64,000 nt of DNA, from NCBI GenBank assembly GCA_038093975.1, contig JBBPTG010000097.1:1-64000 (forward strand), given 5' to 3'. Each line of letters starts with the position of its first letter. Position 1 is the first letter of the stretch. Of the stretch, positions 1 to 64,000 are shown piece by piece. The notes beneath the pieces are model-generated. The model ran no database searches, was not told where the DNA came from, and worked only from the letters and a program-made list of their open reading frames with translations. The position numbers and the translations under genes are program-made. The stretch is from Chalciporus piperatus. Its lineage: Eukaryota; Basidiomycota; Agaricomycetes; Boletales; Boletaceae.

Positions 1-61
1 TGTCCCGACGGCTCGGGATCTGCAGGGTGTCAATGATGTCACAGCGCCTCCTGAAGATAAT

Positions 62-1819
62 ATGGAAGAGGCACTTGACGTGCTGGAAACTACAACTGGC
101 ACATTGGCCTTAAGTAGGCTTCGCAAGGCAGCCTTGGTTGCCCTCTGTGTTGTCAAACTGCGGGACCAGGCGTCGGATCAAGCAGATTATGACAAACTCA
201 AGAAAGCGGCACTGGTAAACAAGCTACAGGAATGGGTATGGAGGTAGTCTCATCATTCATCAAGTGCAGGGTTGTTTGACGATGATTGCAGCGCCACAAA
301 AGTGGAGTTGTGGATGAACACGGAGTATTGACTGCGGCATTCCAAAAGAAGGCAGACGCTTTGCGCTCTCAGAAAAAGAAGCCGAAAAAAACCAGAGTAC
401 TGGGGCGTTCTACTCTAGCTGCCATTTGGGAGGATATGGATCGACTTTCTCTACCATCATGGGTCGCAGCTGCGCCACGGCATGCAGGTACCACACAGCA
501 CGGACGGCTGACAGCCGATCAATATCGATCTTTGTTCACTCACCATCCACCTCCCTTTCACCCTCGGGCGCCTGTGGGGCACTATGCCACCAGAGTCTCG
601 CGAGTATCAAATGTTCTTGAACTTCATGGATCTGGTGTCGGCCACGAAGGTTGCAATGATGCGGACCATGACACCCGAACGTGCTGGGAGGTACAGGTTC
701 TATATGAAGCGTTACATTCAAGTATTACCCCTCCTCTACCCTGGGCTTTTGCTGGCACCTACACACCACATTTGTCTCCATCTTGGCGATTTACTCGACA
801 ATTTCGGTCCGGTCCATGCATGGAGATGTTTCCCATTTGAGCGGTACAATGGAATATTGCAACAAGTCCTGACGAATGGGAAATATGGTACTATGCTCAG
901 TCCGTCTTTCAAATATCAACCTACTCACCACATATCTCATCCAGGAGAAATGGAGAAGACCATGTTGAATCGTTTCTGTATGGGGCAGCTACTGCGTGGT
1001 CTCCTTTCTGCTGAGTTTGTGCCAGCCGAAGCAGTTCCTCTGGTTGATCAGTTCGAGCGGATTGTCAAGATGGATATCCGTGGCACGCTTTCCAACGACA
1101 TCCTAGCTTTTGATAGCTCCTTCCATGCAGAACAGGAGAAGATATCGTGGAAGGCTTCCGACCTCGAGCGGTTGTCGGAGGAAGAGCACGTTCTGCTGGA
1201 GCGATGGCTCGCGACTCACGTAACCGACTATGATGCATCGAAGAGATCATACCCGTTTGTCTATCACCGACAATCCATCTCTCGCCTGGGAGAGGTTTTC
1301 GCAACAGAGAACAGTTCCTGTCGCAACAGCCATATTATGTTTTGCTCTTCAAGCGGTGTCGTCGCCGGATCCATCCAAGCCATATTTTCTCATACTAGAA
1401 TGGCTTGCGGTAGTGACAACCAAACCCAGACATTCTTTGCTGTGCGACAGTTCTTGCATCTCCCACTTGAGCAGGAATCACCCATGGCTTCGGTATACCA
1501 CGAGTTTCCCGAGGCTGGTGTTTGTTTTGTTTCACCCACGTTCCTTCCCGGGGCAGTACTATTGACGAGCTCAGATATCATTTGTCAATGTGCATTCTCA
1601 TCCGGACTCGGAGTTGCAGGTGACAGCGCTGGTCCCGAGTCTCTTCTTTACCTACAAGCCCTTGACAAGGTAAGTCCGAGTCTACCTGTAATCACCGTGC
1701 CGCTAGCTTACGTCTACTTCCCAGGAGTGAACAGCCCTTTGGATTGGATAGTACCCTCACACTTTGTATCTATATGTGGACGTGATGATTACATAATCTG
1801 TGTTTTGCAAAGAGCTTAG
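62..1819 (+). pseudogene. Decayed C-terminal part of a CACTA/Plavaka-like transposon protein
   Basis: Two frames together read like the C-terminal, DUF4218-like part of basidiomycete CACTA/Plavaka-type transposon proteins. The first frame (62-235, then 292-540 after a GT-AG intron at 236-291) has a basic KKKPKKTR stretch and RSTLAAIWEDMDRLSLPSW. The second (about 542-1819) has LGRLWG, RYIQVLPLLYPG, and the conserved FGPVHAWRCFPFERYNGIL block. The switch between them at about 538-545 falls inside a conserved stretch with no splice sites, so it is a frameshift. The transposase catalytic part would lie left of the window. A possible late intron starts at the gtaagt near 1671. No terminal repeats are visible. 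Family naming is from memory of the FGPVHAWRC motif. Confidence 0.65.
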
Positions 1820-2204
1820 CACTGCCCTCTGAGACACTCGCTCGCAGTCAACGTTGACATGATGACCGTCCAGATGCTGGCCGGAAACTCTCTTTCCTCC
1901 ACCACCCACGTCCGTTCAAGAACACCACGTAGATAGATGTGGAGAGAAAACGTGGGTGCTACGTTTCTTTGTCTCACATTTGCGTTCGCTTGTTAACCAC
2001 GAGCGATAGATTCTTGGACATGTTGATGAGTCGTGCGTTGGACGAGCGGGCCCACACTTTGAAGCAAATCATCGAAGTTGCATTGCATCCAACACCAGTC
2101 TGAGCTCCATCTCATCCGACGAAGAAACCCAGTCTCTCGGATGGAAGTCCGATTCATTCGTCTCGAAACTGTACGACTGTACGACTTGATAGTCCGAGAC
2201 CTGC
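1820..2204. other. Spacer without a recognisable gene
   Basis: Short frames on both strands lack any recognisable motif. It lies between the transposon remnant and the first copy of the minisatellite-bearing repeat. Confidence 0.4.
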
Positions 2205-2560
2205 CTCGACCTGCCTCGACCCTACACGTACAGATGCAGCAGCGCTCTGAATTCACAGAACCGACACTTCCGTGAGCCGTCTCCCGTTTGACAACACCTT
2301 CCTGCCCATCTTCTACATTGTTCTTTGTCGGCATCGCTTGCCTCCGACTCTATACAGCTTGACACTCCTCATCTGCCGCAACTGAGAGCCACTTTCCAAT
2401 CAGCTCCAACCACACCTCTCACTATCAACGAACTCAACAAAGACCGGAAAGGGAAGAAGCACGCCGTGTTTGACGCTGATTCCGAAGAAGAGGGGGCAAA
2501 TGTCAAGTATCTTGAGATGACCGCGAATGAGGTTCCACGACTCCGCAGGTGAGTATTCTC
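2205..2560 (+). repeat. Dispersed repeat family, copy 1 (no minisatellite head)
   Basis: It shares with the copies at 3135, 6450 and 6766 a block running from the acagatgcagca motif, through the EcoRI-like gaattc and a cccgtttgaca segment, to cttctaca. It lacks the 21-bp minisatellite head. Its tail, with gagatgaccgcgaatg, recurs near 7252 and, as gatgatcgcgaatg, near 7448. Confidence 0.7.
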
Positions 2561-2843
2561 CTCGTATTATACCACGGCATCAATTCAACGATTCTCTAGT
2601 GTCAACGAGGCGCTGATCCTCGGCATCACCGAGCAACGACATGCCACTGCCGCTTGCAGCTGTCTCTTAAAAATTCAAGTTTCTGATTGTTGACCTCGTC
2701 GACTTCGTCGATCTCGAACCTTCCAAAAAGCCTCGCGCTGTCGGTACTGCATTATCTTTACGCCCTAACAAGCGACTGATCACCGTTCGCTTCACGACTC
2801 CCCCCCCTCTCCCTCCGTCTTCCCGACCTCGCGACAATGCGGA
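2561..2843. other. Pyrimidine-rich spacer
   Basis: Non-coding in all frames. The right half is rich in C and T, including a run of eight C near 2802. It may be flanking sequence of the broken ligase copy that follows. No gene is supported. Confidence 0.3.
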
Positions 2844-3133
2844 TTGTCACAGAACCCTTTGTGGACTTCTCGACTCTCGTCCTTGGTCGCTTCCTCTGCC
2901 CGTTCTTCTACCGGATATTCAGGCTCTCTACGAGGCATCAATCAGGACGACGAGGACGACGGAGGTGAAGATCCCGATCTCGACGCTGCTCTTGCTGTGG
3001 CCCTAGCAATCAGGGCCGGAGAAAACTATCAAGAGAACATTTTGGATGAAAGTACAATCCGTGCCATCAGTCTTCTCCTTATGCCATCAGGAGGCTCGCC
3101 CTCGATTGCAACAACCGCGTACACGTTGCTTCT
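2844..3133 (+). pseudogene. Fragment of a UFD4-like HECT ligase (armadillo part), first copy
   Basis: The frame carries an acidic DDEDDGGEDPDLDAALAVAL stretch and then ILDESTIRAISLLLMPSGG. That second block is repeated almost exactly in the larger pseudogene at 4653-4756, where it reads LLDETAIRAINLLLMPSGG. At about 3133, after the codons for YTLLL, the coding sequence stops and copy 2 of the dispersed repeat begins. The fragment is therefore a duplicated armadillo-region exon of a UFD4/TRIP12-type ubiquitin ligase cut off by a repeat. The start ATG is only the first in the frame and is probably not biological. Confidence 0.6.
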
Positions 3134-3425
3134 CACATTCTACCTTGTCGGATCGTTGTCCACTTCTGCCAGATCGTTGTCCCCCTCTTTCTCATCACGT
3201 CCCATCCCTCTATAGGCAATCGACCCAAGGAACAACTGCTCAAAACTGTGCAACATCCTTGATTGTCCCAGACCGCCTCGACGCTACACGGACAGATGCA
3301 GCAACACTCCGAATTCCCATAACCAACGCTCCCGCGAGCCATCCCCTGTTTGACAGCACCTTCCCGCCCATCTTCTACAGCTCAGACTCAATGGCGCGCT
3401 GCAAGCCGACCGGAGTGTCTACCCT
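3134..3425 (+). repeat. Dispersed repeat family, copy 2
   Basis: It begins with cattctaccttg and two units of the minisatellite core ggatcgttgtcc. The shared acggacagatgcagca, gaattc and tttgacagcacc block follows, ending near atggcgcgctgcaagccg. The head abuts the broken ligase frame directly. Confidence 0.75.
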
Positions 3426-3589
3426 CGCTTAGTCGTGATATCACGTGACCTCTTTGTCGTTGGATGGATTGGCAGTACACCTTTGTTTCAAGGAAAAGGA
3501 TCGCAATCGTGTCAGCCAGCTTGCTTTATGCGCGGTCATATGCATGGTCGTTTTGAGCTCCATCCACTGCTTATCCTTTACCCACCACC

Positions 3590-6405
3590 ATGATTCCCCC
3601 ATCTCTCGAGAACAGCTTGAAGGTTCTGAATCGGCGGATCGCTCTGCAAAATCGAATCTATCCGATGGGTCAAGCTCTTCAGGCGGTGCGGCGTGTCCAA
3701 CGCTCGCCACCAACTCCGGGACTGCCCGACGGCGCCAGCGCGATAGGCTCCACGCCACCCCTTCACCCTGGTGGTGGAACACGCGTGCGAGACGAAACTC
3801 TCTCAGATAATCCGTCCCAACTGGATTGTGATGACATCCCAAACACGCCCACGCCTACCCGTATACCATTCGTATCCCGATTACCTGGCTCTGGTGGTCC
3901 AGAAGCCCTTCAGGACCCCCCATTGCCATTGGGTGAAGATGAGGTACTTCCCCCCGTGCCATACCCTTCCACGCCTCTCGATCAGAGTGCTGCCGTTGAC
4001 CATGACGCCACTCTGGTTGATGATCGTGATGTTGGCGCCCGTGTCCTGCCTCGCGCTGCAGGATGACAACACCCAACTGCCGATGTGCGACGGGTCCAGT
4101 CGTAAACGGCGGCGCTCTCTGACGCCAGAAGAGGAAGACATTGAGACTTCACCGATCGACAGACGACCACTCAAAACCCGTAAGAAAGCAATGCAAGGAA
4201 GCCGTGCAACTTCGTTGAGTGCATCATCGCATGCTCCTAGCCAGGATGCCTTCAGCAGTGAAGAAGAGATCGAGACCTTGATCTTGCCCATTAACAAGTC
4301 GACTGGCAAGCAGCGAGCGGTGCCCGATCAATATGGTATTTCTCCGTCCACCATTTTCGTAAATCACCTGTCCCTGACCACCGTCTCCCTTCAACAGAGA
4401 ACGACTCAAATAGAAAAATTACCCCCATTGCTACATATTCCATCCTCGATGTTGGAACTCCCGACTTTGCCGTGGACTCGAATGCCAACTCCATCACTGT
4501 GGATGGCCGCAAAAATGGAGCGGACCCGTGTCCACTTCCTGAGGGAGCCATGCAAGACGTGCAGAACGATACCATCAGCTCATCCTCCCACAAAGTCGAC
4601 CTCACTTCGGAGGAGCGCTCGTTGGTCCGCCGTGCATCCACCGAAAACCTTGAGAACCTTTTGGACGAAACTGCGATCCGTGCTATTAATCTTCTCCTTA
4701 TGCCATCGGGAGGCTCGCCCTCGATTGCAGCAAATACATACACGTTGCTTCTCAGGGCGCTGGCTACCGCAGCTCGCGCCAATCCTCGAATCACAATCAC
4801 ACTGTTGCAAGCGGACATTGTGGACACCCTGCACCAGATTCTCACTGGTGTATTACCCTCTGCATCTCCCCGAGATGGTCACAGGTCAGGGGCTTGGATG
4901 CGATGTTACGCATATGACAGTAATGGAGAACTTGGTACACCGCTCGAAAGATCAGGTGGAAGAGATGCTCAGTTTGGTGTCCGAGCTTATGCCACCTCTG
5001 CCTAAAGGTAAACATACTTCCTCTCTGCGCAGGACCCTACACTGACCATTTTTTAAGATGGTGTCTTCGATCACAAGAGTTACACAGACAAGGCATTAAC
5101 ACGCACGGTTAGGCCAAGGCCAAAGCCGATCGTTCTGCGGCTCGACAGGCTGCTGCAGCGGTGTCACACTCAGGAGTAGATACCAACCAAGAGTCAGACG
5201 CGCAGGGTCAAGACACGGATGAGGCTATGCCTCTTGTTTCCAACCCAGAACCCGTCAGTAGTTTCATCCATCCTCTCGCTATTGCAACTGATCGCTTTGG
5301 AACCCCAGCTCGTCCCAGTTGCAAGTTTTGCGTCATCTATTCTATCCTCTAAAGATCACCCGTCGCTGGTTATCGGAGCTCTTCAACTCGTTGTTCAACT
5401 CGTTGACCTTCTTTTACAAAAGTCCTGCGACGAGAGGGTGTCTTCCACGAGATCAACGAAATCGAAGCCACCGCTGCCAGAATGCTCTCCACGACAAAGT
5501 CGAAAGATAAGGATGCGTCGGAGCTTTCTGCTACAGGAGAGCCTGATGTGGTGGCCGTCCATCCCTCATCTACGACCGGTTACAAGAAGCATCATACACT
5601 GTCTCTGGAGCCCGAAGATTCCATCACGCTGCGCGCACGTATCATGCGGTTCAAGTACTCACTCGGGCAAGACGACACTAGCGGTAATGGCGATGGTTCG
5701 TTCGATGATCTTCGGCGCTTGGTGAAGAAGCTCTCGATATCCGAAACGTCTGAACAGACCATGGTCTCTACTCTGAGGGAATTTGCGGATCACCTTTCCT
5801 CGGAGGGTTCTGTTTCCAGTTTCGAACTCCTTCAGAGTGGAGCCGTCGAAGGACTGCTTCGCTTCGCAGGCCCAGGTGAGTCAAACCTCTATGGTGCATC
5901 ACTGTGCACTCAGATCGTGTAGTTCCTGTCAAGCGTCGCGAAGAGATTCCGTACGAGTCCTTCAGCCGGATGCCAAGAGGTGGACATTCGGGCCAATCTC
6001 CCCTTGCTATGTTGGTCAAGAAGTTGCAAGAAAGTCTAACAAGGATGGAGAACTTTGAGGTGATCACTATCGCGCAAGGGAGTGATGGTAACTCGACTCT
6101 TGTTATGCATATTCTGTCGCTAAACTCGATCATCTTTAGATTCAAAACGCAGCTCCCCATCCTTGCTCGCTCGTCAATTACGGCTCCGCTTGACCGCAGA
6201 CAACGACTCCGATATCCCACGCAATCTCCAGAATATGGTAGTCTCGATTCATGCCATTGCGACGTTCCAAGCCCTCAAAGACTACCTCCGCCCTCGTGTT
6301 TCCAGACTGATGGCCAGTGGCCGTTTGTCTAACATGCTCGCAGCATTGGCTGCGTCTGGCTTTGGCCCCGGGACGGCCTCTCGCACACACCCAGAACACG
6401 ACGCC
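3590..6405 (+). pseudogene. UFD4/TRIP12-like HECT E3 ubiquitin ligase, broken and truncated
   Basis: UFD4 ligases polyubiquitinate N-degron and ubiquitin-fusion substrates. The first exons still splice: 3590-4015, 4062-4335 and 4398 onward are in frame over introns of 46 and 62 nt. They encode a low-complexity head with the KRRR basic cluster, then armadillo-type sequence (TAARANPRITITLLQADIV). After that the frame is lost repeatedly: near 4870 (before the TVMENLVHR block), near 5130 (before KADRSARQAAAA), and around 5230-5440 (SFASSILSSKDHPSL and REGVFHEINEIEA lie in different frames). Later pieces (5482-5876, intron to about 5932, then LVKKLQESLTRMENFEV and LLTADNDSDIPRNL-like sequence to about 6402) follow the order of UFD4. 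The protein ends where repeat copy 3 begins, so the whole catalytic HECT domain is missing. The name is from remembered family sequence. Confidence 0.7.
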
Positions 6406-6449
6406 CCGCCGCCGCCGCCGCCACCAGCTCGGCCTCGGTCGCTTCAGTG

Positions 6450-6745
6450 GTACATTCTACCTTGCCGGATCGTTGTCCACCTCTGTCGGATCGTTGTCCA
6501 CTTCTGCCGGATCGTTGTCGATACAGCAGCGCTCCGAATTCGCAGAACTCACCCTTCCGCGAGCCATCTCCCGTTTGACAGCACCTTCCTTTCCGTCTTC
6601 TACAGCTCAGCCTCGTTCTTCGTTGGCATTGCTTGCCTCCGACTCTATTCAGCCTGACACTCGTCATCTGCCGCAACTCCAGGGCACGGAGAGCCACTTT
6701 CCCATCAGCTCCAACCACACCTCCGCGAACCACCTGCATCCATTT
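6450..6745 (+). repeat. Dispersed repeat family, copy 3
   Basis: It opens with tacattctaccttgccgg and three 21-bp units around ggatcgttgtcc (about 6470-6520). The shared gaattc, cgtttgacagcacc and cttctacagctcag block follows. It cuts the ligase pseudogene at its right end. Confidence 0.75.
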
Positions 6746-6765
6746 CATGGGATGCCAATCTCCTC

Positions 6766-7454
6766 ACATTCTACCTTGCCGGATCGTTGTCCACCTCTGT
6801 CGGATCGTCGTCCACTTCTGCCGGATTGTTGTCCACTTCTGCCGGATCGTTGTCCCCCTCTTTCGCATCACCTCGCATCCCCTCTATAGGCAATCGACCC
6901 AAGGAACGACCGCCTTGACACTACACGGACAGATACAGCAATGCTCCGAATTCCCAGAACCAACACTCCCGCTAGCCATCTCCCGTTTGACAGCACCCTC
7001 CCGCAGCCTAACTCTTCGTTCGGATCGCTTGCCCATTACCAGACGATCCCAATGGCGCGCTGCGAGCCGACCGGAAGCCGCGCCAGCGATGTGGCGATGC
7101 AGCTGGAGAATGAAAGGCTCGAAAGATTCGAGAAGTCGTCGTCATCGCGAAACACAATCAAAGCCTCTAGAAAACACCATTCGTCATCTATGTATCGAGT
7201 CAGAGCAGAGGCGTCGTGATGAGCTTCACCCACGTGACCATGCGTATCTCGAGATGACCGCGAATGTGGTTCAACAACGTGAGTATTCCCCTCGTATTCC
7301 TTGCCGGATCGTTGTCCACCTCTTTCGGTATGCGTGGATCTGACAAATCCCACATCGGAGTCCTCGCATCTCATGCACTCGGCCTTCCACGCTCTCTACG
7401 CCCAATCCCGCTCCGCTCCTTCATCGAGCGCCTCGAGACTGCTCTCAGATGATC
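6766..7454 (+). repeat. Dispersed repeat family, copy 4 with tail
   Basis: The head has four to five minisatellite units (about 6775-6860). The shared acacggacagata, gaattc and tttgacagcacc block follows, then a unique part with a gatgcagctggagaatgaaagg segment. The tail motif gagatgaccgcgaatgtgg lies near 7252. A further single minisatellite unit follows at about 7300. No intact gene is supported here. Confidence 0.7.
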
Positions 7455-7810
7455 GCGAATGTGGTTCAACGACTCCGCATGTGAGTATTCTCCTCGCGGT
7501 TCTACTACGACATCAATTTAATGATTCCCTTTTAGCCATCTCTCACGGATTGTTGTCCGCCTCCCTCGGATTGTTGTCCACTTCTGCTGGATTGTTGTCC
7601 ACTTCTGCCGGATTGTTGTCCCCCTCTTTCGCATCATGTCCATTCCCTCTAACTCAAGGAACAACTCCTCCTCATCGACTCCCATTTCTGTTCAGAATCT
7701 CCTCCCAGCTCGTCCCCCTCCTGCCGGATTGTTGTCCCCCTCTTTCGCATCATGTCCACCATTTCTGTTCAGAATCTCCTCCCAGCTCGTCCCCCTCTTT
7801 TCAAAAAAAA
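7455..7810 (+). repeat. Dispersed repeat family, copy 5, minisatellite part
   Basis: Four units of ggattgttgtcc at about 7545-7630 are followed by ccctctttcgcatca. A longer segment ending in ttctgttcagaatctcctcc is present twice (about 7682-7720 and 7762-7800). The unit has drifted to ggattg from the ggatcg of copies 2-4. Confidence 0.7.
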
Positions 7811-9600
7811 ACCTAACCCCTATGACGGGTCTCAAATATTTCATTTACAATAATTCGACTGTCTTTATGATAACAATATGAGAAATCACATTTACAATAA
7901 CCGCGAAAGAAATATTGTTAACAATATGTAAATAACATCCTAAAAGTCTATTCAAATAATGTTCAAGTTCTATCACCATAAGGCACCAACAACACTGTGT
8001 TATTATCCGATACAATTGACAAGAGATATCTGAATGATATTTAAATTCCAGATTGCAATGCTGTTCAATTATTGCATCTCACAATATGCTAATGTTAGGC
8101 TAAACATGGTTTACCATATCTTTCACATGATGAACAGTAAAATATGCTAACTTTATTCAAACTATTGTTTACCATATTACCTTCAGATATGCTAAACATT
8201 ATTTTGTAGGGCTCCTTGTGCAAGACTGGAGAAACTCTCAGACTCAAACAGAGATCATGAACCGAGAACCGAGAAATGATAATCCCTCCCCTAACATTTT
8301 TAACCGCGAAACCAAGCTTAACCGGTGGGCTGCCAACGCAAGGCTATTTCTGTGGAGATTTCATGGTTGTAGTCATGGTGACACTCTGGTGGCAAGTGGT
8401 CTACTACACTCTGCTACACATTTGTTGATATATTTGATGTTTTTGCCACTCAGTCTGATATCACGGTTGGTTCTTCCCGCTTACATAAGCAAAGTCATAG
8501 TCCATGTCAAATGAATTTATTTTGGTCTAATAAGCGTGAGACAATTCCTTGATTTGGTCGAGATAACTTGAAGACACTGACCACAACGACTGATTGTACC
8601 TGATATGCATATCTCATTGTTCGCCATGGGTGAACACACGCAGGTTGTGCAGAGTTCATAAAGCATTCAAACTGAGCAACTTTGCCTCTCAAAGTTGTCT
8701 GCACACATCACCAACGATTCACAATCAGATATTCTTCAATTATAGCAGGAGAATAAGAAATATTATTATAGCGAGTGTTTGCGTGAGTTTGACGACAAAG
8801 TGATCGAACAATGTTGTCAAGGGGTATGAGATTGTAATTTCCAGACACTCACACAAGGGGGTTATCTACTTGAAAAATTCATATTTAGATGTAATTTAAT
8901 AAACAAAGATTTATTCATAGAGAGACGGAAATTAAATATCTCCGGAGAATGTTGGTGAGAGAAGTATAGCTGAATGTATACTCAAGATTTCCTATGTTAC
9001 GGATAGGCATATGGCTTAGACAGTAGGCCGCAACGCTATTTTTCCTGTTTGACAGCGACGTTTTGTGCTAATCGCCATTAATTTCCTCTACGGGGCTGTT
9101 TCGCGCAATTTCGAATATTTCGTTTTTGCGCACTTTTGGGGTTCTCACGCTTTTGCGGTTACCATACAGTCTTGTAGTCAATTTTATGTTGATTTTGGAA
9201 ATATATGTTATGTAGTTTGCTGTCCGTCGGTTGTGCGTTGTCACTCGGTGTTGTTCAGGATTGTGAGGTGCATTCGCAAAAATGTCCTATAATTTAGACA
9301 TGGTATGTGATATTTCGTCAGACATGCCGAACCGCGCAATTCTGGAATTTCAGGAATTGCGCGGTTTGGGGGGTTTGGCGTTATCGTCGAGAATTTTAGT
9401 ACTACTTTGATTACAACATGGTACTATACGGATTTTTACATTACAATTATGAATGCGTCGACGGTTGTGTATAATAACCTCGAGGGGTACGAATCACGCA
9501 ATTTTGTGATTCGCGGAATTGCGCGATTCGGTGTTTCTGGCATTCGTGAGGTATCATGACCCTGTTATGAACCTAACCCATTCACAAAAAGGGCCTATAA
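7811..9600. other. AT-rich island without genes
   Basis: About 1.8 kb visibly richer in A and T than the rest of the window, with many short A/T words such as aatatgctaa and tttaccatat, several repeated. All frames are short and motif-free. It contains the inverted-repeat element at 9327-9531. The origin is unclear: an old transposon, repeat-induced mutation, or a matrix/heterochromatin segment are all possible. Confidence 0.5.
9327..9531. repeat. About 205-bp inverted-repeat (MITE-like) element
   Basis: 15-bp arms at 9327-9341 (ccgaaccgcgcaatt) and 9517-9531 (its complement with one mismatch) face each other. Each end is also palindromic on its own. The left end is a 13-bp perfect hairpin at 9330-9342/9354-9366. 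The right end is a 13-bp hairpin with one mismatch at 9491-9503/9517-9529. Another cgcgcaattt word lies near 9103. No coding capacity. Confidence 0.6.
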
Positions 9601-9758
9601 TTGCCGGATGTTAGTTCAGGAACACGCTCAAGTTCTGGTCGAGAGCTAAAACCCAAGGAAGACGTAGCAAAACTCAACTCGGAAGGACAAAGTGCTAAAA
9701 TAATTTTGTCCAGTACTGTCCCTTATAATTGTCACTCACTGTGTACGACTGGTGTGTG

Positions 9759-9905
9759 CACGGGCTTCCTGGACGCCCGCCGTGCAACGAGTGTCCGCAG
9801 TCACGTGATGTTGATGCCAACGCACCACACGGGCTTCCAGGACGCCCGTCGTGCAACACGCAACTGTAATCACGTGCGCACCAATACCAGCATGTGAGCG
9901 GGCAT
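9759..9905 (+). repeat. Two tandem 69-bp units
   Basis: Units start at 9759 and 9828. Each has cacgggcttcc, ggacgcccg, cgtgcaac and a cacgtg palindrome near its end. A third partial unit (gcgggcatcccagaagccca) follows at about 9898. Confidence 0.7.
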
Positions 9906-9985
9906 CCCAGAAGCCCATTCTCCATGCAGTCTATTCAATATAGCTACCAACTGACTATAGGATGACAGGGGATTGCCTTTCACGG

Positions 9986-10032
9986 AACCCTAATGTCCCA
10001 ATCGGGACATTCTAGGGTTAGGTTTAGGGTTA
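9986..10032. repeat. Telomere-like words in a hairpin
   Basis: 9986-9999 (aaccctaatgtccc) pairs with 10004-10019 (gggacattctagggtt) apart from a two-base bulge. The right arm runs into 10013-10032, a tagggttaggtttagggtta stretch resembling two to three degenerate TTAGGG telomere units. Confidence 0.65.
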
Positions 10033-10095
10033 CAATTCACCCATAACACAGGCCAACATTACGGAAAAATGGAAAGTAGTGGCTAAACTTCATTA

Positions 10096-11879
10096 TCATT
10101 CTTCATCTTCGTCATCACCTTCTTCGTCTTCGTGCTCGCCTTCACTGTTATCTTCTCCATCTTCTTCATCTGTACCAGAATCGTCCTTAATGTACTATTC
10201 AGACGGATAACCAAGTTAGAAGAGCCAAAATGCCAAACGACGGCCTAACGCGCATACCTTGTATTCGATACTGCTGATGGTGGGGTCCACAGTGTACCAC
10301 CCAACAGGTACGTGTACCCGGCGGCTCTGTGGGCCGTTACTCAACTTGGTTTTCCATTTCTCCGAGGCTGCAACAACCATATTATCCTCCATGCCGATAA
10401 ACACCATCCGAAATCTGAACTGCTTCCTCTCATTCTTCAGAGAGGATCGTAACGAGTTCAAACCTCGCTGTGGTGACCGGTGTTTGGCACTCAGCGTGAT
10501 TTGAAAGGCGAATACTTCGTTCTCGGCGATAATGGCACCGTCAATACCGGCGAAGTTCGGGGTCAGAGGTACCCAATAAAGTGGGAGAGGTTTGATGTTG
10601 AGTTCATCTATGGTGGATGCAGCCAAATTGGTTGGCGTTTGAATGGTGACAGGGAGGTTTCCATCATCATCATACCACTTGATGGGTACGACTTTTCCGG
10701 AGACGAGGATGGAGTGGAACCAGTTCTCGAAGATATTCCCGACACTAGTGCGGGTTCCAGGCCAAGCTTGCATAGCTTGCATGAATGCGATCTGGACTTC
10801 CCGTCCTTTCCACCGAAGAGCGGCACCTAACCTCTCTCGAATCGTTCGTGTGGCCACTTTAACAACGGGAGGAAACGAGCGATAGTCGTCGGAATTGGTA
10901 CATTTGCTTGGCATGACGTGGAAGATCATGGACGGGCCACTTTCCTCTGTATCGAGGCTATTCATTGCCGGAAGGAAACTTGATGAAGTGGCCACTGCGC
11001 GGTTGGTAGCAAAACAGATTTCTTCATCGATAAAGGAGTCGGACTCTCTCATGAACTTCAGCAGCATCCTAGGGACACAACCCAACTTGGTTCCTAGCTC
11101 GGTCATACGTTTTGCGTCCATATTGAGAAGATCGCTGATGGAAACTCAGCGCTCAGAGGTCGGTTGAGAGAACAATCAACTTACGCAAGGTCTTCGATCT
11201 CTCGTTCGTTCCATATGTTCATTATGCAACGATTTGCGTTACGCTGCTTACTCCATTCTTTCCAGCGACTAGCTTTGGGTGATGTTGCCTGGATAACTTG
11301 CGCCGACGGAGTGAAAAAAATAGGAAGAGGGAACACGACAGATAAACTCGAATTGCTGAGGGCCATTACGCCTGAGACCTGGAGAGGTTCATTATCCTCG
11401 AACGTATGAAAAGTAACTGTATCTGAGTCGGAGAAGAATACATAGTGGTGAGTTGAAATTTGGAACGCAACGGGCTTATGTTCACTGAGACGTGCGAGGA
11501 GGACGTAGATGAGGAAGTACGTCTTCCCTGTTGCAATTGTGAGATGCGCACCCGACTGAACTCAAGGTTCCTTACCTATACCCAGTTGACCTACAACGTA
11601 GGCGCCCTGTTCATATTTCTCATGTGTCTCCAAAAGTTCTAGGATTTCTTCATACTCCTCTCGCACAAGTATTTTTGGGAGAATTATGTTCGAGCAGAGG
11701 TAGTTGATGGCAGAGAGATGATCGCCCAGGTCAATGTACCTGATGGTCTTCGTCACGCCGCCCTTGTCAACAGTCAGGGTGCAGTGAAAACCATCGGGAT
11801 TGTTCCATGCGGCGTCGGCAAATTTGGTCACTTTTTCATGGGTTTTTTGAGGGATCCAAGGCTGATCCAGGTCCGACAT
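10096..11879 (-). CDS. Crinkler/RHS-like P-loop NTPase, intact
   Basis: Model on the minus strand: 11879-11576, 11527-11185, 11134-10258, 10194-10096. The introns are 48, 50 and 63 nt, all GT-AG, giving 540 residues in frame. The Walker A motif GQLGIGKT is split by the first intron at about residue 100. A KLGCVPRMLLKFM stretch, a long central region, and a block with NFAGIDGAII, FAFQITLSAKH and RMVFIGMED follow. This is the order I associate with basidiomycete Crinkler-like/retrotransposon-hot-spot (CR-RHS) proteins, where the late block resembles a restriction-nuclease-like fold. The last exon encodes a very acidic tail (EEDGEDNSEGEHEDEEGDDE). The frame is open upstream to 12080, so an earlier start is possible. 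The start chosen gives MSDLDQPW just before the conserved part. No signal peptide is seen. The gene sits alone among repeats, which suits a lineage-expanded family. Confidence 0.6.
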
Positions 11880-12022
11880 CTTGTGTTCAAGGTGTATGGG
11901 TGGCAGGAGGAAACTGAAAATTCGGTCCCCTATATGCGTTGGCACAAGAGGAGGTAGCATCGTCAGCGAGTCGCCATCTATTAGCCCCTCTTTCCACCAC
12001 AGCTCACCCACTTCACTCCATT

Positions 12023-12051
12023 CGAACGAACGAACGAACGAACGAACGAAC
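12023..12051. repeat. (CGAA)n microsatellite
   Basis: Seven uninterrupted cgaa units lie in the 5' flank of the NTPase gene. Confidence 0.9.
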
Positions 12052-12112
12052 ACATGTCCTGTGTTCGTGCCCCTTCCCAATCACGATGACGACGACGACG
12101 GATGGTCGAATG

Positions 12113-12165
12113 CGACACGAACGCAAACGCAACGCGACGAATGTGCTGCGTTTGCGTTCGTGTCG
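12113..12165. repeat. Perfect 19-bp inverted repeat
   Basis: 12113-12131 (cgacacgaacgcaaacgca) is exactly complementary to 12147-12165 across a 15-nt loop. A third, direct copy of the cgaacgcaaacgca core lies at about 12212-12231. Confidence 0.85.
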
Positions 12166-12404
12166 TTCGTTCGCTAGTACCAATTACATCTCCAAAAGTG
12201 CTACGAACACACGAACGCAAACGCAAACGCAATGCGTCAGTTTTCTTGTATCATGATTTCCGAACGCGCCGAGTTCTCATCTCCTCTTGTTGTTCTAGGG
12301 TGGTTGTCCTCATTCTCGATCATAGTTTGCAGGTGTGTCTCTTGCATGGTGCCCCTCGCAGCTGATTGTACCTCGGCCACAGCCCAACTTAAATTGCGTC
12401 AGAG

Positions 12405-12919
12405 GTGACATCAATATTTACACAACCGCTGAGCTCGTTTCTCTCCTCTGCCAGTGCCCCCCAATTTCCTAGCAGTCACACGGTAGACCCGTCGCGACCT
12501 TATCACACGTTTATGGACCTGTCCTGGGGAGAAGGGGGTAAGTTTCGTCAACACAGGCTCACCGGCCGCGAAGAAGATGGCATCAAGCCGGTATTGGATC
12601 TCGTAAGTCTGTTTTTCCTTTTCCCCTTTCTCCTCGCGTAGCCACGCATACTAGCCGTCCCTCGCTACTCACGAATAAGCTGCTAATCACCCACTGCTAC
12701 ACAACGCAACAGATTGCTCTCGCGCTCCTCACGCCATGCAACCCCGTGCGCGTCGCCTGCGAACAGGAGGGCATCAATGCGGACGAAGCAGCGGTACGGA
12801 TGTTGTGCCCGCCGTTTGGGGAAAGGTATATCCATGGGGAAGTGCAAACCGATCAAGGTGAAATCGGGGAGCTAACGGGTCATGATGGCGACGACAACAA
12901 GCACGATGCCACACTGTAA
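12405..12919 (+). CDS. Small unknown protein, two exons, member of a repeated family
   Basis: Exon 1 ends at 12602 and exon 2 is 12713-12919, with a 110-nt GT-AG intron in phase 0. Starting at 12513 (MDLSWGEGGKFR) gives 98 residues. Starting at the in-frame ATG at 12405 gives 134, with a serine/proline-rich head. I prefer 12513 slightly because the sequence before it looks like untranslated leader. The protein has no domain I recognise. Its middle reads DGIKPVLDLIALALLTPCNP and its C-terminus is hydrophilic (GELTGHDGDDNKHDATL). The C-terminal coding sequence and 3' flank recur inverted at 63.9-64.0 kb with the reading frame kept, which supports it being a real, multi-copy coding sequence. Confidence 0.55.
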
Positions 12920-13161
12920 TTTATTGGTTGTGGAGCATTGGTCATTCCTTATGATAACCACCAGTTTAAACACTTGGATATCCCCCGTTGTCAATCTTGT
13001 CGGAATATGCTGAGCAAACCCATGTACGGAAGAAGAATCACCATACACGAGTAGTCTAGAATACATGGAAAGACGAAAAGCATGACCATACGCTATTACT
13101 GTAGTAGTCTAGAATACACGCAAAGCCAGCACGACTAAGATAGAAAGCCCCACCAGCAGAA

Positions 13162-16100
13162 TCAATGTAGCGCCTCGGCCACGAGCTTCAGAATCTGCTT
13201 CGTGCTTTTGCCGACATTCTTGTCGTCCTTGGCTATAGACTGCCACACAGGACCATGGTGGGGTTCTGCTGCTTCGCATTGCTTCTCGACCTCGGCTACG
13301 TACTCCTATAACATAGCTTCAGCCTCACGGAAGCCCGTCGCGACTGGAGAGATGATTACTCACTGGCGTGCCATGCTGTCTTTCAAACTTGAGCCACCAC
13401 GCCCAGTGATCCCCAAGGTCCCTGTCTTGCTCTGTCGCGACTGACCTCGAGAACCACTGCCTCGCCTTCTCAATCTTCCTCTCCGCCCAGAATAGCCGCG
13501 CAACCGTACACGTCACGATCGCATTGTCCTTGGTCTTTTTAAGCGCGTCCACCGACCTGGACTTACGGGCAGGACGAGGCTCGGCCCAGATCGCCATCGA
13601 CCAGAGGATACCCGAGGTGGGACATTCTTGGAGTCCGCGCGAGAGCATTGCTTTCGCTTGAGCAGCTCCGCCCGAACGTTCTTCGACACCTACGGATTCG
13701 GCCCAGAGGAGTTCATTCGCCGGGTTGACGAGCCTGCCTTTCTCGAGGATGGCGCGCGCTTTGATGCTCTTACCATCCAACTCTTCCAGCTTGCTGGCGA
13801 GGATCCAGAGCGTGGCTTCTTTGGGACATGCTTTGAGCCCTGCGGCGTAGGCTGCACGGGTGTCCCGGATGTTGTTTTCGAGCTGGTAGATCCGACCTTG
13901 AATCATGTATAGTTTGGCGAATTTCGGGAATTTCGATAGCGCCATCGACACCGTTTCCAGTCCGACGTCGTAGCGGCCTTGTTGGCGTTCGAAGACAGCC
14001 GATTTCATCCATATCTAGATCGAGAGTAAGGAAAGAGTCCGCGCGACGATGGTAGACGGAAACTCACTCGTTCAGTATCTGCAACTGTTCGCGCACGGAC
14101 GAGTAGCTCCCTCGCGACACCTAATTCACCATTCTCGGCTTCGAGTTTAACTGCAGCGAGCCAGATCTGTTCGCTCTCCGGGTTTGCGACAAACGCTTTT
14201 TCGAGAACTTCGCGGGCAGCAGATACGTCGTCGGCTAACCATTTCTCTTTGGCAGCCATCAGCCACAAGACTTCCGCTTGTGGACAGTAGTGTACGGCTT
14301 GCGTCAATACCGCATCGAGAGATTCACTTCAAAAAACGGAACAAAATCAGAGAACTAGATACGAAACGAGAGATGGGACACCTACCGACTGCCGTGTGAC
14401 TTCTCGAGATCTGCAGCCTTCCTCCACAAATTCCGTTTGTCGGGGAACACCTTGAGCGCATAAGCCAAGATCGCTCTCGCGGTCCCAACCATCCCTCTCG
14501 ACTCGGCACTCTCCGCATCAGAAACCCAAATATCCAGTCTGTCTTCTTCCTCGACTTCCATCGACACTGTCGCTTTGATGATTGCCTCACCCGTTCTAGG
14601 TGACCCTTCGGACTCGCATCGTTCAGCCTCTTTCATCCATTGTTCGCGTGTAAGGAGAACTTGGTGGCGTCGTAGTTCGCGGACGCTGGCTTCGATCGTT
14701 TTGTCGACGACATCGAGTTCTGTATTGCGTATTTCCAGAGGCTTCGAGGGGTCCGAAGTTGCTTCTTGCTCGAGGAGACGACCGGCAGCTATCCAAATTT
14801 CGTGCGAAGTGGGGATCGATTTCCGGGCTTTGTTAAGGACTGCTTTCGCCCGTTCGGGCGTTTCGAGGCGTGCAAGCGCAAGCCAAAGTTCAACGGACAG
14901 AGGTATTACTTCCACAGCACGCGATAGGAGAATGCGGGCATCCGCAGGTGAGGTTTCGAGATTTACAGTTTCTTTCCATAGTCGAACAGAATTTGGTATA
15001 TTTTCGAGAGCTAAAAAAGTTTAAGTGTCATCTTGAATGGGGAAAGAGAGTGACGGTACCTTTGCGAAGGACACGCTTCTTCGCTGTGACGTCTTGCTCT
15101 AGATCGGCGGCGGCGAGCCAAATCTTGACGCTTTGTTCGACGTGTTGAACGGCATTCGCGAGGATGATCTTAGCGTCGTCCTTGTTCTGAGGCACACATT
15201 AAGCATCGGACTGGACACTAAGCCCCTGATACGTACATGTAATCGAGCGGACTCTAGCCAGACATCCTCGCTCTTTGGACATTGCTCGCATCCCGCTTTG
15301 ATGAGTTTCCGTGCTGCGACCATTCGACCGGCGTGCTCTTCTAAACATGCAGCAGCGATCCAACCGGGAGCGTGTTTGGGATTCGATTTAACGAGGGAAT
15401 CGAAGAGCATTCGTGCACGCTTGATGTCACCGATCTCAGCCTCCGACTTGATGACAATGCTGTCTAAAGAGGTCAAGTAGCCCCTGGGGTCGACAGAAGT
15501 GGCCAACCCGGAGGTGCTGGATGTTCCAGAGATCTGAGAGGATGTTAGCCGAAGATTGCGAACACGGATTTGCAGCCTACCTGGTCGAGTTTCAGCGACA
15601 AAATCTTATCCCGCGCTTGACCGATTTCAACGAAGTTCGTCATCGTTCCAGAATCTGCGGGCGTCTCGAAACCACCGGCCTGAAATGATATGATAAATGT
15701 GTGCGATCAGCCGAACAGGTTCGCCTTACCTCTTGTTGTCTAGCGTCTAGCGAGCTCGCGTATTCTGTTTTCGATCTGTCGCCGACAATGACACTATCGG
15801 GGACAACGAATGATCTCTCATCCTTTCTTCTCTTCTTCCTTGTGAGATTACCTACTTCCGGTATGTCCTCCCACTCCTGGTCGGTGATGACAGACAAGCC
15901 ACGCTTCAAATCCGCAAATTGTTGTTGTATTTTCGGGCGTTCCGCACGGTGCTTTGCCAGCTCTACGTCCTCGCGTGCCTCCCTGTATGTCGTGGAAATG
16001 GTGGGTTAGCAAATATGGATTTGATTGAGAAAAGGAAGATCAGAAAAGCAAACCTTCGTGCCCGCCTCCTCGCGTCCATGTTCTTGTCGACGGATTCGTA

Positions 16101-16486
16101 AATCCTGTCTGCTTCTTCGTCGTCCTGCTCGTACGTCGTGCCGGCGAACAATCCATATTCGTTGTCTGGGTCTTGAAACTGATCCTGGTCAAATTCCGGT
16201 TCCTCCCCGCGTTTCGCTTGGGCTTCACTGCACGAGAGGCATAAGTTTCGGTCAAACAGAAGCCACAAAAGTATTTCACATACGCGATTGCTTCTGCGGA
16301 AGGTCCTTCTCTTGCAGGACCGATATCTGAGCGCGTGGTAAAACCAGAAGCACTGCAAATGTCGTCAACTTGAATACGCAACCAATCCGACGTAACGACA
16401 ATGACTTACCCTCGACCAAGACCAGCGACGTACGACGCAGGCGCTGGCATCGACAGGAAGGCTAGCTTGTTTTTATTGGCTGCCAT
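13162..16486 (-). CDS. PRP6: PRP6/PRPF6 (Prp1-type) U4/U6.U5 tri-snRNP splicing factor
   Basis: PRP6 bridges U5 and U4/U6 in the spliceosomal tri-snRNP, in the nucleus. Eleven exons fit on the minus strand: 16486-16410, 16352-16284, 16227-16054, 15982-15730, 15679-15581, 15533-15237, 15186-15060, 15010-14386, 14326-14068, 14014-13364, 13305-13162. All introns are GT-AG and 47-71 nt long. The total is 924 residues, close to the usual 900-950. The N-terminal PRP1 domain has ARREARED and [20 protein letters not shown]. From about residue 230 on come HAT/TPR repeats, for example [36 protein letters not shown] and [20 protein letters not shown]. The C-terminus ([12 protein letters not shown]) matches the family end. 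The start gives [20 protein letters not shown], typical of the family. It is divergent from the Tma22 remnant, 258 bp apart. Very likely functional. Confidence 0.93.
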
Positions 16487-16744
16487 GGCTATCTGGACAG
16501 CGGTGGTGATGGTCTACGTCAACGTTGGTCGCGGCCGTCGAGCTCACTGTCTGCGATGACCATGTTGCTTCCGGATGCCGATCCGGCTTACTCATCACGT
16601 CAGGATGTGCAAACACTAACTCGACTACTACTACCAAGTTACTACTGGATATACCGACATGCCACATATTCGAGCAACCTTCGCGCGGATTGCTATTGAG
16701 ATTCGAGGGCGGTAGTTCAAGGCTACATTGATCCGTCTTCTTAC

Positions 16745-17186
16745 ATGACCGGGACAGTCTCTCCGAGAGCCGACCAGCACGAGCCCCAGGCAGTCCAGGC
16801 CGTGCAGGTCCTCTATTGCCAGAGTAAATCCATGGTCTTGAAGCGTTTGGTGAGTCGCTCTCGTCCATCGCCATCCAAATAACATGTACAATGGTTAACG
16901 AGTGTGTTGTGCACGTCCGCACGTCATTCCTGTGGGAACAGACATTGAACTGAAGAAGGCTTCCAAATTCCTCGCTCAGAAATTCGCAACGGGAGCTTCT
17001 GTTACTAAGAACGCACAGGGGCAGGACGAGATCGTCGTTCAGGGCGATGTAGCCGACGATGTGTTGGAGCTGATCGAGAGTAACACAGGCGTTTTCAAGG
17101 GAGTCCCTGCTGCGAACGTGGAGATCATAGAGGAAAAGAAGAAGAAAAACGGCAGAGTAGAAGACAGACATCATGATCATTTGTAG
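16745..17186 (+). pseudogene. Tma22/DENR-like translation factor missing its middle
   Basis: Tma22 (DENR) works with Tma20 (MCT-1) in ribosome recycling and re-initiation. The right part (about 16945-17186) is a clear SUI1-type end: ELKKASKFLAQKFATGASV, QGQDEIVVQGDV and FKGVP, then a lysine-rich tail. At 16745 a frame opens with an N-terminus of the right kind ending in VQVLYC, the first cysteine of the family's zinc-binding CxxC region. The roughly 100 residues expected between them (rest of the cysteine motif, the EWL helix region, the lysine-rich linker) are absent, and the intervening 140 nt have stops. I read this as an internally deleted copy. A very short rewired protein starting near 16902 cannot be excluded. 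Confidence 0.6.
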
Positions 17187-17350
17187 GATTATAATTCACA
17201 AGTTAGGACTAGAGTCATCCGCGCAGATATTCAGTGCAGGTCACCATTCTGCGTCCATGCCTAGCACGATGATGCCATGCACACCCAGCTCATACTACTT
17301 GTAACGAGGACGACATTCCGGCAGCTCGTAATTACAAAATACAAGGAAAA

Positions 17351-18968
17351 TCATACAAATGTATGGACCCTGATGTCATCCGTCATATAGCAAACCCTGC
17401 CGCTCCATGCATCAAATTGCATTTTGAACTTCAATGGGTCAAGCTTGGACACGTCCCTCCTTGGCCCCAAATCAACCCGACAAACGGGTCCGCTCGCGTC
17501 CACGGAAAACGTTTGAAGTTTATCCATGATGCAGCACACGCCGCGCCCGAACCCATCCTGCGAACTGGCTACCTCGAAGAATCTCGCCCATTCGTCCTTC
17601 AAAGAGATCACAGGGATACATTGGGAGAGTGCGATCGTTCCAATTCCAGAAGAACTTGAGGGAGATAGAGTGAGGTCTATGGCGTTGTAGAAGTATTCAT
17701 AGGTGGTCAGGCTCAGCGGGTCACCCTCGCGATGCTGAGTCATGGCTCGTATCTCTGTCGTCTCCACCCCTCCAACATTGGTGACCGTATTCGCACGGAG
17801 GACCCAGTCCGGTGATGCAAAGATCTTGCATATGCCTTCGTGCGTCATCCGTAACATCCCGTCGTCGTCGGCAGTAGCACCGGACTTGACTTCGGAAGGA
17901 AGGCGGAACGCCTGTATATGGTGGTCCGGATCATCGGTGATGAAGGCGGCAAGAATGTGCGTGCTTGTTAAGAGGAATTTCGCGCAGCGCGAGTGATAAC
18001 TGTTACGCGCCAAACGCTCAAGTATTTCTGGCGCCTTTGGTTCCAGTTTATTATAGCCAGACGGATGATGACATCGCAAACTTACCACGGTAGACATGAA
18101 TGGTGGAAGCAGGTATATCTTCTCCGTTGTCACGTCGAACAGGGCAAATCTAAATTCCCCGTCCTCTGGCACACCTGTTGTATAAATACAGACGTATCGT
18201 GGACCGGCGGTCATATCGTGGACTTGATCGTGTAGTGGATATGAAAGCGGAATTGCAGCCTCTAGCGATAGTGAAGAACGAAAGTGGCCAACGATCTTCA
18301 ATAAGGTCCTATCGCGTGTTCATGCTATCAGTCACCGCTTCCATGCAATTAAAACTTACAGTGGATAATCATGTCTCCCAGGCTTGAGAAGCACGTATGT
18401 GATGGGATGACCCGCGAGAGTGACCGTGTCAGCACACCTCCAGGTATTGATGCCTCCGCTGGAGTCGTCCAAACGAAACAAGACATGAGTTTGCGGGTCG
18501 TCAGAGTTGAGGTTGCGGTAGACTAAGGATGACTCGATGGTTGTGATAAACCATGTTCCCCATTGCGGGAAATGCCAGGTATTCCCATAGTCACCAACGC
18601 TGGGGGATGTGCGAACAGGATCCGGATGGAAGCTGCGAGCAGACCAAGGTTCCAGCTTTGTAGATTGGACTAATGCACGCTCGAGGAACCCCAATCCCTC
18701 TTTGTCACCGGGACGTAAATTTGGTTCTGGAGGTCGGGGAATTGCTGCATTTTTGTATGCACGGATCCAAACCACGGGCTGGGATGTCATTGAATACAAT
18801 GTCTTAGAGACCTAGATCATCGAGTCGATCCGACGGGGCATTAGCGGTAATCAATACATCGACGATCTCAACCACGGTTACCTGTCGAAGACGGATAATA
18901 TCTGGCGGTGAGAGAAAGGATGCGATGCGAATGAGAATGTCTTCTGGAAGATCTATGAGTCCTGCCAT
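17351..18968 (-). CDS. F-box protein
   Basis: The model 18968-18882, 18811-18360, 18308-17351 gives 498 residues over two GT-AG introns (70 and 51 nt). The F-box is at the very N-terminus, split by intron 1: LPEDILIRIASFLSPPDII, then VSKTLYSMTSQPVVW. The remainder has a beta-propeller-like feel, with repeated short hydrophobic strands and tryptophan/glycine turns, but no repeat I can name. F-box proteins supply substrate binding to SCF ubiquitin ligases through Skp1. A good donor (gtaagtttgcg) lies inside exon 3. A 69-nt in-frame intron ending in ttgag is possible, so two isoforms differing by 23 residues could exist. Confidence 0.75.
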
Positions 18969-19566
18969 CCTGGAAGACGTTCAGGAATCAGTGGCAGAGT
19001 GGAAAAGGAAAAATTCGTTCGGCGACAGCGTTGGACACAAGCGAAGACAGCGTGAAGTTATACCTAATCATCGGCAGATCTAATATCTATTGCATCCAAG
19101 CACTAAGGCAGGTAATTGGTCAACATGAATCGCATTATCGAAAGTGGATTCCATCTGAGGGTGATGAGATGCTAGATAGTACTAGGAACCGCGACTCTGC
19201 GAGCGCTCGAGGTGAAGGTGGTCAAGCCTATATGTACAATCTCTCGGAGAGTCTGATCCATGTCACAGAATAGAGATTACTTGTAATTTTACCTCTAGCT
19301 ATCGTCCATTTCTACCAAGTAATATCCAGAACGTCGGTGGTGGAGTGTGTCTATCGGTAACGAGAGAGATCAAGAGAGCGAGCAAGCGAGCCAGAACCCA
19401 AGTCCGAGACTTTGCACAAAAAGATACATGTTGCTATGCTAGGCGGTACGGCCGCGAGGGGAGGGAACGAGAGAGCCAGTCCATCATGACGACCACAAAA
19501 ATATAACGAAACGAAAGAACAGCGTCCGGCAAACGAAAGAGAGTGGGGGGAATGAAAAAGAGGCGT
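18969..19566. other. Intergenic, 5' flank of the F-box gene and 3' flank of chitin synthase
   Basis: No coding frame with recognisable content. Purine-rich runs (gagagagcgagc-like, gaacgaaag) lie near 19370-19560. It should contain the F-box gene promoter and the 3' untranslated region of the chitin synthase. Confidence 0.5.
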
Positions 19567-22500
19567 CTATGATTGCGACAATATCTTGTCGATCGAGTCG
19601 TTGAGGAAGTCTTTTCGCGACGTCAGCTCGGCTCTGGGGAATTTTGCCATGATCGCTTCACGTGCGGTCCTAGAAAAGTGGGAGTCAGGACAAAACTTCT
19701 CCCAGCCGCAGAACGACACTCACTTCTTCGTGACTGTCATCAAGTCCTGCGTACTCAAATAATTGCGCAGCGCATTGAAAAGATCGTCGTCCGTCGGGTT
19801 AGGATTGAGGCTCGGACCAGCGAACGCATTCACGGACGTCGCCATCGAGAATGTCGACATCCGTGCATCCCCTCCTCCAATAGGCGGAAGTAACCCAAAC
19901 CCGCCCGTCTGCGATCCGTTGCTGTGCTGCATCATGCTCATGCTACCCATCGACATCATCGCCGCGCGGGGATCCATCATCCCATAAACGCTGCCCGTGT
20001 GTTGATACCCGAGGGGAGGCATCATCGGCATTGCACCACCGTAGTCCGAACCGGCAACTGAACCTGGTCCTCCAGCGAATGGCATGAATGGCATCTGAGG
20101 CAGACCGAATTGAGACATTGCGGGCTGGCGTCCTTCATACATGGAGCCTTGTCGTGAGCCATGACTTTGATGTGATGCTGTCCCTCGGAAGTTGCCCTTC
20201 GGGGTGTTCACGGCGTTCGTGTCGCGGTAGTAATCCCCTGCATTTGACGGGTGCGGCGAGCCTTGGCGGGACGGAATAAATTGTTGCTGCGAGCGTGCCT
20301 TGCTGATGCCTGTCTCGTCCGAGTGGCGGGAAGCGCCATCCCATGCTTCAGCTTCGTACTCTGTAAATAAATCACGCAATCAGACGAGATTCATTGAACA
20401 ACTAAATAACGTACCGCTGAATTTCTTGAGGGGGATCATTGACTCGTCGAACCGCTCGTCATCGTTCATGATAACTTTCTTGCTTCCACCGTCGCCGATG
20501 ACAACACGAGTATTACCCCACGAGAAGTCGTCCATACACCAGAAGGAGTAGATAGGTAAGAAAAAGCTGTAAACCGGGTACCTGTTGAAAATGGCCGTCA
20601 GAATGGATTGTGCACGGAGGACGACGACACTTACGAAATAAGGTAGACAACCATCCAACCCACGAGCATGAACTCTCGTTTGATGATGAAGATCAGTGCC
20701 TAGACCAACATTAGTTCCCTTCGAGGACGTCGAGACGTTCGCGAGCCTCACCTGCAAGCCATATGTCACCCCCAACATGATAATCGAGATCAACGGGAGA
20801 GAAGTAGTCCCGGTGGATACCGCGATGACCAAGTACACAAGCTATACCATGCGTGAGCGAAAAATTCGACAACGAGCGCAATTGCTGTACTCACATAGAC
20901 AACTGTAGCCGGAAGAATCTATATGTCCGTCAGCCGAAGATGACTAAGAAACAAAAAGCATCTACGCACGATAGTGCCCAACAAATCGATGAAGACGAAG
21001 AAGCGCATCGAAAAACAACAAAACCCGCACAGCTCCGGCAAGATAACCAACTCGAGGAGATTGTGCACGGTCGAGTTGATCCACCGACGCCGTTGGGAGA
21101 ACAAGACGCGCCATGATTCAGGGGCCATCGTATGTGCAAGCGCGTCCGGAGTGAACTTCGTCTTGAATGTCGGAAAGTGCTTCATAAGGAGTGTCGTCAG
21201 GAAACGATCTTCACCAAGCGAGAAAAGGTTCTTCTTGTGAAGGGTGTCGACGTTGCATTCGGCATACTCGTCGATAATCCGGTTGGAGATGATGATAGGG
21301 CGGCCTTTGTCAGCGGTGCGGATACGGTAGAGGGAAAAACAGCCCGGCAAACAGGAGACGGAACCGAAGAGCGACTCGAAGGCTTTGGAGAGATGGTGGG
21401 AGATGTAATACTCGTAGACTTGGATCATTGTCCACCAGGAGCCTTCTTCGTTGGTTAGCCTAGTTTCACCACATATACCAATGATGCTCGAGTCATCCGC
21501 TGCTGAAGCAACCAAACGATTCAAGGAGTCGGGCGTGACCGTCTGCACAACGGATTCAAAGGTCAACGCGCGTTGCTCCATCGAGTTCACACACGAAACG
21601 TACCGTATCAGCATCCACCGTTAAGATGTACTCGTAGAATGCCGGGTCAATCCCGATGACATTCCTCATCTGATGGTAGATCTCAAGCTCCAAGGGCGTC
21701 ATCGGGGCATCGAAATGGACGCGGTTGAGGTAATGCATGAGTAGAATTTGACTGTCACGCTTGCCGCGGTTACCAGGTTTCGACCGCTCGGTGGGTTTCC
21801 CGACTTTGACGACGACCATGTACCTGCGTCCAAGCGTTCAGCAAATGTCACATATCACATGAAAGGAGGGAAGGTACTCACGGAACGACATGACCCTCGA
21901 ACTCGTAAAGACCAGAGTACACTTTACCGTAATTGATCTGCTTTGACCCTTCGCCGATCGAACGAAACATCAGCGGCTCGGGGTCTACCGTTGGATCGAC
22001 ACCAAGGATATCCAGCACGATGCGCGGCGTCGTCCTGTCGTTCCCACTTCCGATGATATTGCCATCACAGATGATGAAAAGCAACTTGCGCTTGTCGTCA
22101 TACTTGAGCGCCGCAAGCGAGTCGATCGTGCGACGAAGCGAGTCTTCGCCTTCGGTGTAACACGGAATTTGACACAAAACGAATTTATCTAGCATTTCGG
22201 GGGACCGCTTCCCTGTCAACTGCAGTGCGGAAAGGACTGTCACAGCGCATTGGCGATCTCGACCTTTATACGAGAGATCGGCACTCACACTTGAGGGCGA
22301 TCGACGCGCACAGGATGCCCGTAAATACGAGAAGCAAATAGCTTTGTACCGCACACCTCGGGGAAGTCCTGAAGTCCACCTCGCCGAGGTAGAACATATT
22401 CTTGATGCAGTTGACATTCGCCGCAGCCGTCGGTGCATCGAGACCAGCAATGACCTTGTTTAGGTTCGTTGAGATATCCTGGCCAGCTTGTTGCCTGAAG

Positions 22501-25500
22501 ACGTTGGTGATATCCGTGTTCAAGAACTGGTAAAGACTTGTGGCCCCTTGGTTGAGTTGCACGGTGTTGACGTAGTCGCTCAAGTCGTAAACGCCTCCGT
22601 CCCAAACAGCCCAAATCCTATCGGTCGATGGTGCTCAGTCAGATAGAGTGCGAGGCGGGTAAGGAAAAAAATACCTCTGGATGTTCTCGTCCATGGCCTG
22701 CGAATACACCTCGGATGCACTCCAGACGAGCGCACCCTTGCGATAGTTCTTGATCTTGGGCAGGAAAGTAGACGTATACCAGTCGGATTGATCGAGCAAA
22801 GTGTGCTGCGTCGGCTGCGTCACTCCCGACTTGTGCATGGCGGTTGGAACGATCGCAGTGAAGTTCTTTGGGGTCAATTCCAGCGAGGCCTGTGTGACCA
22901 ATGGAGCACATGCGAGGGCGAGCGGAGGGGGGAAATATTCAGTGAGCTCTTGCCCAACAAGCTGGCTGAGATCGGCGGCGGAGTTTGAGACAATGCCGAC
23001 CATGTCGCTGTGGTCCCCGTGGATGAAGTTCGAAAAGTCGTAGACCGATCCTTGGATCGAGACCCACCAATCCGTGTTCCCGGTATGCTGCGAGACCTCG
23101 TTCGAATCCCAAACTTTGTCAAAGTCGGGGCAGAGCAAGCGACCGAACTCGATGATGTAAAAAATGACGATGCCGTTCATGAGCAAAATCAGGAAGCAAA
23201 TGGTGACTTTCTCTCGCCATGCCAAGCGAACGTCGGGGCGTTTCATCCTTCCGATGTAGTGAAGAACGAAAGACGGGACGAGCCCCGTACACAACCAGAC
23301 GAGATAGAGCCACCATCGGCGAGAGCGACTTGTCGGGACTTCTTCGACCGCAGTGGGTGCCGCGTTGACTCGGATATTACCTTCCTTCGATGGATACGCA
23401 GGTGAACCACCGGGGGTGCCTCCTTTCTTATCCCATTCCGACCCCCAACCATCCTCGTTGTCGGTGTACGCAGGTGCCTGAAGGCCAGGAGAAGCCAGTC
23501 CGCTGACGCCGTACGGCATGTGTTGGTTGGGATCCTGGTACTTCGATCCATGACTGCCAACGCGTGCGATCAACAGATTATCACGACTCTCGTTATCGAG
23601 CATGTCGGGGCCGTGAACGTCCGTGTGGGTGTACTCCGTAGCGTCGTCCGCTATAGCGCTCCCGTCGTCATCAAGCTCAAGTCTCCTCTGCTCCTTCTCA
23701 TCAGCCCGCACAACATCCTCGACCGTCTTCCATGCCTGATAGGACAACCAGATCGAACGATGCCCGAGGACAAAGTCCGAACCCTCCTTCCATCCGTTTG
23801 AAGCCGCGCATTGCCGGATGCGCTCCACGCTGGAACCACGCATCGTCGGCACATACCGTTCGCAAAATTTGCTTTGCTCGAAGTCGGTGACATATTCGAT
23901 GCTGCGTCGTGCGACAATTTCAGGGATGAGGAGAGACTTGACCTGTGCCTTGACACGCCGTTTGTCAAAGGAGTTGGGTGAGTTTGAATCGTTTGGACGG
24001 ATGCAGGAGATGGTCCAAAGATGCGCGCGGTCAAAGGAAGCGAAGATTTCTGAGAGGGTGTGATTGAGTTGAGTAGAGACGGCGTGTATCTTCGAGGGGT
24101 CGAGGGGCGGATGTTCTTCGAAACTATTCGTTGCTGTGATAGGCGTTGGCTGACGCAGAGGACGGGAAGAAACTTGCGCTTGTACGATAATGGCGTTGTC
24201 CTGAGAATGTTTCTCGGCAGCAAGGGAAGGACCTGATACCAGCTTCGCCACGAAGCCATCCGACGAGTGGCGGAGTAGCGATACGAACGCCGAATCGAGG
24301 ATATCCGAGTCCTTCTCGATAAAGGACGCAATGTTGTACGAACAGCTTCCCGCATAATGATTGATGCCGAATAACTTCCTGTCGCCCGCGCCTCCTTGAC
24401 TGGGGCTTGCCACAAACGAGGGGTGAACGCCGTATTTCGACACAAGTTCTTGATGAAGCTCGTCAGCTTTCTTGTCACCCGCCTTCCCTGATCTGTACCA
24501 CGAGCATGCTTTGCTTAGCATGCCGAGCATACCTCCCGGTTTGCGAGTAGCCCGCTCGCTCAACTGAGCACCACGGATGAGCTCGACGCATGCCGAATTA
24601 TCCACAGTTGCGATCGCAGGAAGTGAGATCCCATCACCGGCGATGTGACCGTTGTATCCAATAGCATCCTCGAATGTGTTGCGCAGGACGTAAGACTGCA
24701 CGAACTCGTCCGCGAAGTTGATGCAAAATTCATCAAAACCGTTTTGACCGAAGCCGGAGAGAAGGGGCGCGGTTCCGGTAAGCATCATTGAGCCGGTACC
24801 CGTCGGGCCACGGCTCTGGAAACCGGGCTGGTCAAAGAGAATCATCTGCGTGGAGGGCAGGATATCACGGTTTGCGGGAGCGATCTTGTGATTCGATGTC
24901 TCGACAACGTAAGCAAAAAGGATAGCATACAGATCGCGCATGAGCGAGTCGCGCTGCATCGCACTCTGCTCGATATTAAGGAGGGAGGTGTAGAGTTCCT
25001 TGCGGACGTAGTTGGTCTTGTTCGTCAGCGTCTGCGCAAGTTCCTCGGACGGAACACCGAGGAGACGTGCGACCTGTTCGAGGACGGGAAAATTCGCGAC
25101 AGACGCTGAAACGTCTTTGGCATCTGCTTCGACGAATTGAATCTTGCTGAGGAGCAGGATGGTAACAAGGAGGGTGAATATAGATGTAAGGTGCTTCGGC
25201 TTGAAGCCAAGAGTGTGCATGGCAACTCTGACTTCCTCCATAGCAATCGCGTCATCGCTAAATGGGCCGTTTGGCAAACGATAGCACCCCGATGATGCGA
25301 GTAGCGGATACTCTGACGGGTCATCGAGCTTGAAAAAGTCTCGCTCTTGAGGAGCCGCACCAGACAAAAACTGGTAGAATATATGGAACGTACGTTCCTC
25401 GTGGGCAAGGCGTGTCAGCCTCGATTTATCGAGTGCGAAGGCGAGAACTTTGGCGGACTCTATGCGGCCGCGCTCGTTGAAATGGAGTTCGAGATATTGG

Positions 25501-26103
25501 CTATGTCGCGATGCGTTCGGGTTCGAGGCGGTCTTTGCGTTTCCAAACGCGTCGAGGAGGGTGTGGAGAGCTTTGATCTGGCTCGCCATCTTAAGCTCCT
25601 TCTTCGAGTGGGCTGAGAGGCGGAGGACCTGGTCTACGAGGAGACGTAAACTGGACGTCTTGCCCGAGCCAGTGATACCTCTAAGCAATAATAAGCGTTA
25701 GAACTCATCAAGACGTTTATGTACACTGGACGAACCGCGTGACGACAGATTGAGACTGTTTTCGGCGGCGCATGAGCAGATAAATTTGAGCGGCAAGTTC
25801 GTAAAGATGAGGTTGGAGGAGTCTCGAGCTCGCAATGGACATTCCAGTGTCCTTGTAGCACCGTTCTTCATACTCCTTTGCGCTGATATCGTTAACGTTT
25901 GCGAGGGTCTTGTAGGGGTTGACGACAAGGAAGTTTGCAGTGCCGATTCTCGAGTACGGTAAATCTGAGCGGAAACGGGTGTTGAGGAGGGCAACGATGG
26001 CGTCGTCGGAAGGGTAGACGGTGGCGGACTGGGAGGTGGAAACGAGGTCGACAAGGTCGCCGGTGTTGGCGGCGGGCGAAGAGAGAGAGCCGCTCGAGGC
26101 CAT
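19567..26103 (-). CDS. Chitin synthase with myosin-like motor (class V type)
   Basis: It polymerises UDP-GlcNAc into chitin at the plasma membrane of growing tips and septa. Twelve exons: 26103-25736, 25680-22675, 22617-22289, 22246-21882, 21823-21604, 21542-20980, 20918-20895, 20841-20752, 20699-20635, 20581-20415, 20360-19724, 19669-19567. Introns are 42-61 nt, giving 1,978 residues in frame. Residues about 1-780 are a myosin motor with P-loop [10 protein letters not shown] (124-133). Membrane segments follow near 915-970, then a cytochrome b5-like domain ([20 protein letters not shown]). The glycosyltransferase core from about 1120 has [13 protein letters not shown] and QRRRWIN, the catalytic signatures, and is followed by C-terminal membrane spans. 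A glycine/methionine-rich linker leads to a DEK_C domain ([14 protein letters not shown]). Exon 7 is only 24 nt. All key motifs are present, so it should be active. Confidence 0.95.
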
Positions 26104-26516
26104 GATAGGCCAACGACGAAGGAAGGGCTGGGGGAATAAAACGAGAGGAAAATCAGAAAAGAAAGACTGGGAGACCCGTTGGATGTGTTTTCGTGCCCGC
26201 CCGCCACTCAAATGGACGAAAAGTGTAGACGACAAATAAGCGAACTGACAACTTGTCAACCACTACACGGTCTAGAACCCGGACATCCCGGACACCGGAC
26301 ATCCGGCCTGAACCACTTCTTGGCTCGTATTACAAGGTCATTCGAGGTTCAAGACGATTAATAGTGTAGACAGAACAACCGTGTAAAAGGACAGCTAAAA
26401 ACTAAACGTAGAACACAATTCCATTCCACTGTCCATCACTCCTCCCCATTCTCGCTCGTCGATATCAAATCTGGTAACGATCGACCATGAGCGCTCACCA
26501 TGTACCTTACTAGCGT
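26104..26516. other. Intergenic between chitin synthase and coatomer gene
   Basis: It holds the chitin synthase promoter and the SEC27 3' end. A short run of CCGGACA-type words is present three times at about 26279-26306. No gene is seen. Confidence 0.5.
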
Positions 26517-29490
26517 TTATAGCTCACCGGAATCTCCGTTCACACCCGCCGCAGATCTCGACTCCGTCTCACGACTCAGCGCCTCTTCCCAGCCCTCCTC
26601 GAATAAGTCAGCGTTCGCGGCTGGATGGGCAATAGACGCAGCGACTTTGGGCTTGTTTTTGCTCCGCAGTTCTTTTTGCCATGCATCCACCACTCTCGGC
26701 GCTTGGCTGAGACACAAAACGTCAGCACCAATCCAGGCATCGGGCAGTCTCAGGATCCTCCTCACCTCGGTGCATACGTCCGAGCAAACAATGCTGCTTC
26801 TGGTGCCCGGTTCGTCTTCACGAGCAGATCCACGCACGATTTGGTATCACCCAGCTGGAAGAACGTAGCGAACGCCAGATTGTTCGCACCCTTTTGCTCT
26901 GCCAGTGTCGTCAGTAAACACGGCAGTCAACCCCATACGAAACACTTGCCAGCCGCCACAGCAAGCTTGTGTAGGCCCTCACGGTCGCCTATCGAGAGCA
27001 ATAAAAGCATCAATGCGCTCAGATCGTTCGCTCTCTCGAACGCTTCCCGTGCAAGATCGAATCGCCACACCGCCAATGCACGATCACCCAACGCCTTCCA
27101 TTTCGTCTCTGCTTCGTCCTCAGGTACGGATCGGGCGATTTCAACGGCGGCGTCAAGGTCATCAAGTTGCAGCGACAGATCGAACTTGTGATCTGGGTCT
27201 GTCGTGATCTGCATCGCGAGTTCCCGGAGGTCTTCATTGTAACAAGTTAGTGGGCTGAGCTCCAACGGGACAGTTCAAGGACATACCCCGTCCTTCCAGG
27301 AATCGTGCAACTTTGTTCAGTTGTTCCTTGGGCAGCGTGGGCAGAATCTCAGCAGCCGCATCCATTTCACCGCGAAGGACGGCTGTCTGGTACTCCACCA
27401 CGCTCAGGGACAACGCATACGCATACATGTTCATGTCCTTGTCTGCAAGGTAAACCCGGTCGTGTGCTGGTATGTAACCAAGGATGTACATCGGGCTAGG
27501 GGAAGACAAGATCAGTGAAAGATGGGTATATGCGCAGAAAGGACGTACATATCGGAAGGACTGATAGTATAGGACTCATTGCCGACAAAGTAGTTGACTC
27601 GGTTGCCTGCTGTGGTATAGATGAAGCAATCTCCAACCCACTTTGCGGTTGTGACGCTACACGGAACGTTGGATAGACCATTGTAGTCATGACAAACTCC
27701 ACTTACTTTTCCGAAATGTCAGCAACGACATCGAAGGCCTCTTCAACACCTTCGTCAGTGATCTCCGCGCCCTCTTCGATTTTCGCAGTATATGCGTCCC
27801 GATCGAATCGCAGAATGTAAAACGAGTCGTCAGAGGTAACCGCCACCAGGGATCCTGTCCCCGACCAATACACCTTTCGCCGCCGTCAGCACGATCTTCA
27901 CGGAACGCAGGATGCACCACCCACGTTTTTGGCATCAGCATCTATCCGTCTCACGATCTCCCCACTCTCCCAATCCCAAAACACCACGAATCCCTTGCCC
28001 CTCGCACCCAACAACGGCCCTCCGTAAAGCCCATCGATCGACCAACTCCCTGATCCTTTCATCCCCGCACCGCCCCTCTCCTTGAAGTTCTTGTAGATTC
28101 TCAGTTTGACCTTGTTCTCCAGTACAGCATATGTATTCGAGTCGTTCGCCCATGCAAACGAAACACCGTTCCCGAACGACTTGTTCCTCCATGCAAGGGC
28201 GGTGTAGATAATGTACTCGCCGTCCCCGACGACCGTCACGAAACGGCCGTTGGGTGAATGAATGAGTGTAGTTGCAAATATCTCAGTCGTACCGATGTCC
28301 TTGATCGAAAGAGGAATCCGGTTGCCTTCGGCAGTCGTGTCGTCTGAAAGGGTCTGTACGTTACCCGACAGAACGACTTGGTTGCGCGTGTATACGAGTT
28401 TTCCCGTGGGATCCATGCTGTACGTTGGCTCGTCACGACCAAGCTGGACAAGATAGTCAGGCGCCAACAGTCATGCGTCAACGAAGGGTCATACCTTGAT
28501 GACCACGAGACCCTCATCGAACCCAACGGCAACCTCGTTCGCATCTTTTCTCAACGAAACACACCACGCCCGCTCCAGCGCATAACTCAACGTATTCTCC
28601 AAGCGATACGTGTTGCTATTCCAAATCTTGACCGTCCCATCCTCGCTTCCACTGACGATGATCGGCAAATTTGGGTGAAAGACTGCAAACGAGGGATTGT
28701 TGGTGTGCCCATCCATCGTCTGTACGCAGCTCTTGCTGAGGTAGTCCCACACTTTGATCGTCTTGTCATCTCCAGTCGTGACGAGGTAAGGCTTATCAGC
28801 GCCCGGATAGAAATCGACGTAGTTGACACCCTTGTCGTGTGCGTCCATCGTGAAATTCGCGTTGGCAGAACCGAGGGACCACATCTTGACTGTACGATCG
28901 AGACAGGCGGACGCGAATGTGTTGGCGTCTTTCGGGTTGAAGGTGATGTTCATGATGTAGTGCGTGTGTCCCTCGTATACCTATCCAACGTAGAATGTTC
29001 GAATCACACATAATGTTTGGACACGATGGACATACCTGGATGCATTTCCATTGCTTGTCCCAGTCCCAAGCCTTGATAGTCATGTCGTCACTTCCCGTGA
29101 GGACGATGCTCGCCGTGGGGTGCACTGCGAGACATCGGATATAATCAGGATGGGCCTCGAAGGAGAAGACCTTCTCGTGTGTGTTGTAATTGAAGATGCG
29201 TAGTTGGAAGTCGTCCGAGCCCGCGACGAACCAGTTTTTGCGCGGGATAAACTTGACACAACGAACTGGTACATTCGAGACCTCAAAGGTTTTCACGAGG
29301 GCGCCTGTCTCGTGGTTGTAGATGTTCACCGAGCCATTGTAGAGACCGGTGAGCAGCCAGGGCTCGGTAGGATGAAAGTCGGTGCCCTTTACTCGGTCAG
29401 ATCGTGAAAAGAACTTGCGCTGGAGATGGTTTGAGATTTCGTGAATTTACGGGACGCGTTTGGTGCACTCACGGACACATCGAACAACAT
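26517..29490 (-). CDS. SEC27: Coatomer subunit beta' (COPI, SEC27/COPB2)
   Basis: It forms part of the COPI coat and binds dilysine cargo signals for Golgi-to-ER return. Ten exons: 29490-29473, 29419-29036, 28980-28495, 28443-27925, 27873-27707, 27656-27549, 27495-27287, 27231-26950, 26898-26766, 26706-26517, giving 831 residues in frame. The first coding exon is only 18 nt (MLFDVS). The N-terminal WD40 propeller reads FHPTEPWLLTGLYNGSVNIY and then AHPDYIRCLAVHPTASIVLT, DRTVKMWSL, DKTIKVWDYL and EDGTVKIWNS. A second propeller and an alpha-solenoid follow (EQLNKVARFLE, DLRELAMQITTDPDHKFDLS). The eighth intron (26899-26949) only restores the family sequence AAEQKGANNLAF if its donor is GC (gcaagt). 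All others are GT-AG. The length is slightly shorter than the usual 850-900. Confidence 0.93.
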
Positions 29491-29670
29491 TTTTGGACTG
29501 GCAAAGGACCGAGATATGTGGCCCGGAGTCGTGAACGTCAATGAGCGGCGTGTCGCAGTGGACACGCTGACCTACACACTGATGACCCCCATTTCGGTGG
29601 TTACCGTCATCACTGCCTCCAAGTCAACTCCGAGCAAGTTCGTTTCGCAGTCAAAGTGGATTAGGTATTA

Positions 29671-30990
29671 CTACTGCAAAGCTTTACGAAGAGCACCCAT
29701 CATCTTCAAATACTCCGAAGCAGACTGACAGACACCCTTCCCAGAACCCCCAATGAACGACTTGAGCCTGCCAACTTGATACCCTGATCTATAATCCGCC
29801 ATATATTTCGCCACGACCTGTTCCTTGACTCCAAACACGTCTGCGATCGCTTTTCTCAGCTCGAGCGAGTCCTCTGAATATCCCTTCGACTCCCTGAGCA
29901 TTGCATGCAACCCAACGAACGTCTGTACACGTCCCTTTGACTTGAGAAGCTGGGGACGGGTGAAGTAGCGATACGGTTTGCCGACGAACACGATCCGAGG
30001 GTGTGTAATGGACTCCGTTGTATCGGGATGTGAGAGGTCGAGACCGATCCGCGGGGAGTAATACACGGAGGGACGTTCATCACCTGACCTGCCCCGATTC
30101 TCCCTTCGGAGGTACATGAACGTATTTCGCTCCACCGTTGGAGGTGAGAGCGCCGAGATGTCCCCATTCCAAGCGGTGTTCACGAGATTCTCGATGGAAG
30201 AAGCACCCCCGAGTCTCAGAAGTTCGTCGACGAGCAGCGAGGGGCCGCATGTCACTTTCTTGTCTCCACAATTGCGGATCGTGCGCAAGAGTGCACCACC
30301 TCTGATCGTAACGGGACCATTCGAAGTTGTGAGCGCGATAGGACCCCCAATGGTCAAATCGAGCCCTTTGCGAGTTCCGCCTCTGTAACCGCCTCCAACC
30401 GTGACTGGTAGACCAGGCTGAGAGGCATCAGCGCGACGAGGCGGACGATGAAAGTGCCTGGATGAGGAAGGTGAGATTACATAGGGCAACTCGGGGCGGT
30501 CAGCCTTATATTACCATTGTCCGCTGCGTTCCTGCTCTACGCTTCCATGAGTGAAGGGATCTTCGTGACAGCCGGACTTCTGAAGGTAGAACTCCAATTC
30601 CAGGATCTCGAAGTCGGTACGCGTCTCGTTCCGGACGACCGTCAAGATCGTGTTGCACAGTAATTCATGAGCTACAGATTCGAAGCGCAAGGAAATCTCC
30701 TCTGCCGTGGTCAAGGATGATAAATCGAGTAACGGTGCGAAGTTTGAGTCGGGAATTTGGGGATTCGCATTCAAGATGCTAGTGGCCTCGGCGCCGGGGG
30801 CCTCCTCCTTCGGTGAAGCCTGAGGATTGTAAGGCGCCTGAGACACATGTTTCTTCCTGGTACGATCATGGTCTGTGACACCGGTTGACCAATTGTCAGT
30901 GCGATCATTATTTGGTAGAAGCAGAGTGACACCACCTTGGCCATCTTCATCAACGTCGCAATCCTCGAGCTTTCTCTTGCTGCTGCTCAT
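29671..30990 (-). CDS. Fungal methylpurine-DNA-glycosylase-like (AAG-type) protein
   Basis: Two exons, 30990-30515 and 30457-29671, with a 57-nt GT-AG intron, give 420 residues. The conserved part starts with EFYLQ, HEDPFTHGSVEQERSGQW and YRGGTRKGLDLTIGG. It continues with CGPSLLVDELLRLGG, then SPRIGLDLS and KPYRYFTRPQLL. The pair GP..L.DELL and SPRIGLD resembles the conserved blocks of alkyladenine glycosylase, which excises 3-methyladenine in the nucleus. I remember a wide fungal family with this layout, but its activity is not shown by the sequence. The N-terminus is hydrophilic with a KRK cluster. The frame is open upstream to 31152. I chose the ATG at 30990 (MSSSKRKLED). Only 180 bp separate the stop from the SEC27 start. 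Confidence 0.6.
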
Positions 30991-31212
30991 CTGCACGGTC
31001 CGCCCAATGGTCCTCGTTCGTGACAAAGTCCACGACGCCCTGAAGGCACTTTGGTAAGCGTTTGAACTTTGAAGTACATAATGCCTGCCAAGCCAGACCC
31101 GAGAGTCAGACGAAGACAGACGTTCATAGTCGCGACACGAAAAATCAAACATTTATAGTCCTTGAGTACAGTACGACATACACGTTCAGAGTACGGGCAC
31201 GCTATTATCGCT

Positions 31213-31768
31213 CTAAAGTTTCTCTTCAGGACTGCGGGCTGACCCGCTCCCGAATGAACTCAGCCATCGGTCCCCCCAGGCTGTTCCCGTGTCATTGGCC
31301 TTGCACTTGGCAAGATGATCGATGTCAGGTAGAGACGTGAACTGCTGCAAGATATCCGTCTGCTCAGGTAGGCGAGCCCCTCTCCCTCCTATCCAGGCTC
31401 ACGTGTAACTGGTAAACCATTGAGATTATGACGAGAGAGGGTGAAATGACGGACGGTGCTGCGACAGAAGGGTGAGAATCTCGATTAAATCTGTCAAGTT
31501 GGAAAGGTTTGCGGTCCAGGTCAGTGTTTCGACGAGTGAAGCGCCCATGTTGCAGTGATCGACCGGGTCGGGCAGCTTGCGAACGTAGTCCACTGGGAGC
31601 CGTTCTGGCTTTGTCGGGATGTCCTCGCGTCGAGATAGTTGGAACGAAAAGCATTCAGTCACTAGTGTCAGGAGCTCGGTCACGGTGCGAGCCCTTTGGG
31701 TGATAATACAGCATTTACAAGAGAAAGAGCGTACCGTTGTCCAACTTCTGGATCACGGTGAATTGCAT
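31213..31768 (-). CDS. Possible small gene, unresolved structure
   Basis: Not recognised. On the minus strand a continuous frame (about 31697-31426) reads like real protein: ARTVTELLTLVTECFSFQL, ERLPVDYVRKLPDPVDHCN, and SLVETLTWTANLSNLTDLI. A short upstream exon at 31768-31747 could join it through a weak donor (gttgga) and the acceptor near 31698. Downstream, a second good-looking stretch (DILQQFTSLPDIDHLAKCK, AWGDRWLSSFGSG) ends in a stop at 31213, but I could not find splice sites joining it in frame. It is either a gene whose second intron I have misplaced or a decaying one. It lies between the AAG-like gene and the WW gene. Confidence 0.35.
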
Positions 31769-32943
31769 TTCAATGAGCCATACTTAACCTTTACAATGCC
31801 AAAGCGCGAAGCACCTGTGCAGGAAACACAAATTGGCAGATATGTTCGAAGGAGCAGTTCAAGTTGTGTTACGTGGGAACTCTCGATAGAGCAAGAACGA
31901 CTGTCTTCTGCTCATCGAGAGTCTGGGTTTGGGAGACTACGTGGGAACAGTCGCGTCGACGGTCGTGAGTCGTGACTGCCAGTGAGTCGTCGACAGGCTG
32001 GACCAACTTGTGCACCACTGTCAACGTACACCCAGCATGCTGGTTATCCGCACTATGATTGTCTATCCAAATGATTGAAAGTTATCGATTCGTCATGCAA
32101 ACCGAGGAAGTAATTCGAATCCCAATTTTTGACCATCTTCTTTCATTCCACCAGAAGCACTGAGACTTCTCCAAGTTGGTCACGGCGCGCTGCAGAAGCT
32201 TTCAAGCTCAAGCTCGATTGATCTGGTAGGAACACTTCATACGACTAGGGGAATTACTTGTCTCACAATCTGCCACATCATCATCCCAGGACGCTGCAGC
32301 GTGGCACACTGCTTACCGAACAGATCAGGTTATCCGGCACTTGACTGCGCCTTCTCGCTTCAAATTCATTGCATCTTATCTTCGTGCTGCCGAGGCTGTG
32401 AGCGTGCAATCCCCGCATAGTTTGACGCCCTCGCGACCTGTCACTCAAGCATGTCCATATCGAACTTGCCGGCAACACTTATTGTTGTCGGGATTCCATT
32501 CCATTGCACTAGCCTGCATTAACCAACTCACGTTGTTGTCTTCCAACAACAACCAGTCGTAATGATCCAACTATCCAGGGGAAATGGTGCGTTCTCGTTC
32601 TCAAGAATGTAATTCGGACCCAACACGTGTTTGCCTCACCTTTTCTCACCACGCGATTATCACCCCCCTTTGGTGCCCATCATATCATCATCACGAAATG
32701 GGGCCTACGGTGACGACTAAGTGCCTGCTGTCTTCCTGCGCATGTCGTCCTCATCGAAACCGCCAGGCATGCTTTCCACGTATATAGATAAACGCCGTGT
32801 CGGCTTCTTCTGCGCCCCCTTCATCGTGTTTTCCAACAGTCGTCGTCACTTTAGACCGTCATCCACCGAGTCCTTATACTTGCCCTTGTTTTTATATATA
32901 TCATATTCTCTTCAATCCTCGAAACCTTACTCTTTGAATTAGC
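31769..32943. other. Long intergenic region with promoter of the WW gene
   Basis: About 1.2 kb without a supported gene. The right end is pyrimidine-rich up to the ATG, with the TATA-like box listed separately. The rest has only short, motif-free frames. Confidence 0.5.
32781..32792 (+). promoter_or_regulatory. TATA-like box of the WW-domain gene
   Basis: tatatagataaa lies 152 nt before the ATG at 32944 and is followed by a CT-rich leader, the usual layout of basidiomycete promoters. Confidence 0.5.
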
Positions 32944-35900
32944 ATGTCCTCTCCACCCACACCCCAGCGAAAATCGACTTTCCGCTCGCGCGTCGGCGGT
33001 GTCATCAGGCGTTCGTCGACCGCGTTCAGCATCCCAGGTCTCCCAAACCGTACCAACACCCCTCCACCGTCTCAAGACTCCGATAATGCCTCTCTCTCTG
33101 GGGCCTCTCTCTCCGGAAATCTTGACCGAGAGGGCTCCACTACTTCCCTCAACAAGATAGACACCTCCCCTCCGCCAGCACCGGTTGCTGCATCGAGCGC
33201 ACCAAGTCCGATTCCAGAATCCCCAGCGCGCGAGGCTGCAGCGTTAGCGGCTGAACCGCACCCTGCTGCAGCGAAGGGCCCATCTCCTCTCGCGAACGAA
33301 GTCGTGGCTGATGCTGCGTCGTTGGCTCCTTCCCGCTCTATCTCAGGAACTCCACCAATACCTGAGCCTGAGGCAGGGGCTCCCCAACCACAACCAGCTC
33401 CTCAAACCGAGCCTGAGCTGACTACAGAGCCTGACCGCGTCCAGGCTCTTCCCGCAGTCATTGTCGACTCACCTACCGAACTAGAGATTGCGCCCGTCCT
33501 CACTGCCAAGCCTGAAGTCCCAACTGCACCCGCTACACCTGCAGCACAGCAACAAACGAGCGGGTACTTTGATATACCGCGCTCAGCAACGCCTACAGGG
33601 CTCGACAGCGAACCAGACTCGAATGTATGGGCTGACCACCGCATGCGCAGCAATGGCACCACGTCTGAGAGCGGGTCGGACCTAGGTCAGGAGCTTGTGC
33701 GACCCTCGCAAGCATCCATGCGTCCCCGTGGCTCGTCGGTTGCGTCCTCGCAGGTCGCTGGCCCGCAACCTTTGCCTGCGAGCAGAACAACGAGCAGAAA
33801 AGCGAGTGGAGTCTTGCAGGCGCGCGAGATGGAACTTGCGGGTACAACACAGACGTGGAGCAGCTCGAGTGAGATGGGATTCGGAAGCAGGACCAGCCTT
33901 GGGTGAGTTTTCGAGCTTAGATGTGAGGTATTATGAGTGAACAGCTGATCGCGTGTGATTTAGCCTTCACGATGACCCGTTTGTCGACAAGAAGCCTGCA
34001 GTCGAGCCAGCCGTCGTGCAGGCGCAAACTGAGCCCGTGATCTCCCCTACTGACACGATCCATGTGCCTGAGTGAGTACCATACGTGTGTTGCTCAGAGA
34101 GCCTGTTTCTGAAGATTCGTTCAGGGATATTGACCCTCGATCCCCACGCGACGACACAATGATCGCACCAAGTGCGCCTCCAGCGGAGCCTCTTCCAGGG
34201 ATGCACGAAATCATGGCGACTGGGCGAGTATTTGAAATTTGTCCACCTCTTCGATCTTGCTGATACAAACACTCCAGCCCTCTTACTTCATCGAGTTACT
34301 TTGATCGAAGCGTCAGCGATAGCGCACGCTTCTACCCACGACCCACCGAGTATGTGTACCCTTGCCCTTCCACGAGAAACGTGCACCAATGATCTCTCCT
34401 TCAGTGAAACCCGTCCTCTCATCTCCCGCCCCTCGACCCCCCGAATCGACACCTCCTTCCAGCCTCGCACAGCCTCAAGCCAAATCGCCCAATCCTACCG
34501 CACCAACGCCAATCCTCCCGTACAACCCACCCCCCAATGGGCTCAGCCTGCACGTTTCGACGTCAACGGCTCTGCACGTTCGTATACATATGGCACGACC
34601 ACTCGCCCGCACGTCAGCCGTGGTTGGACCGAGTACTCCCTCCCGCACGGCATCCGGTACTACGTCAATATTGATTCACGTGCCATCACAGACATCGACC
34701 TCAGGAATTTGGCGAGACTCGACGATGTCACGGCTTCGATTGATGCTGCAGGGGACGTTCCAGAGGGGTGCGAGATGTGGATCCGAGGTCCAGGTGGGGC
34801 GAAGAAGGGGTGGAGGAAGAATAAGGCCGGGAGCGAGCCTGTCATATGTTGGGTGGACCATCGTTCACGGCGGGTGCTGAATGACGTCCCGTCGGACGAG
34901 TGTGTCCCATCTGGGGAAGAAGACAGTAAGTGTGGCCCTCTTGCTTTCAACTCCAGCTGACACACCATCGCAATGAACAGGACTAGACGACGAATACAGG
35001 TACTGGACGTTCGTCGAGATGCATCCCGCGCATATCCCCCGTGATGTCGTTGAGGTTGCACGCAAGGAGGCGATCGACGCGCTGCATTGGTCGTATACCG
35101 ACCGCCTGCTCACGCATCCCCACATGGCGCCTACCCCGCCACCATTCACCCAAGATGACTGTGTGGAACTGTTCAGATTGCTCAATGGTAGGTCTGCTTT
35201 CCCTCGAGGTGCCTGAGTGTATGCATGACTGATCGTGACGTGTTTTACAGATGCGACTCAGCCAATGACGGCCGCGTACACCCGGATGGTCGCTCGGATA
35301 CTTTTGCGTGCTGGTGAGTATCCGTGGTTGAAGATACCGGAATCCAGACAGAGTGACTCACGATGTCCTTGCAGCACATTGGCGCCAGGTTAACTTCCGA
35401 CCTTACAAGCCTCTTCCGCGCGACCTCTTGTATCAACAGCCTACGCAGAGCACGCCTATCCTCCGCACGATATTCGAGCTCCTCATGGGCATCCTTTGTC
35501 TCGGTATTCCGTTCCTGTTCGTCGATCACGCCAGATATGGGGGCCAATTTGACGTCGAAGGAAGCCAGCTCCCGGAGAGCACTATGCCGCTGTTTGTCAT
35601 CGGTGGTTGTGCTTGTCTCGTGGTGAGAGTTGGCGTGCACCCTCCCTGGACGGTTTTGCTGACGACCTCTGCCTTTTCTTCTCTACAGTCTGCAATCATC
35701 CTCAGCGCATCGGTGACGCTTATGTCGTTCCCCGCGTTGGACAGCATCACACGGATCGGTGGCCTGGCCGCCATCACGTTTGCTGTGTTGAGCATGGTCA
35801 CGTCTTTTGTTTCCATCTTCCGCTACAAGGCAGAGATGGCGCGCGGGACTGTTCCGACTTCCGAAGGATTCGTGATGCTTTCGGTGAGTTGCCTGACCAT

Positions 35901-36195
35901 TCCTTTCTCTCCCTCTCTCCCCCACACTCGGAGAAAGCTCGGAACTGACGCAAACAATCCCCGACAGCGCCGAAGTTTCATGCTCTCCCTCCCGCTCGTC
36001 TTCCTCGCCTACTCGGTGGCCGGTTTCGTCACCGGGGTGGTCGTGTATTCGTTCCGAAGTGCGACTCTCAATCTCGCCATTGTGGGATCACCGGTGGCAG
36101 CCAAGTTTGATGAATATACGCGGTTTATGGTCGTTGGTGTTCTTGGGGCGCTCGCAGGTGTGTTGATCGCATCTGCGATGGTGGCTCGGAAATGA
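32944..36195 (+). CDS. WW-domain membrane protein
   Basis: Ten exons: 32944-33902, 33964-34071, 34125-34223, 34278-34349, 34405-34925, 34981-35187, 35251-35313, 35375-35622, 35689-35883, 35968-36195, giving 899 residues in frame. Residues 1-400 are low-complexity, rich in S, P, A and E. A WW-like module follows near 500 (RGWTEYSLPHGIRYYVNID), then a conserved block (EYRYWTFVEMHPAHIPRDV, LHWSYTDRLLTHPHM). Four hydrophobic spans close the protein: ELLMGILCLGIPFLFV, CLVSAIILSASVTLM, IGGLAAITFAVLSMV with MLSLPLVFLAYSVAGFV, and FMVVGVLGALAGVLIAS. WW modules bind proline-rich ligands, so a membrane-tethered adaptor is plausible, but function is unknown. I recall such proteins in many Agaricomycetes. 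Intron 3 (34224-34277) fits only with a GC donor (gcgagt). Confidence 0.7.
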
Positions 36196-36991
36196 GGGTG
36201 GATGTGAATGTGAATTGTGATGTTTGGATAGTGCTGCAAAAGTGCAACACAGTCTGGACTGGGTGATGGTGGATTTTTGAGGGGAGAGAAACGTCATGCG
36301 AAGGCAGGTTCGTTCGCTTATGTAATAAACATGTGGATGATATGATATACTGTAAGAATTACCCTGCACCAGTTCTGTGTCGTTTCGTACGAATCCCTTA
36401 GCGGATGGTGAGGAGGGGCCCGGACCGGCTCGTTCCGGCGCCCGGTACTGCATGGACGCGATACAAATGCCGACGGAAGTCCCGAAAGGGTTTCCCTCTG
36501 CTCCGATGGCCTGTGGGAGCATACCTTTTTATAGGTCCCTGCTGGTTTTTGCTGATCGAAAGTCTCTCTTTCCCCACTCGCCATACCCCACACATATGAT
36601 ACCAGCCTCTCGGTGGGTCGTGCATACGCTGTCGCAATCTGTCGTCCCTGCCTACTCCCCCTGAGTCCCCTGATGAGAGCTTTCGCAGGCTCGAAACCGC
36701 TGCTCACCCGCCCCCTTCCCTGCCTCTGTGCATACTGTACATGGCCATGATCTTTGGAGAATGGTGTCTGACGGATGCAACATGCAGTTTCGACAGCCCA
36801 GGTACCTCTCCCTCACACACAGACATAGAACTGGGAGGCTCGCTTCGCTCACCTCCCCAGTTCTCCCCACTCTGCAGACTTGCAACACAGCAAGTCATCT
36901 GGTCAACTTGAATGTACTTGCCGTTTGTTGGGCTAGTTGACCTGACAAAAGTCGCAACAAGTCAACCCAATCCGACCATAAATCCTGGAGA
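36196..36991. other. Intergenic, 3' flank of the WW gene
   Basis: No supported gene. It contains a hairpin at 36828-36863: gaactgggagg pairs with cctccccagttc, one extra C. Confidence 0.5.
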
Positions 36992-37443
36992 TTGCTGATG
37001 CTGCAAGAAGGCTTTGACTCTGTGCAGCAGTTCGACTTCCACTGCGTAAAACGCGGAACGAGTCGCCCCATTGGCAGGAAGTCCCGCAAGAGCTGTTACC
37101 CTCCCGTAGCAGACGAAGTCGACGAGGACGAGTACAACGACGAGCCTGACGTCGAGATGTCTAGCTACCTCTCTCAGCTTGAATTCCGCACCGCATCTTC
37201 CTCCTCGTCTTATTACTTCCGGTCGGACAGCCAGGACCAACGCGACGTCTTCCCCGTTTCCTCGTGCTCATACAACAACCCCATGGAGAACGTGTCTGTC
37301 CACGAGCCAAGGTGGGTTTCGTGCTACCGCTTCTCACATTACGTCGTTTCTTACGTCGCTCCTTGTTGCAGCCACTGCCCATTCAAGGTAGCTGGAACCT
37401 GGTTCCGCGACAACTGTGTCTCGTACCCTATTTTGACGACAAC
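36992..37443 (+). pseudogene. 5' part of an unknown gene broken by the TIR element
   Basis: An open frame from 36992 reads as an acidic, serine-rich protein (PPVADEVDEDEYNDEPDVEM, ASSSSSYYFRSDSQDQRDVF). A GT-AG intron (donor at about 37291, acceptor ending at 37370) would join it in phase 0 to QGSWNLVPRQLCLVPYFDDN at 37371-37443. Exactly here the 1,655-bp element begins. Beyond the element, one copy of the 7-bp target sequence being counted, the same frame continues at 39106. Not recognised as any family. The internal splice choice is tentative. Confidence 0.4.
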
Positions 37444-39098
37444 TAGGGAATGCAATTCTCCCACCTCGTATCGGACGCAAGGTCACGTGACACCGAGTCG
37501 GTTCGGTGTCATGTGACTTTGTTGATTGCCAGACATCAGTACATCAGTGTCCGACTGTGTCCGAGCCTCCGACCAGCCACCAGCCACCGCCCATCAGTCG
37601 TTCGAACGAAGACAGCGACCACACATACTCACCAGAGACCCCACCAAGCCACCAGATCAAAAATACTCGTTGACGAAACCGATCGACGAGTGAAATGCGT
37701 CGGAACGACGCTGAAAGCGCGTCCAGCCGCCATGAAACACGACCAGACGAGTCGTCAATGCCATCCGACGAAGGTGATGAAATTGCGAGCGAGATCAAGG
37801 GTGTAGAGGGCGCGTGGTAGGTGTCGAAAGCTACAATGCGAGAGAAGACCCCAAGCGAGACGGAATCATACGAGGAGGTCGAAGAAGTGGTGGGCGACAG
37901 GGCTGGGGCCGGGAGAGTCGATGACATCCGACGTAGCAATCGCGACCACGGCCGACGCCCACAATGGGCAATTATTCGAATCAGGTTGAGCGGAGATGTC
38001 CACAGACGAGACTGCTGCGACAACCACAGCAAATGTGTCCGTTGACGCAAATGCGAACGAAGACTCGCCTAACAATCCCCAGAGCGTGCCGCTCAAGGGG
38101 AAACCGCGGATGACGACGACGACACACGGAGTTGTTCGCGCATGCTAGACAAGCACGCTGCACAAGTCGAACGACGCTGAAAGCACACCCAGCCGCGAAG
38201 AAACACGGCGGAAAGAGCCTTTCGACGGGCGTGTGGTGGAGTTGGGGTTGTCGAGAGTCAAAACGATCGTGTCGAGCGATCCCGAAGTTGTACAGGTCGA
38301 GGGCAAAACCAATTGCAAACGAGCGGGAAGCACCGCCCGCGCCCGCAGATACACGGAGATCGTCGAGGAGGACGCTGGGAGGCTCACAGACAAGCTGGAT
38401 GAATGGGAGAACGATGAAACACGCTGACATGTGTCGATCAAGGGCGTTGAGGTCAGTCGAGCGATCGATGTCGAGGGACGAAGACCATGGTCAGTACGAC
38501 GCGACGAACGAAGACGACGCACCTGCATAGTCCCAATGAACGAACCCCAAACCCGAACGAGCGAGTGCGACGACGACGAAGAGTCGAATGCGCGGTGTGA
38601 TCGCACAGGCGCACGAACGGAGCCGTGCGGCCGTGAGCTCGCCAGGTCGACGAAAAACGAGATGTCGAGAGACAGGGGAGTTGCAGAGCGGTGAAAATGA
38701 TGCCGAACGCGACCGTGACGCAACGCAACGAGCAACGCCGATAGCGACTCACAACGAGTCGAAACGAAGACGCTAGGAGCGGACGAAGAAACGCGTCAGA
38801 ACCAGCACTACACGCGCAGGTTCATCAAAGACTCACCTAGGCCGTCACCATCACCATATCCCCATCACGCCAGACGACCCATTGAACCCACGAATCGCGC
38901 GGATGGATGCCCATACTTTCATGTGTAGTCTCAGCAGTATTATACCTCATATTACTGAAGTACTATATACCCGAATACAATATCTTCAGCAACACTCCTA
39001 GCCCTGACTCTCAAGCTCACTCCTCCACACACGAGACGAACTGGTTCGGTGTCACGTGACCTTGCGTCCGATACGAGGTGGGAGAATAGCATTCCCTA
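37444..39098. mobile_element. 1,655-bp non-autonomous DNA transposon with 53-bp TIRs
   Basis: 37444-37496 and 39046-39098 are inverted copies of each other over 53 bp with one mismatch, starting tagggaatgc and containing the palindrome ggtcacgtgacacc. Both ends are flanked by the same 7 bp, cgacaac (37437-37443 and 39099-39105), a target-site duplication. Just inside the left repeat a 15-16-bp near-perfect copy of its inner end lies inverted (37502-37517). The interior is rich in cgacga-type words and includes a degenerate internal duplication (about 37700-37745 and 38166-38212). It shows no transposase motif in any frame. A 7-bp duplication fits neither typical hAT (8) nor Mutator (9) exactly, so the superfamily is left open. 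Confidence 0.85.
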
Positions 39099-39306
39099 CG
39101 ACAACTACCATGGTTACAACGACAGTTGTCGAGCTCAAGTCCCTGAGTCGCTGACCTTCGCTGTGCCTCGACCTCAATCATGGAATGCAGCACCGGGCTA
39201 TAACTGTACAAGTTTCCAGCCAGGTCTTTGCGCAGCTGGTTCTGTAGGTTCTCCGCATTGGGTAGACACATGGGTGTTGAGTGGCACGAGCACAGCGTGG
39301 GCTTAG
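39099..39306 (+). pseudogene. 3' part of the gene broken by the TIR element
   Basis: From the second target-site copy, a frame reads NYHGYNDSCRAQVPESLTF, then QSWNAAPGYNCTSFQPGLC, and stops at 39306. It is in phase with the left part when the element and one 7-bp copy are removed. The cysteine/asparagine/tyrosine-rich content suggests a secreted or structural protein, but I recognise no family. Confidence 0.4.
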
Positions 39307-39613
39307 GGTACAAGGGACGGAGTTAAACATCGAATGGGATGGACGTAAACTATTCTACGACGTTCCCCCAAGCTCTTGCGAGGGAACTTAAGATACTGAT
39401 AGCCACTAACTTAAATCGTACTCGGGCTTGCGAGACACCAACTTCTTTGTAAGCTCGAAAAGGAGATATCAAGGCTGTCGAAACAAATATCACACTGATC
39501 TATCACGTCCACAGAACATCGCACGCAAAAATACTGCGCACGAAATATTGTACACAAATTATCGTACACTCCTGAGCTTTGGTACAGTAGGTGAGCGACA
39601 TGTAATGGGCCAC
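39307..39613. other. Intergenic
   Basis: Nothing supported; 3' flanks of the two neighbouring genes face each other here. Confidence 0.4.
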
Positions 39614-40593
39614 CTAGGCGTCCAGGGGACGGAATTTGAGCTCCGTGATAACGATGTATTCATAGCGCGGGGGCCAGATGGCCCTGTCGAGTGGGTTTGA
39701 GGTGGTCCTAAAGCCCACGGTCTCCGACGCACCCTCCTCTTCGTCCTCATCGGAAGTAGTCAGTCCATTGGAGACCATGGGTCGGGAGTAGCGAAAGGCC
39801 AGCAGGGTGTAGATGTGCTTGGTGGGTTGCTCCTGGCAGTAAGGGTCGATTAAGAGGCCATCCTTGATCCACGCGGCAGCGAATTGAGAACTGCACGATA
39901 GGAAAAATGAAAACAAACGATGAACAAGAAAGTATGTAAAAGGAAGTAGAGCACGAACATTGCATCGCGGCAACCGAATCTTGCAAGCCCCACCTGCCGG
40001 AAGTAGAACGGTTCCATGTGGCGAGATTGAACAGAGTGGAAGAGTTGGCCGAAAGTGGTACCGGGTGCGAGAGCGAAAGAGCGACTGAAACGACCGAGCA
40101 TAGAGGGCGTGTTGCGAGGACGAACAGCGATCTGGAAGGAGCCAGGGACACGGATGCCCATGGAAGGCTGCTCACCGATGGTAGACAATTCAACAGCAGG
40201 CTTGATGATGCTACTAAGGTCGTCGAACTTGGCACCAGAATCACTACCGAGGCTCCGAATGGAAATGGCGCCAGGACCGCTGCTGTCGGAGTCGAAAGGC
40301 CGGTCGCTGCTGCGAGCGTACTGGGCTTGGTTGGAGGGAACACTCGGAGTTTCTGTCAGGCTGAACCCGAACTGGATTTGTACGGGGGCAAGTGGGTCTG
40401 GCCCTTGGACACGCAAGCGCCACACCCAATGATTCTTGATAAGCCCCATTTCCTCGGCCTGGCGCTCAGTGAGCCCAGTCCCACCCTTGGGGCCCATGCT
40501 GAGGACATCGACATTGATGCTGTCGTCGAGACTGACCAGCTGGAGGACGTCATCAGGAACGTCAGAAGAAGTATAGTCGGCGTTGAAAGGCAT
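39614..40593 (-). CDS. Unknown protein, two coding exons
   Basis: 40593-39959 and 39890-39614 with a 68-nt GT-AG intron give 303 residues. Not recognised. The sequence is soluble, without signal peptide or membrane span. The N-terminus has DDVLQLVSLDDSINVDVLSM and NHWVWRLRVQG. The middle is serine-rich. The second exon reads FAAAWIKDGLLIDPYCQEQ, IYTLLAFRYSRPMV and an acidic SDEDEEE stretch, and ends in EYIVITELKFRPLDA. The ATG directly follows a perfect acceptor (ctacgcag), and a strong donor (gtaagt) lies at 40662. A 69-nt intron (40594-40662) therefore probably interrupts the 5' untranslated leader. A TATA-like box lies further upstream. Expressed-gene architecture, unknown role. Confidence 0.6.
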
Positions 40594-40662
40594 CTGCGTA
40601 GGAGGGAAGGGAAGGTGGCACAGTTAGCACGGGATACATTGTACAAGGCGGCGAAGACTTAC
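40594..40662 (-). other. Probable 5'-UTR intron
   Basis: Donor gtaagtct and acceptor ctacgcag lie 69 nt apart on the minus strand, with the acceptor touching the ATG of the following gene. Confidence 0.6.
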
Positions 40663-40771
40663 GATTCAAACAAAAGAGATTGGTACGAGAACGATCAAAA
40701 GCTCTGAAGTGCGAGTGTTCGAGTGGAGAAATAAGTGGGATTGATTCTTCAAAAGACCTTGCTTGGGTGGT

Positions 40772-40779
40772 TTATATAT
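40772..40779 (-). promoter_or_regulatory. TATA box
   Basis: tatataaa on the minus strand, about 110 nt upstream of the 5'-UTR intron donor. Confidence 0.5.
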
Positions 40780-41606
40780 GTAATAACTATGGCCAGATGA
40801 GCGCGCCGAGAAACACAATGCACGTTCGTTGCTTCGGCAGAAACTAGAAATGCCATTGTCCAAAGCCCGATGTGGGGGCGTTCACTGACTCATCCGCAGC
40901 CAGCATTGTGGAGCACAAGTCTTGAATGGTAACACTGCTTGCCTCGCCTGCAGCCCAAACACAATGCGGTCGGCAAACTTAAAACCTGGCCTCAAGATCA
41001 GACAAAAGGCCTATTGTCACCTTTTGTCTAAGGTTACCTTTTGTCCGATTAATAAGGGTCAGTTCAAATATGGCCCGACTGCGTTGTGAAACTGAGTTGT
41101 TGCCGAGATAAGAGATCACGTACATATGTGCGCTCGGCTTTGTTGTCATGGGGCGCGCTGGGTTGGCGGGCGGCGCTGTTGCTCTCGCTTGGAGAAGAAG
41201 GGGAAATAACATACACTGAGGGTGTTTGAAGTTGTTCGTTGAATGGAGGCTGGTCGTGGCATTGCCTGTGGACATGGTCGGCGGTGAGTCTTGAAGCTTG
41301 AAGCCTGGAGGTCGTGAGCGTTGGTTTCGTGCGGGCAAGCTGCTGAGTCAACACAAAAAGTCTGCATTTTTGTTTGCAATTGCGACGAGCTCTCCTTCCG
41401 TTTACGGAATGCTAGCGGTGGTTTCATGGAAGCTATAAAAGCAACCACGGGAAGCCTCTCAAACGCCACCTTGCTCCCCACACCCTTCTACAATCTCTTT
41501 GCTCTCGTCATCGTCAAACTAAGGTCCTAGTTCTTGGAAGTACGTCGTATTCTTTATCTTTCATCCTATAGTTCTCCTTTGTGGTTAATGCTTCCTCCTA
41601 GTTACC
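40780..41606. other. Divergent intergenic region
   Basis: It separates the minus-strand unknown gene from the plus-strand kinase-like gene. It holds a 9-bp perfect inverted repeat (41001-41009 gacaaaagg and 41020-41028) followed by a direct repeat of ccttttgtc at about 41036. It also has a TATA box at 41434-41440 (tataaaa) and a probable 5'-UTR intron of the kinase-like gene at 41540-41601 (gtacgt...ctcctag). Confidence 0.5.
41434..41440 (+). promoter_or_regulatory. TATA box of the kinase-like gene
   Basis: tataaaa lies 173 nt before the ATG, of which 62 nt are a probable leader intron. Confidence 0.55.
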
Positions 41607-42590
41607 ATGTCGTCTTCATCGTACGGATTTCTATACAACCCGAGTCTGCCCTCCGAGGAGAAAATCGTGGCCCACTGCTCGCAGCTCAATGTCGACGTCA
41701 GAGGAACCACCATCGTCGATCCTTCTACTACGTCGGTCATTGCCTGGATCAAATGGGGCCCCCTCGTTACCATCGACGAGGCGCGCACGCAGGATTGGAC
41801 CGCGCAGGCTCTCCGCAGCGATGTTTCAGACGTACAAGCCCCTCGCGTATTCCATGCGTTTACGGTAACCCGCCCCTCGTGCCAATTTGGCTACATCGCC
41901 ATGGAGTACATCGAGGGTATAGATTGCGACTCAAAAGACGTCGAATTAGTTGCGAAAGCTGTCCAGCGGTTGATCAGCCTCCAGGCACCACCAGACGCGA
42001 CACTCGGACACCTTGGCGGCGGTGCCAAATCCATTGTACACTCCTTCTTTCCCGAGTGGCTTCCCAATGCCATTTACGATTCCGACCAGGACTTCTATGC
42101 TCATATTCACAACGTAAGTGTTTGCCAATGTCTCAAGGTGCTTTGGCGAACTCAGAGCTATGATAGATCCTTAAATTATGGCGCCCTGATTTTCATGGCG
42201 ATATATCTAGCCACGGCCGATTCCTCTGTCCTTCCGATTTCAACTCGGGTAATTTCAGGAAGCGTACGATGGAGGATGGCCGGTTAGTAGTGGTGGTGTT
42301 GGATTTCCATGCGACGTGCTTCATGTCTCCCCCCTTCATCGAGGTCGCACTGAGGAAGGCTGAGGAGCGCTTTTGCCAATTAGTTGTCAAGAAGATCAAA
42401 TATCCTCATGAGAACTCAGCTCATGCAGCGGATTTGCTCTCCGCCTCTAGAAATCTTATTCCGTACGGTTTGCGCCCAATCGGTAAGCACGACTTTTCAA
42501 TTTTGTTCTCACCCTCGGATTGATTTTCATCGCTGTTCAGCACTCCCACCAGGCGTTGAGAGTGCGTGCCGTGGCGTTAAGAGTGCGTGA
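41607..42590 (+). CDS. Aminoglycoside-phosphotransferase-like (APH) kinase-fold protein
   Basis: Exons 41607-42113, 42167-42482, 42541-42590, with GT-AG introns of 53 and 58 nt, give 290 residues. The N-lobe part carries FGYIAMEYIEGIDCD, the hinge pattern of APH/choline-kinase-like enzymes. Exon 2 starts ILKLWRPDFHGDISSHGRFL. It continues with CPSDFNSGNF, where the aspartate and asparagine stand at the positions of the catalytic D and metal-binding N. LVVVVLDFHA then occupies the place of the DFG-type aspartate. Substrate unknown. The family is strongly expanded in mushrooms and often of unknown role. The protein is short at the C-terminus compared with many relatives. No signal peptide. Confidence 0.65.
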
Positions 42591-43908
42591 GATGCCGAGC
42601 GGAGTGTCAAGGCAGTAAAGCGCACAGCGTGTTCTAGACGGCAGTCCTGGCCTCTCCAGCGTCAGTCCTAAAATGAATGGCAAATAATGTGTTGGTGTAC
42701 TGTACCCTAAAGCGTACCTTACACGGGTACCTTGGCGCTTGGCGCTTTTTTCTGGTCTTTCTATGAATGAATATCGTGCATGTTTGTAGCTACGTACCTT
42801 AGGGTCCTGATATTGATTCTCGAGAGATCAAAAGCCGGATCTGTAGCGGATATGATATACTGTAAAAATTTGGATTGTACTTTAAGTAGGCATCTATTCG
42901 CGACTCACCTTGCTAGACGACCGTACTCAGGAGCGAACGCAGACCGGTTTGATCACAGGTGTTTACCGCAACGCCTCGTGCCGGACCACCCCCGTTAATT
43001 CTCGCGATGGTCTCAAACCATTTATACACGTTCGTCCTTTTCGCTCTTACCAGCCTTCGCTACGTTCAACCCCTTGTCCTCTTAGCATCGACGATCCTGT
43101 CACTCCGCAAGACATTAAGTGGTGATCAAACAATTCATTCTCTCGTGAGAACTGGCAAAGGAAGATTGTCGTTCATATCGTACGTTTTGCCCTATGTCGA
43201 GCAAAGATATTGATGTCAGGGTTCTAGCACCAGCATGAGTTTCGCCGTCAGCGTCGAGTTTTTACAGCAGTGGCACTCGCAGAGAAGGCCCTGGGCCGCC
43301 GTCATCCTGAAATGGCTTGGACCGGGTCCTGTGTTGTCGTCACATTAACACCGATACGTCCGTAAGGTACATAACAGCTGCACGATCGTCGCTCGAGCTC
43401 GATGGGACATGATGACGAGGGCATTTTGGTGGGTATGAGAATCGGAAGCAGTCAGAAGACCCTGTTTTTAACGAACGCGGATTACAGCTCCACCTGAGAG
43501 TCGAATTTTAGGGTAGTGCCGTGGAGTGTCGTGGGTGTAACGCTTGTTCCAAAGTTGGTACACCTGACGTCATCAAAGCCATTGATGCAAAGGCACACCC
43601 TCGTTATCAGGGTAACCACCATTTAGACAGTCGTCTAGACAGGCAAAATAAAGCTAGGGAGACCCACGGGCGTGGTCAGAGAGGTCAGAGAGGTTGACGA
43701 TCAGCATGAAAAGAATCACCAAGATGTGTAAATTGGAGCCACTAACGCCCAAAGGGTGTTACAGTTATTTGCCGAGATGCCGGTCCGAACGGCTGAGGGT
43801 CGAATGTATTCTTGTTGCCAAAGTTGCATTCGACACAAATTCGACACATAACTTAGCTCCACTCTTCGAATTCCTTTCTTGAGGCTCTCCCCTTCTCCCT
43901 CTTCCACA
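42591..43908. other. Long intergenic region
   Basis: About 1.3 kb with no supported gene on either strand. The frame at 42959-43213 is hydrophobic but has no start context, introns or recognisable motif. The right end contains the leader of the phosphatase gene. Confidence 0.5.
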
Positions 43909-45450
43909 ATGACCTGGTCGGCTGCCCCGATATCCATAAACGCGGTCATCGACGACAAACTATACATCGGAAAGTATGCACCCCTGGCTACTCTGTGCTT
44001 CTGGCATTCTCATCTCCTACTCAGCCTACCCGCGGCCTTATCAGTAGATGTGCGAAAAAAGTTGGGAATATCACATTTGCTCTCTGTTTGCACAGAGCAC
44101 ACGTTTGATCCCCAACCAAATGCCATGGTTGTTTCCGTGCAAGACTCTGAGTACGAGGACCTCCTCATACACCTGCCCGAGACGTGTCTCTTCATTGACA
44201 ACGCCATTAACAACGGTGGTAAGGTCCTCGTACACTGCATGATGGGCATCTCAAGAAGCGCCACCGTCGTTTGTGCCTACCGTGAGCTTATACGATTTCC
44301 TTTTCTTTCATACCGCCGCATGCTGAGTATCTCCGCTGCCTCAAGTCATGATGTCCCAGCGAATGTCCGTCTCAGCGGCAATACAATACGTTCGAAAACG
44401 TAAGTTGCTATGCAGTACCTCTGACTAACTTGGCTCATGAATGCGTAGGCCGCCCTCAGATTCACCCAAATTATGGCTTCGTGAAGCAGCTCCATGCTTT
44501 TGCAGCATGCCGTTACGAACCATCGTGCACCAACCCAGAATACATCGCTTGGAAACGCAGACAAAAACGCGACGTCACCAAATACCTCAACCTCATTACT
44601 GATTGTATTCCCGTCATCCCAGATCAATTATACCTCACCAGGTTGGTATTGAGGCGCCTCACAAAGGTTTGGCTGACCGGTATACCAGCGAGTTTCCTGG
44701 AGATCCTGAAGCTGCCGAATCTCTCCTGCTGGATCTTGGAGTGACGCACTTGCTTTCGATTTCATCTGCGCAACTTCCGAAACCTACGATTCCCCCCGTT
44801 TTTCAACATTGCTTTGTAAATGTTCCCAACAACGCACGAGAAGAACTACTGCTTGGAATCCCAAATACGTGTAAATTTATAACCGAGGCTATCGCCAATG
44901 GCGGCCAGGTGCTCGTCCAGTGCCGCGTCGAACTCAGGGCATGTATCATGGTTTGCGCTTATCGTAAGTGGCGTCCTGTGGAGCAAGCATGTGGTCATAT
45001 CGCTCACCTTTGCCAAGTTATGTTTTCGCGAAACATTTCTCCTCGTCGGGCATACGGAATTCTGGAGGCTGGTATGTTAGAAAATGCTCCAGTTGATGAA
45101 CTTGATACTAAGGTTGTTTCTCAGCCCTCCCCTTGTACCATTCCACTGCAACATTTTACCGCCATCTGGAGCTATTCTCCGCGTGCAATTACTGTCCGAC
45201 ATGTGACCATCCTCTCGTGCAAGCATGGCTGGCTGAACAGTCTGGAGGTCCTCCAGTGAAGCTATCCGCTAAAACACAGTCATTGACACAGACGGTTGGC
45301 GTTTGCACGTATTCACCCACGCTAACGATCAACACAACCACCTCACTTTCGAATCGTTCCCCCTCGAGCTCGCGCGACACCACATTTGACCTCATGTCGC
45401 TGAATAATGCATTAGCACGGTATCACCCTGCGAGTGCGGTAGCATCATAA
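43909..45450 (+). CDS. Tandem dual-specificity phosphatase; second domain degenerate
   Basis: Seven exons, 43909-43973, 44025-44281, 44346-44399, 44449-44641, 44689-44963, 45018-45071, 45125-45450, give 407 residues over GT-AG introns of 46-64 nt. Domain 1 (about 10-150) has the complete signature VHCMMGISRSATVVCAY with C93 and R99, plus NPNYGF-type helix sequence. Domain 2 (about 190-330) keeps the fold landmarks (DLGVTHLLSISSAQLP, TCKFITEAIANGGQVLV). Its active-site loop reads VQCRVELRACIMVCAY: the preceding histidine is glutamine and the loop is one residue short, so it should be inactive. The tail is serine/threonine-rich. Dual-specificity phosphatases remove phosphate from Tyr and Ser/Thr, often on MAP kinases; the target here is unknown. 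The repeated splice pattern in the two halves (a 54-nt exon after the loop in each) points to internal duplication. Confidence 0.8.
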
Positions 45451-45944
45451 TGCTGGCCCGGCGCCCCAGCGGTGGTTTCTATTTTCTACCGTCGCTCCTT
45501 CTCCCTCCCTATGCTAGTTATACAAGTGCATGCTCGCATTATGTAGTTGGATTAGTTCTCTATTCGCTCCAAGTGCCCCACGTGTGATCGTACTGAGTAC
45601 TGATGATCAAATTAACCCAGCGCTGCCAAGGACAGGGCTCTGGTGGAGTGCGATTGCGATTGCGGATTGCGATTGGACGTTGTTTACTCTCACATGAAAC
45701 TTCGACACCCTTGTTGAAACGTTGAGGACGGGTGCCGTTTTGGATCGCCTCGTGGTATTACTTGACCTTGTTCGTTCCACCACGTTTCGAGTCCACGACC
45801 ACGATCACGATTTTGACGCTGAAGTGCTCTTGGTGAATACAACACATCTTCGACGCTTCAAGTTTATTCTCAACTCTCGACCTCGCTTAAGTTTAAGGCT
45901 AACACTTCGATCGCTATCTTCATCTAACCGCGTCTTTCGAACCA
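45451..45944. other. Intergenic
   Basis: It contains the 3' flank of the phosphatase and the promoter of the next gene. A short gcgattgcg direct repeat lies at about 45650-45672. No gene seen. Confidence 0.45.
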
Positions 45945-47009
45945 ATGTCCTCGAACAAGAGTCCCAATTCTTATAACGGGGCACCTCCAAAGTAAGCATC
46001 GTCCGCATCAGAGTGATCTCTTTCCACATCTCTATCTTGCTATGCGGGTTCCTGACTACTTTGTGTTTCTTCCTGTTTGGTGTGTCGTGCGTGTGTGGTG
46101 ACAGGTACCTCAACGATTTCAGCAAGGCGCTTGCGGGCGAGGTTCGGATCCTCCTTGCGGAGGTTGGTAAGCTGAGGGATGAGCGGAGGCAGCTTCAGTT
46201 GTACGTCGATTGTGTCGTTCCGATTGCTCGTGGGCACTGATAGAGTCGTTGCCTTTCTTTTCATTCCACCTCGTGCTCGTTGCTCGTCTTCCTTGTCACG
46301 TTCGGTATCCATGACCCGCATATATCAACCTCTGCATATACGTATGCCAGCGAAATTGCCGAGTTGATGGCCGTCAAGTCAAAGCACGGTGCCGGAGGAG
46401 AGTACTCTCCCAACTGGGTACCACAGGTAAAGCGCACCCCTTCCTCCCCACTCCTCCCCCAATCTATCCTTGTCATCTCATTCCATTTCGGGACGAATAC
46501 TGATTTAATTTGCCTCAGGCTCAAGAACCCCCTCCACTTCCCCCCGCACCCACAACCCCTCCAGCCATCGAAGACGGTCCACCCATCCAGGCTCGCCCAG
46601 CATGGAAAGTCGTCCACAAATCGACACGTCGCGAACGAGCACCCAAGGGATTACCCGCACCACCCGCACCGGCCCCGGTCGCAGCGATCGAAGCGCCCAA
46701 ACCAAATATACCAGCTTGGGCACAGTGGAGACGTGAGTCCATCGTTCCTGTTTCCAAGAGGCACACATCTGGGGGTGGTACGCTGATGCGCGGATGTTGA
46801 CTTTTTGTGACAGCTAATCCGGCGGTCGTGCCGCCTGCGGTCGTCGCTCCGGTACCTATTTCGCCCAGACCAGTGACGCCAGCTGCGCGTTCGGGTTTGT
46901 TTGGTGAGTATTTCTCGAGTGATAAATTGGTTATTGAAATGCTGAGTTCTTTCGTGCGTATGCTTGAACGAATGTTTTTTTAGGCCCGCCGACGCCGCCC
47001 CCGAAGTAA
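45945..47009 (+). CDS. Short coiled-coil, proline-rich protein
   Basis: Exons 45945-45991, 46105-46200, 46351-46426, 46519-46732, 46814-46903, 46984-47009 give 182 residues. All introns are GT-AG and relatively long (80-150 nt). Residues about 15-60 form a heptad-like helix (YLNDFSKALAGEVRILLAEV, LRDERRQLQFEIAELM), followed by KSKHGAGGEYSPNW. The rest is proline/alanine-rich and ends GPPTPPPK. I recall similar small proteins in other mushrooms, always unnamed. The size and helix suggest an oligomerising adaptor. No localisation signal is visible. Confidence 0.65.
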
Positions 47010-47504
47010 AGTGCCATATATCCTTTTGGTCGAACATTTGTGACTCACCCTCATCTTCAGCTAACTCGTCTAACCAATCAAACATCCTAGCGCGATATGC
47101 GCCATGAGCGCAGACTCGTCTCTTCTATTGACATATATCCTCCTTTTGTCTCTCTTTATTGGCTGACGCTACTCTTTTTCTCACCTTCACTGTTGTTTTC
47201 ACCTGGATGCGCTCTTACTTGTTCCTTGTTTCCCCTATTCAAATGTCCATCTAGTCCCCATCTCATGTATCAAAATTATCAAAGTACCGCTCGTATCCTG
47301 GTCGTTTTTACTATCGGGCCAACCAACCTCATTTTCTTCTCCTTGTCTTTTGTGAACCGGTCCACGGCGTGAGTGGCATTCGAACGTTCGAAAGTCAAAT
47401 GTGCTCGTATTTCACAACTGCTAGGCGCGAGTCAGGTCTAGTTAAGCTAGACCACAGGAAAAATCGGGCCTCTAGATACTTTGTATACTTGGCACGACCA
47501 ACAA
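47010..47504. other. 3' flanks of converging genes
   Basis: No gene. The outer limit of similarity to the F-box copy at 60.6 kb falls here: the cccgatttttc-type word at about 47457-47470 matches 60603-60615. Confidence 0.5.
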
Positions 47505-50072
47505 CTAGAAGAGAGTGCTGCTTGCTGCTCCGTCGCCATTATTAATCCATATGGTCGGTCGAGATTCGTTCAAACTATCCCAAGAAGCAAAGCAATGCAC
47601 GTTCTCTTGCAACGCGCTCGCCTCCACCTTGACGCCATGACTGCACACATAATACGAGTTAAGCCCAATCCTGGTACGATGACGGAGAAAAAAAGCGCGC
47701 AAATACTCACACGTCGTCAAGATGGACAGGCAACGATGGATTAGTATGCCAGTGGGTTGTAAGATTGTATTTCGTCGCGTCAGCACGGCGCTGACACAAC
47801 GCGCAAAAAACTTGATAAGTTTTCCCAGTGCGATCGATGGCTTGCTCCTCGGTCTCAACCATGGGGATGAGTGTCTCGTCAAAAAGCGTCCATAAATTGC
47901 CTTCCCAAGACGAGTGACGGGCGGAGTTGGCGTGAAAGATCTGTTTCACGCAATAATCAACAATCAAGCTCCCGCCGTATTAAGGTGTCTGAGATCTCGA
48001 AAGGCTTACCGCTGTTTTCCACTTGTAAACCTCGACATGTGTGGACGGGTACCGACAGGTGCGACATGCGTTGCAGATTAAACGAGCATTCACTTGGTCC
48101 ATGTCCTCCACCGTAGCGGTTCGCGGGTCCAAACCACATGCGCGAATTACATCCTGAGCACCGGTGAACAGCGTTATAAAGTCCCACCCTTCCGGAAAGA
48201 GTGTCCACGGTGGATTAGGCCGCGAATAGGAATGGTCACGACTGTCATAGAAGACAGACAACTCCGTAAGAACACGGAGATAAGGGAATACATAGCGTTG
48301 ATCGTTGAAAGGGTGTTCGACCACGAAGACTGCACAAGCTAGCTGGAAGGGGTCCTTTGGCGATGGATCTCCCCCCCTTGGGCGTGTTCGAGTAGGCTTC
48401 TTCTTCGAAGAAAGTGCCACCGGGTCCGCATAAACGTTGACCAAGGATGCAAGTCGTGCATCGATGTCTTTCCTCCATTGCCTCGCTAGGGCAGGCAACT
48501 GATCAAATGCTGGCCGGAATGTCGTCTCGTCCACTGTTTCATCCTCAGGAAGATTGAGGACTGCATCAAATGGCGCAAAGTGGGCCAGGTCCGAGATAGA
48601 AGGGAGCACATCTACGGCTCCACCTTCTGGTGCTGGACGTTGGATGTAGCGATTGTAAAGAGTGAGCAGCAGGCTGCGCCGTGGATAGTGTACCGTCTCA
48701 TCTATCATGTGCTTTCTGAATTCACTCAACTTCGACCGCAGTCTTGAATGCACTGCTTCCCAGTCTACCAGTAAAGGTCTCAGACCATGCGCGCGGGCGA
48801 GATAGAAAAAGATACCTTTCTCAGTGAGGGGCTTTGACGAGCGAAAAGCGTCAGGACATAAATCCATGAAGCGTTGTTGGCCCCAGTATTGGATCTCACG
48901 TCCATATCCAGCAGATTTCAGTCGAGCAAAGATACTGCAGAAACCGTCATATAGATAAACCTGCATGAAACTCAAAGCTCCTACCTATCATATCTTGCCG
49001 TTCTTGCTTCGGCCAACTCGTCTTTCCGATCGGCAACCACTTGCTCGTGCCAATCCTCGCATTGTTCGGCGTGCTGGGATGGTGAGATACAAAAGCCCTG
49101 ATAGGATGACATGAATTTACCTCTTCAATCTGAGCAACTATTGCATGTCGTCGTGCGATATATTCATCCCTCTCGGCAGGAAGAATTTGGGCGTATTCCT
49201 TGCAAAGTGCCTCATACTGCTTCAAATCTGCATAGTCATTCGCGTTTTCTTGAAAACGATATCCTAGAAAACATTACTGAGTGCAGGAGCAATCAAACAT
49301 TGGAGGGATACACACTTTCTGCTGATAGTAAACGCTCTGAAGGTAACATACGTCGAGAGGGGAGACCATCACAACAAGAGAGTTCAAGCAACCTAAAGTA
49401 TCGTGAATGAAATTGTTGCTAAATCAGCAACGGAGGTAGACCCAGAAGCGTACCGTTCGTCTCGACATTCTGAGCAATACCGCCGTCGTATATTCCAGTA
49501 TATCGTTCGCGAGATCCTGCCGCAAATCTTTGTAGGTTGCGTCACAACTAGATCGAGAAAAAAATGACACAGAAGCTTACGTGACAATGTGGATCAAATG
49601 CGAGGTTGGCATACTCTGGCTCGCTCAAGTCGGGAGGAAGGTCAGGAAATCCGGGCATTCGTTTCCGAGCGGCTATCCAGATAAATGCGTGCGACTTTGA
49701 CATGAGGAATTGACGGAACTGTTTCGTCATACGAGCCAAGGTGAGAAGGTCCCTGGGAGGCAAGTAGCTCAGGATCTGTTGGTCCTTCGTCAGTATATCA
49801 TCGAATCAAAAGCAGACGAGGCTTCGAACCTGTGACAGAACGTCAAGGTTCGTCTCTGGGAGCATCGATAGTTTGCCACGCTGGGTCGGTAGTTTTGAGG
49901 TTCCTTTCTGCGGACCACTCTTAGTACGAGGCTTAGCCCGAGCACGCTTTGAAGGCTTTTGCGCCGGTGCATCGCGTTCTGTGGCCTGAGTGGGTATGGC
50001 ATCAATGAGGAGGTTAGAATCTTTTTCACTTCAAAGCTGTACCTTCTTCGTGGCAGAGCGTGTTTGAACCAT
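47505..50072 (-). CDS. Large F-box/zinc-cluster protein, copy A (intact)
   Basis: Eleven exons: 50072-50043, 49985-49830, 49775-49581, 49527-49454, 49392-49352, 49263-49121, 49073-48985, 48934-48816, 48752-48010, 47940-47711, 47640-47505, giving 651 residues in frame. Introns are GT-AG, 47-88 nt. A basic N-terminus (KPSKRARAKPRTKSGPQKG) precedes the F-box at about 63-105 (ILSYLPPRDLLTLARMTKQF). Then come DLSEPEYANLAFDPHCHIC and YCSEC, a probable zinc-binding set. Near the C-terminus are CNACRTC and, at about 576, CALCQ followed by histidines. This matches a mushroom-specific family of about 600-residue F-box proteins; partners are unknown, and an SCF role is inferred from the F-box. It lies in the left arm of the palindrome; copies B and C are described below. 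Confidence 0.75.
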
Positions 50073-50274
50073 CGTGGATGGAGGGAAGAGCCAAACCCCC
50101 TGAGTGAGGTAATAGGTTGGAGAAAAATATGTAATTATGTAAATTATGTAACTCGAATCTACGAGTCATTCGATGCTGCACACGACAGCCATGGGTATGA
50201 TATCTTCAACATCTGGAATTCAAACTTGTTACGAGCACAGATACAGGTTCATATCTACGTCACGGGGGGGGGGA

Positions 50275-50445
50275 CGTGTCGGAATGATGGAATTACCTTT
50301 TGATGGCTTCCATCTCTCGCAATTTGACTTTCTTCAACTCTTCTTTAATTTCTTGCATCCCGTCGGTGTCGGAAGACGAGGACGAAGTTTCGGTCGAGGA
50401 GTCGTTATCAGAATGGTATGCTCTCCCCTTGAGAAACCCCCGAGG
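50275..50445 (-). pseudogene. Fragment of phospholipase C (X-Y linker), copy in left arm
   Basis: The minus strand matches the PLC gene at about 56300-56445, including the DTDGMQEIKEELKKVKLREM coding stretch. It is cut on both sides: on one end it runs straight into sequence that lies behind the PLC gene at about 57882. A further small internal deletion sits near 50410. No function expected. Confidence 0.75.
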
Positions 50446-50498
50446 CGAGGCACGCTGCGAAAATGCGGGATTGTGAATTGCTTGGGCATCCGCTATTC

Positions 50499-50617
50499 TC
50501 CCGTAGGCATCCCCTTAGGTAGGAAGACAGTCGTTCCTACTCTTCTACGGGGCATCCGCCGGCAGGTAAGTATATAGGAACGACCGTCTTCCTACCTAAG
50601 GAACTGCCTACGGGAGA
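50499..50617. repeat. 119-bp foldback (MITE-like) element
   Basis: 42-bp arms 50499-50540 and 50576-50617 are inverted copies with few mismatches, starting ctcccgtaggca, around a 35-nt centre. The matching place in the right arm (about 61870-61900) lacks the arms, so this is an insertion younger than the duplication, or it was lost from the right arm. Confidence 0.75.
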
Positions 50618-50926
50618 CTGGGTAAGTACGAGATGCATACATATCGGCGCTCATTGATCCCGAGGTCAGACCGAAAACCCAATCAGTGGCAATCACACTT
50701 GTTGAACCAAACTCAGCAACTTGACACCAGGCTTTCTAGATCCAACAATCATTCATTCTCCCCTCGTGCCTCAGGTACTATGCACCCCATCCGACACCAA
50801 GGCTCGTCGAGAAGAGTTGGACTTTCCGACCAGAAGCACAAGAACTCGAAAGGTGATACAATCCATTTCTGTTTCTTTCTTGACAACCAGACACAATCGT
50901 TCAAATAGCTCACAAGGATCCTCGTT

Positions 50927-52005
50927 CTAAACCCCACCGCGCACGAACTGAGAAATCCTCCCTACCGCATCGCTCACGGTGTCCGCAAACACAGGCCCCG
51001 TCAGCCACCACCCGTGCGGCACGTCCTCGTATTCCACAATCTCCACCTCTTTCTCAACCTCCCTAATCCTCCTCTCCACCTCTCTCCCAGCGTCGATCAA
51101 ATGATCCGCCGTCCCGACCAACACGAGCGTCCTCGGCCACGCCACGGAAGAAAAAGGTAGATACGCCCCAGAGACGAGCGGGTCCGTGAGTGAGAAGCTA
51201 GTCCCGACGACGTACGCATTCGACATGGCCGCGTATGTAGAGATGGGGATGAGGTCGGATTGCGATTTGGAGAATTCGCTGAGGTTGTCGTAGGTTTGGA
51301 TCGCACATGGGGCGATGGTGATGATGCCGCTGGGGAGGGGCCTATTGGATTTGGAGGCAAGGTAAGTGGATACGAGGGCTGGGAGAATGGAGAGACCTGT
51401 TAGTCATCGGTCTATCTGGTGGTCCAGAGGTACGCACCGTGATTTGCTCCTGCACTGTCGCCCGAGATTATGATGTTGGAGGGTTTATAGCCCTTGCTGA
51501 GGACGTAATCGTAGGCGGATAGGACGTCCTGCAAGGCCGCTGGGAATGTGTTCTCTGGAACAGTCGCGAGGCGGTAGCATGGCGCAGCGATGATGCATTT
51601 GCCCGTGTCCCCAAAATCCGAGGAGACTCGACGAAGTACATCTGCGAAGAAGCTAACGAAGCTCTCATCTGCAGGGTGCAACGCGACATTCCCGCCTCCA
51701 TGCATGTGGAAGATGACCTTCGTGCCCTCCAGGGGAGTCTCCGCCTTCCCTTCCGTGCGTAAAGCATAGAAGAATATCGGGACGCGTTCTTGCTGTTTTA
51801 GAGCTTCGCCGTTGATGAGGGGGAAGGGAAGGGAAGAGGGAGGGGCAATCTCGACCGAGGCGATGATGTCCTCTGGTATGCCTGTCGTTGGGAGACGGGA
51901 ACGCTCTTCAAAGGGCTTAGCAACAGGAGGTGGGTTCTCCAGGATGTTAGCAAAGAGGATTTGCAACGCTGGGTAGGCTTTATGTTGTTCCTCTGTGAGC
52001 GGCAT
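50927..52005 (-). CDS. Alpha/beta hydrolase, hormone-sensitive-lipase family
   Basis: 52005-51438 and 51396-50927 with a 41-nt GT-AG intron give 345 residues. The oxyanion motif HMHGGGN is near residue 98. The nucleophile elbow GDSAGAN is near 183. In exon 2, TLVLVGTADHLIDAGREV supplies the acid region and VPHGWW the histidine. These are the marks of HSL-type esterases/lipases that hydrolyse short acyl or acetyl esters; the substrate is unknown. No signal peptide, so probably cytosolic. A TATA-like tataaatt (52064-52057) lies about 50 nt before the ATG. A damaged copy lies inverted at 60.9-61.6 kb. Confidence 0.85.
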
Positions 52006-52950
52006 GATGGTGAGACCGACTTGGGGTTCTGGACGCTACAGTGCAACCCAAGGGCCAATTTATAGGTACGGACTCAGGGGTCCACGGAAATAAGATCCCT
52101 CGATTCCTTCCTGAGAGTGAATCGAGATCCCGTGGCCAGAGAGAAAAAGACTCACGTCAAACCAACCCAGATGGTGAGTACTTGAGTTCCCAAGCTCTGG
52201 TTCAGCTGATCTGATGCGCAGACCAATAGCTTCCGATCGAGTGCAGCATTCCGATGCATCTTTCCCTGGTGCGCATGAACCGCTGGCGAAAGCGTGCCAG
52301 TCTAACCACATCAGATTAATGATCGGCGATCATCTGCACGGACAGGAGTTCGTTTGTTGCCGAAATTGATCATATGCCAGGTACAGCTGTGAACGGGGAA
52401 GGAACTCTACTATACTAGAGTTCCGATAGAGAACGCCTGTTTATGCCTCCGATTCGGAGCTCGATCAGCGTTACTTATAGGACGGGTCAGCGCTTCAGCT
52501 CTGAAAGAGGTGATCGCAAGTGCGTGCACAGGACATGCGCGTCGGCGATCGACCAGTGTCGCATACTAAGGGAGCACCCTCCTTACCTTCAAGTTTGTCC
52601 GATTCGGAGCGCTCGATAAAGGCGTTGTGCTTGGATAATAATGACCTTTGACTGCGGACCGCAGGGTTGTGCCTGGCAGTACTTATTAGACTTGGAAGAT
52701 GACCCATGGTGACTTTCGGAGATGGTAAGATGAAAAATATCCGTCTCCGCAAGCGACGACAAAGAACACGCGTCGACCAATAGAAACGCGGGACTATGAC
52801 GCAATTGAAGTGCCAGACTTTCTTTGAACATGTCCAACACTCACTTGAATCCTTTCATCCTTTGTCGCCGTCCATCCATACCCGAAAGCTATAAATCATG
52901 GTAGGCTTGTCGAGTACTCACCTCAGAGTGTTCTCTTCATCGTTCGTGCC
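52006..52950. other. Intergenic region missing from the right palindrome arm
   Basis: No supported gene. The hydrolase TATA (52057-52064, minus) and the TATA of the next gene (tataaat at 52890-52896, plus) are the only sites I can name. 52006-52842 has no counterpart in the right arm. Confidence 0.5.
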
Positions 52951-53692
52951 ATGTCCCACTACATTAACCCTCTTCACGCTCCCGTACTCACAGCCGTCCA
53001 CTCCCAGTACACTGCTCTTTGTCATGCCAATCCCCCATTGCAACCCCCATTCCCCACACCAATACCGCCGTCTTACAAGCGGGTTCCACAGTCTCCACCC
53101 TCCAAACTTATCTCCGCACCTCGTCGGTCCGCTCCTTGTGTACCGATTACCTTTGACTTGATCGGTGCTACTAGCCGTGCTCTCGGTATACCCATGCGAG
53201 AGCTGGTCGTACGATCGGGTGGTGCTTTGGAGCGCATGATCGTGGACGCCAACGAGCCTGTGGGATACCTCATGGCCGGTTCGCTCGGAATCCGCCAAAT
53301 TTCTTTGAGAATAACGGTATGATCGAGTGCCCTCCCTATGTCCTCGTTCTGACGTCGTGCGCTATATTAGTGGCCAGGCTATGATCACGTGGAGTGGACT
53401 CGTTGTCTCGATTTATTTACGTCTACTGGCCCTGTGACGCGGGGCCAACTCGCGTTCCAAATCGCACACGCCTTCTCCGACTATGTTCTTGCTGTAAGTT
53501 GCCTTTCTTTTCTTTCTTCTAGTTGCTCATTTCTGTCGGTTTGGTCAGCAAACGACAGGTCACTCACATTCGACTGCAGCAGCTTGGCGTCTAGGCAGTC
53601 CCGGCATCAGCTTCGACCGTTTGGTGCTCATCGCGCTTTGGAACGTTCGTGATGAGCATTGGATGGCGGAGGTCTATGTTGACTTGCGCTGA
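52951..53692 (+). CDS. Small unknown protein, DUF6699-like
   Basis: 52951-53316, 53371-53493, 53549-53692, GT-AG introns of 54 and 55 nt, give 210 residues. The N-terminus is proline-rich (PPLQPPFPTPIPPSY). The rest resembles mushroom proteins I associate with DUF6699: ITFDLIGATSRALG-type and RITWPGYDHVEWTRCLDLF, then PVTRGQLAFQIAHAFSDYV, ending FDRLVLIALWNVRDEHWM. Function unknown. A TATA-like box at 52890 sits 55 nt before the ATG. The start of this gene is also present inverted at 60.64-60.78 kb, where the palindrome arm ends within exon 1. Confidence 0.6.
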
Positions 53693-54020
53693 GTTGATCT
53701 GGTTTTCTATTCTGCTCATCTTACCTGTATTATATACTCCGCTAGACCGCCGCATGATCGTATTGTAGCCTTAGATCTTTCATTTACGGTGCATCATCCA
53801 TTGGCCCCTCACGGGTCCTACTAATTCCATGCTACGAGGCGATCACATACTTACCCTCGAATGCCCAATCCTACCCAGACTTTATCATAAGATGGTGACT
53901 GAAGATGGCTGTTCACAAGCTGTTCATGAGGATTCCATGATGCACAGGAATCAAGAATTCCACGCATGACGAAATTCGGTTAGTCTGAATCGTCCAGGAT
54001 GACTCGCAACGGAACTACAA
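53693..54020. other. Intergenic, promoter region of PLC
   Basis: No gene. No clear TATA box found. Confidence 0.4.
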
Positions 54021-57000
54021 ATGCGATACGCTTCTCAACTTCTCAACGTCCCTGTGCATCCACCCTTGGCCCGCGTATTTAACGCCTCAGGAAGACCCAC
54101 CTGTGTTTCGGGAGGAAAGGCCCACCTACCCCCCATGACAATACCAGACGGTTCTTCACCCATCCCTGCTCTGCGACGCGCCCCAGAACTCCTAAATAGT
54201 CACGGCAAACCCGTGAAAGAAACCCTCGTATTCGCTGGGGACAGTGACCAAGGAGACAAAGACGCTCGTGGTCGCAATGGCGGAAACAACCTCCGCAGGT
54301 CCATCTCCCACCACATCTCTCGAGTGACGACGATCACGCTCGGTCGAAATCTCTCAGAGTCACTCCGCGGACCGCGTAGTTCGAGTCAGAGTCGCGTCGG
54401 TGGCGTTGGTGAGAGCCTCGTCCGGATTAGGAAAGCAAGGGACGGAAACGATGGCGCGCGACTATCATTGGCTCCTGGAGCTGTCACTCATGTCTTGTTC
54501 GATTCAACTTTATTTACTTCCGCTATCAACTCGAACCCTGTACACGATCAGGAGATCCTGGTCATGAACGCAGAGAAAACTGACCAGCTCCATTCAAATG
54601 GAAATCCTGTAGGAAATGGAAAGGCAACCACGAGACCTGCTACAGCAGAGGCCATGGTTCCAGTGCCTGCGTTGCTACAGCGAGGTGTCCCAATGACCAA
54701 GGTCTCCGCGAAATCTCAAAAGAGTTACATCTTCAAGCTGGACTCAGATCAGGGACAAATCATCTGGGAATCCAATAAACTGAGGATCAGTGCGTGCTTT
54801 CAAAGATGTTAATTCTTTGTGCTGACTGATATGCGGTGGTGACAGTTCCTATCGAGAATATTAAAGAACTCAGATCGGGATCAGATGCAAGGTACTATCG
54901 ACAACAGTTTCAGCTCGCTCGAGAATACGAGGGTCGATGGATCACGATCATCTACATGCTCGAAGGTCAATACAAGACCCTCCATCTCATCGCGTCATCA
55001 ACCGATTCATTTCACTTGTGGGATATCACTCTGCGAAAACTATATGCGATACGACAGGAGTTGATGACAGGGATTGGTAACGAAGAGATTCGACAAGCTG
55101 TTTGGGTAAAACAATGTTGGAAGTCGTCCGACGAGCAAAACGATCAGCGCTTGTCTTTCGAGCAGGTAGAGAAGTTGTGTAGGCGATTGAACATCAATTC
55201 CTCTCAGGAGGACCTCATGCGGATCTTCACGGTGAGTTGTTCCGTTGCCTTTTCGCTCGGATAGGCATGTCTTGATGGGTTGGCTAGAGTGCGGATTCTC
55301 AGAATCGCCATTACCTCGACTTTGCGGACTTTCAGACATTCGTCAAGCTGCTCAAAGCTCGTCCTGAGCTCGATGTCCTGCACAAGAAGTTGTGTGCTAT
55401 GAACGATGGAAAGTTGATGTTCAACATATTTGAGAACTTCATGCGTGATGTCCAACAGGTACAGAGATGTTTCATCGTTAACTTCATGTCGTGTCCTGAT
55501 CCATCTTTTAGTCCACTCTCTCTCAAGAAGAACTCAAGAGCCTCTTCACACGGTTTTGTACGAGGACAACAGAGGGCCCAGGTGTACCTTCTACTCCAGA
55601 TATCGCTAATCTCACCATGACGCTGGACGCCTTCAGCGCCTTTCTTTTGTCTTCCGAGAACTCGCCTTTCACCAACTACAGTGGAAAGATTCATCAACCA
55701 ATGACCTATCCCTTGTCGGACTACTTCATCTCCTCATCGCACAATACGTATCTTGTCGGGAACCAACTCGTCGGGGAAAGTACCATTGAAGGGTACATCC
55801 GAGCCCTCCTCTGTAGCTGTCGCAGTGTCGAATGTATGCGCTCTTCTCTCTCGCTCCTTGCATTGTTTGCTTACCCGACATTGTCAGTGGACATTTATGA
55901 CGGAGAACAAGGGCCGATGGTATACCATGGTGGAACGTTGACTTCCAAAGTATCCGTCCGCGAAGTCTGCGAGGCGATCAGCAAATATGCCTTTGTAACC
56001 TCTCCGTATCCCATCATCATCTCAGCCGAGATTCATTGCTCGGTGCCTCAACAAGAGATGCTCGCCGCGATCATGCACGAAGTGTTTGGGGATGCCTTGG
56101 TCAGCGCACCTTTGGAAGGAAGACCGCTGAATACTCATTTGCCGAGCCCTGAAGATCTCAAGGGGAGAGTATTGCTAAAGGTTTGTCTTTTCACTCTATG
56201 ATCAATCGAATACGTCCTCGCTGAGCTACGCTCCCTCCAAGGCGAAGAACCTATACCTTTCTGAGAACGACTCCCAAACCAGAGACCTCACGCTCGACGA
56301 CTCCTCGACCGAAACTTCGTCTTCGTCTTCGTCTGCGTCTTCCGACACCGACGGGATGCAAGAAATCAAAGAAGAGTTGAAGAAAGTCAAACTGCGAGAG
56401 ATGGAAGCCGTCAAAGGTAACTCCATTCCGATACGTTCCCCTCGCGACGCTTGGCTGAGCGTCTCGCCGATGAAAACACCAGACTTGAAAGAAGAACTGC
56501 GGAAAGCGCGAAACGTGTTCCATCGTGTTCGTGGTCGACAACCATCCCCTGAGCGAGGTGTGTCTGCAACTGCAGCGCTCGTTGGGACTGCGACTGCGGT
56601 ATCGACGGTTGTTGTCGAGCATGCTGGGAAGACAGAGACGAAGAATGATAGCAAGGTGAAGATGTCCCCTGCGTTCGTCGCGTTGCTCGTGTATACCGTC
56701 GGAGTGAAGTGCAGAGGGATTAACAAAAAGGAGTATTACGCTCCCGAGCATCTATTCTCTCTTTCCGAGTCGACGATCAACAAAATGATCAAACAGGGCC
56801 ACGAGGATTTAATCAAGCACACCAAGACACACTTGGTGAGGGTATACCCAAAAGGGACACGAGTGAGCTCGTCGAACTACCTTCCCCATCGGTGTTGGGC
56901 GACTGGGGCTCAGTTGGTGGCTATCAACTGGCAGACGTTTGGTACGTGGGCACGTATATTATTGGGACTAGCACTGAACACGGCGCTTTGATAGACTTGG

Positions 57001-57797
57001 GATATATGATCAATCATGCGATGTTTCAGGGGAACGGGAGGGCAGGTTATCTTCTCAAACCAGCCGCTCTACGAAAGTCAGAGGATCCTCGTAAATCCGA
57101 GAAAGAACAGCTCCATCTCCGCACGCAGCATTATTTGGAAGTCACTGTACGCCATCGTTCCCTCCATTGTTCCATTTGCATGCGCTGACCTGGCGGCGAT
57201 GTACGCTGGCTTTGTCTTGGTAGGTCATTTCGGCTCAGCAGCTGCCACGCCCAAAGGACGCGATGGGTCACGAGATCATGGATAAGCATGTCGACCCGTA
57301 CGTCGAGGTGTCGGTGCTCACGCCTGACTGGATTCGGCCCAACGCTTCTTCCACCCTCCTCTCCGTCTCCCCTTCGTCATCCACATCGTCGTCCGCCTCG
57401 ACGGTGACGACGCTCCGCACGAGCTCCGTGAAACACAACGGGTTCAACCCCATCTGGCAAGAAACTCTCCGTCTCCCGTTTGAGTGTGTGGGGGACATGC
57501 TCGAGCTTGTTTTCGTCAAGTTTACGGTCCAACGGGATGGAGAAGCCGATGGGGAGCCGATTGGGGTGTATTGCGCGAATTTGAAGAGTTTGGCGATGGG
57601 TGGGTGTCTGCGTTCTCTCTTTTGGTCGACAAGTAGAAGGTGATGCTGACGGGTGTCGATCTCGTTGTGTTGATGTTGGAACAGGTTATCGACATTTGCC
57701 TCTCCATGATTCACAGCTGTCGCAGTATCTGTTTTCGACGTTGTTCGTCAGGTGTGCGGTGCGTGATGCGTCGGAAGATGGACGAAGCGGGATCTAG
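54021..57797 (+). CDS. PLC1: Phosphoinositide-specific phospholipase C, intact
   Basis: It cleaves PIP2 to IP3 and diacylglycerol at the plasma membrane in calcium signalling. Nine exons: 54021-54789, 54846-55231, 55288-55458, 55512-55833, 55888-56180, 56242-56941, 56995-57146, 57224-57599, 57685-57797, giving 1,093 residues in frame. Introns are GT-AG, 52-85 nt. A PH-like domain lies at about 225-340 (YIFKLDSDQGQIIWES), then EF-hand-like helices. The X domain has SSSHNTYLVGNQL (His near 519), VELDIYDG, YHGGTLTSK and IIISAEIHC. All catalytic positions known from PLC-delta are kept. An unusually long serine/glutamate/lysine-rich X-Y linker (SSSSSSASSDTDG) follows, then the Y domain (YLPHRCWATGAQLVAINWQT) and a C2 domain (HVDPYVEVSVLTPDW). 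Linker fragments recur in both palindrome arms. Confidence 0.93.
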
Positions 57798-58038
57798 AAG
57801 TCAGCGTTGATGTGCATCGAGCATACTACGCGCATATTATGATACTACTATACACACCATTTTGGATATCCTCTTGACTTTGCGTTGTTAGATAAACCTG
57901 TATCCGTACTGAATTTCAGATGTTGAAGAAATCATACCGGTCTCGTATGCGAGATTCGAGTGACATAAGTGACATAATTACATTATTTTCTCCAACCTGT
58001 TACCTCACTCAGGGGGTTTGGCTCTGCCTCCATCCACG
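57798..58038. other. Spacer between PLC and F-box copy B
   Basis: From about 57882 the sequence matches the flanks of F-box copies A and C (aacctgtatc, agatgttgaagaaatcatac, ttctccaacctgttacctc). Here it is the true 3' flank of PLC. Confidence 0.6.
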
Positions 58039-60564
58039 ATGGTTCAAACGCGCTCTGCCGCGAAGAAGAAGGTACAACTCTGACGTGAAAGGTCTTCCAA
58101 TAGCCTCATTGATGCTATACTCACTCAGGAACTCACTGTCGCCACAGAACGCGATGCACCGGCACAACAGCCTGAGGCTAAGCCTCGTACTAAACGTGGT
58201 CCGCAGAAAGGAACCTCAAGACGAACGACCAAGCGTGGCAAACTATCGATGCTCCCAGAGACGAACCTTGACGTTCTGTCACAGGTTCGAAGCCTCATCC
58301 CTGCTTTTGAGTCGATGATATACTGACGAAGGACCAACAGATCCTGAGCTACTTGCATCCCATGGACCTTCTCAACTTGGCTCGTTTGACGAAACAGTTC
58401 CGCCAATTCCTCATGTCAAAGTCGCACGCGTTTATCTGGGTGGCCGCTCGGAAACAAGTGCCCGGATTTCCTGACCGTCCTCCCGACTTGAGCGAGCCAG
58501 AGTATGCCAACCTTGCATTCGATCCACATTGTCACGTAATGTTCTGTGTCATTTTTTTTCTCGATCTGGTTGTTGACGCACCCTCCAAAGAGTTGCGGCA
58601 GGGTTTCGGAAAAGATATACTGGAGGATGCGACGGCGGTGTTGCTCGGAGTGTTGGGACAAACAGTACGCTTCTCAGCTACCTGATTTAGCCACAATTTC
58701 GTTCACAATACTTTAGGTTGGTTGAATTGCATCAATGTGATGGTCTCCCCTTTCGACGTATGTTACTTTTGGAGCGTTTACCATGGCCGAAAGGTGTGTG
58801 CCCCCCAATGTTGATTGGTTCTGCCCTCAAAATATTGTCTAGAAGCATGGGAGTGCTTTGTAGATTCGCAACAGTATGACACATTTCGCAAGGAATACGC
58901 CCAAATTCTTCCTGCCGAGAAGGATGAATATGTAGCGCGGCGACATGAAATCGTGGCTCAGATTGAAGAGGTAAATTCAGGTTATCCTCTCAGGGCTTTT
59001 GTATCTTACCATCCTAGCATGCCAAACAATGCGGGAAGTGGCACGACCAAGTGGTTGCCGCTCGGAATCAGGAGTTGGCCCGAGCAAGAACGGCAAGAAA
59101 TGATAGGTAGGAGCTTCGAATTTCATGCAGTTTTAACTATATGACGGTTTCCGCAGCATCTTTGCTCGACTAGAATCTGTTGGATATGGACGTGAGATCA
59201 AATACTGGGGCCAACAACGCATCATGGACTCATGTTCCGACCTTTTTCGCTCCTCGAAGTGCCTCACTGAGAAAGGTATACATTTCTGTCATGCCTGCGT
59301 GGACATGGTCTGAGATGTTTACTGGTAGACTGGGCACAAGTACATTCAAAACTGCAGCCGAAGTTGAGGAAATTCAGAGAGGACAGGATAAAAGTGGTGG
59401 TAGACTATCCACGGCGCAGCCTGCTGCTCACCCTTTACAATCGTTACACCCAACATCCAGCACCAGAAGGTGGAGCTGTAGATGTGCTCCCTGCTATCTC
59501 GGACCTGGTCCACTTTGCGCCATTTGACGCGGTGCTCAATCTTCCTGAAGATGAAACAGTGGACGAGACGACATTCCAGCCAGCATTTGATCAGTTGCCT
59601 GCCCTAGCGAGGCAATGGAGGAAAGACATCGATGCACGACTTGCATCCTTGGTCAACTTCGATGCGGAGTCGGACTCGGCACCTTCTTCGCGGAAGAAGC
59701 CTACTCAAACGCGCCCGAGGGGGGAAGATACGTCTCCAAAGGACCCCTTCAAACTAGCTTGTGCAGTCTTCGTGGCGAAACTTCCCTCCAACGATCGATG
59801 CCACGTATTCACTCATCCCCATGTTCTTATGGAGCTGTCTGTCTTCTCTCACAGTCTTCACGATTTCTGTCCAGTGTTGTACAATCAACCACAGATACTG
59901 TTTCCGGAAGGGTCGAACTTTATAACGCTGTTCACTGGTGCTCAAGATGTAGTTCGCGCATGTGGTTTGGACCCGCGAACTGCCACGGTGGAAGACATGG
60001 ACCGCCTGAATGCTCGTTTAATCTGCAACGCATGTCGCTATCAACGGATTTTCAAGTGGAAATCAGCGGTAAGCCTTTTGAGATCGCAGACACCTTTATA
60101 CGGCGAGAACTTAATTGTTGATTATTGCGTGAAACAGATCTTTCACGCCAACTACACCTATCACTCATCTGGGGGAAGCGATTTATGGACGCTTCTTGAC
60201 AAGAATCTCGTCCCCGTGGTTGAGGCCGAGGAGAAAGCTTGCGATCAACCTTATCAAGGTTATTGCGCGTTGTGTCAGCACCGTGCTGACGCCCCGAAAT
60301 ACCATCTTTCAACCCATGCTCCGTCATCTTTAGGTTGGTTGTCGGACCATCTCGACAAAGTGTGAGTATTTTCGCGCTTTTTTTCTCCATCATCGTACCA
60401 GGGTTGGGCTTACCTCGTATCGTGTGTGCAGTCATGGTGTCAAGGTGGAGACGAGCGCGTTGCAAGAGAACGTGCATTACATTGCTTCTTGGGATGGTGC
60501 GACCGATTTCAAACCGATCATATGGACTAATGGCAACAGAGGAGGAAGAAGCAGGCTCGTTTAG
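58039..60564 (+). CDS. Large F-box/zinc-cluster protein, copy B (intact)
   Basis: The exons correspond one to one with copy A: 58039-58071, 58129-58284, 58341-58535, 58591-58664, 58717-58757, 58843-58970, 59018-59106, 59157-59275, 59341-60068, 60138-60361, 60432-60564, giving 639 residues in frame. Exons 2, 3, 4, 5, 7 and 8 have exactly the same length as in copy A. Exons 1, 6, 9, 10 and 11 differ only by multiples of three, the pattern of selection on protein. F-box: ILSYLHPMDLLNLARLTKQF. Cysteines: PHCHSCGR and CCSEC. C-terminal CALCQHRADAPKYHLSTHA. The acceptor of intron 3 must be the aaag before agttgc, because the ctag used-looking site of copies A and C is ctgg here. It is head-to-tail behind the PLC gene. 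Confidence 0.75.
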
Positions 60565-60926
60565 TTATTGGCCGTGCTAAGTATACAAAGATATCTATAC
60601 GCCCGATTTTTCTCCTGTCGCATGAGGTCCTCCTGATTGATGTGGAACGCGCTTGTAAGACGGCGGTATTGGTGTGGGGAATGGGGGTTGCAATGGGGAT
60701 CGGCATGGCAAAGAACGATGCACTGGGATGTAGGTACGGGAGCGTGCAGAGGGTTCAAGTTAATGTTGTGAGACATGGCGCGAACGATGAAGAGAACCCT
60801 CTGAGAGGAGACGAGCACTCGATGAGGAAGGGAGCCTACCATGATTTATAGCTCTCGGGTATGAATGATCGTGACGGCGACAATGATGAAAGGATTCGAG
60901 TGCCAGTAGTCGTGCTGTTGCGTCTG
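60565..60926. other. Junction region of F-box copy B and the right palindrome arm
   Basis: Similarity to the end of F-box copy A stops at about 60620; the right palindrome arm begins at about 60638. It holds the DUF6699-like fragment. About 60905-60940 is a unique join (tgctgttgcgtctgacagc) where 1.2 kb present in the left arm is missing. Confidence 0.6.
60639..60776 (-). pseudogene. Fragment of the DUF6699-like gene (exon 1 start)
   Basis: On the minus strand, ATG at 60776 opens the same N-terminus (NPLHAPV) as the gene at 52951. It then loses the frame through small deletions and is cut off after about 135 bp at the arm boundary. The TATA word (tataaatc) is also kept at about 60843-60850. 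Confidence 0.75.
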
Positions 60927-61613
60927 ACAGCACGATCAAGTCTCCTCGGATTTTGTGGACACGGGCAAATGCATCATCGCTGCGCCATGCTACCGCCTCG
61001 CGACTGTTCCAGAGAACACATTCCCAGCGGCCTTGCAGGACGTCCTATCTGCCTACGATTACGTCCTCAGCAAGGGCCATAAACCCTTCAACATCATAAT
61101 GTCGTGCGACAGCGCAGGAGCAAATCACGGCGCGAACCTCTGGACCACGAGATAGACCGATGACTAACAGGTCTCTCCATTCTTCCAGCCCTCGTATCCA
61201 CTTACCTCGCCTCCAAGTCCAATAGGCCCCTCCCCGGCGGTATCGTCACCATCGCCCCATGTGCGATCCAAACCTACGACAACCTCAGCGAATTCTCTCA
61301 TCCCCATTTCTACATATGCGGCCGTGTCGTCGTCGGGACTAGCTTCTCCCTCACGGACCCGCTCGTCTCTTGGGCGTATCTACCTTTTTCTTCCGTGGCT
61401 TGGCCGAGGACGCTCGTTTTGGTCGGGACGGCGGATTATTTGATCGACGCTGGAAGATAGGTGGAGAAGAGGATTAGGTAGGCCGGGAAAGAGGTAGAGA
61501 TTGTGGAATATGAGGACGTGCCGCACGGGTGGTGGCTGACGGGGCCTGTGTTTGCAGACACTGTGAGCGATGCGGTGGGGAGGATTTCTCAGTTCGTGCG
61601 CGGTGGGGTTTAG
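60927..61613 (+). pseudogene. Damaged copy of the alpha/beta hydrolase
   Basis: The plus strand matches the hydrolase from TGKCIIAAPCYRLATVPENT to its stop (tag at 61611-61613). The first about 130 codons, with the HGGG oxyanion motif, are missing. The nucleophile elbow reads CDSAGAN instead of GDSAGAN. The frame is shifted near 61300, and stop codons occur in the C-terminal part (after LIDAGR). Not functional. Confidence 0.85.
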
Positions 61614-62406
61614 AATGAGGATTCTTGTGTGCTATTTGAACGTTTGTGTCAGGGTATCAAGAGAGAAACAGAGACGGATTGGATCACCGTTCGAGCTCTT
61701 GTCCTTCTGGGAAGTCCAACTCTTCTCAACGAGCCTTGGGTGCGTAATGACCGAGGTACGAGGGGAGAAGGAATAATTGTTTGGATCCAGAAAGACTGGT
61801 GTCAAGTTGCTGTGTTTGATTCCACGACTGTGGTCTGACCTCGGGATCAGTGCGCGCCGATATGTATGCGTCTCGTACTTACCTACCTGCCGGCGGATGC
61901 CCAAGCAATTCACAATCCGGCGCTTTTGCTACGGGCCTCGCCTCGGGTGTTTCTCAAGAGGAGAGTGTTACTGAAGGTTTGTCGTTTCAAAGTCGACGAT
62001 CGATCGAATATGTCCTCGCGGAGCTATACCTTTCTGAGAACGACTCCTTGACCGAAACTTCGTCTTCCGACACCGACGGGATGCAAATCAAAATCGAGCT
62101 GAAGAAAGTCAAACTGCGAGAGATGGAAGCCGTCAAAGGTAATTCCATCATTCCGACACGTTCCCCTCATGACGTTTGCGTCGTTAGATATAAACCTGTA
62201 TCTGTACTCGCAATAAGTTTGAATTCCAGATGTTGAAGAAATCATACCCCATCATGATGATTAGTCTGGTCACCAGACTACATGATGATGGCTGCGGCAT
62301 CGAATGACTCGGAAGAGTAGATTCGAGTTACATAATTTACATGATTACATTATTTTTCTCCAACCTGTTACCTCACTCAGGGGGTTTGGCTCTGCCTCCA
62401 TCCACG
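61614..62406. other. Spacer of the right arm
   Basis: Counterpart of 50073-50926: hydrolase 3' flank, PLC fragment, and F-box upstream flank. A hairpin at 62262-62280 (tagtctggt, c, accagacta) with surrounding catgatgatg words lies here and is absent from the flanks of copies A and B. Confidence 0.6.
61955..62168 (+). pseudogene. Fragment of phospholipase C (X-domain end and linker), copy in right arm
   Basis: It matches PLC1 from about 56158 (gagagtgttactgaagg at the exon 5 end) through the intron to the linker sequence LKKVKLREMEAVKGNS at about 56445. Then it jumps to sequence behind PLC1 (about 57882), the same join as in the left arm. An internal part of the linker is shorter than in PLC1. 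Confidence 0.8.
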
Positions 62407-63766
62407 ATGGTTCAAACGCGCTCTGCCGCGAAGAAGAAGGTACAACTCTGACGTGAAAAGTCTTCCAACATCCTCATTGATGCCATACCCACTCAGGAAC
62501 TCACTGTCGCCACAGAACGCGATGCACCGGCACAACAGCCTGAGGCTAAGCCTCGTACTAAACGTGGTCCGCAGAAAGGAACCTCAAGACGAACGACCAA
62601 GCGTGGCAAACTATCGATGCTCCCAGAGACGAACCTTGACGTTCTGTCACAGGTTCGAAGCCTCATCTGCTTTTGATTCGATGATATACTGACGAAGGAC
62701 CAACAGATCCTGAGCTACTTGCCTCCCAGGGACCTTCTCACCTTGGCTCGTTTGACGAAACAGTTCCGCAAATTTCTCATGTCGAAGTCGCACGCATTTA
62801 TCTGGATAGCCGCTCGGAAACGAGTGCCCGGATTTCCTGACCTTCCTCCCGACTTGAGCGAGCCAGAGTATGCCAACCTCGCATTTGATCCACATTGTCA
62901 CGTAAGCTTCTGTGTCATTTTTTTCTCGATCTAGTTGTGACGCAACCTGCAAAGATTTGTGGCAGGATCTCGCGAACGGTATACTGGAATATACGACGGC
63001 GGTATTGCTCAGGGTGTCGAGTCGAACGGTACGCTTCTCAGTCTACCTCCCTTGCTGATTTAGCCACAATTTCATTCACGATACTTTAGGTTGCTTGACC
63101 TCTATCATTACGATGGTCTCCCCTCTCGACGTATGTTACCTACAGAGTGTTTACCATCGGCAGGAAGTGTGTGCCCTTCCAATGGTTGATTGCTTCATCA
63201 CTCAGCAATGTTTTCTAGGACGACGTTTTCGAGAAAACGAGGATTACTATGTAGATTCGGAGCAGTATGACGCACTTCGCGAGGAATACGCCCAAATCCT
63301 TCCTGCCGACAAGGATGAATATATAGCACGACGACATGCAATAGCGGCTCAGATTGAAGAGGTAAATTCATGTCATTCTCAGGGCTTTTATATCTCACCA
63401 TCCCAGCACGCCGGACTATGCGAGCAGTGGCACGACCAAGTGGTTGCCGATCGGAAAGAGGAGCTGGCCGAAGCAAGACTGGCAAGAAATGATAGGTAGG
63501 AACTTCGAGCTTCACGCAGTTTTAACTATATGACGGTTTCCGCAGCATCTTTGCTCGACTGGAATCTGCTGGATATGGACGTGAGATCGAATACTGGGGA
63601 CAAGAACACATCATGGATTTATGTCCTGACGCTTTTCGCTCCTCAAAGCCCCTCACTGAGAAAGGTACCTTTTTCTATCTTGCCCGTGCGGACATGGCTG
63701 AGATGTCTACTGGTAGACTGGGAAGCAGTGCATTTTGAAATACAGTGTACATTGAATGACTGCTAG
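62407..63766 (+). pseudogene. F-box protein copy C, truncated
   Basis: It starts MVQTRSAAKKK like copy B and keeps the splice sites of exons 1-8. It includes the F-box (LPPRDLLTLARLTKQFRKFL), HCHICGR and YCSGC. After the exon 8/9 join (about 63725), similarity to copies A and B ends. The frame runs 12 codons into unrelated sequence and stops (63764-63766). More than a third of the protein, including the C-terminal cysteine motif, is lost. The predicted product of about 280 residues would still carry the F-box, so a short competitor of copies A and B is conceivable but not shown. Confidence 0.7.
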
Positions 63767-63907
63767 CTGCAAACCCATCATGGTCTCAAACATGCACGAG
63801 TGCTCTTCGATTCCCATGTATGATCAGCGACAGACCGTGGCAATGATGACTCTTGCGAGATCGCGGAACTGAATGTAGCGATAGACATGGTCTCCACAAC
63901 CAATAAA

Positions 63908-64000
63908 TCATAGTTTGGTATCGTGCTTCCGACATGGGGATTGCTCGTGCTTGTTGTCGTCGCCATCATGACCCGTTAGCTCCCCGATTTCATCTTCACC
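63908..64000 (-). CDS. 3' end of a paralogue of the small 12.5-kb gene (partial)
   Basis: The minus strand reads DEIGELTGHDGDDNKH, then a short different insert (EQSPCRKHDTKL) and a stop at 63908. The gene at 12405-12919 has GEIGELTGHDGDDNKHDATL. The first about 20 bp of the 3' flank (tttattggttgtggag) match as well. The coding frame is kept through an in-frame length difference, as expected for two real genes. The 5' part lies beyond the window. Confidence 0.6.
   Translation of the reverse strand, partial: GEDEIGELTGHDGDDNKHEQSPCRKHDTKL

What the first reader, a model, noticed from the sequence alone, without database searches (positions are those of the whole stretch)
37437..39105. Complete 1,655-bp TIR transposon with 53-bp ends and 7-bp target duplication
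Seen directly: two 53-bp inverted ends with a single mismatch, perfectly bounded by cgacaac on both sides. Near-identity of the ends suggests recent activity. There is no transposase, so it must be moved by an enzyme encoded elsewhere. A 7-bp target duplication is uncommon among well-known fungal superfamilies, so the family may be undescribed.
Basis: seen in the sequence. Interest (0 to 1): 0.8.

Follow-up and report, generated by a model that had tools for sequence, protein, structure and literature searches.

The report
Non-autonomous Mutator-like transposon in a mushroom
A 1.65-kb piece of mobile DNA that carries no enzyme of its own sits here in what looks like a mushroom-type fungus; it is one of about ten nearly identical copies, and a longer relative with the same ends and a Mutator-type transposase gene elsewhere in the same genome very probably moves it.

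Summary
The transposon is real, but its edges and target duplication need correcting. It is 1,653 bp (37445-39097, AGGGAATGC...GCATTCCCT) with 61-bp terminal inverted repeats (TIRs) and a 9-bp target duplication, ACGACAACT (37436-37444 / 39098-39106). Ten near-identical copies (at most 4 substitutions between any two) were found at 9 sites, with duplications of 9 bp (5 sites), 10 bp (3) or 11 bp (1). For 4 of the 9 sites, not the window's own, the assembly also holds an uninterrupted version with exactly one target copy. The "longer relative carrying a transposase" was found: C18:260919-264559, 3,641 bp, same ends, with a predicted 6-exon, 1,017-aa transposase (Pfam MULE 49 bits; conserved D/D/E; SWIM-like motif; database relatives, best about 50% identical, in many mushroom fungi). 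The element is therefore a recently active, non-autonomous Mutator-like element (MULE): a new family of a well-known superfamily. Slightly unusual: its interior is not a deletion derivative of the longer element; parts resemble interiors of other repeat families in this genome that have unrelated ends.

The parts
37436..37444 (.). left copy of the 9-bp target site duplication ACGACAACT
37445..37505 (+). left terminal inverted repeat, 61 bp, 4 mismatches to the right one (1 mismatch in the outer 52)
   Evidence: no variable column here among the 10 copies
37445..37526 (+). left end shared with the transposase-bearing element C18 (90% over 88 columns, 6 gaps)
37478..37521 (.). inverted repeat CAAGGTCACGTGACACCGA / TCGGTGTCATGTGACTTTG, predicted to form a hairpin, inside and next to the left end
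   Evidence: (I3)
37527..38925 (.). interior without a recognisable gene and without collinear similarity to the C18 element; parts weakly similar to the interiors of other repeat families
38926..39097 (-). right end shared with the transposase-bearing element C18 (92% over 174 columns, 4 gaps); in C18 it starts after 5 bases that follow the predicted transposase stop codon
39037..39097 (-). right terminal inverted repeat, 61 bp
39098..39106 (.). right copy of the 9-bp target site duplication ACGACAACT
37445..39097 (.). whole element, 1,653 bp: non-autonomous Mutator-like element

Best explanation
A non-autonomous Mutator-like element (MULE) of a fungus that is probably an agaricomycete (mushroom-type). 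A transposase made by a longer element with the same ends (one complete copy in the assembly, C18:260919-264559) most likely binds the 61-bp ends, excises the DNA and inserts it with a staggered cut that duplicates 9-11 bp of target. Shown here: the ends, the target duplications, the number and near-identity of the copies, the uninterrupted sites, and a matching-ended element with an apparently intact MULE transposase gene. Inferred: that this transposase acts on these ends in trans, that the element moves by cut-and-paste, and that it is still active.
For: Own-genome search: 8 copies of the full 1,653 bp plus one of 1,635 bp and one of 1,355 bp (counts are lower bounds). Nine distinct sites, target duplications of 9 (5 sites), 10 (3) and 11 bp (1); at most 4 substitutions between any two copies. 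All 24 matches to the 25-bp terminal pattern are without mismatch although 3 were allowed, and the reversed-pattern control gave 0. Uninterrupted versions with one target copy for 4 of 9 sites; at two of them 600 of 600 flanking bases are identical. Longer element C18: same ends, predicted gene of 6 exons, 1,017 aa, no stop inside the spliced frame, PF10551 MULE 49 bits against a cut-off of 27.6; the only match over that cut-off in the own-genome search. D336, D403/D405, E671 and C759xC761...C772xH774 are invariant in the query and the 14 of its 84 database relatives that I aligned. Published MULE duplications are 8-11 bp (PMC6446971, passages); Muta1 transposase moves non-autonomous elements in trans with 8-9-bp duplications (PMC5225508, passages).
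Against: Only about 82 bp on the left and 172 bp on the right are shared with C18, so trans-mobilisation is inferred from the ends alone. The C18 copy has no target duplication of its own: its left flank (GACAAGGAA) pairs with the right flank of the C21 fragment, so the assembled C18 copy is a rearrangement or a misjoin. The uninterrupted sites can be alleles, duplicated sequence or precise excisions; two of the four (C153, C124) have further uninterrupted, less similar matches, so they lie at least partly in repeated sequence. The exon structure is my prediction, without transcript data.
Confidence: 0.93

Rival explanations
1. A new superfamily of TIR transposon with 7-bp target duplications.
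For: cgacaac does flank the T...A-ended version perfectly.
Against: The copies agree on AGGG...CCCT as ends and have 9-11-bp duplications; the related longer element encodes a MULE transposase; four uninterrupted sites hold one 9-11-bp target copy.
Confidence: 0.01
2. A hAT-type element (ends beginning TAGGG and an 8-bp duplication would suit hAT; recalled, from no call).
For: The window copy alone could be read as TAGGG...CCCTA.
Against: The T/A is not part of the element; none of 9 sites has an 8-bp duplication; the partner transposase matches MULE, and no hAT family appears among its three Pfam matches.
Confidence: 0.01
3. A non-autonomous MULE whose real driver is another element, not the C18 copy, for example an unassembled one or one lost from this strain; C18 is only the nearest relative.
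For: Only the ends are shared with C18; the C18 copy is rearranged or misassembled and the other two copies found are incomplete.
Against: C18 holds the only match over the Pfam MULE cut-off in the own-genome search, its predicted gene is open, and its right 61-bp end is 98% identical to the window's left end.
Confidence: 0.15
4. A Pack-MULE in the strict sense: the interior is a captured host gene fragment.
For: The interior is unrelated to the C18 element and parts of it resemble sequence elsewhere in the genome.
Against: Of the related loci, the two families that I traced to their ends are multi-copy repeats; no Pfam match over cut-off; substitutions fall equally on the three codon positions in the one frame tested (48/236, 48/235, 52/237); the related 388-aa ORF has one database match, E 2.1e-8, covering 21% of it.
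Confidence: 0.08

Closest known systems
Mutator-like elements (MULE superfamily)
   Same: Long TIRs, 9-11-bp target duplications, partner transposase with PF10551, D/D/E and a SWIM-like motif, copies without a transposase.
   Different: The family itself matched nothing named here; it was not placed in a published MULE clade.
Hop1 / VdMULE of ascomycetes (PMC3441728, passages)
   Same: Fungal MULEs of about 3.4-3.6 kb with 73-86-bp TIRs and terminal consensus GGNAA (here AGGGAA, one base further in); VdMULE1 has an 8-bp duplication.
   Different: Different host phylum; sequence relation to Hop or VdMULE was not tested.
Non-autonomous MULEs of the mushroom Marasmius oreades (PMC8290104, passages)
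   Same: Mushroom fungus with widespread putative non-autonomous MULEs whose autonomous partner was sought with the same Pfam profile.
   Different: No sequences compared; the passages I saw give no detail of those families.
Muta1 and its non-autonomous derivatives, Aedes aegypti (PMC5225508, passages)
   Same: One transposase moves non-autonomous elements with shared ends and interiors of diverse origin; duplications of 8 or 9 bp with no sequence preference.
   Different: Insect; experimentally active in yeast; sequence not compared.

Membership tests
Mutator-like element (MULE), non-autonomous | target site duplication of 8-11 bp | tested here: met
   9, 10 or 11 bp at 9 of 9 sites; single copy at the 4 uninterrupted sites read; range from PMC6446971. 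The C18 copy itself has none.
Mutator-like element (MULE), non-autonomous | long terminal inverted repeats | tested here: met
   61 bp, 4 mismatches
Mutator-like element (MULE), non-autonomous | ends shared with an element that encodes a MULE transposase | tested here: met
   C18 ends, PF10551 49 bits, candidate DDE and SWIM-like residues invariant in 15 aligned sequences; the Pfam SWIM family itself stayed below its cut-off
Mutator-like element (MULE), non-autonomous | no transposase of its own | tested here: met
   none of 22 ORFs of 60 aa or more has a Pfam match over cut-off
Mutator-like element (MULE), non-autonomous | mobilised in trans by the partner transposase | not testable with these tools
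   needs an excision or insertion assay
Pack-MULE (captured host gene fragment) | interior derived from an identifiable host gene outside transposons | tested here: inconclusive
   relatives traced to their ends are multi-copy repeats; no Pfam match, no codon-position signal; not every related locus was traced
Deletion derivative of the autonomous element | interior collinear with the autonomous element | tested here: not met
   only element positions 1-82 and 1482-1653 align collinearly to C18
hAT | 8-bp target duplication (recalled) | tested here: not met
   0 of 9 sites
Hop clade of MULEs | transposase groups with Hop in a tree | not tested
   no Hop sequence was fetched or aligned

The most novel reading that the evidence does not exclude
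The interior is a travelling module shared by transposon families with unrelated ends in this genome: these MULE ends, a TAGTCTCGG-ended family with apparent 9-bp duplications, and a CATCAGGAAAAA-ended family with apparent 2-bp duplications. Non-autonomous elements of different superfamilies would then be exchanging interiors, or repeatedly picking up the same old repeat.
Probability: 0.25. Interest if true: 0.5.

Novelty: new member of a known kind. Interest (0 to 1): 0.33.

Why it matters
It gives a clean two-part Mutator system in what looks like a mushroom-type fungus: one complete transposase-bearing copy, about ten near-identical dependants and uninterrupted sites within one assembly. 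That is good material for testing trans-mobilisation and for marker or mutagenesis tools, in a group for which my three word searches turned up few papers. It does not change the picture of transposon superfamilies. The shared interior is the part that could be more than routine.

Tried and rejected
Rejected: the 7-bp duplication and a new superfamily; hAT; the element as a deletion derivative of C18; the interior as a recognisable gene; an Rfam RNA in or near the element (0 matches at gathering cut-offs in window 36900-39700).

Led nowhere: the species could not be named; the chitin-synthase-type ORF at 22635-25697 has its best relatives (about 80%) in unnamed assemblies (120 of 220 hits listed). 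The search for the words Mutator-like, Agaricomycetes and transposon together found 0 papers. I did not predict a structure, because the family assignment did not need it. L044 and L045 were fetched and not analysed.

Results against my reading: the C18 copy lacks a target duplication of its own. No uninterrupted version of the window's own site was found, nor of C282, C151 and C80; for C390 there are only two short matches across the junction, 81% over 63 bases. C153 has two more partial matches across its junction (C73 and C475, 97-98%) and C124 two at 78% (C51, C4), so these sites lie partly in repeated sequence. The C52 uninterrupted match stops 127 bases into the right flank. C58 and C212 hold the same insertion (99.96% over 2,678 bp), so they count as one site. 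Reading the C18 gene without splicing shows one TAG and one TAA in one matched stretch and one TAA in another; by the exon borders I place them in predicted introns.

Full report
What was checked. Searching the window's own assembly (G000, 35.5 Mb, 484 contigs, unnamed) with 37437-39105 gave eight copies of the full length, one of 1,635 bp and one of 1,355 bp (40 of 61 candidates scored, so a lower bound). Apart from the window itself, the near-full-length matches start at query position 6-9 and end at 1661-1662; laid side by side, all ten copies run AGGGAATGC...GCATTCCCT and differ just outside. With the ends moved in by one base, the window copy is flanked by ACGACAACT on both sides, 9 bp.

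Target duplications. Ten copies stand at nine distinct sites (C58 and C212 carry the same insertion). The longest identical flanks are 9 bp at C97 (window), C282, C151, C212/C58 and C52; 10 bp at C390, C80 and C153; 11 bp at C124. I saw no common sequence among them, but did not test this. In 500 bases on either side no two copies share sequence at E <= 1e-3 except C212 and C58. Random 9-mers from the window matched 7 times in 1,000,000 draws.

Age. Any two copies differ by at most 4 substitutions; over the alignment there are eight substituted columns besides one 18-bp deletion (C52) and one 298-bp deletion (C124). Of the terminal 25-bp pattern, allowing 3 mismatches, the assembly has 24 matches and all have none; the reversed control has no match. 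They are the two ends of the ten copies, the two ends of C18, and one end each of C21 and C280. A further partial left end (C12:318349-318424) lacks the outer 6 bp.

Uninterrupted sites. The flanks of nine sites were joined with one target copy and searched in the same assembly (40 of 49 candidates scored). Four sites have an uninterrupted version elsewhere, each with an exact 40-bp core: C212/C58 at C438 and C153 at C160 (each 600 of 600 flanking bases identical), C124 at C8 (93.8% over 633 columns because of one 33-base gap and 6 mismatches), and C52 at C102 (98% over 427 columns, the match ending 127 bases into the right flank). C153 and C124 have further, less similar matches across the junction (97-98% over part, and 78%). 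For C390 only two short 81% matches of 63 bases cross the junction. The window's site, C282, C151 and C80 have none. Such versions can be alleles, duplicated regions or precise excisions; I cannot tell these apart.

The transposase-bearing relative. C18:260919-264559 is 3,641 bp with the same ends; two further pieces lie at C280 (positions 1-1525, 97%) and C21 (positions 2645-3641, 99.6%). At both broken places the neighbouring sequences are relatives of each other (95% over 537 bases) and begin or end like a TG...CA long terminal repeat, so a retrotransposon of one family has probably inserted in each. In C18 I predicted six exons with introns of 44-58 bp and GT/AG borders, giving 1,017 aa without a stop. 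Pfam finds MULE (PF10551, 49 bits, cut-off 27.6) and, just over its cut-off, the RNase H-like domain of ZSWIM1-3 (PF21056); the SWIM family itself stayed below its cut-off. C18 is the only match over the MULE cut-off in the own-genome search; a second place, C270, stays below it. A database search with residues 280-900 gave 84 proteins at E <= 0.001 among 7,990 scored candidates, best identities about 50%; where the source named a species it is, by my recall of taxonomy, a basidiomycete, nearly always an agaricomycete. That, and the named relatives of a chitin-synthase-type ORF in the window, is my ground for calling the host a mushroom-type fungus. In an alignment of the query with 14 of those 84, D336, D403, D405, E671, C759, C761, C772 and H774 are invariant: the expected catalytic triad and a CxC...CxH motif like SWIM. 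Assigning these residues to the triad is my reading.

A rearranged copy. The C18 element has GACAAGGAA on its left and GCTGAGTAG on its right, so no duplication. The right end of the C21 fragment is followed by GACAAGGAA. A paralogous uninterrupted site at C21:190315-190534 shows the C18 left flank and the C21 right flank side by side (88% over 426 columns). One insertion has thus been split between two contigs, by recombination between copies or by misassembly. In another repeat family of this assembly two copies share a 30-base left flank but not the right one (L021 and L024), and two have each other's 2-bp flanks, so misassembly in repeats is quite possible.

The interior. Only the first 82 and last 172 bp are shared collinearly with C18. 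The right shared part starts after 5 bases that follow the predicted stop codon of the transposase gene. Between them lies other sequence. Element positions of about 721-1445 align collinearly, with many gaps (79% over 708 ungapped columns; score 102 against at most 6 in 30 shuffles), to the middle of a family with CATCAGGAAAAA ends; positions 270-326 also match that family, but that stretch is an internal near-duplicate of the later part. Positions 159-367 and 493-656 match a family with TAGTCTCGG ends at 67-71%. In the one frame tested, codon positions differ equally (48/236, 48/235, 52/237), and Pfam finds nothing over its cut-offs in 22 of 22 ORFs, so I see no sign that it is or was a gene in that frame.

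How it most likely works. As in other MULEs, the partner's transposase should recognise the long ends, cut the element out and insert it with a 9-11-bp stagger. Muta1 of Aedes does this in yeast for elements with shared ends and interiors of diverse origin (PMC5225508, passages). Here that step is inferred.

Comparison with print. MULE duplications are 8-11 bp and Basidiomycota appear in a sub-group of the Hop clade (PMC6446971, passages). Fungal MULEs of 3.4-3.6 kb are described in Verticillium (PMC3441728, passages), and putative non-autonomous MULEs in the mushroom Marasmius oreades (PMC8290104, passages). Pack-TIR definitions were seen in PMC8277862 (passages). This is a new family of a known kind.

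Noticed in passing
L015-L024 (C232, C3, C26, C17, C62, C317, C1, C253, C129, C46): A family (ten loci read) of about 2.9-4.0 kb with CATCAGGAAAAA...TTTTTCCTGATG ends (one variant base in one copy). Of 9 copies with both ends, 5 have identical 2-bp flanks, and C253 and C129 look like each other's with flanks swapped. Possibly CACTA-like (recalled, not tested).
   Followed up: partly
L028, L050, L051, L052 (C15, C78, C111, C312): A family with TAGTCTCGG...CCGAGACTA ends (one mismatch in one copy) and identical 9-bp flanks in 2 of the 3 copies whose both ends were read; parts of its interior resemble the window element's.
   Followed up: partly
L011 around 676 (C21:108095) and L013 around 533 (C280:6055): Both broken relatives of the C18 element stop at related sequence (95% over 537 bases) that ends or starts like a TG...CA long terminal repeat, so one retrotransposon family probably inserted into each.
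   Followed up: partly
L027 1485-1630 (C112) and L014 (C12:318349-318424): Partial relatives of the left end; C112 joins 25 bp of the TIR to the window element's subterminal sequence with extra bases between them.
   Followed up: partly
window 22635-25697, minus strand: Long ORF related to fungal chitin synthases with a myosin motor; best relatives about 80% identical in unnamed assemblies.
   Followed up: partly
window 47980-48984 (minus) and 59271-60365 (plus): Two long ORFs that share long near-identical stretches (for example YPRRSLLLTLYNRY), so the window holds two diverged copies of some gene or repeat.
   Followed up: no
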